DNA of 49,322 bases from an uncultured Prevotellaceae bacterium (GTDB lineage Bacteria; Bacteroidota; Bacteroidia; Bacteroidales; Muribaculaceae), in the NCBI GenBank assembly GCA_900320245.1, contig ONRP01000016.1, positions 1 through 49,322 on the forward strand, given 5' to 3'. Numbering within the stretch: the stretch's first letter is position 1; the number at the start of each line of letters is the position of its first letter. The notes below the pieces were generated by a model that saw nothing but the letters and a program-made list of their open reading frames with translations, did not search any database and was not told where the DNA came from. This document shows positions 1 to 49,322 of the stretch, piece after piece. The position numbers were made by a program, and so were the translations under genes.

Positions 1-914
1 TCGCGCTGCACTTCCTCGTAGTAGCGCTTGATCATCGGTTCCTTCTCCTCACGCTCCTCCTCGGGGATGGTCTCCATGAAGTCGTCGTAGGCCTTCTGGA
101 ACGTCTCGTTGCGCCACTGCTTGTCGGCCTTGCCGGCCTGAGCCACAGCATAGCACTTGGGATAAATCTCCTTGCGCACGCGCTCGTGGAGTTCCTCGTC
201 GTCGGTCTCGTGGCAGTACTCGCGCTTGGCAACGCCAAGTTCCTTAGCCCACTCCTTCTGGATCAGGCACATCGGCTTGATGGCCTCGTGTGCAGCCTTC
301 AAGGCGGCAATCAGGTCATCCTCGCTCACTTCGTCCATTTCGCCCTCGACCATCATAATATTATCGTAAGTCGCACCTACCATCAATTCCATGTCAGCCT
401 TCTCAATCTGCTCAAACGTCGGGTCGATAACGAATTCGCCGTCGATGCGTGCTACGCGCACCTCGGCAATGGGCTCTTCAAAGGGCACATCGCTCACTGC
501 GATGGCTGCCGATGCGGCCAGACCGGCCAGAGCATCGGGAGCGTCAACACCGTCGCTCGAGAACATCAAGATGTGAACGATGGTGTTAGCGTGATAATTA
601 GAGGGGAACAAGGGCCTGAGCACGCGGTCAACAAGGCGTGCGGTCAGGATCTCGTAGTCGCTGGCGCGGCCCTCACGACGGGTGAAACCGCCGGGGAAAC
701 GGCCATAGGCGGAGAACTTCTCCTTGTATTCAACTGTCAGGGGCATGAAGTCCACGCCCTCGTCGGCCTCCTTGGCCGAACATACGGTGGCCAACAACAT
801 CGTGTTGTTGAGCCTCAATTCAACTGCTCCATCGGCTTGCTCAGCAAGTTTTCCAGTCTGCAGAGTGATCTCACGTCCGTCACTCAGTACGATGGTTTTG
901 GTAGTAGGTGTCAT
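1..914 (-). CDS. pnp: Polynucleotide phosphorylase, N-terminal part (cut by window edge)
   Basis: This is the first 304 codons of PNPase, a cytoplasmic 3'-5' exoribonuclease that degrades RNA phosphorolytically and works in mRNA turnover. The visible part is the first RNase PH-like core domain and the start of the all-helical linker. Characteristic segments are the start [19 protein letters not shown], the [18 protein letters not shown] block and the adjoining [11 protein letters not shown], which are PNPase signatures. The family is about 700-750 residues, so the second RNase PH domain and the KH/S1 domains lie to the left, outside the window. The ATG at 914 follows a short leader after a TACCTTTG promoter element at 955-948. 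The gene is chromosomal and unrelated to the prophage. Identification is very secure. Confidence 0.96.
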
Positions 915-947
915 AAAAAATTACAGATAATAATGTAAAAAATCGCG

Positions 948-955
948 CAAAGGTA
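948..955 (-). promoter_or_regulatory. Promoter -7 element of pnp
   Basis: On the minus strand this reads TACCTTTG, an exact match to the Bacteroidetes TAnnTTTG -7 element, 34 bp upstream of the pnp ATG. The -33 region is not clearly defined. Confidence 0.6.
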
Positions 956-1406
956 CAAAATATTTTCCACATAACCGCCATAAAATCCGTAATTTAAATA
1001 CAATTCCACATATTAAAAAAAGAAAACAAGAAACACAAGAAACACAAACCACTCATTGACAATACTTTAGACGCAAGCCCACACCAAGCATCCGCCACCA
1101 TAAACTGCACCCCAAAAGTCAGAAACTAAACTTTTGTAGTGTAAAGGTCTAGATATATAATTAGGTTAGTTGTCAAATGATTGCTTGAGTTGACAAAGTT
1201 AGGCAATGAAATACAGTAATGCAAATCTTTTCGGCCTATTTCGTAAAAAATGCCGAGAACCAGCCCCCAAAAAAGGAGTCAAGTTGTTAGAGCGCCTTCC
1301 CCTATCGGCACGCAAAAAACTTGCCCTGTTTTGGGAAAAACCTGCCGTGTCAAGAATAAAACGCCGTTTCTTTGAATCGGCTGGCCCGTAATTCGGAAAT
1401 TATACC
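956..1406. other. Intergenic region between divergent pnp and M16 peptidase genes
   Basis: AT-rich sequence of about 450 bp. It holds a short AAACACAAG direct repeat near 1030-1050 and the promoters of the two flanking divergent genes. The short open frames here have no recognisable content. I see no RNA gene in it. Confidence 0.5.
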
Positions 1407-1414
1407 TAAATTTG
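1407..1414 (+). promoter_or_regulatory. Promoter -7 element of the M16 peptidase gene
   Basis: TAAATTTG matches the Bacteroidetes TAnnTTTG element, 51 bp before the chosen ATG at 1465. A well spaced -33 TTTG is not obvious. Confidence 0.45.
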
Positions 1415-1464
1415 CCACGACAATTAACCGGATTGACTTAACTTTAATAATAACAAACCAAGTA

Positions 1465-4368
1465 ATGAAGAAGTTTTTCATGATGATGCTGGCTGCGCTC
1501 ACTTGCCTGGGCGTGGCAGCACAAGTTCCTGCAGCCACGACGGTCCCCGGCGACCCGATGGCCACGCAGTGCTACACCCTGAGCAACGGCCTCAAGGTGT
1601 TCTTGAGTGTCAACCATCAGAGCCCCCGCATCACGGCCCATATCGCCGTGCGCACCGGCTCACGTAACGACCCCGCCGAGACCACCGGTCTGGCCCACTA
1701 CCTGGAGCACCTGATGTTCAAGGGCACCCAGCAGTACGGCACGAGCAACTATGAGGCCGAGAAGCCCCTGCTCGACACCATCGAGGCCCGCTACGAGCGT
1801 TACCGCGTCGAGACCGACCCCGAGCGCCGTCGCGTGATGTACCACGAGATCGACAGCATCTCGCAACTGGCCGCCCAGTACAACATCCCCAACGAGTATG
1901 ACAAACTGATGGCGGGCATCGGCGGTCAGGGCACCAACGCCTACACCAGCACCGATGTGACCTGCTACACCGAAGACATCCCCGCCAACGAGGTGGACCG
2001 CTGGGCACGCATCCAGAGCGACCGCTTCCAGAACATGGTCATCCGCGGTTTCCACACCGAGTTGGAGGCCGTGTATGAGGAGTACAACATCGGCATCGCC
2101 CAGGACCAGAGGAAAATCTTCGAGGCCTTGAGCGCCAAGATGTTCCCCACCCACCCCTACGGCACCCAGACGACCATCGGTACGCAGGAGCACCTGAAGA
2201 ACCCGTCAATCACCAACATCAAGAACTACTTCCACAACTACTACTGCCCCAACAACGTGGCCATCTGTATGGCTGGTGATTTTGACCCCGATGAGGTCAT
2301 CGCCATCCTGGAGCGCCACTTCGGCAGTTGGAAGCCCAACAACAACCTCTATCGTCCCGAGTTCGCTCCCCTCAAGCCCATCACCGCACCCGTCGACACC
2401 ACCGTCATCGGCCAGGAGGCCGAATTCGTGGCTCTGGGCTGGCGTTTTGACGCCGGCAACTCGCTGCAGTGCGACACCATGAACGTGGTGTCCGAGATGC
2501 TCTCCAACGGCACTGCCGGTCTCATCGACCTGAACCTGAACCAGCCCTTGAAAGTGATGGGCGCTGGCGCTTTCACCGATGAGATGACCGACTACTCGAT
2601 GCTCTTGCTCATGGGTTATCCCAACGAGGGACAGACCCTGGAGGAGGTGCGCTCGCTCCTGCTGGGCGAGTTGGCCAAACTGCGCGCCGGCAACTTTGAT
2701 GACGACCTGCTGGTGAGCGTGGTCAACAACAACAAGTTGCAGTACCTGCGCGCCCTCGACAACAACAGGGCACGCACCAGCCAACTGGTCAACGCCTTTA
2801 TCAACCACGTGGACTGGGCTCAGGAAGTGGGCAAGCTCGACCGCATGGCAGGCATGACCAAGCAGCAGATTGTGGACTTTGCCAACCGCCACTTGCTGGA
2901 CAACAACTTCGTGTGCGTTTACAAGCGCATGGGTGTGGACACTACCGAGAAGAAGATCGACAAGCCCGCCATCACCCCCATCCCCACCAACCGTGACAAG
3001 CAGAGCGACTTCGTCAAGAACATCCTGAGCGAAATCGTCGAGCCCATCCAGCCCCAGTTTGTGGACTACAGCAAGGAGATGACCGTGGGCCAGACCAGCA
3101 AGAAGCTGCCGCTGCTCTACAAGCACAACGATCTGGACGACTTGTTCTACCTGGGCTACCAGTTCAACTTCGGTAACACCGCCGACAACCGCTATGGCAC
3201 CGCCCTGGGCTACCTGGACTACCTGGGCACCAAGAAGATGTCGGCCACCGAGTTCAAGCAGCGCATGTACAAACTGGCCTGCGACATGTCGTTTAATGTA
3301 ACCGACAACTACATCACAATCTGGCTGAGCGGATTGAGCGAGAACATGCCCGAGGCCATGGCACTCCTCGAGGATCTGGCTGCCAACGCGCAGGTCGATG
3401 AGGGAGCCTACAGCAACATGGTGGAAGCCATCATCAAGTCACGCAACGACGCCAAGAGCAGCCAGGATGAATGCTTCAGCCGCCTTAGCGCCTATGGCAC
3501 CTACGGTCCCCGCAATGCCTACACCGACATCATGAGCGCCCAGCAACTGCGCAACACCAAGCCTGCAGAGTTGCTCGCCCTCGTCAAGGGCTTGCGCGAC
3601 ATGCAACACACCGTGGTTTACTACGGCCCCATGACCCAGAAGGAACTGGACAAGTGCCTGAACAAGGTGCACAAGACCAAGAAGAACCTGGCTGCCGTTC
3701 CCGTGGGCACCCCCTACATGGAGCAGACCACACCGCAGACCGAGATCCTGCTGGCCCCCTATGACGCCAAAAACATCTACATGATGCAGTACCACAACGA
3801 GGGCACCCAGTGGGAGCCCGAGCACGCCGCTGTAATCAACCTGTTCAACGAGTACTTCGGCGGCAGCATGAACGCCATCGTCTTCCAGGAGTTGCGCGAA
3901 GCACGCGGTCTGGCCTACTCGGCTGCCGCCTACTATCGCCAGCCCAGCGAGTTGCCCCACCCCGAGTATGCGATGACCTACATCATCACCCAGAACGACA
4001 AGATGATGGACTGCATCAACGAGTTCAACAACATCGTGGGCACCATTCCCCAGAGCGAGACCGCCTTTGCCCTGGCTAAGGAGTCGCTGATGAAGAAACT
4101 CGCCAGCCGTCGTGTCGTGCGCACCGGCGTCCTCAACAGTTACCTGTCGGCTCAGCGCCTGGGTCTGGACTACGATATCAACTCGGTAATCTTCAACGCC
4201 CTGCCGGGCCTCACGCTCGACGACATCGTCAAGTTTGAGCAGCAGTCGATGGCCGGTAAGCCCTACCGTTACCTGATTCTGGGTGACGAGAAGGAACTGG
4301 ACATCGAGTCCCTGGAGAAGATCGCTCCTGTCCGCCGTCTGACGCTCGAGGAGATCTTTGGGTATTAA
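1465..4368 (+). CDS. Secreted M16 family zinc metallopeptidase (two-lobed, pitrilysin-like)
   Basis: A 967-residue protein. I place the start at the ATG at 1465, because from there it begins with a signal peptide (MKKFFMMMLAALTCLGVAAQ); an upstream in-frame start would add 31 residues that precede and spoil it. The inverted zinc motif HxxEH is present as HYLEH at residues 78-82. The distal glutamate lies in the ELEAVYEE segment around residues 199-206. The two-lobed architecture with a degenerate second half (the NEYFGGSMNAIVFQELREARGLAYS region near residue 800) is the standard M16 arrangement; the second lobe normally lacks zinc ligands but shapes the substrate chamber. It probably acts in the periplasm on peptides. 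The gene stands alone between its own promoter and a terminator at 4406-4446. Confidence 0.9.
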   Translation: MKKFFMMMLAALTCLGVAAQVPAATTVPGDPMATQCYTLSNGLKVFLSVNHQSPRITAHIAVRTGSRNDPAETTGLAHYLEHLMFKGTQQYGTSNYEAEKPLLDTIEARYERYRVETDPERRRVMYHEIDSISQLAAQYNIPNEYDKLMAGIGGQGTNAYTSTDVTCYTEDIPANEVDRWARIQSDRFQNMVIRGFHTELEAVYEEYNIGIAQDQRKIFEALSAKMFPTHPYGTQTTIGTQEHLKNPSITNIKNYFHNYYCPNNVAICMAGDFDPDEVIAILERHFGSWKPNNNLYRPEFAPLKPITAPVDTTVIGQEAEFVALGWRFDAGNSLQCDTMNVVSEMLSNGTAGLIDLNLNQPLKVMGAGAFTDEMTDYSMLLLMGYPNEGQTLEEVRSLLLGELAKLRAGNFDDDLLVSVVNNNKLQYLRALDNNRARTSQLVNAFINHVDWAQEVGKLDRMAGMTKQQIVDFANRHLLDNNFVCVYKRMGVDTTEKKIDKPAITPIPTNRDKQSDFVKNILSEIVEPIQPQFVDYSKEMTVGQTSKKLPLLYKHNDLDDLFYLGYQFNFGNTADNRYGTALGYLDYLGTKKMSATEFKQRMYKLACDMSFNVTDNYITIWLSGLSENMPEAMALLEDLAANAQVDEGAYSNMVEAIIKSRNDAKSSQDECFSRLSAYGTYGPRNAYTDIMSAQQLRNTKPAELLALVKGLRDMQHTVVYYGPMTQKELDKCLNKVHKTKKNLAAVPVGTPYMEQTTPQTEILLAPYDAKNIYMMQYHNEGTQWEPEHAAVINLFNEYFGGSMNAIVFQELREARGLAYSAAAYYRQPSELPHPEYAMTYIITQNDKMMDCINEFNNIVGTIPQSETAFALAKESLMKKLASRRVVRTGVLNSYLSAQRLGLDYDINSVIFNALPGLTLDDIVKFEQQSMAGKPYRYLILGDEKELDIESLEKIAPVRRLTLEEIFGY

Positions 4369-4405
4369 GCCTTTAACGATTAGGCTTAGAAATATGACAT
4401 GTTAG

Positions 4406-4446
4406 GGTCCTTAAGGTCGTTAGCGGCCTTAGGGACCTTAACTTTT
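4406..4446 (+). terminator. Intrinsic terminator after the M16 peptidase gene
   Basis: GGTCCTTAAGG (4406-4416) pairs with CCTTAGGGACC (4427-4437) across a 10-nt loop with one G-U pair, followed by TTAACTTTT. Confidence 0.7.
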
Positions 4447-4459
4447 ATGACGGAAATGA

Positions 4460-4489
4460 TTGACATTCTCCAATAATTTTGTATATTTG
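4460..4489 (+). promoter_or_regulatory. Promoter of the dockerin/FISUMP gene
   Basis: TTGAC at 4460-4464 and TATATTTG at 4482-4489 are spaced 19 bp apart, as in Bacteroidetes -33/-7 promoters. They lie 46 bp before the ATG at 4535. Confidence 0.65.
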
Positions 4490-4534
4490 CAACTGCATAA
4501 TAACTCCAAATAACCACTAGAATACTGCAACACT

Positions 4535-5956
4535 ATGAAAAAAATTATCTTATTATTGGCATGTGCTCTCGCCGCATTGAACGCCAGCGCCGAAATTTCG
4601 GTCTGCAATGTGCCCCCCGACGAGAACGGCCATTTCGACTGCCCTTACATCAAGAGCGGTACCATCACCTGGGACAAGGCCAGCAAAACCCTCACGCTGA
4701 ACAATGCCGTGGTCGAATACATCACCGATAATGTATACGACTACGTTTATCCCATCCGTGTCACCGAAGACGCGACCATCGTGGTCCACGGGGATTGCAA
4801 ATTGCTCACTAACGGATTCTCGGCAATTTATACCCACAGTTATGAAATGAAGTACATCACCATTACCGGTGATGGCAGCCTTTCCACCTCCAGCACGTGG
4901 ATTGACATTTTCCTCTATTGCGCGCGGCTCACCATCAAGGACATCTATCTGGAGACCATCAACGGCATTGCCGAGAACGGAAACGGCGTTAACGTCGCTC
5001 TCACGTTCGACAATGTGCAGGCCTATATCAAAGGGAGTGTTGAACGCATCGGTGAGGGCATCACCTTTGTCAACTGCTCCATCACCTACCCCGCCGACGC
5101 CTACATCTCAGAATACGTAGGCTATGGCTATGCCATCTATTATGGTAACGGCAACACTCCTGACCACATCATCATCTCGCGCGATGGCGACAACCCCGGC
5201 GACGTGAACGGTGACGGCGAGGTAAACATCGCCGATGTCAACGCCCTCATCGACATGATTCTGGGCGGTAGCAGCACCCCCAGAGCAGATGTCAATAGTG
5301 ACGGGGAAATCAATATCGCCGATGTCAATGCAGTCATTGACATTATCTTTGGCGGTGGTCCTGCGCAAAATAATCATGAATATGTTGACCTGGGGCTGCC
5401 CAGCGGCACGCTGTGGGCAACCTGCAACATCGGAGCCAACAGCCCCGAAGAGTATGGTGACTACTTCGCCTGGGGCGAAACCGCACCCAAAGAGGTCTAC
5501 AGTTGGGAGACCTATAAATGGTGCGACGGCACTTGGGACTCTCTGACAAAGTACAACTTCCAGAACTATTACGGCACAGTTGACAAGAAGGCAGAACTGG
5601 ATCCTGCCGACGATGCCGCCCAAGCGAAATGGGGCGCTTCATGGCAAATGCCGACCAAGGCTCAACAGGACGAGTTGAGCGAGCACTGCAATTGGCAGTG
5701 GACGACGAAAAACGGCGTGAATGGATATTTGGGCACGGGTCCCAGCGGAAAAACCATTTTCTTGCCGGCCGCGGGTTATAAAGACGGGACCGGGATCGTC
5801 ACTGAGGGCACATTCGGCTACTATTGGTCACACTCGCTTTACAATAGCATGTCGCTTTATGCTTACAACCAACTTTTCTTCTCGGGCAGCAGCCCAAGTT
5901 GGAACAAACAAGAACGCAGTTTCGGCATCAGTATCCGCCCTGTGCGTGTGCCGTAG
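4535..5956 (+). CDS. Secreted protein with dockerin-like repeats and a C-terminal FISUMP-like domain
   Basis: A 473-residue protein starting MKKIILLLACALAALNASA, a typical signal peptide. Residues about 20-215 form a beta-rich region of unknown function. Residues about 221-275 hold two calcium-loop repeats of dockerin type I form (PGDVNGDGEVNIADVNALID, then RADVNSDGEINIADVNAVID). From about 283 to the end lies a domain of the kind called 'Fibrobacter succinogenes major paralogous domain' (EYVDLGLPSGTLWATCNIG, FAWGETAPKEVYSWETYKW, ending SIRPVRVP), common in Bacteroidales surface lipoproteins. Dockerins in Bacteroidales often occur without known cohesin partners, so no cellulosome role is implied. 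The next gene, 58 bp downstream, carries the same dockerin module, so the two may be co-expressed surface proteins. Confidence 0.8.
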   Translation: MKKIILLLACALAALNASAEISVCNVPPDENGHFDCPYIKSGTITWDKASKTLTLNNAVVEYITDNVYDYVYPIRVTEDATIVVHGDCKLLTNGFSAIYTHSYEMKYITITGDGSLSTSSTWIDIFLYCARLTIKDIYLETINGIAENGNGVNVALTFDNVQAYIKGSVERIGEGITFVNCSITYPADAYISEYVGYGYAIYYGNGNTPDHIIISRDGDNPGDVNGDGEVNIADVNALIDMILGGSSTPRADVNSDGEINIADVNAVIDIIFGGGPAQNNHEYVDLGLPSGTLWATCNIGANSPEEYGDYFAWGETAPKEVYSWETYKWCDGTWDSLTKYNFQNYYGTVDKKAELDPADDAAQAKWGASWQMPTKAQQDELSEHCNWQWTTKNGVNGYLGTGPSGKTIFLPAAGYKDGTGIVTEGTFGYYWSHSLYNSMSLYAYNQLFFSGSSPSWNKQERSFGISIRPVRVP

Positions 5957-6014
5957 AATTAGCAGTATAGTTACAACGTGTCATTGTATATTAACCTTTC
6001 AATATAACTGAGCA

Positions 6015-7655
6015 ATGAAAAACTTTATAAAACGTTTGGTGCTGCTGGCGCTGACTGTGTTGATTGCCGCTTCGACGGCCATGGCCTACGACTTTGAGGT
6101 CGGCGGTATCTACTATAGCACAGGGAGACCCAATGAGGTCTCTGTCACCTACAAGGACCAGAACTACAACTCGTACTCCGGTGCCGTCACCATCCCGTCG
6201 TCCGTGACTTACCAAGGAACGACCTACGACGTGGTAGGCATCAGCATGTCTGCTTTTTATCATTGTACCGAATTGACGAGCGTGACGCTTCCCAACTCGA
6301 TTCTGAGAATCGGCAGTTCAGCCTTTTCGGGATGTACCGCATTGACCGGCATCACGATTCCCAACTCGGTCACCGAAATCGATTATAACGCTTTCAGCGA
6401 CTGCTCCGCTTTGAAAAAGGTGGTTATACCCAATTCTGTCACCTCGCTCGGCTATTATGCTTTCGAGAGGTGCTTCTCACTTGAAGAGGTGACCCTGAGC
6501 AATCAACTCCAATCCATCCAGTCACTGACCTTCTATGGCTGCACCAGCCTGAAGTCAATCACCATTCCCGCAGCTGTCAAGACTATCGAACACCAGGCAT
6601 TTGAGAACTGCGTTAGTCTTGAAAGTGTCACTTTGTCTCAAGGACTTGAGCAGATCTTGGATTTTGCCTTCCGTTCTTGTGAAAGTTTGCAACAAATTAC
6701 CCTCCCCAACACGCTGACCAAGATAGACTCTCAAGCCTTCCGTGAGAGCGGCCTGAAGAGCATCACCGTTCCCAACTCGGTGAAAACCATTGGCTCATTC
6801 GCTTTTTATGAGTGTCAAGAACTGCAACAGGCCAAAATCGGGGACGGTGTAACCGAAATTGGGGAATACGCCTTCTACAGGTGCATTGAGATGACGACGC
6901 TCACCCTGGGCAATCATCTGGAAACGATCCGCAATCGTGCTTTCAGCGGCTGTAAGAAACTGGCCTCGGTGACTATTCCGAACTCTGTCAGCACTTTAGA
7001 GGCCGAAGCCTTCTCCTTTTGCAATCAGATGAACAGTGTCGTTATTGGAAATGGGGTTACTGAAATCGGCGAGCATGCGTTCCATGAATGTGTAAACTTG
7101 ACCAATCTGGTTATCGGCAATAGCGTGACCACGATTGGAGACTATGCCTTCCATGCCTGCTCTTCCCTCACGAGCGTGAACATCCCCAACTCGGTACAGA
7201 CCATCGGAAATTGCGTATTCAATCAATGTCAGGGCATAACAAAACTCTCCATTGGCAGTGGTGTAACATCGATTGGATATGGAGCCTTTGCCGGTGCTTG
7301 GAAACTGGCCTCTATTACCTGTAATGCAGAAACGCCTCCGTCGTTTGCGGCCGATAATGGCTGGAGTTACTTCAACTATAATGTCTATGAACAGGCCACG
7401 CTCTATGTACCGGGAGCATCCGTTTCCAGGTACAAAAATGCCGAGATTTGGAAAGATTTCACCAACATCAAAGCCATCCCTGACAACATCCCCGGCGACG
7501 TGAACGGTGACGGCGAGGTGAACATCGCCGACGTCAATGCCCTCATCGACATGATCCTGAGCGGCAACCACAGCGCAGCGGGCGACGTCAACGAGGACAA
7601 CGAGATCAACATCGCCGACGTCAACGCCCTCATCGACATGATCTTGAAACAGTAA
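6015..7655 (+). CDS. BspA-like leucine-rich-repeat surface protein with C-terminal dockerin
   Basis: A 546-residue protein with a signal peptide (about residues 1-24, MKNFIKRLVLLALTVLIAAS). Residues about 55-470 are tandem repeats of about 23 residues of the BspA/TpLRR type, with the pattern 'sltsitiPnsvtsIgdyAFxgC' (for example SITVPNSVKTIGSFAFYEC). A VYEQATLYVPGASVSRYKNA segment closes the solenoid, as in many BspA proteins. Residues about 495-546 are two dockerin calcium-loop repeats nearly identical to those of the preceding gene. BspA proteins mediate adhesion to host or bacterial surfaces. The prophage tail fibre at 15296-17590 has the same LRR type at its C-terminus, which may be meaningful for host recognition. 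Confidence 0.88.
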   Translation: MKNFIKRLVLLALTVLIAASTAMAYDFEVGGIYYSTGRPNEVSVTYKDQNYNSYSGAVTIPSSVTYQGTTYDVVGISMSAFYHCTELTSVTLPNSILRIGSSAFSGCTALTGITIPNSVTEIDYNAFSDCSALKKVVIPNSVTSLGYYAFERCFSLEEVTLSNQLQSIQSLTFYGCTSLKSITIPAAVKTIEHQAFENCVSLESVTLSQGLEQILDFAFRSCESLQQITLPNTLTKIDSQAFRESGLKSITVPNSVKTIGSFAFYECQELQQAKIGDGVTEIGEYAFYRCIEMTTLTLGNHLETIRNRAFSGCKKLASVTIPNSVSTLEAEAFSFCNQMNSVVIGNGVTEIGEHAFHECVNLTNLVIGNSVTTIGDYAFHACSSLTSVNIPNSVQTIGNCVFNQCQGITKLSIGSGVTSIGYGAFAGAWKLASITCNAETPPSFAADNGWSYFNYNVYEQATLYVPGASVSRYKNAEIWKDFTNIKAIPDNIPGDVNGDGEVNIADVNALIDMILSGNHSAAGDVNEDNEINIADVNALIDMILKQ

Positions 7656-7679
7656 ACAACGTAACAACCAAAACAATCA

Positions 7680-7713
7680 GGGCCCTTAAAGTCTTCAATG
7701 ACTCTAAGGGCCC
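7680..7713. terminator. Bidirectional hairpin between convergent genes
   Basis: GGGCCCTTAAAGTC (7680-7693) pairs with GACTCTAAGGGCCC (7700-7713), with one mismatch and a 6-nt loop. It sits between the plus-strand BspA gene and the minus-strand phosphatidyltransferase gene and could serve both. It lacks a strong T-tract. Confidence 0.55.
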
Positions 7714-7744
7714 TAACCATTATCTTAAGGACAACTCCTAACTC

Positions 7745-8704
7745 TTAACCCCTAACTTCTAACTCTTTAATCGCCTTCTTGCAGATGCCCTCGTGGCGCA
7801 GCACCATGTAGACGAGCAGGATGTTGAGCACCACGATCTCGAAGACGAAATACAGCCAGGGCACATTGCACAGCACTGCGATAAAGCAGGCGATGATGCG
7901 CGTGTTGAACGTCAGGATGTTGGTATACTTCATCAGCGGCAGGCTCAGGCCACGGAAGTAGTCGCGGAACTCCTGGCTGGGCACGCCGTCCTCGCCGTAA
8001 CGCTCGTTGAGCGCGGCACGCAGGCGCTGCATGTTGGGCGTCAGGCGCTCCTGGTTGGCCGTATAGCCGCTGTAGAAGAACAACGGCAACTTGCTCCAGA
8101 AGTTGCGGCCCCATTCCAGTTGGTGGTACTGCTCGCTCAGTTTAGCGGCACTGTCGAGTTCACTGCCCTGCTGCCCCTTGAGGAAGAACAGGTGGAACTG
8201 ACGGTAGCAGTCGGCCATCGCGGCCTGCAGGGCATGGCTCAGACCCGAGAGGATGCCCAATGTCCAAATCATCCACTGATGCTCGGCAAAGAAGTGTTCA
8301 CCCGTCAGGGCATCGCCGAAGTCTATCTCGCGGAACACGAGGGCGAAGCCGATGGCAGCGAACCAGAAGTCGCCGCTCACGCCGTCCAGGATGCGCCCCA
8401 TGCGCGAGTACTGCTGCGTCAAGCGCGCCAACTGTCCGTCGGCGCTGTCAAACGTGTCGGCCCAGGTGATCAGCAGCATACCGATCCAGTTGAGCCACGC
8501 CAGATAGGGCTGCCCGAAGTACAACATCACGCCGCCGGCCACACCCATAAAGATGCTGGCCACGGTGATGGCATTGGGGCTCACGCCCAACTTGGCGAAC
8601 AACTTGGCCCACAGGAAACCCAGGGGGCGGTGGAAATGCAGGTCAAACCACTCCTCGGTGTCCGACGATTTGAGCGATGCCTGATATTCTTCTTTTAACG
8701 TCAT
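7745..8704 (-). CDS. CDP-alcohol phosphatidyltransferase family protein
   Basis: A 319-residue integral membrane enzyme, read from the ATG at 8704 (MTLKEEYQASLKSSD), since a longer reading frame would run back into the upstream gene. Several hydrophobic helices are visible (about residues 50-80 and 113-125, and a C-terminal pair). The family motif D-x2-D-G-x2-A-R-x8-G-x3-D is seen as D86..D89 G90..A93 R94..G103..D107. The last aspartate lies at D112, one residue further than in the textbook x3 spacing. Such enzymes transfer a phosphoalcohol from a CDP-alcohol to an acceptor hydroxyl, as in phospholipid headgroup synthesis; the substrate here cannot be named. It follows an ATP-grasp gene by 44 bp on the same strand, which suggests a two-gene operon. 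Confidence 0.8.
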   Translation of the reverse strand: MTLKEEYQASLKSSDTEEWFDLHFHRPLGFLWAKLFAKLGVSPNAITVASIFMGVAGGVMLYFGQPYLAWLNWIGMLLITWADTFDSADGQLARLTQQYSRMGRILDGVSGDFWFAAIGFALVFREIDFGDALTGEHFFAEHQWMIWTLGILSGLSHALQAAMADCYRQFHLFFLKGQQGSELDSAAKLSEQYHQLEWGRNFWSKLPLFFYSGYTANQERLTPNMQRLRAALNERYGEDGVPSQEFRDYFRGLSLPLMKYTNILTFNTRIIACFIAVLCNVPWLYFVFEIVVLNILLVYMVLRHEGICKKAIKELEVRG

Positions 8705-8748
8705 TGATTGCTTAGTGATAGTGTGTTGCGTTTTGATATAGGTTTCTC

Positions 8749-9618
8749 TCAAAGTCCCATGTGTGCCTTGGCACGTGCCAGCACGGCTTTGGCAATGTGG
8801 GGAGCCGACTCGTTGCGGCACGGCGCAAAACTGGGCCAGTCGTTGAAGTCGATGATACGGATGGTGCCGTCAGGATCCACGATGCAGTCGCCGCCGTAGA
8901 TGTCGACGTTCAGTTCCTCGGCAGCGCGGGCGCAGATGTCCTTCAGTTCCTTCAGGTCGATGTCGATGCCCTGGCTGTGGCCGTTCACCTCTTCCCAGCC
9001 ATACTTGCTGTGGCCCTCGTCAAAGGGGTAGAACCAGTAGAAGAACTGCGAGTTCTTCACACCATAGAACTTCACCAGGTCACCCACCAGGTGCACGTTG
9101 ATGACCGCACGCGTGATGCCGCGGTAGAAGTACTCCTGCAGCACCTCCTGTGCCTCCTCGGGGTGACGCACATAACTCACGTCCTCCTTGTGCATGGCAT
9201 GGAAGTCGCCGCGCTTGATCCAGCACGACTTGAAACCGGCCTTCTTCAGTTGGCCCTTGATGTTCTCGTTGGTGTTGACAATCAGGCTCTCGGGATAAGG
9301 GATGCCGTTGCCCAGCAGGATACGCGTCATGCGCTCGCGCGTGCAGTTCTCGATGCCGTAGCCCGAGTTGATGACCAATTTGCCCTCGTCCTCGAGGCGC
9401 TGCAGTTTGGCGATGCTCTCACGCTCGCGGCACATGGCCAGTACCACGGGCTCCTCGATGTCAGTGTTGTTGAACTGGTCCTCGCTGTAGACGTTCACCT
9501 GGCAACCGCGCTTGCGCAGTTGCTCGGCCACCAGGTTGAAGATGGCCGTGTCGTTGCCGATATGGTTGGGCGAATACGCCCCTGCGCGCATCACGCCCGC
9601 AATAGTAATGTCTGCCAT
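8749..9618 (-). CDS. ATP-grasp domain protein
   Basis: A 289-residue protein starting MADITIAGVMRAGAYSPNHI. The ATP-grasp fold is indicated by the C-terminal metal-binding block (DPDGTIRIIDFNDWPSFAPC) preceded by VDIYGGDCIV, and by a central lysine-bearing segment (SCWIKRGDFHAMHKED). The N-terminal third looks like a pre-ATP-grasp nucleotide-binding lobe. ATP-grasp enzymes join a carboxylate to an amine or similar nucleophile using ATP; the substrate is not evident. It is the upstream member of a probable operon with the phosphatidyltransferase gene, so a role in making a modified lipid or cell-surface compound is an inference only. A TATCTTTG promoter element lies 56 bp upstream. Confidence 0.72.
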   Translation of the reverse strand: MADITIAGVMRAGAYSPNHIGNDTAIFNLVAEQLRKRGCQVNVYSEDQFNNTDIEEPVVLAMCRERESIAKLQRLEDEGKLVINSGYGIENCTRERMTRILLGNGIPYPESLIVNTNENIKGQLKKAGFKSCWIKRGDFHAMHKEDVSYVRHPEEAQEVLQEYFYRGITRAVINVHLVGDLVKFYGVKNSQFFYWFYPFDEGHSKYGWEEVNGHSQGIDIDLKELKDICARAAEELNVDIYGGDCIVDPDGTIRIIDFNDWPSFAPCRNESAPHIAKAVLARAKAHMGL

Positions 9619-9673
9619 TGTTGTTGACTAATAAATGATGGTCGCGGGCAACCCTGCCCGACATAACGAACTG

Positions 9674-9681
9674 CAAAGATA
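9674..9681 (-). promoter_or_regulatory. Promoter -7 element of the ATP-grasp operon
   Basis: TATCTTTG on the minus strand matches TAnnTTTG, 56 bp before the ATG at 9618. Confidence 0.55.
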
Positions 9682-9774
9682 CAAAATAATGTGATAGACC
9701 TCCTCTTTTTCACAGAAAAAACACCTGATGCCCAATATTTCAAGTGTTTTTTGAAAAAATTTCAGCCAAAACGC

Positions 9775-9804
9775 TTGCAGGTATCAAAAAAAGCACTACC
9801 TTTG
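9775..9804 (+). promoter_or_regulatory. Promoter of tRNA-Ser
   Basis: TTGC at 9775 and TACCTTTG at 9797-9804, 19 bp apart, form a canonical Bacteroidetes promoter 36 bp upstream of the tRNA 5' end. Confidence 0.7.
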
Positions 9805-9840
9805 CAGTCGCTATTGAAAAAATACTTTCAGCATGCTTCC

Positions 9841-9927
9841 GGAGAGGTGGGTGAGTGGCTGAAACCAGCAGTTTGCTAAACTGCCGTAGGGGTAACTCTA
9901 CCGCAAGTTCGAATCTTGTCCTCTCCG
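9841..9927 (+). tRNA. tRNA-Ser, anticodon GCU
   Basis: An 87-nt class II tRNA. The acceptor GGAGAGG (9841-9847) pairs with CCTCTCC (9920-9926); the discriminator is G9927. The anticodon stem GCAGT/ACTGC encloses the loop TTGCTAA with anticodon GCT at 9875-9877. The variable arm GTAGGGGTAACTCTAC is followed by the T-loop GTTCGAATC. CCA is not encoded. Its 3' end (9914-9928) is the attL core of the prophage, and the phage carries the same 15 bp at 47351-47365, so integration leaves the tRNA intact. Confidence 0.95.
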
Positions 9928-9928
9928 C
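9914..9928 (+). repeat. attL core (direct repeat with attR)
   Basis: TCTTGTCCTCTCCGC lies inside the T-stem/acceptor end of tRNA-Ser. An identical copy is at 47351-47365. Confidence 0.88.
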
Positions 9929-9933
9929 TATTG

Positions 9934-9973
9934 ATATGGTAACACGTTGAGACGAAACGTGTTACCATATTTT
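9934..9973 (+). terminator. Strong intrinsic terminator just inside attL
   Basis: A perfect 15-bp stem (9934-9948 with 9956-9970, ATATGGTAACACGTT and its complement) with a 7-nt loop and a TTTT tail. It ends tRNA-Ser transcription and isolates the prophage. The inserted element supplies it, since it lies inside attL. Confidence 0.85.
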
Positions 9974-9978
9974 CGAAG

Positions 9979-10003
9979 AAATCCATAGACGGAATATAGA
10001 CGA
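9979..10003 (+). promoter_or_regulatory. Putative left arm-type integrase binding site
   Basis: AAATCCATAGACGG-aa-TATAGACGA: two ATAGACGR units spaced 11 bp. The same 25-bp composite, differing only at the two spacer bases, occurs near the right end at 47254-47278. Both lie just inside the att cores, as arm sites of tyrosine recombinases do. Confidence 0.6.
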
Positions 10004-10042
10004 ACCTTTTGCATTCCTGGATTGCCCAAGAATGTAAAAAAA

Positions 10043-11200
10043 ATGTGTCCCAGAACCAAAAAGTTAAATTCTCTTGGCGAGGTGTTGCATTACACCCCAC
10101 CCAAACTCCACACTGGTTTAAAATGGTATGTTGACTTCTATGCGTATGACCCGGCCGACGGGTCGATGCGTCGCAAGAAGTATCACGTTGACAATGCCGG
10201 CAAGGTAACGGAACGTCGCAGACGGGCTGCAGAACTCATTGAGTCGTTGACCCGGCTGCTGCGCTCTGGTTGGTCGCCCTGGGTGAACTCTGATTCAAGT
10301 CGAGCCTACATCTTGTTTGAGGAGGCCGTCAATAAGTATGAGGCTCACATCGAGCGCATGCCGGTGTATCATACCCGCAAGTCCTATTCTTCTAGGCTGC
10401 ACATCTTGCTGGAGTACAACGCCAGCCGACTGTTGCCCATCAGGTATGTCTATCAGTTCGACACCGCCTTTGTCAGCGACTTCCTGGATTACGTGTATCT
10501 TGACCGGGAAGTGACCGCACGGACCCGCAACAATTACCGCCAATGGGCGTGTTCCTTGGCCGAGTTCTTCATTGAAAAGCAGTACCTGGTCGCCAATCCG
10601 GTGACCAAGATAAAAGAACTCGCCGAGTCAGGGAAGAAGCGCCAACCGTTGACGGCTGCGATGCTCCGTCAACTCGAGGAGTGTATCAAGCCAAAAGACC
10701 CATGGTTCTACCTGGCTTGCATGATGGAATACTACACCTTCATACGCCCAACAGAACTGAGCCATGTGAAGGTCGGTGACATCAGCGTGAAGGAGCAGAG
10801 CGTCTTCATCAGCGCCGATCACTCGAAAAATAAGCATGACGGCAAGGTCGGTTTGAACACCAGGATCATCGAGTTGATGATAGACCTTGGCGTGTTCCAA
10901 TACCCGAGCGGGTTCTACCTTTTCGGCCCTAGGGTGTCTCACCCCGCCGAAACAAGAAGCGACGGCGAGATGTTCCGCCGTCGCTGGAATATATTGGTCC
11001 GGAAAGGATTGGGTTGGGCCGATTGTTATCAGTTCTACTCTCTCAAGGATAGCGGGCTGCGTGACCTGGCCAATGCTGAGGGCATTGTCATCGCCAGAGA
11101 CCAGGCCCGGCATAGCGATGTGGCCACCACGAACAAGTATCTGCAGGGTCGTGATGCCCCGGTTCACGAAGAGACCAAGCGCTTCAAGGGCGGCCTATGA
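10043..11200 (+). CDS. int: Tyrosine recombinase / phage integrase
   Basis: A 385-residue integrase from the ATG at 10043; an in-frame TTG at 10022 is an alternative start. An N-terminal arm-binding part precedes a SAM-like core-binding domain (about residues 85-190) and the catalytic domain. Catalytic box I arginine is in TFIRPTEL (about residue 235). The box III H/R region is ARHSDVATTNKYL, with the histidine near 356 and the nucleophilic tyrosine near 366. Box II, normally HxxR, appears as YSLKDSGLRDL near 333, a divergent form seen in several Bacteroidetes integrases. It lies next to attL in tRNA-Ser, so it catalyses the insertion described here. Its stop codon overlaps the end of the convergent tail gene by a few bases, so the late tail operon runs directly against it. 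Confidence 0.92.
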   Translation: MCPRTKKLNSLGEVLHYTPPKLHTGLKWYVDFYAYDPADGSMRRKKYHVDNAGKVTERRRRAAELIESLTRLLRSGWSPWVNSDSSRAYILFEEAVNKYEAHIERMPVYHTRKSYSSRLHILLEYNASRLLPIRYVYQFDTAFVSDFLDYVYLDREVTARTRNNYRQWACSLAEFFIEKQYLVANPVTKIKELAESGKKRQPLTAAMLRQLEECIKPKDPWFYLACMMEYYTFIRPTELSHVKVGDISVKEQSVFISADHSKNKHDGKVGLNTRIIELMIDLGVFQYPSGFYLFGPRVSHPAETRSDGEMFRRRWNILVRKGLGWADCYQFYSLKDSGLRDLANAEGIVIARDQARHSDVATTNKYLQGRDAPVHEETKRFKGGL

Positions 11201-13210
11201 CAGCCTGTAGAAATACCCCGTTACCAGTGGCGACACCCCGTCGCTCGTGATGTTGTACTCCAATTTTTCGCATGCGAATCGCTGGCCGTGGATGATGAAC
11301 GTGCCGCTGGGTCGCAGCGCCTCTTTGCTGATGAACTTAATGCAGTGCTTCACGGTTGTGTCGATAACGCTGGTGGTCTCGATGGCCTCGCTATATAATG
11401 ACTTGTCGCGGGTGTCTGATGTGGTTTTGTTGAGTTCCAGGAACTCGCGTTGCTCGACTGAGTTGCCCGGGTCTATACCAGTCGCAGTGACTTCCCAGTT
11501 ATGGAGGCTGATGGGTCTGGGCCAGTAGTGGTTGATTGGATATTGATTGTGTGTTACGCCCGCCGGCACAACGCCTATGTACATCAGGTCGTGCTTGTCT
11601 TCGTTGCTGGGCAGATCCTCATCCCCCTCGAGCAGGGCTTCGATATCGATAACATCATCGTCTGCAGTCATGCTGTCTGTCCCTATGTGCTCGATGTCTG
11701 GTCGTGTGAACACATCTACGGTGACAGAACCCCTCACCGAATCGGTATATTTGCCGTCGCTGCCCCTCGATGTCTCTACATAGGGGCATTCCCATTGAGT
11801 GATGGGGCACGGCACGATCTTGAGTTCCACGTCAACGTCGCTCTTGTCGACATTGCGCTGCTGCATCCTCAACTGGTTTACCTCTCGGAAAGCATACGAA
11901 TTGCCCTGCTCGACGACGATGAACTGATGTCCTTGGGCTTCATATATCTCCCCTTTGTTAGTGCGGTTCACTGCACCTACCGAGAGCGATTCTTGCATGC
12001 CGGCAATCGTTGTCCATCTTGTCTTGTTGACAGGCACTGCAGACAGAATATCGTCACTGATGTGCTCGTATCCGTCTTCGACGTCAGCGAAACCGATGTT
12101 GCCGTTAGAGATGTCCGTCGTTTCTTCCTTGTTGATCTCAACCTGGTACTCATCGACCACATCGCTGATGTTGGTCTGTGGCCCGCCGCCCGTCCAGTAA
12201 GAGTTTCTCTTCACGATTGATGACTGCTTGGAGATCTCATCGACATCGATGACGATGCCCAGTAGATACTCGACCTGTGTCAGGAACTCATTGACCGTCC
12301 AATGAGGCAGTGCTTTGTTGAGTTCGATGCGGTTGTTGGCCGTCACGATGAAGATATGGCGGAAGAGGCTGTTCTGCAGCAGGGCTATTTCGCTCTCGCT
12401 GGTCAGGGGATAACCGGCTGCCTCGAGGACTTTGGTTATCATCATCACGAGCATCGGCTGGAACGAAGGCACTGCTTGTGGCACCTTTGTTGCCGGCCCA
12501 TTGGGCCATGAATATCTGAACTCAGGATAGCAGGTGTTGCCGTCTCTCCTGAGGATGTAGCCGTTGACGATGACGCCTTCACCTTCCAGGTTGTTCGCTT
12601 CGGCGTTGTTGGTGCCCTCTTTATATGAGGCACTCTCGTTGATAACGGGAAACATCACGCCCTTGTCCGTCGCATTGTTGCTGCCTGAGCCTTCCGCGTT
12701 GGACCACCATCGAGCGAGCCACTGCTGATAGGCCGTGGCGTGATCATAGTTCTGTGGATAAATAGCGTTATGCTCCTGGTCGAGCAGCAGAAAAGCGTTG
12801 CCCTTGTAGTGCTCAGGCTCCGGGCGCCAGTTCATAAGGCTATACCAATCGCCCAGATCGAGTTCATCCACATAAAGTTCGCTGCCTTTGGTGTAGAAGT
12901 TCATCTCGGCGTTCCCTCCCATGAGTTGCACTTTTGCGGCGGTGTCCGTCACTTGGTGGATGATGGCACGACCGTCGAGCATAACCTGGTTGTCGACGCG
13001 CAGCACTGCGTGGAACTCCCTATGCGATGCTGCTGTGTCTTTTCGGTTGATGTTGCCCATGATGGCCCTGTTTGCGGGGCTGTCCAGCGGCAGTTCGATG
13101 TCATAGGTGTACGACCCAGACTTCGTGAAATAGACATTTTCACGAGTCAGTTTGATGCTTGCGTTGTCGCGCAACACAGCCGGTTTGTTGTCCAGGAACA
13201 GTTCTATCAT
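11195..13210 (-). CDS. Large tail-associated protein (function not recognised)
   Basis: A 671-residue protein, last gene of the long late minus-strand operon. It starts MIELFLDNKPAVLRDNASIK and is rich in beta-strand-like sequence, without signal peptide or membrane segment. The N-terminal 120 residues (ENVYFTKSGSYTYDIELPLD, VLRVDNQVMLDGRAIIHQVTD) resemble a tail baseplate or hub-like module seen in Bacteroides siphoviral prophages, but I recognise no catalytic motif. Its place downstream of tail fibre and lysis genes favours a structural role at the tail tip. It overlaps the preceding spanin-like gene by 4 bp (ATGA) and abuts the integrase end to end. Function is inference; the reading frame itself is secure from length and continuity. 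Confidence 0.7.
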   Translation of the reverse strand: MIELFLDNKPAVLRDNASIKLTRENVYFTKSGSYTYDIELPLDSPANRAIMGNINRKDTAASHREFHAVLRVDNQVMLDGRAIIHQVTDTAAKVQLMGGNAEMNFYTKGSELYVDELDLGDWYSLMNWRPEPEHYKGNAFLLLDQEHNAIYPQNYDHATAYQQWLARWWSNAEGSGSNNATDKGVMFPVINESASYKEGTNNAEANNLEGEGVIVNGYILRRDGNTCYPEFRYSWPNGPATKVPQAVPSFQPMLVMMITKVLEAAGYPLTSESEIALLQNSLFRHIFIVTANNRIELNKALPHWTVNEFLTQVEYLLGIVIDVDEISKQSSIVKRNSYWTGGGPQTNISDVVDEYQVEINKEETTDISNGNIGFADVEDGYEHISDDILSAVPVNKTRWTTIAGMQESLSVGAVNRTNKGEIYEAQGHQFIVVEQGNSYAFREVNQLRMQQRNVDKSDVDVELKIVPCPITQWECPYVETSRGSDGKYTDSVRGSVTVDVFTRPDIEHIGTDSMTADDDVIDIEALLEGDEDLPSNEDKHDLMYIGVVPAGVTHNQYPINHYWPRPISLHNWEVTATGIDPGNSVEQREFLELNKTTSDTRDKSLYSEAIETTSVIDTTVKHCIKFISKEALRPSGTFIIHGQRFACEKLEYNITSDGVSPLVTGYFYRLS

Positions 13211-13752
13211 TTGCGCTTTATATATCTATATAATGTCAAGGCTCCTCCTATGGTGGCAATAACACCCACCCACATGAGCATTTTCTGCCACCAATGTAAG
13301 TGGTTAACCGGTATCTCTTTAATCTCGCTGTGGTTGGATTGGTTGTTGATCATCGTAGAATCAACATAGACTTTGACGGTGTCATGCACAAGAGCAGCGC
13401 CGGTCAGTGTCGCTCCAGGATTGCTCCTGAGCGAGTGCCTCAGTCTCCCGTCAAACACCGCTGCTGTTGATGTGTAATACTTGTCACTCAGCACTGAAAC
13501 CGTGTCGTTCCCGACAGGAATCTCGACATACATCACGCTTTGTGGTAATTCAATCTCTACCGTGTCAATGCGGTCGCGGATGATGATCGAGTCCCGTTTG
13601 ACGGTCACAGTGTCCGTCTTGGTCACGGTCTCTGTGATGAGCCTGGTAGTTCTGCAACTGGAGCATGTGATAGACATGATCAGCAGTGCCAGCACCAAGA
13701 CAAGAAGGAACATGATGCCGCGAAAGAGTCTGTGCCAGGAGTCGTTGTTCAT
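13207..13752 (-). CDS. Spanin-like membrane protein (lysis)
   Basis: A 181-residue protein with an N-terminal hydrophobic segment (RGIMFLLVLVLALLIMS) ending in ITCSSC, a possible lipobox, then a long polar region of predicted extended or coiled structure. A C-terminal transmembrane segment (MLMWVGVIATIGGALTLY) precedes a basic tail YIKRK. A protein tethered at both ends and placed with an amidase and a holin-like gene fits a unimolecular spanin that would join inner and outer membranes at lysis. The family was not identified by name. It overlaps both neighbours by 4 bp, so translation is coupled. Confidence 0.5.
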   Translation of the reverse strand: MNNDSWHRLFRGIMFLLVLVLALLIMSITCSSCRTTRLITETVTKTDTVTVKRDSIIIRDRIDTVEIELPQSVMYVEIPVGNDTVSVLSDKYYTSTAAVFDGRLRHSLRSNPGATLTGAALVHDTVKVYVDSTMINNQSNHSEIKEIPVNHLHWWQKMLMWVGVIATIGGALTLYRYIKRK

Positions 13753-14159
13753 AGGTTCTGATATTCTTTTTTAGCGTCAAACGACGGGCACGCTTTGGCC
13801 GCGAAATTGCGGTGGCCATAGATGCGTGCGCCGGGATATTTCTTCTTGAGTTGTCGGAGCAGTTGCAGCAGTGCCTTCTTCTGGGGCTCGGTGCGGGTGT
13901 CCTTGGCTGACTTCATGTCCTTTGTCATGCCTCCGACATAGCACACGCCGATGCTGTTGCGGTTGTGACCGGTACAGTGGGCACCGATGGCAGATTCATC
14001 TCTCCCGGCATGGATGCTGCCGTCCAGGTAAATCACATAGTGGTACCCGATATCCTTGAAGCCTCGCTGCTTGTGCCATGCCCGGATATCACCTACAGTC
14101 GTGTGTCTCCCCTCAGGAGTCGCACTGCAATGGACAATGATCTCAGTTATCTTCCTCAT
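13749..14159 (-). CDS. N-acetylmuramoyl-L-alanine amidase (endolysin)
   Basis: A 136-residue single-domain amidase of the Amidase_2 / T7-lysozyme type, which cuts the bond between muramic acid and L-alanine in peptidoglycan. From the ATG at 14159 (MRKITEIIVHCSATPEG), zinc ligands are H10, H116 (YGHRNF) and C124 (KACPSFD). Tyr in GYHYVIYLDG and Lys122 match the T7 catalytic pair. A longer reading frame would start inside the holin-like gene, so I reject it. No signal peptide is present, so release to the periplasm would need the upstream holin-like protein. It overlaps the spanin-like gene by 4 bp and the holin-like gene by 17 bp. Confidence 0.88.
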   Translation of the reverse strand: MRKITEIIVHCSATPEGRHTTVGDIRAWHKQRGFKDIGYHYVIYLDGSIHAGRDESAIGAHCTGHNRNSIGVCYVGGMTKDMKSAKDTRTEPQKKALLQLLRQLKKKYPGARIYGHRNFAAKACPSFDAKKEYQNL

Positions 14160-14433
14160 TTCTGTCTTGCTGTTTGATTGATTGTAAAATCTCCTGTTTG
14201 AACTCTTCAAACCTGTCTTCCAGACCCTGTTCTGCATCACGGAACTTTGACCGTGAGTAAACCGTCAGACCATAGACCGCCGAACAGAATCCCACGGCCT
14301 CACCCATATAAGCCAGGATGGATGAGTGTATAAGACGCAGCCAGATGAACGACACGACAGCCAAGATGATGCCGGTTGACATCATGGCCACTGCGCTGCT
14401 ATACTGGATAACATCTTTGGTATGCTGTTTCAT
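14143..14433 (-). CDS. Holin-like small membrane protein
   Basis: A 96-residue protein with two hydrophobic segments (VAMMSTGIILAVVSFIWLRLI and YMGEAVGFCSAVYGLTVY, about residues 15-35 and 42-60) and a charged C-terminal helix (DAEQGLEDRFEEFKQEILQS). Size, topology and position directly upstream of the amidase support a holin role, forming the inner-membrane lesion. The start at 14433 is supported by AAGGAG six bases upstream, an explicit Shine-Dalgarno site. No family was recognised by name. Confidence 0.6.
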   Translation of the reverse strand: MKQHTKDVIQYSSAVAMMSTGIILAVVSFIWLRLIHSSILAYMGEAVGFCSAVYGLTVYSRSKFRDAEQGLEDRFEEFKQEILQSIKQQDRNEEDN

Positions 14434-14436
14434 GAT

Positions 14437-15294
14437 TCACTCCTTTCTTGCGGCCATTAACGCCGCCATAAACTTGCCGATAACCTCTTGCCCGTTGTTG
14501 TCTCCGCCGTCCGTACCTGTCGGGTGAGACCCGTTAGCCTGCGCAGAACTCGGCCCGATGCAGTAGTATGAATCGAAAGGTTGCTCAAGACCGAATGCAT
14601 TGCAAACTGTACGCATTGCGCCGAATACCTGTTCACGATACATATCCAGGAGGTCTTCGCCCGAATGGATGACACCTCCAGGAGTCGGCCCCATCAAAAT
14701 CTTAGCATCAGGGAACTTGTCTTGCAGGTACAGAATAGTAGCCTGCATTCCTGGAATAATCGCATTTATTGTAAGCGCATCGCCTATGTCTGCGACCGTG
14801 GCACCGAAGAGAAATGTTCCAAGTTTGCGGCCGCTCGACCTCATGTTGGCGATGTCGTTGGTACCGAGGCACACAAGGACATAGTCGGGCGTTACATTAT
14901 TGTTTGAGCAATAAGTGTATACTGCTTGCGCCAACGTGTATGCCCAGAGTGCTGAATCAGTGCCGCCGAAACAGCCGCTGCTCTTGCCTCCGACAGAGGC
15001 TCCTCCAGCACCGATAAGTGTTGCTCCGAGGATGTCGCACATCGTCTTCTGCCACTGGTTGGGTGCGGTGAACGAATCGCCGATAACTGCGATTTTCTTA
15101 CCTGTATACGATGGCGTTGAGCCACCGCCACCGCCACCTTGTTGTTCAAGATTGGCCACCCTGCTCTTTATGTTGTCAAGAGCGGCTTTCACATTGTCGC
15201 CGCCTCCGACGCCTTCGCCAGGATAAAGCGTATTCTCGGACTTAACAACAATTTCTTCTTTTTGAATACGATATGAATCTCTTTCTTCGTTCAT
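14437..15294 (-). CDS. Tail-associated SGNH/GDSL hydrolase
   Basis: A 285-residue protein starting at the ATG at 15294 (MNEERDSYRIQKEE); a TTG three codons earlier is less likely. A short N-terminal attachment region contains a helix (KAALDNIKSRVANLEQQ) and a glycine linker. A hydrolase domain follows, with block I GDSFT (about residue 72) and block III GTND (about 142). The C-terminal catalytic histidine is probably in NGSHPT (about 254), where the usual Asp of DxxH is Asn. Such domains deacetylate or de-esterify surface glycans. In a tail operon next to a fibre gene it likely trims host capsule or glycan during adsorption. Confidence 0.75.
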   Translation of the reverse strand: MNEERDSYRIQKEEIVVKSENTLYPGEGVGGGDNVKAALDNIKSRVANLEQQGGGGGGSTPSYTGKKIAVIGDSFTAPNQWQKTMCDILGATLIGAGGASVGGKSSGCFGGTDSALWAYTLAQAVYTYCSNNNVTPDYVLVCLGTNDIANMRSSGRKLGTFLFGATVADIGDALTINAIIPGMQATILYLQDKFPDAKILMGPTPGGVIHSGEDLLDMYREQVFGAMRTVCNAFGLEQPFDSYYCIGPSSAQANGSHPTGTDGGDNNGQEVIGKFMAALMAARKE

Positions 15295-15295
15295 G

Positions 15296-17590
15296 TTAAT
15301 CAACTATTACATCATCAACAATATTGTTAAATCCACTCCACAATGTCACACCCGTGCGCCCGTCTTGTGCTTGCTGATATAGCGCTTTATAGCCAACAGG
15401 AACGTGTAATGTCGCGTTAGCAAACACGGAAGAATCTATTGAGTAAGAAGTTGAGGCGTCTAAATTCACTTTAGGGATTGTAGTTGTCCCTCTGCAAATA
15501 ATATCTGTCACCCCGCCACAGAATGAAGACTTAAACAACGAATAGACCACCGTCATATTCTTGCCAAGAGTTATAGACCGCATCGCTGAACAACCCTCAA
15601 AGTTCTCTGCTCTATTTCCTACAATGTTGTCTGGGAAAACGAACGATGTCAGTGCAGAGGTGGATTTGAGCATCGGGTTGTACTGTGCACCCCAAGTCGT
15701 TTGGAAATCCTCGTTCTCGGCGCATCGCATATCCACGGTTACAAGTTTTGAGCAGAATGATAAGAAATTCCCGCCGATTTTTGTCACCGTGCTTGGAATC
15801 GTTAGCGATGTGAACGATGCGTTCGTACATTGATAAAAGGCAGTGGCACCAATTTCGAGCAAGCCTTCTGGGAGTACTACTGATGTCAGACCAGAGCACC
15901 CTCTAAATGTGTTGCCAGCAAGTTTAGTAACTGCATAGGTTGCTCCCGCGCCGACTTGTGTCCCGCCTCCGTCAAGGTTGGCAGTTACACCGCTATCGTT
16001 TACCGATGCTGGGATAGTGACCGCATTTTTGTATTTCAGCGCAGAAGATGCTTCTCCCGACTCGCTTGAGCCGTTCCACACACGAACCGAAACCTGGTCG
16101 CTGTTGACTTTGTAGTGTATGCCGTCAACTGTGAAGGATGCGTTCGCAGGCAGCGGTGTCACAATCGAGCCTGCAATGCTTGCGGTCGCATCATTGTCAA
16201 CGTCGGTGTGGCTGACGGTCAACGTGCCGTTGCTATCAGCCGAGCCACTGAACGTAACCGTTACCACCTCGTTGATTGTGCCGTCTTGACCAACCGTCAA
16301 GGTCTGCTTGTCGGCAGACATACCCGTGCCGCTTACCGCTACTGATGCGGTGGATGCAGGTGTGAGGTTGGCACCAGTAACGGTGAACTGAGCAGTTCCG
16401 CTGCCGCCCGACACGATGCCGATGGATGCCGATGCTGGTAATATGGACAAGGTGCCATTCACCGCACCCGTCAGGTCTACCGTCTTGTCTGCGGCTCCAT
16501 CTGACGTGAGGGTCAGGGTGCCTGTTGTGGCAGACGAGCCTGCTGTGTAGCGGACATACACCGTTATGCCCGCGAGGGCACTGGCTTTGGGGATGGTGAC
16601 TGAATTGGCGAACCCGCTGCCGGACTGCAGCGACACTTGGAATGCGCCGCCTGCAGTCACCTCCACATCATCGGTGAGGAGAGAGCCCTGGACGGCCACC
16701 TGCTTCGTCTGGGCCTGATTCGTCGCGGCCTTAAACGACAACGTAGCGGGCGATACGACGATGTTGGGCCCGGCGACGGCTGTATAGGCGACATGGATGG
16801 TCTGTGCCGTTGCGCCCGGGCTGCTGACAGTCAGGTCGTCGGTGTCGTCGTTGGTGCCGCCGAAGGTCACGGTGACAGTGGCATCGTTCACTACACCGCC
16901 AACAGGCGAAATCGAACGCGGAGACTTGCTGAAGTATGCATTATTGCCGTTGATGGATATCGGCCCCTTCAGGTTAACGCCGCTCACCTTGAATGTGGCG
17001 GTCTTGTCGTTGCCGCTCATCGCGATTGACTGGGTCGAAAGAGTGATCCTGGGCGTGTTGTCGATGATGTCGATGTCGACGTATCCGCCACCCTTGGTGA
17101 TGGTGACAGTGGTTCCACCGCCACCTGCAGCATTGGTGCTGAGTTCGACCATGCCCTCGGTCTCCGAAAACGTGTACAATCTTAACGAGTGGAGGTTGAT
17201 GTAAATCACGTTCAGAAAACAAGGATAATCCTCGATTGTGTCGGACGTTTTCTTGAAGTGGAGCCTGTGGTTGGAGCCCGATTTTTCGTACACGACAGAA
17301 CCTACAGGGGAGGATTCTGGTGTCCAGTCTCCCCCGTCGACGTTGTCATATTCCGTGCCCATCGAGTACAGTGATATCACGCGGGCCTGGCGCCATTCAA
17401 CCTGGCCTCGCGAATCCAGCGCGGCATAATCTGCCAAGATATTCTGCAGTGTACTTATGCTTACGAACTCGCCAATATAGTCGATAATGTCGACCAGTAT
17501 GGAGCCCACACGCATGGCTGTGTTCTCTCGGTCCTGGTCTGCGTCGCGTATTTCGCAGGCTGCGTTGATCAAATCGTTAATAGTAGCCAT
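15296..17590 (-). CDS. Tail fibre / receptor-binding protein with Ig-like repeats and BspA-type LRR tip
   Basis: A 764-residue protein. Residues 1-150 are a phage-type N-terminal module (MATINDLINAACEIRDADQD, helix-rich). Residues about 175-460 hold three Ig-like beta-sandwich repeats of about 90 residues, each introduced by a 'itlspasLsf.a.sgg' strand (RITLSTQSIAMSGNDKTATF, NIVVSPATLSFKAATNQAQT, TLSILPASASIGIVSGGSG). From about 485 to the end is a BspA/TpLRR domain (LTSVVLPEGLLEIGATAFYQC, SLTIPSTVTKIGGNFLSFC). The C-terminal close ATLHVPVGYKALYQQAQ parallels that of the chromosomal BspA protein at 6015-7655. The combination suits an adsorption fibre whose tip mimics a host adhesin. It ends 2 bp from the SGNH hydrolase start. 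Confidence 0.82.
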   Translation of the reverse strand: MATINDLINAACEIRDADQDRENTAMRVGSILVDIIDYIGEFVSISTLQNILADYAALDSRGQVEWRQARVISLYSMGTEYDNVDGGDWTPESSPVGSVVYEKSGSNHRLHFKKTSDTIEDYPCFLNVIYINLHSLRLYTFSETEGMVELSTNAAGGGGTTVTITKGGGYVDIDIIDNTPRITLSTQSIAMSGNDKTATFKVSGVNLKGPISINGNNAYFSKSPRSISPVGGVVNDATVTVTFGGTNDDTDDLTVSSPGATAQTIHVAYTAVAGPNIVVSPATLSFKAATNQAQTKQVAVQGSLLTDDVEVTAGGAFQVSLQSGSGFANSVTIPKASALAGITVYVRYTAGSSATTGTLTLTSDGAADKTVDLTGAVNGTLSILPASASIGIVSGGSGTAQFTVTGANLTPASTASVAVSGTGMSADKQTLTVGQDGTINEVVTVTFSGSADSNGTLTVSHTDVDNDATASIAGSIVTPLPANASFTVDGIHYKVNSDQVSVRVWNGSSESGEASSALKYKNAVTIPASVNDSGVTANLDGGGTQVGAGATYAVTKLAGNTFRGCSGLTSVVLPEGLLEIGATAFYQCTNASFTSLTIPSTVTKIGGNFLSFCSKLVTVDMRCAENEDFQTTWGAQYNPMLKSTSALTSFVFPDNIVGNRAENFEGCSAMRSITLGKNMTVVYSLFKSSFCGGVTDIICRGTTTIPKVNLDASTSYSIDSSVFANATLHVPVGYKALYQQAQDGRTGVTLWSGFNNIVDDVIVD

Positions 17591-17646
17591 ATATAGATTG
17601 TTGTTTTGTGCAAAATTATTGGTGCTTTGTCAGCAACAAAAAGACA

Positions 17647-18195
17647 TCAAAAAAGCACGAGGCCGCCATCGGAAGCCCCCCCACGGTTGCCTCCACGGCT
17701 GCCGTGTTGAGAGCCTTGCAGAGCCTCTCTGGCCGACTCCAAGGCATCGCACACCAGGGCGACACCCATCTGACCCGTCATCTGTGCCATCGTCTCGGCC
17801 ATCTTCATGACAGAGCCGTACAGTTTCGGCGTCATCCAGTCGCGCGGTTTGCGGGGCTCTCCTGAGGTGTATCCCCCACCCCATGCGGGGCCGCGTTTGC
17901 GTGGTTCGTCCAGGTGGTGCTCACGGCGGTAGTCAGCACCCAGGAATGGCAGGTCTCCACCGTTGGCCCGGACATAGCCATAGCCAACGCCCAGCGCCTG
18001 GTACACGCCATATTGCAGAAACTGCATCACGATGTGGGCACTCATGCCCTCATGTGTCACGCTCTCGGTCATTGAATTGGCCAGTTCGCCCGTTTCATAG
18101 ACCTGGAGGTCCAACTGCTTCTCGCGCCAGATCTCCAACATCTTGTCGCTCCAGCCATCAATCCACTGGTCAATGTCGCGCGTGTTCAGGTCCAT
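17647..18195 (-). CDS. Phage neck/tail-completion candidate
   Basis: A 182-residue protein (MDLNTRDIDQWIDGWSDKML) with a conserved-looking core: YETGELANSMTESVTH, then FLQYGVYQALGVGYGYVRANGG. The phrase 'tGelanSm...ieFGvyqa...GvG' resembles HK97 gp10-type tail-completion proteins of Bacteroidetes phages, but the match is by impression only. The C-terminal 60 residues are glycine/serine rich. It overlaps the upstream gene by 10 bp and lies in the late operon between neck-type genes and the tail fibre, consistent with a connector role. Confidence 0.5.
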   Translation of the reverse strand: MDLNTRDIDQWIDGWSDKMLEIWREKQLDLQVYETGELANSMTESVTHEGMSAHIVMQFLQYGVYQALGVGYGYVRANGGDLPFLGADYRREHHLDEPRKRGPAWGGGYTSGEPRKPRDWMTPKLYGSVMKMAETMAQMTGQMGVALVCDALESAREALQGSQHGSRGGNRGGASDGGLVLF

Positions 18196-18686
18196 TGTGC
18201 AGCGTCAAAAGTCAAGTCAACCGGTTCGTTCACCTCTACACGGAAGTAGAGGCCTGTGCAGCCGTTGAGGAAGTATTGGCCAAGTTCATTGGTGCGCAGC
18301 GTGTCGGTGCGCAGGTATACCATCTCGTTGGCCAGGTCATCCTCATCGATGATCATGCGGGACATCAACTGCTGGAGCAGATCCCTGCAGGTGTTGAGTG
18401 CCGACTGGTAACTGTCCATCGATTTGATGTTGTAGCGATGCATAAGATACACCAACAGCACACGTCGGTTGAAGTAGCCGCCGTTGCCCTGTCGGGATAT
18501 CATGCCCTCGCAGGTATCGTCCACACAGAAGAAGGCGTTGGCCGTGCGGAACTGCTGCAGTGCACCCTGCAGTCCACCGGGACCCGAGCAGGTGCAGAAC
18601 TGGAACGAGCGAGCCTGAGCGAGCACGTTGTGCTCGTGCAGATCGCGGAAGTAGGCGATGTAGTCGAATAACTGTTTAGCGTTCAT
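18186..18686 (-). CDS. Hypothetical late-operon protein
   Basis: A 166-residue protein (MNAKQLFDYIAYFRDLHEHN). It contains six cysteines (CTCSGPGG, FCVDDTCEG and later), no membrane segment and no motif I recognise. By position between the portal-side genes and the tail-completion candidate it may be a tail terminator or connector; that is inference. It overlaps genes on both sides by 4-10 bp, so it is an integral member of the operon. Confidence 0.55.
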   Translation of the reverse strand: MNAKQLFDYIAYFRDLHEHNVLAQARSFQFCTCSGPGGLQGALQQFRTANAFFCVDDTCEGMISRQGNGGYFNRRVLLVYLMHRYNIKSMDSYQSALNTCRDLLQQLMSRMIIDEDDLANEMVYLRTDTLRTNELGQYFLNGCTGLYFRVEVNEPVDLTFDAAQWT

Positions 18687-19480
18687 TTCTTCATCGATTT
18701 TTTGAATTCTTCAGCCTCCTTGGCCTTGGCTTCAAGTTCTGTGAGGGCTCTCCAGGTGTCCATGGCCAGCACCTCTTTCTCCTTGGTGATGTCGCCGCCC
18801 GTGAGGGCACGAATCTGATTGTCCATGATGTTGCGCATGTCGGGAGTGTCGGCCGCATCAGCCCCCGACGGCTTGAAGAAGTGCGGGAACAGGTCGGCGA
18901 ACATCCCCTTGACCTGAGCCCACCATTGCAGCACCATCAACTGTTCCCACTTCTCGAGTTTACGCTTCAGCCCCGGGTAGAGTGTCGTGGCCAGTTGTTG
19001 GATGGCATCTTCGCTTTGGCTCATCATCACGCCCTGGAAGCAGTTCTCAGCAACCAGGTAGGTCGAGAACTTGACGCCGTGCATGTCGGCTGGCAGAGCG
19101 GAGACCCTTGACCAGCCATGAGATATCACCTCATGCAGCCTGACGGGCACAATGCCCGGCGTCGACATCCAGTCAAGTTGCTCGATCATCCACGCCATCG
19201 TCTCCTTTGGGAGGATGAACGATACAGTCGTGTCCTTGCCCTCGCTGATGGCACGCACCTTGACGCGCCAACCATTGACCTCCATAAACGAGAGTTCCAG
19301 GCCAGTGAGGTGCAGCAGTATCGCCAGCCGTGCTTGTGTCGGCTCCGGGTTCCGTTCCATGGCGCGGAATACCATGGCGAGTTCACGCTGCGACAGGTCG
19401 GGCCAACACTCTGGCAGGCCTAAGGATAATTTGTTTTTTTCAGCCGAAAAAGTAGCACGGATCATCTTTTTTGTTCTCAT
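18683..19480 (-). CDS. Hypothetical late-operon protein
   Basis: A 265-residue protein starting MRTKKMIRATFSAEKNKLSL; a second in-frame ATG at 19465 would shorten an otherwise unusually long 41-bp overlap with the upstream gene to 26 bp. It is mixed alpha/beta with a charged coiled-coil C-terminus (ALTELEAKAKEAEEFKKSMK). It has a central aromatic cluster (LMVLQWWAQVKGMFADLFPHFF). I recognise no family. It lies in the structural gene run, so a virion-assembly role is likely but unproven. Confidence 0.55.
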   Translation of the reverse strand: MRTKKMIRATFSAEKNKLSLGLPECWPDLSQRELAMVFRAMERNPEPTQARLAILLHLTGLELSFMEVNGWRVKVRAISEGKDTTVSFILPKETMAWMIEQLDWMSTPGIVPVRLHEVISHGWSRVSALPADMHGVKFSTYLVAENCFQGVMMSQSEDAIQQLATTLYPGLKRKLEKWEQLMVLQWWAQVKGMFADLFPHFFKPSGADAADTPDMRNIMDNQIRALTGGDITKEKEVLAMDTWRALTELEAKAKEAEEFKKSMKK

Positions 19481-20246
19481 AATGGGTGAATGTATTGGCC
19501 TGGTGGGCGCTGCTCACGGCATAGGACTCGAAGGAATCCAGGTGGTCTTCCAGGAACTCGACCAACTTGGCCATGTGGAAACGTGCCTGGCGCATGTCTC
19601 CGGCAAGATGGGCGCCGATAAACACAAGTGCTTTGTGAATGGCCTGGCGCTGCATATTGTCCTCGTTGTGCAGCCTGATGGCGCTGCACAACGCATAGAA
19701 CTGCGAGTCCGATATGTTCTGCATGAGGATTTCTTCGGCAGCGTTGATTTTGGGCCGGAGTTCATTCAGTTTGGAGCGGTGCCCGTCCATGAATCCCAGG
19801 AGCGGGAGTTGTCGGTGTGCGTTCCACACCAGCGAGGAGAAGTGTTTCAACGCCTCGCTTGACGCCCAGTCGGCGTCGCTGCGCAGCGCATCGATGAGGT
19901 CATCCACGGCATCATCGCGGTCATCTTTGACCTGCTTCAGCAGCCGGTTCACGCGGTCCATGGATGCCGGTGCCACGTTCTGGTTGCTCACCACGCCAAA
20001 GCCATTCTCTGTCAGCACCAGGTCAAGGTGCGGGATGGCCAGGGCAAACGCTTCCAGGCAAGCCACGCGGAGGCACAGCCGACCAATGGGTGTGTCATCC
20101 ACCAGGCTATCGTAACACGAGCCCATGATGGTCATCACTAACTTCTCGCCCTGCTCGACGTAGGCCTCGATGCGGTCGAAGAGCACGTCATCGGGCATGA
20201 CTGCCGACGGGCAGTATCGCTCAAAAATGTCTCGGGTAATAGTCAT
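19440..20246 (-). CDS. Hypothetical phage structural protein
   Basis: A 268-residue largely helical protein (MTITRDIFERYCPSAVMPDD). The opening phrase and length resemble proteins that accompany the portal gene in Bacteroides prophages (DUF6712-like), though I cannot confirm this. Features are an acidic helix with DDRDDAVDDLIDALRSD and a long helical C-terminal half with many histidines. It starts 4 bp inside the end of the candidate portal gene (ATGA overlap), so it is translationally coupled to it and is a candidate neck or head-completion factor. Confidence 0.5.
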   Translation of the reverse strand: MTITRDIFERYCPSAVMPDDVLFDRIEAYVEQGEKLVMTIMGSCYDSLVDDTPIGRLCLRVACLEAFALAIPHLDLVLTENGFGVVSNQNVAPASMDRVNRLLKQVKDDRDDAVDDLIDALRSDADWASSEALKHFSSLVWNAHRQLPLLGFMDGHRSKLNELRPKINAAEEILMQNISDSQFYALCSAIRLHNEDNMQRQAIHKALVFIGAHLAGDMRQARFHMAKLVEFLEDHLDSFESYAVSSAHQANTFTHYENKKDDPCYFFG

Positions 20247-21616
20247 GAGTTCTGGGTGTTATTGAGTGAAACTTGTTTGGCATCGGTGTGCTGGTCGAGC
20301 GTGGTAAGCATCATGAGAGGCACGTCAGGCTCCACCTTGTCGCTCCAGCCATTGTAGTAGATGATGGTCTGATGCACCTTGAGCATCAGGTCATGCCAGG
20401 ACTTCTCGAGCGATTGTTTGAGCGTGAACAGTTCACGCTTATCGCTGCCCGAGTTGTTCGACTGGCTCTTGCCGGGCGTAGCACCCACCAGGTTCGGATG
20501 GATGTTGTCGCCGTAGCAGGTCATGTTGGCGGCCTCCTGGATATCCTCGCTCCAGTCACCACCCTCCTTGCCGGCATCGATGGTGTTGATGCGCACCATG
20601 CGGTTCTCATGCCCGTTCGGGTCGATGTAGTAACCAGTGATCCAGACCTTGCCGCTGTTCTCGATGCCAGCCACAAAGTTCTTGATGTTCTCTTTTTCCT
20701 TCTTGATGCGCTCAGCGATCTGCTTCGGGTCGCTGATGTTCTCCTCTTCACAGATGTTGTACCAGTAGTCCTTGTGGACTTCGACCTGGTACTTGACCGA
20801 GGCATGGTTCTTGAGTTTCGCCTTCTTGCCGATGCCGATGAGGCGCTTGATGTCGAACCAGTCGCCCCGGAAGATGGCCGTGTAATACGGCACAGGGTAG
20901 TACTGCAGCCCCGGAGTCGGGTATCGGCACAGGATGGCGAACTTGCGAGACTTGGTGCGCACCTGACGCTTGCCGTCGCTGCCAGGGGCACGCCCCATGA
21001 GCACCTCGAGGTGCCCGAGGGGGTTCTTCTCATCCAGCAGCATGATGGACTCGATGTCTGTCTTCTTGGCCGGATGCTTGCGCCAGTTGGCATAGAAGAT
21101 GTGGTTGATGCGGCCACGATTGTCGGCCTTCTCGAACCGGCAGTAGCACGACTCTTTGTGGCGCACCTGTACAATCTTCTTGCCGTCCTTAGACAGGATG
21201 ATCACGGCGACCGAGAAGAAGAAATACTTCATGTCGGTAGCCTGTTCCAGGAAGAACTCAGGCAGCGAGTTGTCCAGCATCCATCGCTTGATTTCGGTGT
21301 CGCGTGTCGGGCATCCAGTCTCGATGTCGTTGTATCGGAGGCCGTCGCCATAGCAGGTCAGCACGTTGAAGAACTTGTTCTGGCTCATAATCTCATCCTT
21401 GCCGATGAGGTGGATCAGGTGGAACGGAAGCAAGTCATCGAACCCGAAGGGGATGTACTTGACATTCTCGCTGAAGGGGAGGGGCTTTGCGGCAGGGATG
21501 CCATCCTCATCGAAGATGTCAGCGCTGCTGTCCATCTCACTCATCTCGACAGCCACTTTGCTGCCCTCGATGCGAAAGACTTCGCCCTTGGGGAATGGGA
21601 AAGTTGATTTATCCAT
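20243..21616 (-). CDS. Phage portal protein candidate
   Basis: A 456-residue protein from the ATG at 21616 (MDKSTFPFPKGEVFRIEG), placed 1 bp after the stop of the preceding small gene. The middle part has portal-like features: an N-terminal 'fg..d.lPf.li.ligkd' segment (FGFDDLLPFHLIHLIGKDEI), a LTCYGDGLRYNDIE stretch, and repeated aromatic-rich strands (YPTPGLQYYPVPYYTAIFRG). A long coiled helix (SDPKQIAERIKKEKENIKNF) precedes a C-terminal helical part (TLKQSLEKSWHDLMLKVHQT). Size and the position of the gene near neck genes support a dodecameric portal through which DNA passes. No other gene in the prophage is a better candidate. Assignment is moderately secure. Confidence 0.55.
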   Translation of the reverse strand: MDKSTFPFPKGEVFRIEGSKVAVEMSEMDSSADIFDEDGIPAAKPLPFSENVKYIPFGFDDLLPFHLIHLIGKDEIMSQNKFFNVLTCYGDGLRYNDIETGCPTRDTEIKRWMLDNSLPEFFLEQATDMKYFFFSVAVIILSKDGKKIVQVRHKESCYCRFEKADNRGRINHIFYANWRKHPAKKTDIESIMLLDEKNPLGHLEVLMGRAPGSDGKRQVRTKSRKFAILCRYPTPGLQYYPVPYYTAIFRGDWFDIKRLIGIGKKAKLKNHASVKYQVEVHKDYWYNICEEENISDPKQIAERIKKEKENIKNFVAGIENSGKVWITGYYIDPNGHENRMVRINTIDAGKEGGDWSEDIQEAANMTCYGDNIHPNLVGATPGKSQSNNSGSDKRELFTLKQSLEKSWHDLMLKVHQTIIYYNGWSDKVEPDVPLMMLTTLDQHTDAKQVSLNNTQNS

Positions 21617-21617
21617 G

Positions 21618-21878
21618 TTACAGATAGATTGTGTTGTTATTGATTTCAAAAAGAGTCACATCACGGAACTCACGGATGAGGCCGCTCTTGGGAAGCCTCA
21701 CGCGGTGGGTGCCCCGTCGCCAGTGGCCACCGATACAGACGGCGCCCTTGTACTCCAGGATGTCACCCGTGTCGAGTTTCCACAGCCTGAGGTTCACCGG
21801 CTGTCCACTCTCCAGGAGCGTGATGGCATCCTTGATGTGGAGCACACCTTTATTCGAATGTTTCGTCGAACGTGTCAT
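21618..21878 (-). CDS. Small hypothetical phage protein
   Basis: An 86-residue protein (MTRSTKHSNKGVLHIKDAIT). It has a compact beta-like body with GQPVNLRLWKLDTGDILEYKG and HWRRGTHRVRLPKSGLIREF, the latter rich in arginine. No membrane segment or known motif was seen. It overlaps the upstream gene by 29 bp and ends 1 bp before the candidate portal start, a tight arrangement that supports real translation. In Bacteroidetes phages a gene of this size often sits immediately before the portal; function unknown. Confidence 0.6.
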   Translation of the reverse strand: MTRSTKHSNKGVLHIKDAITLLESGQPVNLRLWKLDTGDILEYKGAVCIGGHWRRGTHRVRLPKSGLIREFRDVTLFEINNNTIYL

Positions 21879-22860
21879 CGAAGATTCTGGGAGTTACAGG
21901 CACATGCATCATCGTGCGCAACGAAGCGCGGTGCCAGGTGAATGTAATAGACGGGATATGGGCGTCATCATCGGTATACTTGACCTCTTGTCCAGAGATC
22001 ACCACCGGATCCGTTGCTGCGCCGTCCTCCAGCAGCACGATGTCGGTGGACCGGGCCAAGGAGCAGAACAGTTGCACCTCACCGGGCCTGAGTGGCCCCG
22101 TGAAGGACTTGGTGTTCTCTTGTTCCTGGACGCGTAGTGGGCGCTGTATGCCACCCACCTGGACAAACTCACGGGTGATGTCAGGAGTCACCTCGTTCAT
22201 GCCCTCGAAATAGCACGGTTCCCATGCCCCGAAGTCATTACGCATGAGCATAGCGCATCTGGCCGTCGCTGTCGGCGACACACGAAAGGACATAGAGCGG
22301 TCACCGGCACGAACGACATAAAACACCAGCGTGCCCAGGGAGTCGTTGACCAGTAGCGACGGTGAGCACTCCACCTCGTGGAGTCCGGCGGCCAGACCCG
22401 TCTCGAGTGAGACATTGTCGGTGTGGATAACATCCGAGTCATCCACATAGGTACATGCAGCAGTCACGTCGGTGGCAGCAGAACACAGCAGCGTCACCAT
22501 CTCACGGCGCTGCAGTGTCGTGTCACGGGTAAATGTCACCGGCGAGAGAAAGTGCCCAGCAATGAAGTCGGCACCCGTCTGGCTGATTGCCACCCTCGAC
22601 TGGACGATGTGGAAGGTGGTGCTGTTGTTGTTGACCGTGAAGGTGAAGTCGGCCATCACGCCCTCGATGAGCGGCGAGAGCAGCCTGTCCAGGTCATAGA
22701 CCCTGACCACACCATCGACGGGAGTATAACTACAGGATATCACCGTCGCACTTGATGCGTCGGTGATGACCAACTGCAAGGTTGACTGAGCGCTGAACTC
22801 GACCAGGTCCAGTTCGCTCACGAGCAGATAGGGAGACGATATGTCGGCATAAGTAATCAT
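21850..22860 (-). CDS. Hypothetical beta-rich virion protein, first gene of the late operon
   Basis: A 336-residue protein (MITYADISSPYLLVSELDLV) with alternating beta-strand character throughout and no charged coiled regions or membrane segments. It is the first gene after the operator-bearing promoter at 22982-23023, so it heads the run down to 11195. The segment FVQVGGIQRPLRVQEQENTK and the repeated 'TFTWHRAS' style strands suggest a tail or baseplate component. I do not recognise the family. Confidence 0.6.
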   Translation of the reverse strand: MITYADISSPYLLVSELDLVEFSAQSTLQLVITDASSATVISCSYTPVDGVVRVYDLDRLLSPLIEGVMADFTFTVNNNSTTFHIVQSRVAISQTGADFIAGHFLSPVTFTRDTTLQRREMVTLLCSAATDVTAACTYVDDSDVIHTDNVSLETGLAAGLHEVECSPSLLVNDSLGTLVFYVVRAGDRSMSFRVSPTATARCAMLMRNDFGAWEPCYFEGMNEVTPDITREFVQVGGIQRPLRVQEQENTKSFTGPLRPGEVQLFCSLARSTDIVLLEDGAATDPVVISGQEVKYTDDDAHIPSITFTWHRASLRTMMHVPVTPRIFDDTFDETFE

Positions 22861-22981
22861 GATGCGAAGTTATGATGATGCAGGGCGACTTGAAAAGACA
22901 AGGCGGGCCAACACACGTGCCAGCCCGCCACCATTTTTAATATTAACCCTAATTCCCAAAGATATATGGTAGAAAACAGCA

Positions 22982-23023
22982 CAAAGTTATAATATATTTT
23001 TGATAAACCATCAATATATTATA
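22982..23023 (-). promoter_or_regulatory. Late-operon promoter overlapped by an AT-rich operator-like palindrome
   Basis: TAACTTTG (-7, minus strand 22989-22982) and a TTG at 23014-23012 form the promoter. TATAATATATT (22988-22998) and AATATATTATA (23013-23023) form an 11-bp perfect inverted repeat across it. An inner TTGAT/ATCAA pair lies at 23000-23014. Related palindromes occur at 26880-26903 and 46818-46844. The remaining leader to 22860 holds a GGCGGGC/GCCCGCC hairpin. Confidence 0.65.
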
Positions 23024-23030
23024 GTTTTTT

Positions 23031-23067
23031 AAAAAAGTGCCGAATGGAAAAGGCATCCATCCGGCAC
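23031..23067 (-). terminator. Intrinsic terminator of the small-gene cassette
   Basis: On the minus strand GTGCCGGATGG pairs with CCATTCGGCAC (23067-23057 with 23047-23037, one mismatch), followed by TTTTTT at 23036-23031. Confidence 0.85.
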
Positions 23068-23092
23068 ACTGAGGAATGTAAAAAAAATGTGC

Positions 23093-23374
23093 TTAGTCGG
23101 TCATTATCATGGCCCATGCCGGGTGAGTAGCGGCAACGCTCACTTCATAGCCCAGGCGCCACATGGTGGTAGAGATGAGATTCAGGTCGATGTTCATGAG
23201 TTCAGACATGGTGCTCTGGATCTCGGCTGATGTGATATATTCTACCATTGCCTCACCGTCCTGAGCCGGGCGCCAATGTTTCAGCCATTGCAACAGCGGC
23301 ATCAGTTCTTCTGCATAGTCACCAGCCTTCACGGCCTCGATGTTCTCGTATAATATTTCAAGATAATTATTCAT
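23093..23374 (-). CDS. Small hypothetical protein of SD-preceded cassette
   Basis: A 93-residue protein (MNNYLEILYENIEAVKAGDY), mostly helical, with a tryptophan-rich middle (QWLKHWRPAQDG). No family was recognised. It is the last gene of a five-gene cassette (24713-23093) whose members overlap or abut. GGAGG lies 8 bp upstream of its ATG, inside the end of the previous gene. The cassette ends at the intrinsic terminator at 23031-23067. Confidence 0.65.
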   Translation of the reverse strand: MNNYLEILYENIEAVKAGDYAEELMPLLQWLKHWRPAQDGEAMVEYITSAEIQSTMSELMNIDLNLISTTMWRLGYEVSVAATHPAWAMIMTD

Positions 23375-23651
23375 AGTGCAAGCCTCCTTTCTTTATTGTT
23401 GTCATTCCATTGTAGTCCTCGTTGATGGTCCAGTAGTCGCCGTCCCAATTATGGAAGCGTCGGTTGCCCAAGAAGCGTCCCAGGTAGTCCCATTTGTTCA
23501 TCGGTTCGTTGAATGCCTGGACCAGCAGGGCATGGTTCTGACTGGTGGCCATATTGTCTCCCATGCGCCGGATCTCCATGAAGGTGCAGACGGTGTCGGC
23601 GACAACCTTTCGCCCGTTCATCAGTTGGAAATGATATCGCTTGGTGCTCAT
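23367..23651 (-). CDS. Small hypothetical protein of SD-preceded cassette
   Basis: A 94-residue protein (MSTKRYHFQLMNGRKVVADT) with a beta-rich N-terminus and an aromatic C-terminus (NRRFHNWDGDYWTINEDYNG). No known motif. GGAGG lies 6 bp upstream of the ATG, and the gene overlaps the next one by 8 bp. Its own C-terminal Lys-Gly-Gly codons lie by the SD site for the next gene, a pattern repeated through the cassette. Function unknown. Confidence 0.62.
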   Translation of the reverse strand: MSTKRYHFQLMNGRKVVADTVCTFMEIRRMGDNMATSQNHALLVQAFNEPMNKWDYLGRFLGNRRFHNWDGDYWTINEDYNGMTTIKKGGLHYE

Positions 23652-23938
23652 TGCGCACCTCCTTCCTCATCTGGAACGAGCAGAATCAAGTCATTACCGG
23701 TTGTCACATTATCCCTCAAGTCACGCTTGCCTTTGAGTGACCACTGCATGGCCACCTCCTGGTCTCCAACTTCAACGAGGCCCACAACGGGAAAGTCACC
23801 CTTGGCATTGAAGATTAGAGGTCTCACTTTGCGGAATTCCAATGTCCTTATTTCTCCCTTGATTACCTCGTGCTTGATGTGCCGGGCCATCTTGACATTA
23901 AAGGGGATTTCAGTTAACGGCTTTTCAAACATACTCAT
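23648..23938 (-). CDS. Small hypothetical protein of SD-preceded cassette
   Basis: A 96-residue basic protein (MSMFEKPLTEIPFNVKMARH). The start at 23938 is supported by GGAGG 9 bp upstream; a second ATG two codons in is possible. The middle (GEIRTLEFRKVRPLIFNAKG) looks like a small beta domain, and the end (LVPDEEGGAQ) encodes the SD of the next gene in its GAG GGA GGT codons. ATGA overlap with that gene. No function recognised. Confidence 0.62.
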   Translation of the reverse strand: MSMFEKPLTEIPFNVKMARHIKHEVIKGEIRTLEFRKVRPLIFNAKGDFPVVGLVEVGDQEVAMQWSLKGKRDLRDNVTTGNDLILLVPDEEGGAQ

Positions 23939-24462
23939 ACGGCCTCACCTCCTTCCTCGCTCTCGCGCTGCTGGCGGTTCTGCTCCACATGCTGCAGGTA
24001 GGCGTCGTGCAGCCGCTCGGCCTCGTTGATGTAGTGCTTGTTGATGGCACGGCGCTCCTCGGCGATTTCCTTACAGCGGTTGTTGTACTTGGCCTCAGCG
24101 CCGTTCAGGGCGGCATATCTCCGGCCGTCGATGCCGATGAGTTCCACCTGCAGGTTGTTGATTCTCATGGTAAAGTCATCGAGGTCACCCATGCCTGTGG
24201 TGTCGGCATCGATGCTCAAGGCGTGGCGCAGGTTGGCACGCTGGTCACGCAGGCACTCAATCTGCGTCTTGAGGTTCAGCCGTCGCAGTTCAAAATCCTC
24301 CTTGATGCGGATGCGCTCCATGTTGTAGGCGTTCTTCAGCACCTTGAAGCGCTCGTTGAGTTCCTGGAGGTCGTCCTCCTTGGCTTGGCGCAGGCGGCGC
24401 AGGTCGGCGGCATACTTGGCCTCTACCTGCTGGGCACGGCGTTGGCGGGCGGTGTCAATCAT
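23935..24462 (-). CDS. Coiled-coil protein of SD-preceded cassette
   Basis: A 175-residue protein predicted to be almost wholly coiled coil (ADLRRLRQAKEDDLQELNER, EDFELRRLNLKTQIECLRDQ, and EERRAINKHYINEAERLHDA). A short break around SIDADTTGMGDLDDFTMR separates the two halves, suggesting a helical hairpin. No membrane segment. GGAGG sits 9 bp before the ATG at 24462, within the end of the preceding membrane-protein gene, and the genes overlap by 4 bp. Pairing with a small two-helix membrane protein upstream suggests a membrane-associated complex; that is inference. Confidence 0.65.
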   Translation of the reverse strand: MIDTARQRRAQQVEAKYAADLRRLRQAKEDDLQELNERFKVLKNAYNMERIRIKEDFELRRLNLKTQIECLRDQRANLRHALSIDADTTGMGDLDDFTMRINNLQVELIGIDGRRYAALNGAEAKYNNRCKEIAEERRAINKHYINEAERLHDAYLQHVEQNRQQRESEEGGEAV

Positions 24463-24713
24463 AACTGGTCACCTCCTTTCGCGATATCGATGGCGGACAT
24501 GATGGCAAAGTGGCCCACCCAGGCGACCGTTGCAAAAACGGCAACAGTCCCATGCTGCCCCGTGATGAGCCAGGACAAGAGGCTCACCAGGGCGACAGCC
24601 GCCAGCAGCGTGTTGACTTTGACGGTTAAAAACTTCAGCACGATGTGACCCAGTGCTGTGGCCAGGGCTTCATAGCCCTCACTCTCCCGGTTGATTTGAA
24701 TGGTGTTGTTCAT
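24459..24713 (-). CDS. Small membrane protein heading the cassette
   Basis: An 84-residue protein read from the ATG at 24713 (MNNTIQINRESEGYEALATA), with two hydrophobic segments (VNTLLAAVALVSLLSWLI and VAVFATVAWVGHFAIMSAID). A longer reading frame would run through the leader hairpin and is rejected. The ATG lies 1 nt after a 19-bp inverted repeat (24715-24784) and has no GGAGG, unlike the genes after it, so translation may depend on the state of that hairpin. Holin-like size and topology are possible, but a holin-like gene already lies at 14143-14433. Function unknown. Confidence 0.6.
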   Translation of the reverse strand: MNNTIQINRESEGYEALATALGHIVLKFLTVKVNTLLAAVALVSLLSWLITGQHGTVAVFATVAWVGHFAIMSAIDIAKGGDQL

Positions 24714-24714
24714 A

Positions 24715-24784
24715 ACACAGTTGATTACAGCAATAGGCAGTATATAAAAACGGCTGCCTGTTCCGTTGCTGTAATCAACTGTGT
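24715..24784 (-). promoter_or_regulatory. Leader hairpin with 19-bp perfect inverted repeat adjoining the start codon
   Basis: ACACAGTTGATTACAGCAA and its exact complement occupy 24766-24784 and 24715-24733. A nested AGGCAG/CTGCCT stem lies at 24735-24759. A third copy of the TGCTGTAATCAAC segment is upstream at 24910-24922, near the expected transcript start. The middle segment could therefore pair with either flank, as in attenuators. Confidence 0.65.
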
Positions 24785-25116
24785 CATCTCCGGAGAGCGC
24801 CAACTATGATTCGGAAAGGCAGCCTTCTATCGGCTATATTTCGGGCATAAAAATAGCCCGAAGCAATTTCGAGCGGATAACCGACGCTCAGGCGGCGATG
24901 ACAAACATCGTTGATTACAGCACCGCAAAATTAAGTTCTAATTTTGAACTGACAAAATTTAGAGCCAAAAAACGCCAGAAAATTACCGAAATATGTTTTA
25001 CAACATAAAAATCGGCAGAAAATTCCGTGAAATTCCGCCGATTTTCCGCGAGTTTCCCGCGAAAACCGCTTTAACTGGCTTCTGGTGGCAAAAAAACTTA
25101 GCATTTCTTTCTTTGC
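24785..25116 (-). promoter_or_regulatory. Long leader and promoter region of the small-gene cassette
   Basis: TAATTTTG (minus strand 24933-24926) matches the TAnnTTTG -7 element. The transcript start predicted from it falls at about 24920, giving a leader of about 200 nt. Inside it are a CGGGC-(N)-GCCCG hairpin at about 24842-24858 and a GGCAGCC segment near 24818. AAATCGGC/GCCGATTT pairs at about 25010-25046. No gene is evident here. Confidence 0.45.
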
Positions 25117-25150
25117 AAAAAGAAAGTGACTGATTTACAGCCACTTCTTT
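25117..25150 (-). terminator. Terminator after the lipoprotein gene
   Basis: On the minus strand an imperfect AAAGAAGTGGCTG / CAGTCACTTTCTTT hairpin is followed by TTTTT (25121-25117). A second hairpin, AAATTAAGC/GCTTAATTT, at 25171-25200 spans the stop codon. Confidence 0.6.
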
Positions 25151-25193
25151 CTTTTCGTGATTTTCTCTGCAAATTAAGCCGGTTGAAACCTGC

Positions 25194-25853
25194 TTAATTT
25201 ATCTTTGAGATAGACTCACTATTATCATAATCAAACAAGTTATTGCCTTGTAAAGCGGCGTATTCGGAACCACGTTCTGTTTTATTCACTTCATGAAAAA
25301 AAGCAGAACCGAAAAGAGGCTTTATTTCCTTGGCCACCGCTTTCAGTTTCGAGTGAGACAACCTTTTTGGAGTAGACAACCTGATGTAATTTTGGGTTTC
25401 TTCGACCACTGTAAACATGACACCAGCAAAACGCACTTGCCTAGGTTCGAGATTTACTTCTGTAACTGGATCATCGGGTTTATATATTTCTTGCTTGCCT
25501 GTGGCCGTATTCTCAATTATAAGCTCAGTGAATTCCCAGTTATATATATTTGTGGCATCGCCACCCTTATGCTGGATAAACATTTTATAAACAAACTCTT
25601 CCTCATCTGAGCCATATCTTGTTGAAGTAAATTTCTGAAGGACTTTGAACTTACCTGGTATTGATGTTTCCTCACCTTTAATATCAGGGATAAAGTTACA
25701 TTCACCAAGGAATTTCAATTTAACAATTGCTTGCGCCGCTACAGCAGCACGCTCCAGTGTCGGTTGATCATCCGGCACATTGTTTTCTGAAGTACCGACG
25801 CACCCGATCAAGCCCCATAGGGCTAATAATAAAAACAAGTCTTTGATTCTCAT
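25194..25853 (-). CDS. Phage-encoded lipoprotein (moron candidate)
   Basis: A 219-residue protein with a lipoprotein signal peptide: MRIKDLFLLLALWGLIGC, the lipobox cysteine being residue 18. The mature part (VGTSENNVPDDQPTLERAAV onward) is beta-rich with no motif I know. The gene is more AT-rich than its phage neighbours, and it has its own promoter (TATCTTTG at 25892-25885) and its own terminator. It interrupts the phage structural run. These are features of a moron, an accessory gene expressed from the prophage, possibly altering the cell surface or excluding other phages. That role is inference. Confidence 0.7.
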   Translation of the reverse strand: MRIKDLFLLLALWGLIGCVGTSENNVPDDQPTLERAAVAAQAIVKLKFLGECNFIPDIKGEETSIPGKFKVLQKFTSTRYGSDEEEFVYKMFIQHKGGDATNIYNWEFTELIIENTATGKQEIYKPDDPVTEVNLEPRQVRFAGVMFTVVEETQNYIRLSTPKRLSHSKLKAVAKEIKPLFGSAFFHEVNKTERGSEYAALQGNNLFDYDNSESISKIN

Positions 25854-25884
25854 ATTTCTTACAATTCAATAAAGTTACACACCG

Positions 25885-25892
25885 CAAAGATA
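25885..25892 (-). promoter_or_regulatory. Promoter -7 element of the lipoprotein gene
   Basis: TATCTTTG (minus strand), 32 bp upstream of the ATG at 25853 and directly downstream of the terminator at 25895-25927. Confidence 0.6.
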
Positions 25893-25894
25893 AT

Positions 25895-25927
25895 AAAAAA
25901 TCCCGCAGGAGGTCAACCCTGTGGGAT
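25895..25927 (-). terminator. Intrinsic terminator after the 79-aa gene
   Basis: ATCCCACAGG pairs with CCTGCGGGAT (25927-25918 with 25909-25900, one A-C mismatch), followed by TTTTTT on the minus strand. Confidence 0.8.
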
Positions 25928-25947
25928 TTATCAAGCGAAGCGGGGTT

Positions 25948-26187
25948 CTACAGTTGCTTGTAGATGTTGATGTAGTCAATCGACGTGCAGCCAGACAGCC
26001 GCTCTGCCAGCACTGATGCCTCGGTGAAGTTGTGGGCTTCGACCTCGAAGCGCTCAACGTCGCCGTCAAGAGAGGTCACCTCAATGAGAAAGGTATTGAG
26101 CGCGTGAGAGCGGCGACCTTTAAAAGCGCTGGAGCCAGCCGCGTTGGCGGGCGAACAAAGGAATGATGTGTTGATAGGATGTGTCAT
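25948..26187 (-). CDS. Small hypothetical phage protein
   Basis: A 79-residue protein (MTHPINTSFLCSPANAAGSS), with a core of LNTFLIEVTSLDGDVERFEV and a C-terminal helix ending INIYKQL. The fold suggests a small alpha/beta protein; no family was recognised. Its upstream region (26188-26375) is related to that of the PRTase-like gene (27539-27722): both share TTGATYAC about 32 bp before the ATG and the same folded element, so the two genes are probably controlled alike. It ends at its own terminator. Confidence 0.6.
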   Translation of the reverse strand: MTHPINTSFLCSPANAAGSSAFKGRRSHALNTFLIEVTSLDGDVERFEVEAHNFTEASVLAERLSGCTSIDYINIYKQL

Positions 26188-26789
26188 AATAAAAAATGAT
26201 TAAATGGTGAATAAAAGCATTGATCACGTTGTCGCGTTTGACCTTTGCCGCCAATCAAGAGCCGCTCAACCAGCAAGGTTTATGGCCCTGAATACTACCC
26301 GCACGGGTGGAGATTCTGAGCCATAACGAAGCCTGACCTTGCAGCCCATGGAGCGGCACTACCTTTGCGGCGAAAGTCAGCAGCGACAATCAATGCCCAC
26401 CATCTAATCATTTCATGGCACCAGACTATCGTCATCATTCCACGCCCGCCAAGCGAAGGCACCAGCCTACATATAACCCCGCAAAGCGGAAGCAGCCGGA
26501 ACGGCTGCCGTGGCGATGTCGATGATGAGCGACGGCAAGCGAAAGGAGGCGAAGCGGTGAGACCTGGAGCCCAAGCAGAACAGGACACATGCGGCCGAGT
26601 GCAACGAGAGTGACGGGGTGGTACGGAGGGGAAGGAACGGCGAGCCAGCGAGGGAAGAGACTGAGCAACGTGCCACCCGGTCACGTGCCCCACGTGCCCG
26701 TCGTGAGGCATGATAGGCTCGAGGTTGTGAGCGAAGCCGACAAGCGCAGCCATCGCCAACAGCGACATCGGGGCGTGGGGTTGGGCCCC
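26188..26789. other. GC-rich gene-free region 1, candidate long structured RNA
   Basis: About 600 bp without a credible gene. It begins with a folded element (26273-26342) and contains TACCTTTGCGG at 26360-26370, which resembles a plus-strand -7 element. Hairpins include GCAGCCG/CGGCTGC (26492-26508) and CCGC/GCGG (26479-26488). AGGCGAAGCGG at 26547-26557 recurs at a similar offset in region 2 (27850-27860). It ends at the hairpin at 26796-26821. The open frames here are GC-driven and share no protein family. Confidence 0.5.
26273..26342 (+). ncRNA. Structured element, copy 1
   Basis: Nested stems: GCAAGG/CCTTGC (26273-26278, 26337-26342), TATGGC/GCCATA (26281-26286, 26320-26325), GAAT/ATTC (26290-26293, 26313-26316) and CTACCC/GGGTGG (26295-26300, 26305-26310) with a GCAC loop. 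Copy 2 at 27613-27686 has the same shape, different stem bases and identical unpaired A, AG and TGA bases. The apical U-G pair is allowed only on the plus strand, so I give plus sense. Confidence 0.6.
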
Positions 26790-26821
26790 AAAAAAATGAG
26801 CGGCTCTCTCGAGCGGCTCAT
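26790..26821 (-). terminator. Intrinsic terminator with GAGA loop
   Basis: On the minus strand ATGAGC-C-GCTC pairs with GAGC-C-GCTCAT around a GAGA loop, followed by TTTTTT. The operator-bearing promoter at 26866-26903 lies only about 50 bp upstream, so transcription from it would yield an RNA of about 70 nt unless read through. The core GCCGCTCGNGAGAGCCGC recurs at 40950-40973. Confidence 0.75.
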
Positions 26822-26865
26822 CTTCACAATTAACTTTATTAAATTGTACAGAATTTTCTAATCGC

Positions 26866-26903
26866 TGCGAAGGTAATATATATTTTTGGTATACCAATAA
26901 TAT
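26866..26903 (-). promoter_or_regulatory. Promoter-like element with operator palindrome
   Basis: TTGGTATACCAA (26886-26897) is a perfect 12-bp palindrome extended by ATATT/AATAT-type flanks to 26880-26903. TACCTTCG (minus strand, about 26873-26866) differs at one base from TAnnTTTG. The palindrome resembles those at 22988-23023 and 46818-46844. Confidence 0.5.
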
Positions 26904-26918
26904 TTTGATGGTTAAGTA

Positions 26919-26946
26919 TAAAAAAATGCCCCTCTTCGAGAGGGGC
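26919..26946 (-). terminator. Intrinsic terminator of the PRTase-like gene
   Basis: GCCCCTCTCGAAGAGGGGC on the minus strand (26946-26928) followed by ATTTTTTTA, 17 bp after the stop codon. Confidence 0.88.
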
Positions 26947-26962
26947 ACGTCAATCAGTTCTA

Positions 26963-27538
26963 TCAATCATTCTTGCTGTCTCCCGTCTGGGTGACGGCAA
27001 GGAAGATGCCGGCTACCACGATAGCGCCCATGCTCTCGAGGTACTCAACCATATTGGCAAAACTCTTGCCTTTGGTGATGACGTCATCGAAGATGACAAC
27101 TTTGCGACCGTTGAAGAATTTGGCGTCGAATTTGAGGACCGACACCTTGGAGATAGACTTGCACACCTTGTGCTCATGGAGTGCCAGCCGCTCACCTTCA
27201 ACCTTGATATGCTTGTAGGCGTTAGCCATCTTGGTCGCCTTGCATACTTCACCCGAGAATTGCTCGTAGCGCATGCAGGTTTTCTGCTGGGTGCTTGCAG
27301 GGATGCAGACCAGGGTAAGGTCTTCGAGTCCGGGCAGGTTCTCGTCGAGCGTCTCGCTGACCCATTGAGCGACCTCGCTAGAGGTGGAGACTTCGCCGTC
27401 CTTGAATTTCCATACCTTCTTACGGATGCCCCAGGCTTGTCCTGTTGCCTGGACCGAGGTAGGGATGTAAGTGTAACGTGCTGCCATGAAGATGTTGTCG
27501 TTGTTAACGAAAGCCGAAGTGTTGTTAATGCGTACCAT
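26963..27538 (-). CDS. Phosphoribosyltransferase-like protein
   Basis: A 191-residue protein with the 13-residue PRPP-binding motif of type I phosphoribosyltransferases, VVIFDDVITKGKS (about residues 147-159). It is preceded by a conserved central strand region (LEDLTLVCIPASTQQKTCMR) and followed by LESMGAIVVAGIFLAVTQTG. The two adjacent acidic residues of the motif (DD) and the TKGKS loop are intact, so PRPP binding is plausible. The base substrate cannot be told; ComF-like, adenine/orotate and nucleotide-salvage roles are all open. It is a single gene with its own terminator, flanked on both sides by long non-coding regions, and its upstream region shares the folded element with the gene at 25948-26187. 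A role in nucleotide economy during infection is inference. Confidence 0.75.
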   Translation of the reverse strand: MVRINNTSAFVNNDNIFMAARYTYIPTSVQATGQAWGIRKKVWKFKDGEVSTSSEVAQWVSETLDENLPGLEDLTLVCIPASTQQKTCMRYEQFSGEVCKATKMANAYKHIKVEGERLALHEHKVCKSISKVSVLKFDAKFFNGRKVVIFDDVITKGKSFANMVEYLESMGAIVVAGIFLAVTQTGDSKND

Positions 27539-28179
27539 AATAACAGTGATTTTAGTGAGTTAATAATTCATTGATTACACTGCTTTGTGGCGAGCGATGT
27601 TAGTGACTTCCAGCAAGGGTTGCCCGGATAATTACTACCCTGCAGGGGGTGGAGAATTGTCTGAGGCGACTCGACATGGCCCTTGCCTGTCACGTGTCGC
27701 CGCAACTTTGCGGTGAAATCAAGAATTACTCACTGAATCACTTTGGTGCGTATGGGTCACACGAGCGCCGACAACGGCACCCGATTACCAGGCAGCGACA
27801 GCCCCACCCGGCACAGGCAAGAGCCGCATCCGTCCGTGATGAAATTCATAGGCGAAGCGGCCAAGCCCAACAGGTCAGAGCCGACAGAACCAGCCGACCG
27901 AAGCCCATGGTCCGCCTCCCACAGGAGGAAACCGCGCCACGGCGATGAACGGGTGCTACCGCCTGATGGGCGACCATGTAAGGATAGCATGTAAGGTTGA
28001 GGGGTGAGCGCGAGAGGGGAACAAGTCCCAAGGTGCCCGTCCTCAGATGCCAAATCGGCGGCAGCATCATCACCGCCAAAGGCTGTCCACCAATCTCCGA
28101 GAGCGAGGGCCGGTAGTAGCCGAAACATTCAAGTTGTTGAAGGAATGGAAAGAACTGATTGGCGCCCCCGGGGGACAAC
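27539..28179. other. GC-rich gene-free region 2, candidate long structured RNA
   Basis: About 640 bp without a credible gene, paralogous to region 1 by its folded element and by AGGCGAAGCGG at 27850-27860. It also holds CCGCA/TGCGG (27700-27714) and GGCGCCCCCGGGGG-type GC runs (about 28161-28175). The short open frames in it have no relatives that I can recognise and differ from those of region 1, as expected if neither is coding. Confidence 0.5.
27613..27686 (+). ncRNA. Structured element, copy 2
   Basis: Stems: GCAAGG/CCTTGC (27613-27618, 27681-27686), GTTGCC/GGCGAC (27619-27624, 27665-27670), GATAATT/AATTGTC (27627-27633, 27655-27661) and CTACCC/GGGTGG (27635-27640, 27647-27652). The loop bases A (27634), AG (27653-27654) and TGA (27662-27664) equal those of copy 1. 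Three G-U pairs here would be A-C on the minus strand. Confidence 0.6.
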
Positions 28180-28210
28180 AAAATGGCGCGACCATCACTG
28201 GCAGCGCCAT
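28180..28210 (-). terminator. Intrinsic terminator after terminase
   Basis: ATGGCGC (28210-28204, minus strand) pairs with GCGCCAT (28189-28183), with an inner CCA-GTGA-TGG and a TTTT tail. It also forms the right end of non-coding region 2. Confidence 0.7.
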
Positions 28211-28236
28211 CCGCACGTTTAACTAATAACTAAATC

Positions 28237-28244
28237 CAAATTTA
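28237..28244 (-). promoter_or_regulatory. Promoter-like -7 element downstream of terminase
   Basis: TAAATTTG on the minus strand, between the terminase stop and the terminator at 28180-28210. If active it would make only an RNA of about 50 nt before the hairpin. Confidence 0.35.
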
Positions 28245-28255
28245 TTATGAACGCA

Positions 28256-29881
28256 TCACATCGATGATGTCACAGCCATTCTGAAAGCCACTTTCGGGAA
28301 GCGTTCACAGCCTATGCACAGCGTGTCGAAGGCGTCGCTGCCGTCGGTGCGTGCTTCCAGTTTATCTTCTTCGGTCTCGGCAAGTTTCTCGCCTCGTTTA
28401 TCTTTGCCGCCGTTATAGACGCCGGCTGTCTGGATCGAGACCAGCAGGTCCTCGTTGTTCTCCCGGTTGATCATCACCTTGAGGCGAGACTTGCCAGCGA
28501 GCATTCGGTTGATGAGCAACTGTTTCTCGATGTGGCGCATCGGCTTGCCGATGTACACATCATTGACACGCCAGCCACGCGCCTTGAAGGCATTCGTGAT
28601 GACCCACTTGAAGTCCTGGTCATTGACGGCATAGTTGCTGCCAAGGGCCGTGCTGTCATAGTAGAAAACCACCTCTTTGCGCTTGTGGTGTCGATAGTAC
28701 CGGCAGAAGTCATCCACCAACTCAGGCAGTTTTCTCTCGAACTTCACGAAGAACGACTTCACGACCAGCAGTTGGCTGTTCCTGGTCTGCCCTGCCACGA
28801 GCCAGTTGATGTTGCTGTTGTAGTCAAAGGCGATGGCAATAGGCTGGTTGGCATCGGTGTCACTGTCGGCCAGTGAGCACGGTTCCTGTATTTTGTCGAA
28901 GCGGTATTCCAGGTTATCCAGGTAACTGAAGTTAGTCGCACTGTACTTGTTCGACTCCGTCATCGAGTTGTAGAAGCCGTCACGTGCGATGCCGATACGT
29001 TTGCACAACACCGATGTCTGGAATGTCAACGGCGGCAGGTCACGCTTCAGTTGGTTGATGAAAGCCTCCCCCAGCACCTGCATGTTGTAGATTGTGCTGG
29101 CCTCCCGGTAGTAGGTGGCCACCGAGCGCATCCGGCACAGGTCACGGTGGAGCGTGCGGATCTTGCTTTGGATTGACCTAGACGGTTCCTTGCCTGCCGC
29201 CACGAGGTCACGGATGTGTGCCTCGTATCGCCAAATCTCATAGACCGTGCCCTGGATCAGGGTGATGAGTTCCTTGTCGCACTTCTTTTCGTAGTTCAGG
29301 AACCACGAGCCCTTCTTTGTCACGGGCATATCGCTCGTGATGAGCATCCCATGGTGGAAGTAGTGCTTACCGAAGTACTGGCGGTTACCACGGTTGGCGG
29401 GCAAGGTCTCATCCTTGAGTTGTTCGAAGTCGATGAACTTCGCCTCATCGATGTCCAGGGCATCATAGGACTGCGAGTTTGACGTGCCGCTACGATCCTG
29501 GGAGATGATGAAACCGATGCTACCGTTGTAGAACGAAAGCACGTTCTCATAGTTCTCCGGCTTGAAGATGGGGTCTGGCCATCCCCAAGCCTTGGGCGGT
29601 TTGATGCCGATGCACCAATGCACGTTGCGCTTGTAGCCCAATTTTTCCCAGTGTGTGAGCATCGACGGCAGCGTGTTGGTCAGCGCACGCTTACAGTTGG
29701 GCGACACGATGCCCGTGATGCTGCCCGGCATGCGCTGCATGTTGCGCAGGTTCCACAGGGCATGGATGACGCCTTTACCAAGGGCACGGCCCGCACAGAG
29801 GACGGTGTCTTTGGCCCCGGTGTAAATCACCTCCATCTGGATGTCATTAAGGTAGAACGGTTGTGCGTCATTCGGATTCAT
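28256..29881 (-). CDS. Terminase large subunit
   Basis: A 541-residue protein, the ATP-driven DNA-packaging motor with a C-terminal nuclease. From the ATG at 29881 (MNPNDAQPFYLNDIQMEVIY), the Walker A-like loop is CAGRALGKGVIHA (about residues 28-40), the Walker B is YDALDIDEAKFID (about 139-151), and QDRSGTSNSQSYDAL precedes it. The C-terminal RNase H-like nuclease has IAFDYNSNINWLV, VVFYYDSTALG and the final acidic GSDAFDTLCIGCERF. A longer frame would begin far inside the small-subunit gene and is rejected; the chosen start overlaps that gene by 14 bp. The protein would bind the portal during head filling. Confidence 0.88.
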   Translation of the reverse strand: MNPNDAQPFYLNDIQMEVIYTGAKDTVLCAGRALGKGVIHALWNLRNMQRMPGSITGIVSPNCKRALTNTLPSMLTHWEKLGYKRNVHWCIGIKPPKAWGWPDPIFKPENYENVLSFYNGSIGFIISQDRSGTSNSQSYDALDIDEAKFIDFEQLKDETLPANRGNRQYFGKHYFHHGMLITSDMPVTKKGSWFLNYEKKCDKELITLIQGTVYEIWRYEAHIRDLVAAGKEPSRSIQSKIRTLHRDLCRMRSVATYYREASTIYNMQVLGEAFINQLKRDLPPLTFQTSVLCKRIGIARDGFYNSMTESNKYSATNFSYLDNLEYRFDKIQEPCSLADSDTDANQPIAIAFDYNSNINWLVAGQTRNSQLLVVKSFFVKFERKLPELVDDFCRYYRHHKRKEVVFYYDSTALGSNYAVNDQDFKWVITNAFKARGWRVNDVYIGKPMRHIEKQLLINRMLAGKSRLKVMINRENNEDLLVSIQTAGVYNGGKDKRGEKLAETEEDKLEARTDGSDAFDTLCIGCERFPKVAFRMAVTSSM

Positions 29882-30488
29882 CGTCTTCGTCTTCTGTCGG
29901 GTGGAACAATTCGTCAGCATTGAAGTCAACCGGTTCGAAATCCACATCCTCGACTTCATCGTTCCAGTAGGAGGCGATTTTCTTTTGGATTTTCTCGCGG
30001 ATGTTCGGCACCGGCTTGAAGCCTGCCACGCTCGGGTCATCAGTAGGCTTCATCGGCTGGATCGCTATCTTGTCAAAGCCACGGTCCACCAGGTCCTCCT
30101 TGTCCAGTTGGGTGTACTTGGCATATTTGTCGGCTGCTGCCACCATGGATCGAGCGTCATGGTTGACTCTCGCCATCTCATAACTGCTCTCAATCATCTG
30201 GAGGAACTTGTAGCGGTGGTATTCCTTTGTCGCCTTGTGCACCTCCCCGAGAATGATCTTGATGATGCGGATGTCCTGATAGGCCTGGGTGCGCTGCACG
30301 CCATAGAGCCGGATGATGCGCTGAGCGATGTCACGGTCTCGTGTCATGGGCTGCTGCAGCCAGTAGGTATAGATGTCGCGGAGGCGCAACAATCGATCTT
30401 GCATCGGAGCAGGGATTTTCGCCTCGTTCATCTGTTCCACTGAGTCGAACAGGTGCAGTTTTGCTATTTCGATGGACGGTTGGCTCAT
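29868..30488 (-). CDS. Terminase small subunit candidate
   Basis: A 206-residue protein (MSQPSIEIAKLHLFDSVEQM). The central region has a helix-turn-helix look (MTRDRDIAQRIIRLYGVQRTQAYQDIRII split over two helices), followed by a helical oligomerisation region. The C-terminal tail is acidic (DADELFHPTEDEDDESE-type), which is common in small terminases and contacts the large subunit. It directly precedes the large subunit with a 14-bp overlap. DNA recognition at a pac or cos site is the expected role. Positional evidence is strong, domain evidence moderate. Confidence 0.65.
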   Translation of the reverse strand: MSQPSIEIAKLHLFDSVEQMNEAKIPAPMQDRLLRLRDIYTYWLQQPMTRDRDIAQRIIRLYGVQRTQAYQDIRIIKIILGEVHKATKEYHRYKFLQMIESSYEMARVNHDARSMVAAADKYAKYTQLDKEDLVDRGFDKIAIQPMKPTDDPSVAGFKPVPNIREKIQKKIASYWNDEVEDVDFEPVDFNADELFHPTEDEDDESE

Positions 30489-30805
30489 AGGTCTTCGTCG
30501 GCAGCCATATCACGAAGGAAGATGTTCACCTGCTGCACGGCCAGCGGACTACCCATCTGGCTCAATTCCAACTCACGTTTACGGTACGCCAAAGCCGTCT
30601 CAGCCTTAGCCTTGATGTATACCTGTCGCAGGGGCGACTGTTTGTCGGTGATGGCCATGCGCAATTTATCCTCATCGGCATCGATAAGTGCAGCGATTTC
30701 GGTGATTGGTGTCAAGGCAGCAGCGAGGTCAGCGATACGTTGTACCTGTTCGGCGCTAAAAGTCACCGGGCTTGAGTCCAGCGGAGCGTAGGTGATTGAA
30801 TCCAT
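30485..30805 (-). CDS. Small helical protein upstream of terminase
   Basis: A 106-residue protein (MDSITYAPLDSSPVTFSAEQ). The segment AEQVQRIADLAAALTPITEIAALIDADEDKLRMAI (read in two parts) looks like a helix-turn-helix of the terminase-small/transposase kind, followed by a long amphipathic helix. It overlaps the terminase small subunit by 4 bp and the upstream gene by 50 bp. It could be a second DNA-recognition component of packaging; function not proven. Confidence 0.55.
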   Translation of the reverse strand: MDSITYAPLDSSPVTFSAEQVQRIADLAAALTPITEIAALIDADEDKLRMAITDKQSPLRQVYIKAKAETALAYRKRELELSQMGSPLAVQQVNIFLRDMAADEDL

Positions 30806-31238
30806 CGTTCAGTTGATTGTAAATGTTGAAGTCGCTAATAACGACGCCGCACTCGGTGCGTCCGCCGACAGTCTGGTTCTGTGAAGTGACGATTGCCACG
30901 CGGTGTGTATCGTTGCTCATCAGCACCACCTTGCTGTGGTTCTGGCAGAGAACCACCTCATCACACAAACTGCGCATCATCGGCATCAGTTCCATGGTCT
31001 TCTTGGTGGCCTTCATGTCCAGGAACAAGGAGCAAGTCTGTACCAAGGAGTCCTTTTTGAGGCGGTGCAGCCGTCTGAGAAAGGACTCGCTGGTCGAGAA
31101 GGTCGAGATGGTCAACTGTGACGGTCCTATTTGCTGCAGCACCTGGTTAATCACCTCAGCCAGGTTGGTGCGGCTGTCGAAATACACCTGACAAGGGGTT
31201 TTCGATAGCGGCGCCAGGGAGAAGCCCACCTTACTCAT
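30756..31238 (-). CDS. Phospholipase-D-like domain protein
   Basis: A 160-residue protein (MSKVGFSLAPLSKTPCQVYF). The C-terminal half has a half HKD-like motif: HSKVVLMSND followed by VAIVTSQNQTVGGRTE, that is HxK(x)4 then S-x-N and a glutamate, as in single-motif PLD-like nucleases that dimerise. The N-terminal half (NLAEVINQVLQQIGPSQLTI) fits the alpha/beta lobe of the same fold. PLD-like proteins include nucleases and lipases; in a packaging operon next to terminase genes a nuclease or helper role is plausible but unproven. It overlaps genes on both sides. Confidence 0.55.
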   Translation of the reverse strand: MSKVGFSLAPLSKTPCQVYFDSRTNLAEVINQVLQQIGPSQLTISTFSTSESFLRRLHRLKKDSLVQTCSLFLDMKATKKTMELMPMMRSLCDEVVLCQNHSKVVLMSNDTHRVAIVTSQNQTVGGRTECGVVISDFNIYNQLNDGFNHLRSAGLKPGDF

Positions 31239-32040
31239 CTGCTGTCACATCGATGCCCAAATCGCGGAGTTCGGCGCTGACTTTGGCACCCAGGATGCCA
31301 CCAGCAGCGCGGAGCGACGCCACAGCAGCAATAATCTTGTCCGTCGCCTCATCGCACTTAGCGCCATCCTGTTCGCCCACGGCCTTGATGAGGGCATTCT
31401 TCCACTTCGAGATAGACTTGCGTGCAGCATTGATTCTCGCCTTATCCCTTTGAGCGGCTTGGTCGTCGGCAGTGTTGTCTTCAACGGCAGTTGAAGGCTC
31501 CTGACCGATGACGAAGGCGTCATACTTAGCCAGGTTCTCGCGATACTTACGGTCGGCCTCCTCAAGAAGTACCAGGAACTCGTATCGGTCACACGGCTGA
31601 GCCTTCTCCATACCCTTGAGGCGCTCATGCAGTTCCTTCACTTTGCGGAAGTTCTCGAAGTTGTCGTCCCAAAGTTTCTGGATCTCTGCAGGGAGTTGTT
31701 CGTGGTCATCACGTTTGCCTTTGGCCACCGTGCCCAGAGGAAGTTCCGCATCGGCAGAGATGACGGGGACTTGCTTGAGCGTCTCTTCGGCTGCCGGCAT
31801 CACCACACGTTCCATCTTCACCACATCGGCCATGGTCAAGCCGTCGAGCCGGATCTGCAGATGTTTGCGCAGTTCATACTCAAGTTTCTCGGCAAAGCGT
31901 TCAGGGCGACGCATGATGTTGGCATAGAGCACGCGGTTGCGGTTCAGTTGCAGCAGCATTTGTGCTCCGGCGGCCAGGTCACGCTCACTGGCGGCGGTAT
32001 TGAGCCATTCTTGAATCTTCTGAGTGAATTTTTCGTCCAT
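31231..32040 (-). CDS. Hypothetical helical phage protein
   Basis: A 269-residue, mostly helical and charged protein (MDEKFTQKIQEWLNTAASER). It has a conserved-looking region LYANIMRRPERFAEKLEYEL and LTMADVVKMERVVMP, and a lysine/arginine/aspartate-rich middle. No known motif and no membrane segment. It is the first gene after the capsid-operon terminator at 32054-32090 and heads the terminase operon, overlapping the PLD-like gene by 8 bp. Comparable helical proteins precede terminase in several Bacteroides prophages; role unknown. Confidence 0.58.
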   Translation of the reverse strand: MDEKFTQKIQEWLNTAASERDLAAGAQMLLQLNRNRVLYANIMRRPERFAEKLEYELRKHLQIRLDGLTMADVVKMERVVMPAAEETLKQVPVISADAELPLGTVAKGKRDDHEQLPAEIQKLWDDNFENFRKVKELHERLKGMEKAQPCDRYEFLVLLEEADRKYRENLAKYDAFVIGQEPSTAVEDNTADDQAAQRDKARINAARKSISKWKNALIKAVGEQDGAKCDEATDKIIAAVASLRAAGGILGAKVSAELRDLGIDVTADE

Positions 32041-32053
32041 AATTTTTTGTATT

Positions 32054-32090
32054 AAAAAGCGGGCTCTCGCCGTTGCCGAAGAGGGCCCGC
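32054..32090 (-). terminator. Intrinsic terminator of the capsid operon
   Basis: GCGGGCcCTC pairs with GAGaGCCCGC on the minus strand (32090-32059), with TTTTT at 32058-32054. Confidence 0.85.
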
Positions 32091-32127
32091 CACTGTGATT
32101 ATGAAATTATGATATAAAAGCCGGCTG

Positions 32128-32733
32128 TTAGTTCCCGGTGATGGGTGAGCCATCCTCACCGCTGAAGTTGCCGTCCTCAGCCTCAATCTTACCGAGGTAG
32201 TAGGGGCTGGGCATCTCATCGGTCACCGCCACGTTGATGGTGGTACCGGCCTGGTCGGTCTCGCTGGAGCCGCTCTCCTGAGAGGGAGTCACGTTCGTCT
32301 CGAACGCCTCGTTGCCGAGCAGACGGTACTGGCCGTCGCGCTGGGGCCACAGGAACACGAGATCGTCGGCGTTAGCCTGGCGGCAGAAGCCCACAGCGTC
32401 GGCATTCAGACCGGGATAGCGGAAACTAGCCTGGTTGTTGAACGTCTTGCTGGGTTTCTCGCCCTGGCTCTCGCTGGTCACGCTCGACTGGGGGGTCACC
32501 AGGTCGATACGCAGCCACTTCTTGTCGGCAGCGAGGACGAAGTCACCGGTCAACTGACCGAGTTTCCTCATCGTTGCGCCGGTGTCGGTGACGTTGGTGC
32601 GGGTGGGCCAGGTGACGATGTCACTCTTGGGGATGTAGTACACGTGAGGGCGCAGACCGGGAAGCACGGTCGTGCCCTTGCAATGCTGCAGGGAGGCATA
32701 CAGGGCCTCATTAGCGCAATCACTGGGTGTCAT
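32128..32733 (-). CDS. Tail tube / major tail protein candidate
   Basis: A 201-residue beta-rich protein (MTPSDCANEALYASLQHCKG) following the capsid gene. The phrase 'LPGLRPHVYYIPKSDIVTWP' and its strand-rich body resemble tail tube proteins of Bacteroidetes siphophages. Its C-terminal 70 residues are serine/glutamate/glycine rich, possibly a decoration or linker. AAGGAG lies about 10 bp before the ATG, one of the strong SD sites of this prophage. It ends 37 bp before the operon terminator. Assignment rests on position and composition. Confidence 0.45.
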   Translation of the reverse strand: MTPSDCANEALYASLQHCKGTTVLPGLRPHVYYIPKSDIVTWPTRTNVTDTGATMRKLGQLTGDFVLAADKKWLRIDLVTPQSSVTSESQGEKPSKTFNNQASFRYPGLNADAVGFCRQANADDLVFLWPQRDGQYRLLGNEAFETNVTPSQESGSSETDQAGTTINVAVTDEMPSPYYLGKIEAEDGNFSGEDGSPITGN

Positions 32734-32766
32734 GTTCAGGATCTCCTTTCTTTAATGGTTCAACAA

Positions 32767-33741
32767 TTAGTGGCTCACATAGAGTTTGCCGACAAGCAGG
32801 TTCTCGGGAGAGATGCTCTCGAACTGAACGCCGAAGAACATCGTTGCGATGAACTGGAGCACGAAGGCCTCATGCTTCTCGATGATTACATCCTCTTCGT
32901 CGCCCTCCTGATCGCAGCCCACGAGCATGTTGCTGGCGGGGGTCAGGTAGACATAGGGAGAGTTGGCCATGTTGGCCAGGGGCACGAAGTTCACGCGCTC
33001 GAAGCCCTCGACAACGGCCTTCTTGAACTCGGTGTTGTAGGGGATGGCACCGACGGTGGCCTGATAGTCCTTCAGGTAGGCACGGTAGATGGCGGGAGCG
33101 CAGTACAGGTTCACCTGGCGGTCGCCATCGACCAGCAGTTCATGGGCAGCCTCGCACAGTGCTACGATGCTGTCATAGGCGTTGCTAGACGTGATGGCGG
33201 CGGAGAAGTTGAACAGGTTGCCGATGGAGGTGCTGATGGTCGGTGTGGAAGCACCGATTTCAGCAGCGGCGATTGTGTCAAAGCCGTTGAACAGGTCGGC
33301 GCTGGTGGTGCCGTTGTCGTTGCGCACAGCGTTGAAGATGTGCGAACTCAGGTTGTGGCCCAACTTGGCAGCGAGGAAAGCCAGCACACGGCGTGCAATC
33401 TCGACGTTGGTCAGTTGCTCGCCCTTGGTGATGGCGCTGTCGTAGATGCTCTTTACCACGCTGTTGGGGTCGAACTTCTTAACGACACTACCCAGGAAGG
33501 TCTCGAGGGTGCGGCCCTTGATGTTGATGTCGTTGGTGTCGATGCGGGTGTTGCTGTAGGGGCCCAGGTCGATGGTACCGCTCAGTTCGCCCACGGTCTC
33601 CTTGTAGCGGATGCCACGACGCACGGTCATATACTGGGTGGTCTCACGCATGGCGTGCATGGGGACCTGGATAATTTCCTTGCGGAACTTGTGAGCGCTC
33701 TGTGCTAACTCAGTGGGGGTGATTAATGCTTTAGATGCCAT
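32767..33741 (-). CDS. Major capsid protein
   Basis: A 324-residue protein (MASKALITPTELAQSAHKFR), the most likely coat protein of the prophage. It sits directly downstream of the protease/scaffold gene (2-bp gap), as HK97-fold capsid genes do. An N-terminal helical arm region is followed by a beta-rich body with VNLYCAPAIYRAYLKDYQ, then YVYLTPASNMLVGCDQEGDE (a spine-helix and strand pattern). The C-terminal strand MFFGVQFESISPENLLVGKL is of the sort found in P-domains. No close named family can be given from sequence alone, but length, composition and context agree. Confidence 0.75.
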   Translation of the reverse strand: MASKALITPTELAQSAHKFRKEIIQVPMHAMRETTQYMTVRRGIRYKETVGELSGTIDLGPYSNTRIDTNDINIKGRTLETFLGSVVKKFDPNSVVKSIYDSAITKGEQLTNVEIARRVLAFLAAKLGHNLSSHIFNAVRNDNGTTSADLFNGFDTIAAAEIGASTPTISTSIGNLFNFSAAITSSNAYDSIVALCEAAHELLVDGDRQVNLYCAPAIYRAYLKDYQATVGAIPYNTEFKKAVVEGFERVNFVPLANMANSPYVYLTPASNMLVGCDQEGDEEDVIIEKHEAFVLQFIATMFFGVQFESISPENLLVGKLYVSH

Positions 33742-33743
33742 GG

Positions 33744-34061
33744 TTACACGATGTCTTTGATGGAGTTGTACATTTCAAGGCTGTTGACGGGAGTCTCCTC
33801 ACCATCATCCTCAATCTTCTTGTCTTCGTCGCCGGGAGCCTCCTGCAGGTTAGCGACCTGCTCACGGAGTTCGGCAATGGTAGAGTCACGCTCGGCGATG
33901 GCCTTCAGGTCATCGTCGTGCTGTGAGGTCAGTTCATTCAGTTTGGAGTCAATGCGACCCAACTGCTCATCCGTCAGTTGGCAGGTGCCGCCTTCCTCGC
34001 ATTCGAGTTTGTCCATAGCCAGGGCCAGGGCAAGCGCGACGAAATTGATAAACTTCTTCAT
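33744..34061 (-). CDS. Putative internally initiated scaffold protein
   Basis: In-frame ATG at 34061 within the protease gene would give 105 residues (MKKFINFVALALALAMDKLE) comprising only the coiled-coil/acidic scaffold part. Lambda C/Nu3 has the same nested arrangement. No clear SD site precedes this ATG, so it is an inference from the gene's shape. Confidence 0.35.
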   Translation of the reverse strand: MKKFINFVALALALAMDKLECEEGGTCQLTDEQLGRIDSKLNELTSQHDDDLKAIAERDSTIAELREQVANLQEAPGDEDKKIEDDGEETPVNSLEMYNSIKDIV

Positions 34062-34793
34062 GCTCGGTTCATTATTATGGTTTGTTACTTCTTTGTTCGC
34101 TTGTGAATCCAGTTTCGATGTCAAGCCACGAACCGCATCCAGCACTTCATGCAGAATGCGCGAACTTGAGCCCTCGTGCTGGATTTCAAGCCCGGCAAGT
34201 GGCAAGCCGACGGCGTTGAATTTCTTCGCCATCGCCTTGGTCACTTCGGGAGCGTCATCTTCGGGCTGGTCTACTATTTCATCCACGAAGCCCCACTCCA
34301 GGGCCTCTTCGGCAGTGAGCCACTTGCTCTCATCAAGCAAGGTGAGCAGTTCATCCTCGGAGTGGTTCTTACAGCGGGATGCATACATAGCAGCCAACAC
34401 GCGGTCGATCTTCTCGTTCTCGTCCTTCAGCGCTTGGAGGTCTGCGATGATCGACTCAATATCTTTCGCGTTGACCTGTTTCCAGATATCGATGAAGTTC
34501 GAGCAGCGGTGTACCAGGAAGAAGGCATACTTGCCCATCTTGATGGTCTTGGCACCCATGGCGATAATCGTGGCAGCCGATGCCACGAAGCCGCTAAGGT
34601 AGCACGTCACGTCACCGTGATCGAGCAACTGCTGTCGGATGTCAAGCCCGTCATCCAGGCGACCGCCCAGAGACGAGATCTTCATGTCCACGTGTTTATC
34701 CTTATAGGACTCCAGTTTCTGGCGGATGGACTTCTTGTCCGTGTCGCTCCACCAGTCGCCGATATAGTCGTCTATGATAATCTGATAGTTCAT
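33744..34793 (-). CDS. Head maturation protease (ClpP-like) fused to scaffold domain
   Basis: A 349-residue protein from the ATG at 34793 (MNYQIIIDDYIGDWWSDTDK); a TTG seven codons earlier overlaps the promoter and is rejected. Residues 1 to about 195 form a ClpP/SppA-type serine protease: DMKISSLGGRLDDGLDIRQQ, then catalytic Ser72 in GFVASAATIIAMGA and His95 in FFLVHRCSN. The part after about 245 is scaffold-like: a coiled-coil helix (LNELTSQHDDDLKAIAERDS) and an acidic tail (GDEDKKIEDDGEETPV). An internal ATG at 34061 could make the scaffold alone. During assembly the scaffold fills the prohead and is digested. Promoter TAACTTTG lies at 34819-34812. Confidence 0.82.
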   Translation of the reverse strand: MNYQIIIDDYIGDWWSDTDKKSIRQKLESYKDKHVDMKISSLGGRLDDGLDIRQQLLDHGDVTCYLSGFVASAATIIAMGAKTIKMGKYAFFLVHRCSNFIDIWKQVNAKDIESIIADLQALKDENEKIDRVLAAMYASRCKNHSEDELLTLLDESKWLTAEEALEWGFVDEIVDQPEDDAPEVTKAMAKKFNAVGLPLAGLEIQHEGSSSRILHEVLDAVRGLTSKLDSQANKEVTNHNNEPSMKKFINFVALALALAMDKLECEEGGTCQLTDEQLGRIDSKLNELTSQHDDDLKAIAERDSTIAELREQVANLQEAPGDEDKKIEDDGEETPVNSLEMYNSIKDIV

Positions 34794-34811
34794 ATAACTA
34801 GCCTTTTTGTG

Positions 34812-34819
34812 CAAAGTTA
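34812..34819 (-). promoter_or_regulatory. Promoter -7 element of the protease/capsid operon
   Basis: TAACTTTG on the minus strand, exact TAnnTTTG, about 19 bp before the ATG at 34793, implying a very short leader. Confidence 0.65.
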
Positions 34820-34861
34820 TGTGTGGTCGCTGATGCTATAAAAGACACGAAACGGCAAGAA

Positions 34862-34898
34862 AATCCCTGATTGGCGCTATATCAGCGGCAATCAGGGC
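34862..34898 (-). terminator. Terminator of the 139-aa gene
   Basis: A perfect 9-bp CCCTGATTG/CAATCAGGG stem, with a second inner pairing of GCGC-type bases, followed by ATTTTC on the minus strand. Confidence 0.7.
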
Positions 34899-34938
34899 AA
34901 CTTAACTTACGTTTAATATGAAAATCATCTTTACACCT

Positions 34939-35358
34939 TCAATCTGCTATCTTCAATAATCCCAGTGCTGTGGTCCATGTCACCGTGATTGTCTTGCCGC
35001 TGCGTTCCGTGGCTTTGTCCGGGAAGGTATCCACTACGGTGGTCACCGGCCACGGCTGCTCATCCAGTCCAATGAGGAACTGTTCACCCTCCACTGTCGT
35101 GATGCGCCAGCATAACCGGCGATTATCCACTTGGAAGTCGTCGGCAGTATGTGCTGTCAGGCGTACCGTCGTAAGCCTCGAGCCGTCCTCAATGGACTCG
35201 CTGGCTTCGCATGATGCCATGCCGTCAAGGCAGATGGCGTTGAAAGGACGGTAATACTGGAGGAAAGCCTTGTGGTCATCGAGCAGTATCACGTTACGCA
35301 TGTGGCGAGGAGAGATGATCCATTCCACTTTGATGATATTATTGAGCAGTTGTGCCAT
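34939..35358 (-). CDS. Hypothetical phage protein between arrays and head genes
   Basis: A 139-residue beta-rich protein (MAQLLNNIIKVEWIISPRHM), with FLIGLDEQPWPVTTVVDTFP near its end. No motif recognised. Its start codon and first codons lie inside phased array 1 (35351-35460), so the array spans the start region. It is bounded on the left by a terminator, and the protease operon begins beyond. Composition (high strand content) suggests a small virion or head-tail joining protein; not provable. Confidence 0.58.
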   Translation of the reverse strand: MAQLLNNIIKVEWIISPRHMRNVILLDDHKAFLQYYRPFNAICLDGMASCEASESIEDGSRLTTVRLTAHTADDFQVDNRRLCWRITTVEGEQFLIGLDEQPWPVTTVVDTFPDKATERSGKTITVTWTTALGLLKIAD

Positions 35359-35460
35359 GTTGTTTAGGTTTGTTTGGTTGTGTTTAATCTTGTTCTATCT
35401 TGTACTCACTTGTGCAAGGCTGTGCGCACCTGTGCGCACTTGTGCAGACTTGTTCACGAA
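35351..35460 (+). repeat. Phased decamer array 1 (TTGT every 10 bp)
   Basis: TGT starts at 35351, 35361, 35371 and so on to 35451: eleven consecutive decamers in exact 10-bp register, mostly preceded by T or C. On the minus strand the consensus is NNNNACAAGT-like. It fills the gap between two genes and just enters both. Helical phasing of this kind typifies iterons or centromere-like protein-binding arrays. Confidence 0.8.
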
Positions 35461-35957
35461 ATCGAAACATCGGCATCCTTGTCCGATTTTTCCCGCTCAT
35501 AATTTTGGAGGTTAATACCTCGTTTGGTATAGGCCTCGCGGATGCGGTAATATTTCTGCCTGACCGTCTCGACCCTGTCAATGTCTATGCCATGCATTTC
35601 GCACCAGGCTCTCACCCGGGTATTGACACCGATGTGTGAGTTCTCGAGTTTCGACAGGTCGGCCCAAAGGTTCTGAACGAACAGGTCCATGATGGCCTCC
35701 TTGACGGCGTCCTGTCCGCTCGGCCCCATATAGTTGTAGGTCTCTGGCGGCTTAGCCTTCGACTCCGGGATCACGATGGCCGTGTAGCCCTCGCCCCCCG
35801 TCTGTGGTTTATCGCCTTCAGGCACCGGTTGGATGAAGGCACGGATGACCGCATTCTCGTTGCTTTGCGCCGGGAACTTGACAGGGTCACCCAGCGAGTG
35901 AGTGAGCCATTCTGCCAGATATTTAGGCAGCCTTATGTATATAACCATCTGTGCCAT
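35454..35957 (-). CDS. Hypothetical protein flanked by phased arrays
   Basis: A 167-residue protein (MAQMVIYIRLPKYLAEWLTH). The N-terminal part opens like a small beta strand plus helix (VIYIRLPKYLAEWLTHSLGD), which could be a ribbon-helix-helix-like arm, and the C-terminal half is helical with NTRVRAWCEMHGIDIDRVET and QKYYRIREAYTKRGI, like a helix-turn-helix. It resembles proteins recurrent in Bacteroides prophages. Decamer arrays lie directly downstream (35351-35460) and upstream (36053-36276), so it is the obvious candidate to bind them. Its promoter element TAACTTTG is at 35978-35971. Function is not known. Confidence 0.6.
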   Translation of the reverse strand: MAQMVIYIRLPKYLAEWLTHSLGDPVKFPAQSNENAVIRAFIQPVPEGDKPQTGGEGYTAIVIPESKAKPPETYNYMGPSGQDAVKEAIMDLFVQNLWADLSKLENSHIGVNTRVRAWCEMHGIDIDRVETVRQKYYRIREAYTKRGINLQNYEREKSDKDADVSIS

Positions 35958-35970
35958 TGTTCAATAACCA

Positions 35971-35978
35971 CAAAGTTA
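35971..35978 (-). promoter_or_regulatory. Promoter -7 element of the array-flanked gene
   Basis: TAACTTTG on the minus strand, 14 bp upstream of the ATG at 35957. Confidence 0.6.
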
Positions 35979-36001
35979 CTGCTTTTCGGTCAATAACCTA
36001 T

Positions 36002-36026
36002 AATACATTTCAGGTAAAAATGTATT
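36002..36026. promoter_or_regulatory. Operator-like palindrome
   Basis: AATACATTT and AAATGTATT, 9-bp perfect arms with a 7-bp CAGGTAA spacer, 24 bp upstream of the -7 element of the array-flanked gene. It only loosely resembles the operators at 22988, 26880 and 46818. Confidence 0.5.
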
Positions 36027-36052
36027 TTATTTTATCGGGCATATTTGGAGTG

Positions 36053-36276
36053 CTACACCTACTACATTTGCTACAATTTTATAAAGCGTTGAGAGATAAG
36101 TAATTATATTTTCGGGGCTGCGCCCCACCTTGACTACAAATGTAGTTTTTGTAGTATAAATGTAGTAGATATATATAAATTGTAGAATTTTGTAGCACTT
36201 TGTAGTCCGTTGTAGTCGGTTGTTGTAGTAGTCAACTCGTTGATTTTCGGCGATGTAGTACTTGTAGTCGCTGTAG
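36053..36276. repeat. Phased array 2 (CTACA / TGTAG)
   Basis: CTACA occurs on the plus strand at 36053, 36062 and 36071 (9-bp steps) and 36134, then TGTAG at 36141, 36150, 36161, 36181, 36191, 36201, 36211, 36224, 36254, 36263 and 36272. Most steps are 9-11 bp, four in a row exactly 10. A GGGGC-TG-CGCCCC hairpin (about 36115-36126) lies between the two orientations. Confidence 0.8.
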
Positions 36277-36326
36277 TTTGAAAACCAGTCTCAAAATTTT
36301 TGAACAAAACATCACCTCTATGCGCG
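36277..36326. other. Short gap between array 2 and the tape-measure terminator
   Basis: Fifty bases after the array without other recognisable content. Confidence 0.3.
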
Positions 36327-36362
36327 AAAAGAGCGGCCGCCCCCGGTGTGGGGATGGCCGCT
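36327..36362 (-). terminator. Intrinsic terminator of the tape-measure gene
   Basis: AGCGGCC/GGCCGCT stem (36362-36356 with 36338-36332) with an inner CCCC/GGGG stem, followed by CTTTTC on the minus strand. Confidence 0.75.
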
Positions 36363-36392
36363 ACAGGGGCAACATTATGTCAAATACGCGGA

Positions 36393-39300
36393 TTATCTGC
36401 GAGGGTTCTCAGTGAGCCGTTGGTATCGCTTGTACTGCTTATCCAGGCCCCGTTCTCCATCCATGACCACATAGGCCTCTATGCCGTCATCGATGGCCTG
36501 CTGCAGGCGGGCGATGGCATCGGTCTGTTCCTGTACCGAAGCCGCCACGACAGCGAGGCCTTGGTCCCCATGGGCGGCCATCTGCTGCTGTGCAGCCACC
36601 GTCTGCCCGAGGATGCGACCTTGACCGATGGCCCGGCTCACATCTTCGGCGGTGAGTGATCCGACGGTGTTGGTGCGCTGCGCCTCATCAATCATCCTGA
36701 GCACCGGTGCCAGGTTGGGATTGGCGACAGCCTCATGATTGGCGACAAATTCATTGGCGTGCACCACGCCCACCTCACGGCGGTTATTACGGTCTCGAGG
36801 AGTGTAACCACCCTCATAGTAACCGGCTGCTTCAGCCTGGTGCTGCTTTCGGATCGTAGCAATCTGCAGCGCACCTGCAGCCGTTGCCATGGCCGCCGCG
36901 ATCGGTCCGAGTATCCAGGACACCTTTGATGCGCTGGCATAGGCGTTGATGGCGGCCATTGCCGTCGATGCGATAGCCTGAGCAATCTCGATGGTCTGAG
37001 CCTTCTTATTATAGGCGCTCTTGATTTTTGCGATTTCTTTCTGTTTCTTCTCCTCGAGTTTTTTGGTTTTCTTCTGGTTGTTGCCGGCAGCCGCGATCTG
37101 TTTGTCGTAGGACTCCGTTACCTTGGCCACCTCCAGGTCACGTTCAGCGGCAGCGTATGCAGTGTATTGCTGTAGTCCGGCGCCCATGATGGCAAATGCA
37201 GCCTGAGTGACGTCGGTGATCGACTTCAGTTTCTCCTCCCAGGTGCTGCCCAAGTCTTCCAGGGCAGAGGTGAGTGCCTGTTGGAAGTTCACGACCATGC
37301 TGGCCCACTCGCTGCCTTCTCCGCCGATGAGGCCAGCAACCTTGTCGTGGTAGTTCTTGATGATCTGCCAGCGACGGGACTGGTAGTCTTCCTCGCTGAT
37401 GAGCCCCTGGTTGTATGCCGCCTCCAGTTCCTGGATCTGTGAATCCATGGTGGCAGCGGCGTCCGTCATGCCCTGGTTCTTGGCCGTTGTGCCGGTCTTG
37501 CTGTTCAGTTCGTCCCGGTACTTGCGGCGGATTTCGGCTTTGGCTCTCTCGGCTTCCTCGGTGGATATCTTCTCTTTCTTAACCAGCGTGTCGATGGTGG
37601 CCTCCTCGAGTTCGATGCGTCGTTTTGCCGACATCTGCTGGTAGGCTAGCGACCAGGTGGCCAGGTCTTCCTCCATCTGTTTGGCGAGTCTCAACTTCTC
37701 CTCTTGGGTGGCACGAGCAAGGTCTTTCTCGGCACGGGCACGCTCATCTGTACCCTTCTTGTACTCATCCCTGACCTTTTCGAGGTAGGTTTTCTCGGCT
37801 TCAAACCTCTTCTGCTGGAGCAGGCGTTGGTTCTGCCAAGCCTTCTCATTGCCGGCATTGTTATAATCCATCTCGGCCAAGAGTTTGGCTTGATCACGCG
37901 CTTCGGCATATTCTTGGATGCGGACACGGCGGGCTTCCTCACGCTTCTGTTTGTCCTCGCGTTCTTGCTCCTTACGCTGGCGCTCGGCCTCCTTCTCTTC
38001 TTTTTCGCGCTGGCGCTCGGCCTCCTTTTCTTTCCTCTCGCGCTCCCTTCGCTCCTTATCAGTCTCTGGGCGGGTGTAGGATATTTTAGGCAATGCGCTG
38101 GCGGTAGGTTTCTTCAGCAAATCTTTCACTCCTGGTATATTGGCAAGGAACTCGTTGGCTTCTTCATAGTCCTTGATTTTCTTTTCTGTTTCCTTCACGA
38201 CTTTTTCTGAAGCCTCCATCGTCTCCTTGGCCTTGAGTTTAGCGTCGCCAGCACGGCGGTTCTCTGACAGTGCCTCTTGAACGCCTTGCTCTCTCATCTC
38301 TCTCGCGTCACCGAGGGCAGCGCCGTAGATTGTTTTTTGGTTTTTCTCATTCGTTGCCTTGCCTTCGGCAACCTTGTTATTGTATTCTTTTTTATCGGCC
38401 TCGTACTGTGCACGCTCTTTCTCGAGTTTTAACTCCAGTTCAAGGATCTCTTTTTCGTTTTCATAGATTTTGTCGGCGGCGGCACGGGCTTTGGCGTTGT
38501 TAATGATGGACAGTGACAGTTGGTCGTAGGCGTTCTTAGCCTGACCGGCCATTATCGTCTCAGAATTAAAGTTAGAGAAAATCTGCGGGTAGAGATCTTG
38601 AAGTTCTCGGCAAGCGGCGATTCTGTCTTTGCGAGACGAGTTCTCATCGGTTGCCGCTTTATAGAGCGTGTCGAGACGGTTTTTCTCCTTGCTCGAATAG
38701 TCTGCAGATGCTTTATCAATGTCGATAATAGACTGGCGCCATTCATCATCTCTTTTCTTGGCCTCAGCCGCTTCTTTATTAGCATCTTCGGTGCGTTCGA
38801 TGAAGGTGACTATCGTGCCGATAAGCATTGACAGCGCAGATATGACGAGCCCGATCGGGTTGACCTTCATCGTCGTGTTCAGCGCTTTCTGTGCGACATC
38901 TGCTTTTCGCAGTTGGTCGGTGAGCGTGAAGTAGGCCAGTTTCGCCGCGATAACGGCAACTTTGACTGTGCCCATCAGCACTTGTGTGATTTTGGTGACA
39001 CCATTCCACGCAGCCTGTGCTATGGCCGACGCTTTCACGGCAAGCGTGTAACCCGCTATGGCCACAGCGAGAGAAATCACCATCGCCTTATGGTTGGCCA
39101 TGAACGTGATCAGCGTCGACAGCACCCGCATGAATGCACTCGTGCCGGTGATGGCATACTTCATTGCCGGGGCTAACTTCTGACCCAGTTCGACGGCCAT
39201 TTCGTTGAAGCCTTTCTTGGCTTTGTCCAGTTGGGCCTGCACGGTATTGTTCTGCACCTCAAACTCCTTGGTGACGCTCGTGCCCTCTTTGTAAGCCTGG

Positions 39301-40577
39301 TTTGCGGCCTCTTGCTGCTTCTTCACCTCTTCCACATTGCCTGCGAGTGCTGCGAGCACGCCGCTGGCGCGTGCGCCATCGGTGCCCATGGCATCAAACA
39401 CAGGAGCGAGGACAGAGATGTCACCCAACTTGTTCAGTTGCTCAAGTAACATGATCAATGCCTCGTTGGTATCCTTCTTCAGGACGGCATTGAACTTGGA
39501 GATTTCCATGCCGGTCGCCTTGGCTATCTTGGCGGGATCCTGGAACAGTTTCATGATGAGTTGCGATAAGGCCGTGGCCGACATCTCCACCGCCTGTCCC
39601 TGGGAGTCTAGTACTGCAGCAAAGCCCATAATCTCTGGGATGGTCATGTTCGCCTGCTTGCCCACGCCAGCCAACCGCTGTGCAAAGTTAGCCAGGTATG
39701 GTGCCGATGCCGTACAGTTCTGGCTCAACTCGTTAATCACCGAACCGACCGACAGCAGCGATTGCTCGACGCCGAGCGCCTGCTTATCGCCGAAAATGTC
39801 TGTCAACTTAGACAGGGTCAGCGTGGCACCTTCGCCAAGATCATCAAGGGCTACATTGATTACGTCGGCTGCCTTGACGAATCCCAGCACATCCTCTTCG
39901 GTCTGCAGACCCAGTCGTCCGGCTTCCTGTGCGAGTTTGTTCAGATCCTCGCGGGTTGTCCTGGTATCCATGCCCTTGAAAGCCTCATTGAGGTGTTCTA
40001 CCTCTTCGGCTGTCATGCCGGTGTACTTGCGGACGTTCGCCATCTCGGCTTCCATCTCCGCATAGGCTTGCACGGCCTGTCGACCCGCCATCGTCAAGCC
40101 TGTGAATGCAGCGACAGCACTAGCGATAGACATACCCCAGTTGTTGATGGTGCCGTTAAGTCGGCTCATCAGCGACTGATGCTCCTTGAGTTCAGCGTCG
40201 ACTGCTTTGATTTCTGCCTTGACACGCTTGATCGCGGCGGTATGCTTGTGCCAGGCATCGCTGCCTCGCTCAATGTGTTCAAGGTCATTTTGCAACTGCT
40301 TGAGGGTCATCCTCAGTTCCTTGGGGGATGCCTTGTTGAGTTTCTTCATGGCGGCATCTACCTTCTCGGCGTTGGTTCTCACCCTGTTCATGGACTTCTC
40401 CACCTTCTTGATTTCGGTGTCCATGCGTGCCATTCCTTTGGCGTCGCCAGCCTTCTCGAATGCGGCCTTTTTCTTGTTCAGGTCGTCGAGTTTGTTGCTC
40501 AGTTGTGCCAGTTTGTTCTGTGCCGACTTAGAATTCACGTCTATATTGACGGTTGCTCTCTGTTCTATATTTGCCAT
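36393..40577 (-). CDS. Tape measure protein
   Basis: A 1394-residue protein, the longest in the prophage, which sets tail length and is ejected with the DNA. The N-terminus is a long coiled coil (KLAQLSNKLDDLNKKKAAFE and onward). Residues about 150-450 match the tape-measure core seen in many phages (VQAYAEMEAEMANVRKYTGM, DTRTTREDLNKLAQEAGRLG, ALSQLIMKLFQDPAKIAKAT). Hydrophobic segments follow (AMVISLAVAIAGYTLAVKAS; PIGLVISALSMLIGTIVTFI). The region about 780-1050 is lysine/glutamate-rich coiled coil, and an alanine-rich helical domain (AQAIASTAMAAINAYASAS) lies near the end. Promoter TATCTTTG lies at 40602-40595 with a very short leader. Length would give a tail of roughly 200 nm by the usual 0.15 nm per residue rule. 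Identity is secure. Confidence 0.92.
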   Translation of the reverse strand: MANIEQRATVNIDVNSKSAQNKLAQLSNKLDDLNKKKAAFEKAGDAKGMARMDTEIKKVEKSMNRVRTNAEKVDAAMKKLNKASPKELRMTLKQLQNDLEHIERGSDAWHKHTAAIKRVKAEIKAVDAELKEHQSLMSRLNGTINNWGMSIASAVAAFTGLTMAGRQAVQAYAEMEAEMANVRKYTGMTAEEVEHLNEAFKGMDTRTTREDLNKLAQEAGRLGLQTEEDVLGFVKAADVINVALDDLGEGATLTLSKLTDIFGDKQALGVEQSLLSVGSVINELSQNCTASAPYLANFAQRLAGVGKQANMTIPEIMGFAAVLDSQGQAVEMSATALSQLIMKLFQDPAKIAKATGMEISKFNAVLKKDTNEALIMLLEQLNKLGDISVLAPVFDAMGTDGARASGVLAALAGNVEEVKKQQEAANQAYKEGTSVTKEFEVQNNTVQAQLDKAKKGFNEMAVELGQKLAPAMKYAITGTSAFMRVLSTLITFMANHKAMVISLAVAIAGYTLAVKASAIAQAAWNGVTKITQVLMGTVKVAVIAAKLAYFTLTDQLRKADVAQKALNTTMKVNPIGLVISALSMLIGTIVTFIERTEDANKEAAEAKKRDDEWRQSIIDIDKASADYSSKEKNRLDTLYKAATDENSSRKDRIAACRELQDLYPQIFSNFNSETIMAGQAKNAYDQLSLSIINNAKARAAADKIYENEKEILELELKLEKERAQYEADKKEYNNKVAEGKATNEKNQKTIYGAALGDAREMREQGVQEALSENRRAGDAKLKAKETMEASEKVVKETEKKIKDYEEANEFLANIPGVKDLLKKPTASALPKISYTRPETDKERRERERKEKEAERQREKEEKEAERQRKEQEREDKQKREEARRVRIQEYAEARDQAKLLAEMDYNNAGNEKAWQNQRLLQQKRFEAEKTYLEKVRDEYKKGTDERARAEKDLARATQEEKLRLAKQMEEDLATWSLAYQQMSAKRRIELEEATIDTLVKKEKISTEEAERAKAEIRRKYRDELNSKTGTTAKNQGMTDAAATMDSQIQELEAAYNQGLISEEDYQSRRWQIIKNYHDKVAGLIGGEGSEWASMVVNFQQALTSALEDLGSTWEEKLKSITDVTQAAFAIMGAGLQQYTAYAAAERDLEVAKVTESYDKQIAAAGNNQKKTKKLEEKKQKEIAKIKSAYNKKAQTIEIAQAIASTAMAAINAYASASKVSWILGPIAAAMATAAGALQIATIRKQHQAEAAGYYEGGYTPRDRNNRREVGVVHANEFVANHEAVANPNLAPVLRMIDEAQRTNTVGSLTAEDVSRAIGQGRILGQTVAAQQQMAAHGDQGLAVVAASVQEQTDAIARLQQAIDDGIEAYVVMDGERGLDKQYKRYQRLTENPRR

Positions 40578-40594
40578 AATATTGCCTTTTTAGG

Positions 40595-40602
40595 CAAAGA
40601 TA
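40595..40602 (-). promoter_or_regulatory. Promoter -7 element of the tape-measure gene
   Basis: TATCTTTG on the minus strand, 18 bp upstream of the ATG at 40577. GCCTAAAAAGGC lies in the short leader. Confidence 0.55.
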
Positions 40603-40944
40603 TGGCAAATCATCGGCACCCGAAAAGACGCACAGCGGGTGCCCTTCCGCTCTCTTTGCCCCGTGGCAAAGGTTTCTCTCTCGCTCGCCGTACCAGTCTC
40701 TATTTCAGCAAAAATTTTGGTGGAAAAGATACGGCGAGCGAGGGGTAAAGGCGCAAATGTGCGCCCTATAGGCGAGCAAAACCCGCTAAAGACAGGGTTT
40801 TGCGAGCCCGCCCAGCCGAATTTCATTCGGTTTGTGTGTTTCTGCACCCACCACTGCCCTACGCTCGACGGGCGCTTACCTTTCTAAGTCTAGCGGAATA
40901 TGCAAGGGCGACTGAGTGCTGCGGTAATTCGGCATCACGCGCAC
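40603..40944. other. Gene-free region 3 with long inverted repeats
   Basis: It holds a chain of strong hairpins: GGCACCCG/CGGGTGCC (about 40616-40643), CTTTGCC/GGCAAAG (about 40657-40673), a 13-bp perfect CTCGCTCGCCGTA/TACGGCGAGCGAG pair (about 40679-40742), GGCGCA/TGCGCC (about 40750-40765), AAAACCC/GGGTTTT (about 40778-40801) and CCGAAT/ATTCGG (about 40816-40830). No credible reading frame. A structured RNA or a recombination substrate are both possible. Confidence 0.55.
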
Positions 40945-40973
40945 AAAAAGGCGCGGCTCTCACGAGCGGCGCC
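40945..40973 (-). terminator. Intrinsic terminator with GTGA loop
   Basis: GGCGC-C-GCTC and GAGC-C-GCGCC pair around GTGA on the minus strand, followed by TTTTT. It shares GCCGCTCGNGAGAGCCGC with 26796-26821. Confidence 0.75.
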
Positions 40974-40989
40974 CTCCACTTGTTTAATT

Positions 40990-41110
40990 AATAACGATAT
41001 AGAAAATGTCTTTTATCCATTTGGCACCCTCGCGGGTAACCTTGACACTCGCTGCATCGGGGATAATACCAAATGCAGGGCGAGAGGGACGCGTCCCCCG
41101 GGGATCTTCT
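40990..41110. other. Two competing hairpins in the gap upstream of region 3
   Basis: CATTTGG (about 41018-41024) can pair with CCAAATG (about 41070-41076), while CTCGCTGCAT (about 41050-41059) can pair with ATGCAGGGCGAG (about 41074-41085); the 3' arms share bases, so only one can form. ACCC/GGGT forms a further small hairpin with a GCGA loop on the minus strand. A switch-like function is only a possibility. Short open frames here are unconvincing. Confidence 0.35.
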
Positions 41111-41216
41111 GCGCCGCTGCGCTCCCCAACTTTTCACTAGTTGCACAGTCTGTCGCCCCGACCTTGAACACTTCAAGGATGCGGGACTCGGTCCTTATCA
41201 CAAGAGACCTGCTGAG

Positions 41217-41317
41217 AGGGGCGGGGAGGAATCGAACCTCCCTTTAGAGAACTAATCCTTAAAAACATAACAATATTTTTGTTTATTAACATTGTGAATA
41301 AAAAACGCTGTCGCCCC
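41217..41317 (-). ncRNA. tRNA-like element (acceptor and T-arm only)
   Basis: On the minus strand GGAGG-TTCGATT-CCTCC (41241-41225) is an exact T-arm, including the B-box consensus GGTTCGATTCC. The following CCGCCCC can pair at six of seven positions with GGGGCGA at 41317-41311. The 70 nt between lack recognisable D and anticodon arms. The 101-nt total is too long for a normal tRNA. It may be a degenerate tRNA or a tRNA mimic. A 50-codon open frame (MWTGRQRFLFTMLINKNIVM) also crosses it. Confidence 0.35.
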
Positions 41318-41331
41318 GTCCACATATTGAC

Positions 41332-41568
41332 CTATTTAACACCTCCTTTCTTGATTTGAGCCTTTAACTTGTAGCAATTTATTTCGATAAAGAATTCTTG
41401 TGGACTATTCTCCCAGGTTACCTCTGTGAGGTGGTCTTCTGGGATTGGCCAATTCCCTTTTGTTATATCGGCGTCTCCTTCAATCATAAAAAAGCCAGCC
41501 ATTCTTTTGGGTTTATGGTTGTACATAAACAGCCCGCCGTCAGCATCTCTAGCGATCCAAACTTTCAT
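41332..41568 (-). CDS. Small hypothetical protein, SD-preceded cassette 2
   Basis: A 78-residue protein (MKVWIARDADGGLFMYNHKP). The pattern 'MKVWIARDkdGgLylf..KP' is common among small phage proteins of Bacteroides prophages. GGAGG lies 6 bp upstream of the ATG and the start overlaps the upstream stop (ATGA). It ends in KKGGVK, whose codons include GGAGG, but no gene follows; an AT-rich leader and the tRNA-like element come next. Function unknown. Confidence 0.68.
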   Translation of the reverse strand: MKVWIARDADGGLFMYNHKPKRMAGFFMIEGDADITKGNWPIPEDHLTEVTWENSPQEFFIEINCYKLKAQIKKGGVK

Positions 41569-41945
41569 GATTCACCTCCTGCCTCTATATATTGATAAAA
41601 AGCCACGTCAAGTTGTGTGTCGTTATGCACTTCAAAAAGCCTTTCTACACTTTTGACGACAATCCTTGCCACATTGTAGTCAACAGCCTGTTTACTCTTG
41701 AGTTCAACAAAAATGACTCTATCCGTAGTGTCAACTTTGAACGGTGCTGTCCCTGGATTTTCTTTGTCCAGTGCTTCACAGTGATTCTTGACGATTTGCT
41801 TCAAAGCCGAGAAGGAACCACCATCGACTATTATACCAGGGACAATGAGGGCGTTGTTTAATGTCTCAACCCATTTAATAAAAGCCCTGCATTTATTGTT
41901 CTTAGGAGCAAAGGTTTCTACCTGCACAAAATATTGATCCTTCAT
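41565..41945 (-). CDS. Small hypothetical protein, SD-preceded cassette 2
   Basis: A 126-residue protein from the ATG at 41945 (MKDQYFVQVETFAPKNNKCR), chosen because the ATG overlaps the previous stop (ATGA) and is preceded by GGAGG 6 bp upstream; a longer frame is rejected. It has an alpha/beta pattern with KVDTTDRVIFVELKSKQAVD. No known family. It ends EAGGES, with GGAGG serving the next gene. Confidence 0.65.
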   Translation of the reverse strand: MKDQYFVQVETFAPKNNKCRAFIKWVETLNNALIVPGIIVDGGSFSALKQIVKNHCEALDKENPGTAPFKVDTTDRVIFVELKSKQAVDYNVARIVVKSVERLFEVHNDTQLDVAFYQYIEAGGES

Positions 41946-42217
41946 GATTCGCCTCCTTCCTCTTGATATATCTTGTATAAACACACAGCCATATCCATCA
42001 TGTTAGCAAACTGGTTGTCGGCTGCCATCAGTCCAGCGATCATACCTGCCAAGTTGGTGATATTCCCATTGACGTTTGATGTGGTAAACTCTGGTTTCCC
42101 TTCTTCATTCAACATACCGGCCACATAAACTATAACACTGTTTTCGTGTTCTAGACTGAATGACTTTAACTGTTTGAATATATCTGTCAGAAACTTATGA
42201 GTAACAGGGGTGCTCAT
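41942..42217 (-). CDS. Small hypothetical protein, SD-preceded cassette 2
   Basis: A 91-residue protein (MSTPVTHKFLTDIFKQLKSF) with a helical N-terminus and a methionine/alanine-rich segment (GMIAGLMAADNQFANMMDMA). No family recognised. GGAGG lies 6 bp before the ATG, in the end of the previous gene, and it ends YQEEGGES. ATGA overlaps on both sides show tight coupling in this cassette of four small genes. Confidence 0.65.
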   Translation of the reverse strand: MSTPVTHKFLTDIFKQLKSFSLEHENSVIVYVAGMLNEEGKPEFTTSNVNGNITNLAGMIAGLMAADNQFANMMDMAVCLYKIYQEEGGES

Positions 42218-42495
42218 AATTCACCTCCTTCCTGTTCGTCGGAGTAAGCCCAGGCGATAAGCCGGTCGGCCTCCATGGCGTAATAGACTGCGTCCTGTCC
42301 AGGAGCAGTGAAAATCTTGATGTGTCCGCCATCGATGTGGCCATAAGAATAACCCCAGGTAAAATCGCCATCATCCCAAAGGAAGATGACTTCACGCGTT
42401 GCATCGATTGTGTACAATTCTTTGGCAGTGTGGTCAAAGGCTATTTCACTACCGTTGTCTGTTTTGATTCTGATTTTGCTCTTCATATCGTTCAT
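42214..42495 (-). CDS. Small hypothetical protein, first gene of SD-preceded cassette 2
   Basis: A 93-residue protein (MNDMKSKIRIKTDNGSEIAF), predicted beta-rich with a WDDGDFTWGYSYGHIDGGHI stretch. The alternative start three codons in (MKSKIRIK) is possible. No GGAGG precedes it, unlike the later genes of the cassette. It starts 13 bp after the primase-helicase stop, so it is probably the end of the same transcript. Function unknown. Confidence 0.62.
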   Translation of the reverse strand: MNDMKSKIRIKTDNGSEIAFDHTAKELYTIDATREVIFLWDDGDFTWGYSYGHIDGGHIKIFTAPGQDAVYYAMEADRLIAWAYSDEQEGGEL

Positions 42496-42508
42496 AATAA
42501 CAGGTTAG

Positions 42509-45500
42509 TTAATCTTCCCATAAATCTCTCTGCTTTGGCTCTTGTGCTTTTGGCGTTGGTTCTTCCAGGTCTTGTTCGACAGTGCTGGCAATGACGTCAA
42601 GGCTGAGGCCATAGTTAGTCTTGAGCATGTCATAGTCGAAAAGATAGGCACGTTCAACTGAGTCAGTGTTCTTGAGTTTCTCATGGCCTAGTTCATCGAT
42701 GACAGTCATGGTCTCATGCCGGCCATCGATCATGTTCTTGAAGCGCACGCTTCGTTTGGTGCCGATGAACTCCTTGGCATTCTCCAGATAATAGGTCAGA
42801 GTCTCTGGTGGCAGTGTTGAAGAGCCTATTTGCTTACCGTTCTTGCGGTAGAGCATGAAGATGCGGTTCTTTCGGATCAGCAGCACAGGGTGTGCTGTCT
42901 GCCATTCGATGACGCCTTTGTCTGTTGAGAATCGTTTGAGATAGCGAATCTTGAAGTCGCTGTCGTTATAGATATCCCCATTCTGAAACAGGAAAGAGAC
43001 CACATTCCAGAAGTCTGCCAACTCGTTGCTTGTCTTGCATTCTGCGTTCTGCATGAGCACATGGTCGATGCAGATCTTCAGCATATCCTTATAGTCGAAT
43101 GGGAGGTCAAGCACGCCTGACAGGGTGCGGAACGCTGCCAAGGGAACGCACCAGTTGCGAAGGATGCGGTCTTGCACGTCTTCGTGCCTGGTATTGTCTA
43201 CGAGGTCGCTCAGGGCGGCATTATAATTACCGACAAATTCGGCCTCAAATTTGGCCCGGTGTCTGAGGATCGAGAGCGTGAGGTGTGTAAGGCCAGCCTT
43301 TCTGAAGGCCTTCATCTCCTCGAACCTCTGTTTAGCCTCCTCGCTGAACACTGCTGTGTTGAACGTCAAGAAAATGACGCGGGTGAACAGGGCGATATCC
43401 GCCGTGGGCATCTCCTGGCCACTGAGGATGATGCCAGAGTCCACGTTTGTGGTCTCGCGCTTTCCGTCGCGCTGCCATGCCAAGCGGCTACGGCCTGCAC
43501 CATCCCAAAGACCTTTCAGGAACTCAATCTTGAGATAGTCGATGTCGTTCTTATACTCATCGATGTGTACCAGGGCGTTGGCGCACTGAGCCACAATCTC
43601 GTTGAGTGACGGCACGGTTGAGTTCTGGATGTTGGGTGGTGTGTTCTCGGCAATGAAGAACGACATCAGCGAGTGTCCAAGTTCCGATTTGCCAGAACCG
43701 ACAGGGCCGAACAGGTTGAGGATGGGGAACGCCTTGGTATATCCTGCAACCACATCGCGAAACAGTGTGGCCAGCAAGAAGCACAGGCCCACCTTGGCAT
43801 TGTCGCCGAATACCTGGATAAGTTTCACGCTGTAGTCATGCAGCGTGATCGCGCCCAGACCGAGGTGCACGAAACTACGTTCAAAAGCGAAGAGTTTCTT
43901 CTCCTCACGATAGATTTTTGAGGCTGAAGGAAGATACCAGTTGCCGTATTCTTCGCCAAGTTTAACGATACCGTACTCGTCTGCCGGCACCCATTCGTCT
44001 CCGACCTGTGCCCCGTTGCCGAATGCCCAGAACCCTTTGCGCTGCCACCCCAACTGGACAATCTCCACTGCTGTGTCGGTCTGGTCGTAGAGGTATCTCT
44101 TGAGTTTCGTCAGGTGTTCCTCTTTGGCCATCCAGATATAGTTGCCGAGTCCTTCAACACGGGTGCGGAATTTGGCGAGTGACCCTAAGTCCTCTTGCTT
44201 CAGTTCGATGATTTCCTCGTGGCCTCGATAGTTTTTGATGCGATAGAGGCGCTTAGGCAACAGAGGGTCTTTGATATGGAACATCGGTTGCATGACGAAG
44301 TTGGACCATTGCACTTCTCCGTTGTTGCCGATTGCGTAGTAGCAGTTGTTGGCCTCGTAGAAGCCATACAAGTCGAGCAGTTCACGGTTGAGCAGTTGGT
44401 CGTTCTTGGCCGATATCTTGCTCTCTTTCTCAGCCTTGCGAGCCTTGGCCAGGGCTGACTTCCAGATGGACTTGTCAGGGTAAAGTTTCTGCAGTTGCTT
44501 GAGCAGCATCTGAACTTTGACGTCATCATGGATGTTGGCCATCATGTTCACTAACTCGGTGACCACGTCCGCCTTGGCTTCTACTGTCTCTGTTCCCTGG
44601 AACAGGATAGCACCGTACCACACGATGAAGTCCTTGGATTCGATGCTGTCTAGGACTTTGGCCGACGTGATGAAACTGTCCGGGTCTTGCTTTTCCCCGT
44701 CCTCGGTCAACGGTATTTCTTTGACGATGACGCCCAGACCGGCCTTCATCGCTGCTAGGCCATTGGCACAAACAAACTTCTTCCCGGCACCCATCTTCTC
44801 CCCGGCTTTGGGTGGATCTGCGTCCGGGATGAAGCAGACGCGGCTGGCGTGTCTCTTCAGTTCCGCCAGTTGGTTGGTGCTCCATGCACCGCCAAGTGGT
44901 GCCACCGTGTTGGTTATGCCGAGTGACTGCAACTTGATTGCATCTGGGGCTCCCTCAACCAGGTAGAAGACGTCATCCTTGATGCCCTGTCTGATGGCGT
45001 TGTCAATACCGAATATGGCCGTTTTCTTGTCGTAGAGTTCCGAAGATTTAGAGTTGAAATACTTTGCCTTGGACGTGCCGGTGAGGTCTCGTGCTGTAAA
45101 GCCGATGACGTGGCGGAACCTGTCCTTGATGGGTATCATCAGCCTGTTGCGATAGAAATCGTAGATATCGCCTCGCTCGTTCTTGTTGAGCAAGCCCAGT
45201 TCTAGCATCAGGTCGATGCTATGGCCAGCAGCCCTGGCTGCCTGGTATAATGAATCGCTGACGGCGTCGGCGAATCCGATATTGTTCTCCTCAACATAGG
45301 CAGCGCCCCATCCACGGCTCTCAATGGCATAGTTCAAAGCGAACTTGGCCTTGTCGTTGTCTGCATGGATGGCTGAGACATAGTATTGGCAAGCCCATTC
45401 GTTGAGCATCCTCATGGCCTCGCGTTTCTTGTCCCGGGCCAACTCTTCGGCTGTACGCGGTTCGTTGGTCTCTTCAATAGTCACACCATAATCCTTGGCC

Positions 45501-45763
45501 AGTTGTCTGACCGCATCCGGGAAAGACAGGTGGTCATACTTCATGACGAAGGCGATGGCGTCTCCCCCGTTGTCCCCCTGGGGGCACCCCCCGAAACAGT
45601 GCCACGTCTGTGTCCGTGCATTGACGTGGAAGGACGGCGTCTTCTCCTTGTGGAACGGGCAGCAGGCCTTGTTGCCCCGTCCGAGTTCGCCAATCCTCCT
45701 TTGCACGACATCGACAATGTCGGCCCTGTTGAGGATGGTTTCTATATCTCTGTCATTGATCAT
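42509..45763 (-). CDS. Phage primase-helicase (CHC2 zinc finger, Toprim, AAA helicase)
   Basis: A 1084-residue fusion. The N-terminal CHC2 zinc finger is at about residues 34-60 (CCPFHKEKTPSF, WHCFGGC). A DnaG-type catalytic core follows, with the Toprim glutamate in YLVEGAPDAIKLQ (about residue 271) and the acidic DAD pair in CFIPDADPPK (about 313). The C-terminal half has a P-loop helicase: Walker A GPVGSGKSE (about 689), Walker B-like VHIDEYKND (about 733). It would lay down primers and unwind DNA for phage replication. It starts 4 bp after the small upstream gene. The combination of DnaG-like primase and superfamily helicase in one chain is typical of temperate phages of Gram-negative hosts. 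Assignment is secure. Confidence 0.93.
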   Translation of the reverse strand: MINDRDIETILNRADIVDVVQRRIGELGRGNKACCPFHKEKTPSFHVNARTQTWHCFGGCPQGDNGGDAIAFVMKYDHLSFPDAVRQLAKDYGVTIEETNEPRTAEELARDKKREAMRMLNEWACQYYVSAIHADNDKAKFALNYAIESRGWGAAYVEENNIGFADAVSDSLYQAARAAGHSIDLMLELGLLNKNERGDIYDFYRNRLMIPIKDRFRHVIGFTARDLTGTSKAKYFNSKSSELYDKKTAIFGIDNAIRQGIKDDVFYLVEGAPDAIKLQSLGITNTVAPLGGAWSTNQLAELKRHASRVCFIPDADPPKAGEKMGAGKKFVCANGLAAMKAGLGVIVKEIPLTEDGEKQDPDSFITSAKVLDSIESKDFIVWYGAILFQGTETVEAKADVVTELVNMMANIHDDVKVQMLLKQLQKLYPDKSIWKSALAKARKAEKESKISAKNDQLLNRELLDLYGFYEANNCYYAIGNNGEVQWSNFVMQPMFHIKDPLLPKRLYRIKNYRGHEEIIELKQEDLGSLAKFRTRVEGLGNYIWMAKEEHLTKLKRYLYDQTDTAVEIVQLGWQRKGFWAFGNGAQVGDEWVPADEYGIVKLGEEYGNWYLPSASKIYREEKKLFAFERSFVHLGLGAITLHDYSVKLIQVFGDNAKVGLCFLLATLFRDVVAGYTKAFPILNLFGPVGSGKSELGHSLMSFFIAENTPPNIQNSTVPSLNEIVAQCANALVHIDEYKNDIDYLKIEFLKGLWDGAGRSRLAWQRDGKRETTNVDSGIILSGQEMPTADIALFTRVIFLTFNTAVFSEEAKQRFEEMKAFRKAGLTHLTLSILRHRAKFEAEFVGNYNAALSDLVDNTRHEDVQDRILRNWCVPLAAFRTLSGVLDLPFDYKDMLKICIDHVLMQNAECKTSNELADFWNVVSFLFQNGDIYNDSDFKIRYLKRFSTDKGVIEWQTAHPVLLIRKNRIFMLYRKNGKQIGSSTLPPETLTYYLENAKEFIGTKRSVRFKNMIDGRHETMTVIDELGHEKLKNTDSVERAYLFDYDMLKTNYGLSLDVIASTVEQDLEEPTPKAQEPKQRDLWED

Positions 45764-45767
45764 GGTT

Positions 45768-46022
45768 TCATGCTAGATTAATGTCATACCCGCTAAGGTC
45801 ATCCTTAATTGTGCCATACAGGTTTTGGCAGATGCCGAGACCGTCCCATCGCACCGCCCGTGTCCGATAATGTGTCTGGCCACGATACTTGCGCTTACAC
45901 GGCTGCTGAATTGTCCCGATAACAGATGACACACGGCCATTGTTTAGGTTGATTTGCTCGAACCTTATATCTGAGCGGTGCTCAATGGCTTTCTCCCATT
46001 GTTGGATTTTGTATAGTTTCAT
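45768..46022 (-). CDS. Small hypothetical early protein
   Basis: An 84-residue protein (MKLYKIQQWEKAIEHRSDIR), basic, with CKRKYRGQTHYRTRAVRWDG in the middle and no clear fold signature. It lies between the LuxR-type regulator and the primase-helicase with gaps of 3-4 bp. Probably a replication accessory; no motif seen. Confidence 0.6.
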   Translation of the reverse strand: MKLYKIQQWEKAIEHRSDIRFEQINLNNGRVSSVIGTIQQPCKRKYRGQTHYRTRAVRWDGLGICQNLYGTIKDDLSGYDINLA

Positions 46023-46025
46023 AAC

Positions 46026-46568
46026 TTATCCTTTAAATAGTGAGATAATCTGGTTGGAATGTCTCAGTTTGAGGCGGGCTTTAATGTTTGAAATATGCCT
46101 GACTACAGTATAGACTGAGATGTTGAGTTCGTTGGCGATGGCCAGCCGGTCATAGCCGGCGCTGTAAAGTCTAGCGACTTCAGTCTCACGAGGGGAGAGC
46201 GCGGTCTGCAGGGTGGGCCTGCAGATGCGGCCTTCCATAAGACATTCTCCGCGCAAAGGGCACCGCACGTCCTCAAGATGGAACGCGCCCATGGCATCAA
46301 TGTCTTTGCTCAGTGCATCATATTCACCGAAGTTGCAACGGATGAACCTGGACACGATGCGAAATTCAAAGAAGGATCTATTGCTTTCGCTCCTGGTGTA
46401 GAGTTCGGATAATGCCTTGAAGGCGTCCGGGTACAACTCGCGGATGGTTGCCAATATTTCTTGGATGAGTTTGCGGTTGGACTCTTCCAGGACAAACATC
46501 GGTTCTCCTTCAGGCTTGACACATATAGAGCCGTCAGGAGAATTGTAGAATTCAATATTATCAATCAT
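46026..46568 (-). CDS. LuxR-type HTH regulator
   Basis: A 180-residue protein. The C-terminal HTH_LuxR domain is clear (about residues 120-178): TALSPRETEVARLYSAGYDR, then AIANELNISVYTVVRHISNI and KARLKLRHSNQIISL. An upstream cysteine cluster (CPLRGECLMEGRICRP, about 102-117) could hold metal. The N-terminal 95 residues are helical, of unknown function. LuxR-type proteins of this length recur in Bacteroides prophages near the replication module. As the second gene of the early operon it probably regulates later gene expression; its target sites are not identifiable. ATGA overlap with the upstream 60-aa gene. Confidence 0.8.
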   Translation of the reverse strand: MIDNIEFYNSPDGSICVKPEGEPMFVLEESNRKLIQEILATIRELYPDAFKALSELYTRSESNRSFFEFRIVSRFIRCNFGEYDALSKDIDAMGAFHLEDVRCPLRGECLMEGRICRPTLQTALSPRETEVARLYSAGYDRLAIANELNISVYTVVRHISNIKARLKLRHSNQIISLFKG

Positions 46569-46747
46569 TTCTTTGAGGTTTTAGTGATGTACTTCTCGAT
46601 GGCCTCCTTCTCAAGTTTTGAGAAGTTGTCATTCTTCATTTTGTAGTAAAAGGTGGTGTATGACCATCCCGTGATCTTCAGGATGTCATCTCGGAACTTC
46701 GTCTTCTGCTGCTCGTCGAGCGCGTTGTAGTGGTCAATTATTGCCAT
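46565..46747 (-). CDS. Small HTH-like protein, first gene of the early operon
   Basis: A 60-residue protein (MAIIDHYNALDEQQKTKFRD), with a possible helix-turn-helix (KITGWSYTTFYYKMKNDNFS) and a lysine-rich end. It is the first minus-strand gene after the divergent promoter region with the repressor at 46889. Proteins of this place are often Cro-like or transcription activators; no family match can be named. It overlaps the LuxR-type gene by 4 bp. Confidence 0.6.
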   Translation of the reverse strand: MAIIDHYNALDEQQKTKFRDDILKITGWSYTTFYYKMKNDNFSKLEKEAIEKYITKTSKK

Positions 46748-46807
46748 AGTAGAAAAAACCTTTAATATATTTTTGTCAGTTTGAAAATTAGTTTTAATTT
46801 AGGACTG

Positions 46808-46844
46808 CAAAAGTAAGATATATTTGTGGTTCCCATAAATATAT
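46808..46844 (-). promoter_or_regulatory. Early promoter with operator palindrome
   Basis: TACTTTTG (-7, minus strand 46815-46808) drives the early operon. ATATATTTGTGG (46818-46829) and CCATAAATATAT (46833-46844) form a 12-bp dyad with one mismatch and a 3-bp centre, overlapping the -33 region, between the divergent repressor and early genes. It is the likeliest repressor site. Confidence 0.7.
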
Positions 46845-46888
46845 TACAGGTTTTCTTATGTTAAACTTTATTAAATTGTAGGTGCTTT

Positions 46889-47263
46889 ATGTATAACAAA
46901 GACAGAATCAGGGAGTTGCTCGAAGAGCGAAAAATCAGAATTAAAGACTTTATGGAAGGTATCGGAGCCAAATCCAATAGTCTCGCTCAGTTCGAGCGCG
47001 ACGGTGCTAATCCCACGGCAGACACACTCGAGAAGATAGCGGACTTCTTCCAAATCCCCATCGACGAATTGTTCAATCGCGAGATGCCTGGCTATAATAT
47101 TGTCGGCAACGACAACAATGTGGCCAACATAACCATCAATTCTTTGAACAGTAATATTGAGTCTTTGGAGGCTATCATCGAGGAGAAGGACAAGAGGATT
47201 CGCCTCCTCGAGGACATGGTCGAGATGCTGCGAGAGCAGATCAAAACCTCTAAAAATCCATAG
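46889..47263 (+). CDS. HTH repressor-like protein with coiled-coil C-terminus
   Basis: A 124-residue protein. Residues about 1-65 are an XRE-type helix-turn-helix (MYNKDRIRELLEERKIRIKD, KSNSLAQFERDGANPTADTL, IADFFQIPIDELFN). Residues about 72-120 form a coiled coil, SNIESLEAIIEEKDKRIRLL, for dimerisation. It is the only plus-strand gene at the prophage right end and is divergent from the early operon, the standard place for a CI-like repressor. The coding sequence ends inside the right arm-type integrase site (47254-47278), so the regulator and the attachment region are closely packed. A repressor of the operators at 46818, 26880 and 22988 is the simplest model. Confidence 0.8.
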   Translation: MYNKDRIRELLEERKIRIKDFMEGIGAKSNSLAQFERDGANPTADTLEKIADFFQIPIDELFNREMPGYNIVGNDNNVANITINSLNSNIESLEAIIEEKDKRIRLLEDMVEMLREQIKTSKNP

Positions 47264-47278
47264 ACGGGTTATAGACGA
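47254..47278 (+). promoter_or_regulatory. Putative right arm-type integrase binding site
   Basis: AAATCCATAGACGG-gt-TATAGACGA: same 25-bp composite as at 9979-10003, here 73 bp inside the attR core, and overlapping the end of the HTH gene. Confidence 0.6.
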
Positions 47279-47350
47279 TAATAGTAAAACAAGGGAGTGT
47301 AAATGGTTCTCGTCGAGCGCTAAAACATTGAAGGGAAACCTGCATTATAT
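47279..47350. other. Prophage right terminal segment
   Basis: 72 bp between the arm site and attR core with no gene or clear motif. Confidence 0.4.
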
Positions 47351-47365
47351 TCTTGTCCTCTCCGC
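47351..47365 (+). repeat. attR core
   Basis: TCTTGTCCTCTCCGC, identical to the last bases of tRNA-Ser plus one nucleotide at 9914-9928. Confidence 0.88.
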
Positions 47366-47496
47366 CAAGCCGAGAAACGGTTGTGACGACAGTCGCAATC
47401 GTTTTTTTATTGGCGTCCATGCAAGCATGCTTGCAAATGGGCGCCAACAGAAAAACGATAGAGCGCCCTCGTCAGGGCGCGGTTTCTCGGCTTGGC
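47364..47496. repeat. Branched inverted-repeat element next to attR
   Basis: Outer arms GCCAAGCCGAGAAAC (47364-47378) and GTTTCTCGGCTTGGC (47482-47496) are perfectly complementary. Inside are a TTGGCG-CCAT / ATGG-CGCCAA pairing (about 47411-47446) around the perfect palindrome TGCAAGCATGCTTGCA (47420-47435), and a GCGCCCT/AGGGCGC hairpin (47463-47480). The shape suggests a structured repeat of the chromosome. Confidence 0.65.
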
Positions 47497-47677
47497 AGCG
47501 ACCCCGCGGGAGCGCACAAGATGGGCGCAGCCAATCTTGTCGCCCCACTGCTCGCTTACACCCCTCGCTAATCCCCACTTCCGCTGCTCGCTTGCACCCC
47601 TTCCTCCGTAAAGTAATTATAGCGATGAACACCACTGATAAAAGACAAAATCGGGTATCGGGCATGAAAATAAATTA
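47497..47677. other. Gap between the repeat and the AbiE operator
   Basis: It holds ACAAGAT/ATCTTGT (about 47517-47540) and GC-rich repeats of the form CTGCTCGCTTACACCCC; no gene evident. Confidence 0.4.
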
Positions 47678-47726
47678 AATAATTCGTCAATTTTTCTTGC
47701 TTATTGACGAATTATTACTATTTTTG
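47678..47726 (+). promoter_or_regulatory. AbiE promoter and operator
   Basis: AATAATTCGTCAA (47678-47690) and TTGACGAATTATT (47704-47716) are perfect 13-bp arms with a 13-bp spacer. TATTTTTG at 47719-47726 is a TAnnTTTG -7 element, 15 bp before the ATG at 47741. The arms overlap the -33 region, a typical autorepression layout. Confidence 0.7.
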
Positions 47727-47740
47727 CGGTCTAAAACCAT

Positions 47741-48400
47741 ATGTTTATGACAGGACAGAACATCAACATAATGAATTCGTGCGCAACGCTGACCACAGCA
47801 TATTCACGGATCAGATCGATGGTCATCAGGGGGATCGTTCAGCGAGTCGGTCGCGGAGTGTATGAGCGCACCGGCAAATCCGCATTCGCCTTTGAAACGA
47901 GTGAATCCATGAGGGCAATAGCCAGCAGCATTACAAAAGATTTTCCTTACATCAATTATTGTGTATGGGATCTGTCACCCATCAACACCCTGGCGCAGCA
48001 CCTCATCAATTTCAATGTCACCATCGTAGATGTTGACCGTGAAGCCGTAGAGGCAGTATATCAGCGTTTGCGAGACATTCACGAGAAGGTGCTGACCACC
48101 AAAAGGATGTTTGACGGCCTTGCAGACTATAACGGTTTCATCCTGGTGAGAAGGCTTGTGACCGATGCGCCTTTAATGAAAAGAGACGGCATCTCTTTAC
48201 CGACACTGGAGAAATTCCTGGTGGACATTGCATTGGATAAAGAGTTCTTCATTTTCCAGGGATATGAAATCGAGCACATCTTCTCTAACGCAAATACGAT
48301 CTATGCCATGAACAGGAACAGGCTGTTGCGTTATGCCGGCAGGAAGAACCACCGTGATGAAATCGAGCGATTATTAATCAATAATTCGTCAATAAACTGA
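47741..48400 (+). CDS. AbiEi-like antitoxin of an AbiE (type IV) toxin-antitoxin system
   Basis: A 219-residue protein with an N-terminal winged-HTH stretch (TTAYSRIRSMVIRGIVQRVG, then GRGVYERTGKSAFAFE), as in AbiEi antitoxins, which bind DNA upstream of their own operon. The remainder is the mixed alpha/beta antitoxin body (INYCVWDLSPINTLAQHLIN). It is followed by a nucleotidyltransferase of the AbiEii type, the standard pair. The protein also could be called a DUF6577-like member. A start two codons in is possible. AbiE systems protect against phages by abortive infection. The gene is outside the prophage, in host DNA, and is preceded by a 13-bp inverted repeat. Confidence 0.72.
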   Translation: MFMTGQNINIMNSCATLTTAYSRIRSMVIRGIVQRVGRGVYERTGKSAFAFETSESMRAIASSITKDFPYINYCVWDLSPINTLAQHLINFNVTIVDVDREAVEAVYQRLRDIHEKVLTTKRMFDGLADYNGFILVRRLVTDAPLMKRDGISLPTLEKFLVDIALDKEFFIFQGYEIEHIFSNANTIYAMNRNRLLRYAGRKNHRDEIERLLINNSSIN

Positions 48401-48417
48401 ATTTACTGACGAATCAT
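48380..48417. promoter_or_regulatory. Second copy of the AbiE inverted repeat
   Basis: AATAATTCGTCAA (48380-48392) and TGACGAATCATT (48406-48417) match the operator at 47678-47716, with one changed base and a similar spacing. It spans the stop codon of the antitoxin and the intergenic gap before the toxin. Confidence 0.6.
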
Positions 48418-48438
48418 TAAATCAAAGAAAAGAATATA

Positions 48439-49322
48439 ATGATCAACCACAACTGCACATCATTGGAATGGATTACCAAAGTGAGTGCCCTTCACAATAA
48501 TGCAGACAAGATCCTTGTCGAGAAAGTGATCCGGGCGTTGATGCTTCTTGAAGGACTTGCCGTTTCCGGGCTTGACTTTTGCTTCAAGGGCGGGACGGCG
48601 ACCATGCTGCTGCTGGAAAAGCCCCGTCGAATGTCAATCGACATTGACATCATCGTTCCTGATGCCAATACTGACATCCCGGCGACACTCGACAAGGTCT
48701 GCGCACAACAGGGCTTTACCGGCTGGGAGGCTGTAGAGCGACAGAACAAAGGGTTGATTCATAAGACCCACTATAAATTGCATTTCCTTTCAAACGTATC
48801 GAGGGCAAGGGAACAATTCATTCTGCTTGATGTGCTGCACGAACAGGTGGGCTACAGTAAAACCATCCAAAAACCCTTAACGAGCAGTTTCATCGAGAAT
48901 GAGGATGCGGCAGTTCTTGTTACCATGCCAGACATCAACAGTATCACAGGCGACAAGTTGACTGCATTTTCACCCAACACCATCGGCATACCGTACAGCA
49001 AGGGCGGCCATGACCGCGGGATGGAGATCATCAAGCAGCTGTATGATTTGAGCTGCCTGTATGAACAGGTAGATGACATCAGCATTGTCAGGGAGGTCTT
49101 CGAACGGTTCTGTGCAGTTGAAAGCAGGTATCGGGAACACGGTTTCTCTCCCGAAGCCGTGCTTGAAGACGCACAGATCAATGCGCTGTCCATCTGCTTC
49201 AGGAAAGCGTATGACGAACGCTGCCAATATGAGGTATTGAGCAAAGGCGCCAAACAGGTCAATGGTTTTATCTTTTCGGAACGCTTCAGCAACGAGAAAG
49301 CGATGGTCCACGCCGCCAAGGT
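48439..49322 (+). CDS. AbiEii-like nucleotidyltransferase toxin (cut by window edge)
   Basis: The first 294 codons are visible. From the ATG at 48439, residues about 47-77 hold the nucleotidyltransferase signature: FKGGTATMLLLEKP then RMSIDIDIIVP, that is GG-T-x(n)-DxD, as in AbiEii (KGGTxL...R.S.DID). Residues about 170-215 continue with a conserved GDKLTAFSPNTIGIPYSKGG stretch, again AbiEii-like. The family has about 300 residues, so little is missing. AbiEii toxins use nucleotides to block growth, which the antitoxin AbiEi reverses through gene repression and inhibition. The gene follows the antitoxin by 38 bp. Confidence 0.75.
   Translation, partial: MINHNCTSLEWITKVSALHNNADKILVEKVIRALMLLEGLAVSGLDFCFKGGTATMLLLEKPRRMSIDIDIIVPDANTDIPATLDKVCAQQGFTGWEAVERQNKGLIHKTHYKLHFLSNVSRAREQFILLDVLHEQVGYSKTIQKPLTSSFIENEDAAVLVTMPDINSITGDKLTAFSPNTIGIPYSKGGHDRGMEIIKQLYDLSCLYEQVDDISIVREVFERFCAVESRYREHGFSPEAVLEDAQINALSICFRKAYDERCQYEVLSKGAKQVNGFIFSERFSNEKAMVHAAK

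Follow-up and report, generated by a model that had tools for sequence, protein, structure and literature searches.

A conserved foldback of Bacteroidota phages and plasmids as a probable single-strand promoter of the adjacent opposite-strand gene

Two folded elements in a prophage of an uncultured Prevotellaceae bacterium are members of a large Bacteroidota family, in which the strand bearing the element, here the plus strand, is the functional single strand. On the computed fold, its strand, the promoter motif with its spacing and exposed A, the GNA loops, and the position and kinds of the adjacent genes, we regard the element as a likely fold-back (single-strand) promoter of the adjacent gene on the opposite strand. 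In the following, the window is the whole stretch of DNA that was analysed, contig ONRP01000016.1 with its 49,322 nucleotides.

Results

Two paralogous foldbacks within a tailed prophage

The initial annotation had proposed two paralogous folded elements, the first at 26273-26342 on the plus strand. The sequence bears this out and places the second foldback at 27613-27686 on the same strand. The core of copy 1 consists of a base stem (GCAAGG/CCTTGC), a middle stem, an inner stem and an apical stem (CTACCC/GGGTGG). The compensatory change of the middle stem, which pairs as TATGGC/GCCATA in copy 1 and as GTTGCC/GGCGAC in copy 2, proved to be real, and a further one (T-A to G-C) was read from the sequence at the pair adjoining GCAAGG. 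Also the unpaired A, AG and TGA of copy 1 are, as had been claimed, identical in copy 2. The covariance model R1, which describes the core and whose seed contains both copies, scored 56.8 bits on copy 1 and 56.0 bits on copy 2.

Folded as RNA and compared with dinucleotide shuffles, copy 1 reached a z of -3.1, with 1 of 200 shuffles equally good, and copy 2 a z of -3.6, with 0 of 200 equally good. Single-strand DNA folds demonstrated that the foldbacks extend beyond the bounds given at first: with its outer arms, the full foldback of copy 1 occupies 26229-26389 (z -4.9) and that of copy 2 27565-27727 (z -4.7), both on the plus strand. Within the former, the 5′ arm is the proposed template and the 3′ arm the proposed non-template strand. 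The minus strand of copy 1 folds on par with the plus strand (z -5.1) and that of copy 2 more weakly than its plus strand (z -2.4). Folding energy alone thus does not settle the choice of strand.

Both copies are located in a tailed prophage with genes for an integrase, a tape measure protein, a Clp-type head protease, an amidase and a primase. A further prophage marker, the terminase large subunit gene (28286-29869, minus strand), encodes a protein with 56% identity to a terminase on contig C44 of the same genome; the C44 terminase matches phrog_2 (E 1e-11), and a PHROG search with the window protein itself gave no match. Each copy stands 5′ of a minus-strand gene that is proposed to be read from it, copy 1 of an ORF of 79 amino acids (25948-26187) and copy 2 of a phosphoribosyltransferase-like gene of 191 amino acids (26963-27538), the latter named from weak Pfam and PHROG matches. 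Relatives of the 79-aa ORF stand 5′ of the hairpin also in related phages and in the C44 prophage. Phosphoribosyltransferase-like relatives adjoin the hairpin in other phages, and one is found on the Parabacteroides plasmid pMMCAT. The same genome holds two more copies, on contigs C44 (L198:18086-18156) and C47 (L200:18606-18677). The C44 copy occupies the equivalent position in another prophage that is related to this one; it adjoins the terminase gene and precedes a relative of the 79-aa ORF (33% identity, E 1.6e-13) by 101 nt.

Several other features of the window were recorded. A tRNA-Ser gene (9841-9928) lies next to the phage integrase gene (10022-11200) and possibly marks an attachment end of the prophage. 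Near a 114-aa ORF (24459-24803), two inverted repeats (24712-24787 and 24761-24928) have arms of 22 and 24 nt that are 95% and 83% complementary. A DUF6577 protein with a weak, below-cutoff match to an AbiEi antitoxin is encoded at 47741-48400, toward the far end of the window.

The elements belong to a large Bacteroidota family

At gathering score, Rfam 15 identified one tRNA and nothing else in the whole window, and at E values up to 5 the 241 nt around each copy gave no match; the family is absent from the Rfam models and from the literature searched. R1 matched 39 of 101 genomes from the genus, 56 of 198 from the family and 17 of 296 from the phylum (the own genome included), with up to seven matches in one genome. 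Such a patchy spread with several matches per genome fits mobile elements. A degenerate sequence pattern matched viral contigs in 27 stretches and genome contigs in at least 118, some of these matches being due to chance and lacking the fold. Among the matches listed, 56 of 80 carried a Bacteroidota label. Genomes labelled as other phyla gave R1 matches in 2 of 18 cases and none in the remaining 16; the two are metagenome bins that had been picked because the hairpin had already been seen in them, one of them being part of the R1 seed, and they represent either contamination or transfer, which are indistinguishable here.

To 20 stretches from the genus and the family, labels were assigned that require at least three similar reference proteins, resulting in 8 phage-like, 2 conjugative-element-like and 10 undecided stretches. 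A blastn search of annotated phages yielded one record matching copy 1 (E < 1e-5). This record was rejected as a close phage relative, as by eye it contains ParA-like and SSB-like genes and no phage structural ones.

At least 107 pattern matches passed the subsequent filter, of which 88 were distinct. As GCAAGG, ACTACCC and GTGGAGA were part of the search pattern and CCTT[G/T] part of the filter, their invariance in the resulting alignment (A1) is uninformative. Four non-members (L063, L071, L085 and L106) were dropped before counting gene-facing boxes and recognised neighbours. For a set of 58 sites, L047, L054, L099 and L101, sites with short flanks and sites with flanks more than 85% alike were removed as well. 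A second set of 36 sites was derived from 57 model matches by removing one match at an edge and then keeping distinct sites with flanks.

The fold is conserved on the plus strand

The initial annotation had taken changed stems with preserved loops as the signature of a selected RNA, to be checked by covariation in relatives. Among 54 distinct model-found sequences, 14 of 18 pairs were doubly changed, and the observed level of covariation was reached by 0 of 500 shuffles, in an alignment (A2) that was fitted to R1 and thus favours R1 pairs. The outer arms, which lay outside both the search pattern and the R1 model, also pair within each site: their score was 39.1 in the 58-site set as compared to 20.0 when the arms were re-dealt between sites (maximum 21.9), and 46.3 versus 21.6 (maximum 23.7) in the 36 model-found sites. 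The bias of G-U pairs toward the plus strand, which had been read from the two copies, holds across the family, with 83 G.T versus 39 A.C (p 4e-5) in the 58 sites and 64 versus 33 (p 0.001) in the 36 sites, p values for which the cells are not independent. The plus strand is therefore the functional single strand.

This orientation also bears on a cis-regulatory 5′ leader RNA of an anti-defence mRNA, which would be transcribed from the minus strand by a promoter further upstream. The frequent position of the hairpin, 50-260 nt ahead of recognised minus-strand genes, would suit such a leader. However, the G.T wobbles of the plus strand would become A.C mismatches in a minus-strand fold, 41 of 47 model-found sequences retain the T.G pair in the apical stem, and the TAnnTTTG box on the plus strand described below would be left unexplained. 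We consider a leader RNA very unlikely.

The 3′ arm carries putative Bacteroidota promoter boxes

In Bacteroides, the primary sigma factor recognises a TTTG near -33 and a TAnnTTTG at -7 (PMC7366714). Boxes of this Bacteroidota type are carried by the 3′ arm of the element. CCTTG stands at the end of the base stem's 3′ strand, and in 37 of 58 sites a strict TAnnTTTG follows on the same strand within 45 nt, spaced by 15-24 nt with two cases at 35. Within 30 nt 3′ of the core, 31 of 58 sites have the slightly wider TAnnTTYG on the hairpin strand, as compared to 1, 0, 0 and 1 at four control positions, and 27 of the 36 model-found sites have it within 32 nt (controls 0, 0 and 0). When the 37 of 58 sites with the strict box were folded as DNA, its A was most exposed, with an unpaired probability of 0.77, CCTTG was closed (0.02-0.04), and pairing with the 5′ arm resumed beyond the -7 box. 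In the window, copy 1 has its -33-like TTG at 26339-26341, inside the closed base stem, and the -7-like box TACCTTTG 18 nt past it at 26360-26367, partly in an internal loop. In copy 2, the TTG at 27683-27685 is followed after 17 nt by a degenerate -7-like box, CAACTTTG, at 27703-27710, which differs from the consensus at one base; all four lie on the plus strand.

No strict box was present within 45 nt in 21 of 58 sites. By eye, 10 of these have a near-consensus box, one (L053) is ambiguous and 10 have none; the -7 box is absent in about a fifth of the sites. The ten sites without a box (L066, L068, L089, L114, L117, L127, L131, L135, L136 and L145) keep the core fold; they form one or two subgroups and have different conserved outer flanks. 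Sites without a -7 box, together with the dispersal of copies on mobile elements, would be in line with a protein-binding operator or a recombination site, i.e., an attC-like or REP-like cruciform or folded strand in which the promoter motif is incidental. Box frequency and position, however, far exceed the controls, and one gene orientation and few gene classes predominate among the neighbours, leaving this reading highly improbable. Integron attC sites are characterized by paired core sites at the ends of gene cassettes and by an integron integrase.

An ordinary duplex promoter of the adjacent gene was also considered and rejected. Across 87 sites, no strict TAnnTTTG was present on the gene-facing strand within 60 nt. 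With one base relaxed, the box occurred 31 times facing the gene, scattered in position, versus 88 times on the 3′ side, so that the gene may also have a weak promoter in the duplex.

The tip loop reads C-GNA-G in 32 of 58 sites, with C (13), A (8), T (7) or G (4) as the N. In 23 of 58 sites, the 3′ internal segment has a GNA mini-hairpin of its own, as compared to 3.7 (maximum 11) in mononucleotide shuffles, whereas other triloops in these segments were not enriched (62 versus 55 in shuffles, sd 6.7). GNA triloops form extraordinarily stable DNA mini-hairpins (PMC4686876).

The plus-strand fold, the covariation and the G-U bias suit an RNA as well as single-stranded DNA and would agree with a plus-strand structured RNA, either a small RNA or a piece of a longer antisense transcript, as would the long G+C-rich gaps without clear genes behind both window copies. 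However, the promoter box lies within the 3′ arm, and transcription from it would thus start beyond the core and not before it. In addition, it is GNA and not other triloops that are enriched, and the special stability of GNA loops is not known from RNA; the neighbours are mostly located on the other strand, and there is no Rfam match. The RNA reading is further disfavoured because the opposite-strand gene would be served by a folded template strand and not by a plus-strand RNA. A structured RNA is, accordingly, unlikely. What remains of the initially annotated RNA is a selected, covarying plus-strand fold with flanking genes on the opposite strand; its RNA nature was not upheld.

As a duplex, the boxes would fire away from the gene, so that a plus-strand transcript is also possible. 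The G+C-rich stretches 3′ of both window hairpins (26392-26830 and 27728-28250), which are long and have no convincing gene, could contain a plus-strand RNA driven by the box in its duplex form. Paralogous long non-coding RNAs downstream of the copies were set aside, since blastn between the two regions gave only the core hairpin above chance and since the C44 prophage has no such long gap, its terminase gene starting about 200 nt past the hairpin. In a global alignment, the two downstream regions scored 190 versus 80 in mononucleotide shuffles.

Opposite orientation of most adjacent genes

Annotated plasmids were represented by eight records. The first annotated gene 5′ of the hairpin has the opposite orientation at 15 of 15 of their sites, a tally that left out one weak hit (E 0.08) inside a relaxase gene. 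By crude ORF calling, which kept everything the filter had passed, the nearest ORF on the 5′ side was opposite in 66 of 84 distinct pattern sites and not in the other 18. Where the neighbour was recognised with reference proteins, it was opposite in 61 of 62 cases, the sole exception being a DUF3408 gene; this count is inflated, since it includes near-identical contigs and since opposite-strand ORFs had supplied some of the references, and many sites have neighbours without recognised identity. With the same reference proteins, 20 of 22 recognised neighbours were opposite in the model-found set.

The recognised opposite neighbours comprised ArdA (18), DUF6943 (12), SSB (11), RadC (10), the 79-aa family (5), phosphoribosyltransferases (3), a methylase-helicase (1) and an unnamed protein (1), and Pfam backs the ArdA, RadC and SSB calls for representatives. 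The twelve DUF6943 genes lie behind the hairpins of L047, L103, L203, L234, L235, L238, L239, L244-L247 and L250, seven of which carry a long insertion (109-127 nt) in the core. On NZ_CP072211.1 (62663-63845; L187), a plasmid with transfer genes, the hairpin is accompanied by phosphoribosyltransferase and SLOG genes, with SSB genes some kilobases off. The phosphoribosyltransferase at this site is a relative of the window gene, which suggests that the two may share a role in establishment or anti-defence.

More than one copy may occur per element. On the B. ovatus plasmid NZ_CP041396, one strand bears four hairpins, each of which precedes a gene of the opposite strand, and NZ_CP081918 has two hairpins, ahead of a RadC/JAB gene and of ArdA. 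These arrangements bear on a role as sso/ssi in complementary-strand synthesis, in which the folded promoter would yield a primer RNA and gene expression would be secondary. Copies are present on plasmids and conjugative elements, and Frpo of plasmid F is said, going by a title of Masai and Arai, to have both promoter and priming roles. A single site per replicon would be enough for priming, yet one plasmid has four, and the sites stand ahead of particular opposite-strand genes, including all 15 plasmid sites. We find it quite unlikely that priming is the main role.

Position relative to transfer and phage genes

The transferred strand was inferred solely from the rule that the relaxase gene enters last, with oriT assumed to lie beside mobA. 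By this rule, the hairpin is on the transferred strand in six elements (L186, L192, L193, L215/L216, L249 and L269) and off it in two (L205/L206 and NZ_CP041396). At 11 of 14 sites (13 loci), the tra genes share the strand of the hairpin. The copies of CTnDOT-like elements are located at least 20 kb from the mob genes, outside the classical leading region.

The element is also carried by tailed double-stranded DNA phages, without an obvious single-stranded entry stage. At 22 of 23 phage sites (near-identical contigs included), the structural genes run opposite to the hairpin, and several phage contigs have ArdA behind it. The opposite structural genes and the presence of ArdA indicate that the element is kept in tailed phages.

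Discussion

With the boxes in the 3′ arm and an opposite-strand gene on the 5′ side, the folded plus strand is predicted to build a promoter that reads the neighbouring mRNA. Once single-stranded, the bearing strand would fold into a long imperfect hairpin mimicking a double-stranded promoter. The 3′ arm would act as the non-template strand, with the TTG (-33) in the closed stem and the TAnnTTTG (-7) presenting a bulged A ready for capture by sigma. The 5′ arm would serve as the template, and host RNA polymerase would run off its end to transcribe the opposite-strand gene located 5′ of the hairpin, i.e., the 79-aa gene in the case of copy 1 and the phosphoribosyltransferase-like gene in that of copy 2. 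From the position of the box, transcription at copy 1 is predicted to start near 26245, leaving about 58 nt to the ATG (26187). Polymerase binding, the start site, the timing of expression and the trigger in phages are those that we infer from this arrangement. In conjugative elements, ArdA, SSB and RadC-like proteins would be made once single-stranded DNA enters the recipient, and expression would end when the DNA turns double-stranded. In phages, the promoter would have to be triggered by the extrusion of a cruciform from supercoiled DNA or by a single-stranded intermediate of replication or repair. More broadly, and tentatively, three kinds of mobile elements (conjugative elements, plasmids and tailed double-stranded DNA phages) may share fold-back promoters for anti-restriction and DNA-protection genes, which would be on only while the strand is single-stranded or extruded and would point the opposite way as a duplex; we hold this general claim to be plausible, if somewhat short of probable.

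The proposed promoter resembles a system known from enterobacterial plasmids. Frpo of plasmid F is a folded single strand whose stem rebuilds promoter boxes and which drives genes such as ssb and psiB, with early and transient expression in recipients (PMC9849209). Like Frpo/ssi of F and ColIb-P9, the family described here is a long single-strand hairpin predicted to rebuild promoter boxes, stands ahead of genes of the SSB and anti-restriction type and may occur in more than one copy per element (PMC9849209, PMC11541004), and in both the gene read, or here predicted to be read, lies on the opposite strand on the 5′ side of the hairpin, as at every annotated plasmid site here. In F as well, the sequence ahead of ssb forms a single long hairpin, in which the boxes were not located. 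However, when both copies were compared by blastn with 22 kb of F that include this sequence, one 12-nt match (E 0.44) was obtained, and an R1 covariance search of the F region gave no hits; this homology comparison with Frpo/ssi covered the F sequence. Unlike Frpo/ssi, the family uses TTG and TAnnTTTG boxes of the Bacteroidota type and occurs in Bacteroidota, has a TACTACCC-GNA-GGGTGGAGA tip and often a GNA mini-hairpin at the side, is distant from the mob genes in CTnDOT-like elements and is present in tailed phages. Given a shared logic in the absence of sequence similarity to F, the family appears to be Frpo-like by design and not a member by homology.

Two further comparisons can be drawn. 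The early promoters of phage N4, a double-stranded DNA phage, are hairpins on the template strand with stable small loops; the hairpins are short, and N4 brings its own virion RNA polymerase. The family shares with them the putative hairpin promoter in a double-stranded DNA phage and the stable small loops, and differs by its host sigma-type boxes and by a foldback of about 160 nt. With GNA mini-hairpins of the d(GCGAAGC) type, it has in common GNA triloops with complementary closing bases, at the tip and in the side hairpin; these mini-hairpins, in contrast, are a structural motif and not a regulatory system.

An earlier survey of leading regions set out by BLAST from five known Frpo/ssi together with candidates that boxes of the TTGACA/TATAAT type had pointed to in four islands (PMC11541004), and a later survey used the same five and 13 putative Frpo/ssi (PMC12826799). 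The word stem Bacteroid is absent from the main texts of both (PMC11541004, PMC12826799). Among the papers listed by the literature searches, which covered few subscription papers, we found no single-strand promoter of Bacteroidota, no Frpo in a phage and no phage single-strand promoter with host-type boxes.

If the proposal is true, such a family in the dominant phylum of the gut, unrelated in sequence to the enterobacterial promoters, would show that the single-strand promoter strategy is general, and its signature could be used to search mobile elements of the gut for early anti-defence genes. It also raises the testable question of why tailed phages would have such a promoter. DUF6943, the 79-aa family and the phosphoribosyltransferase-like gene may then be placed among the genes for establishment and anti-defence.
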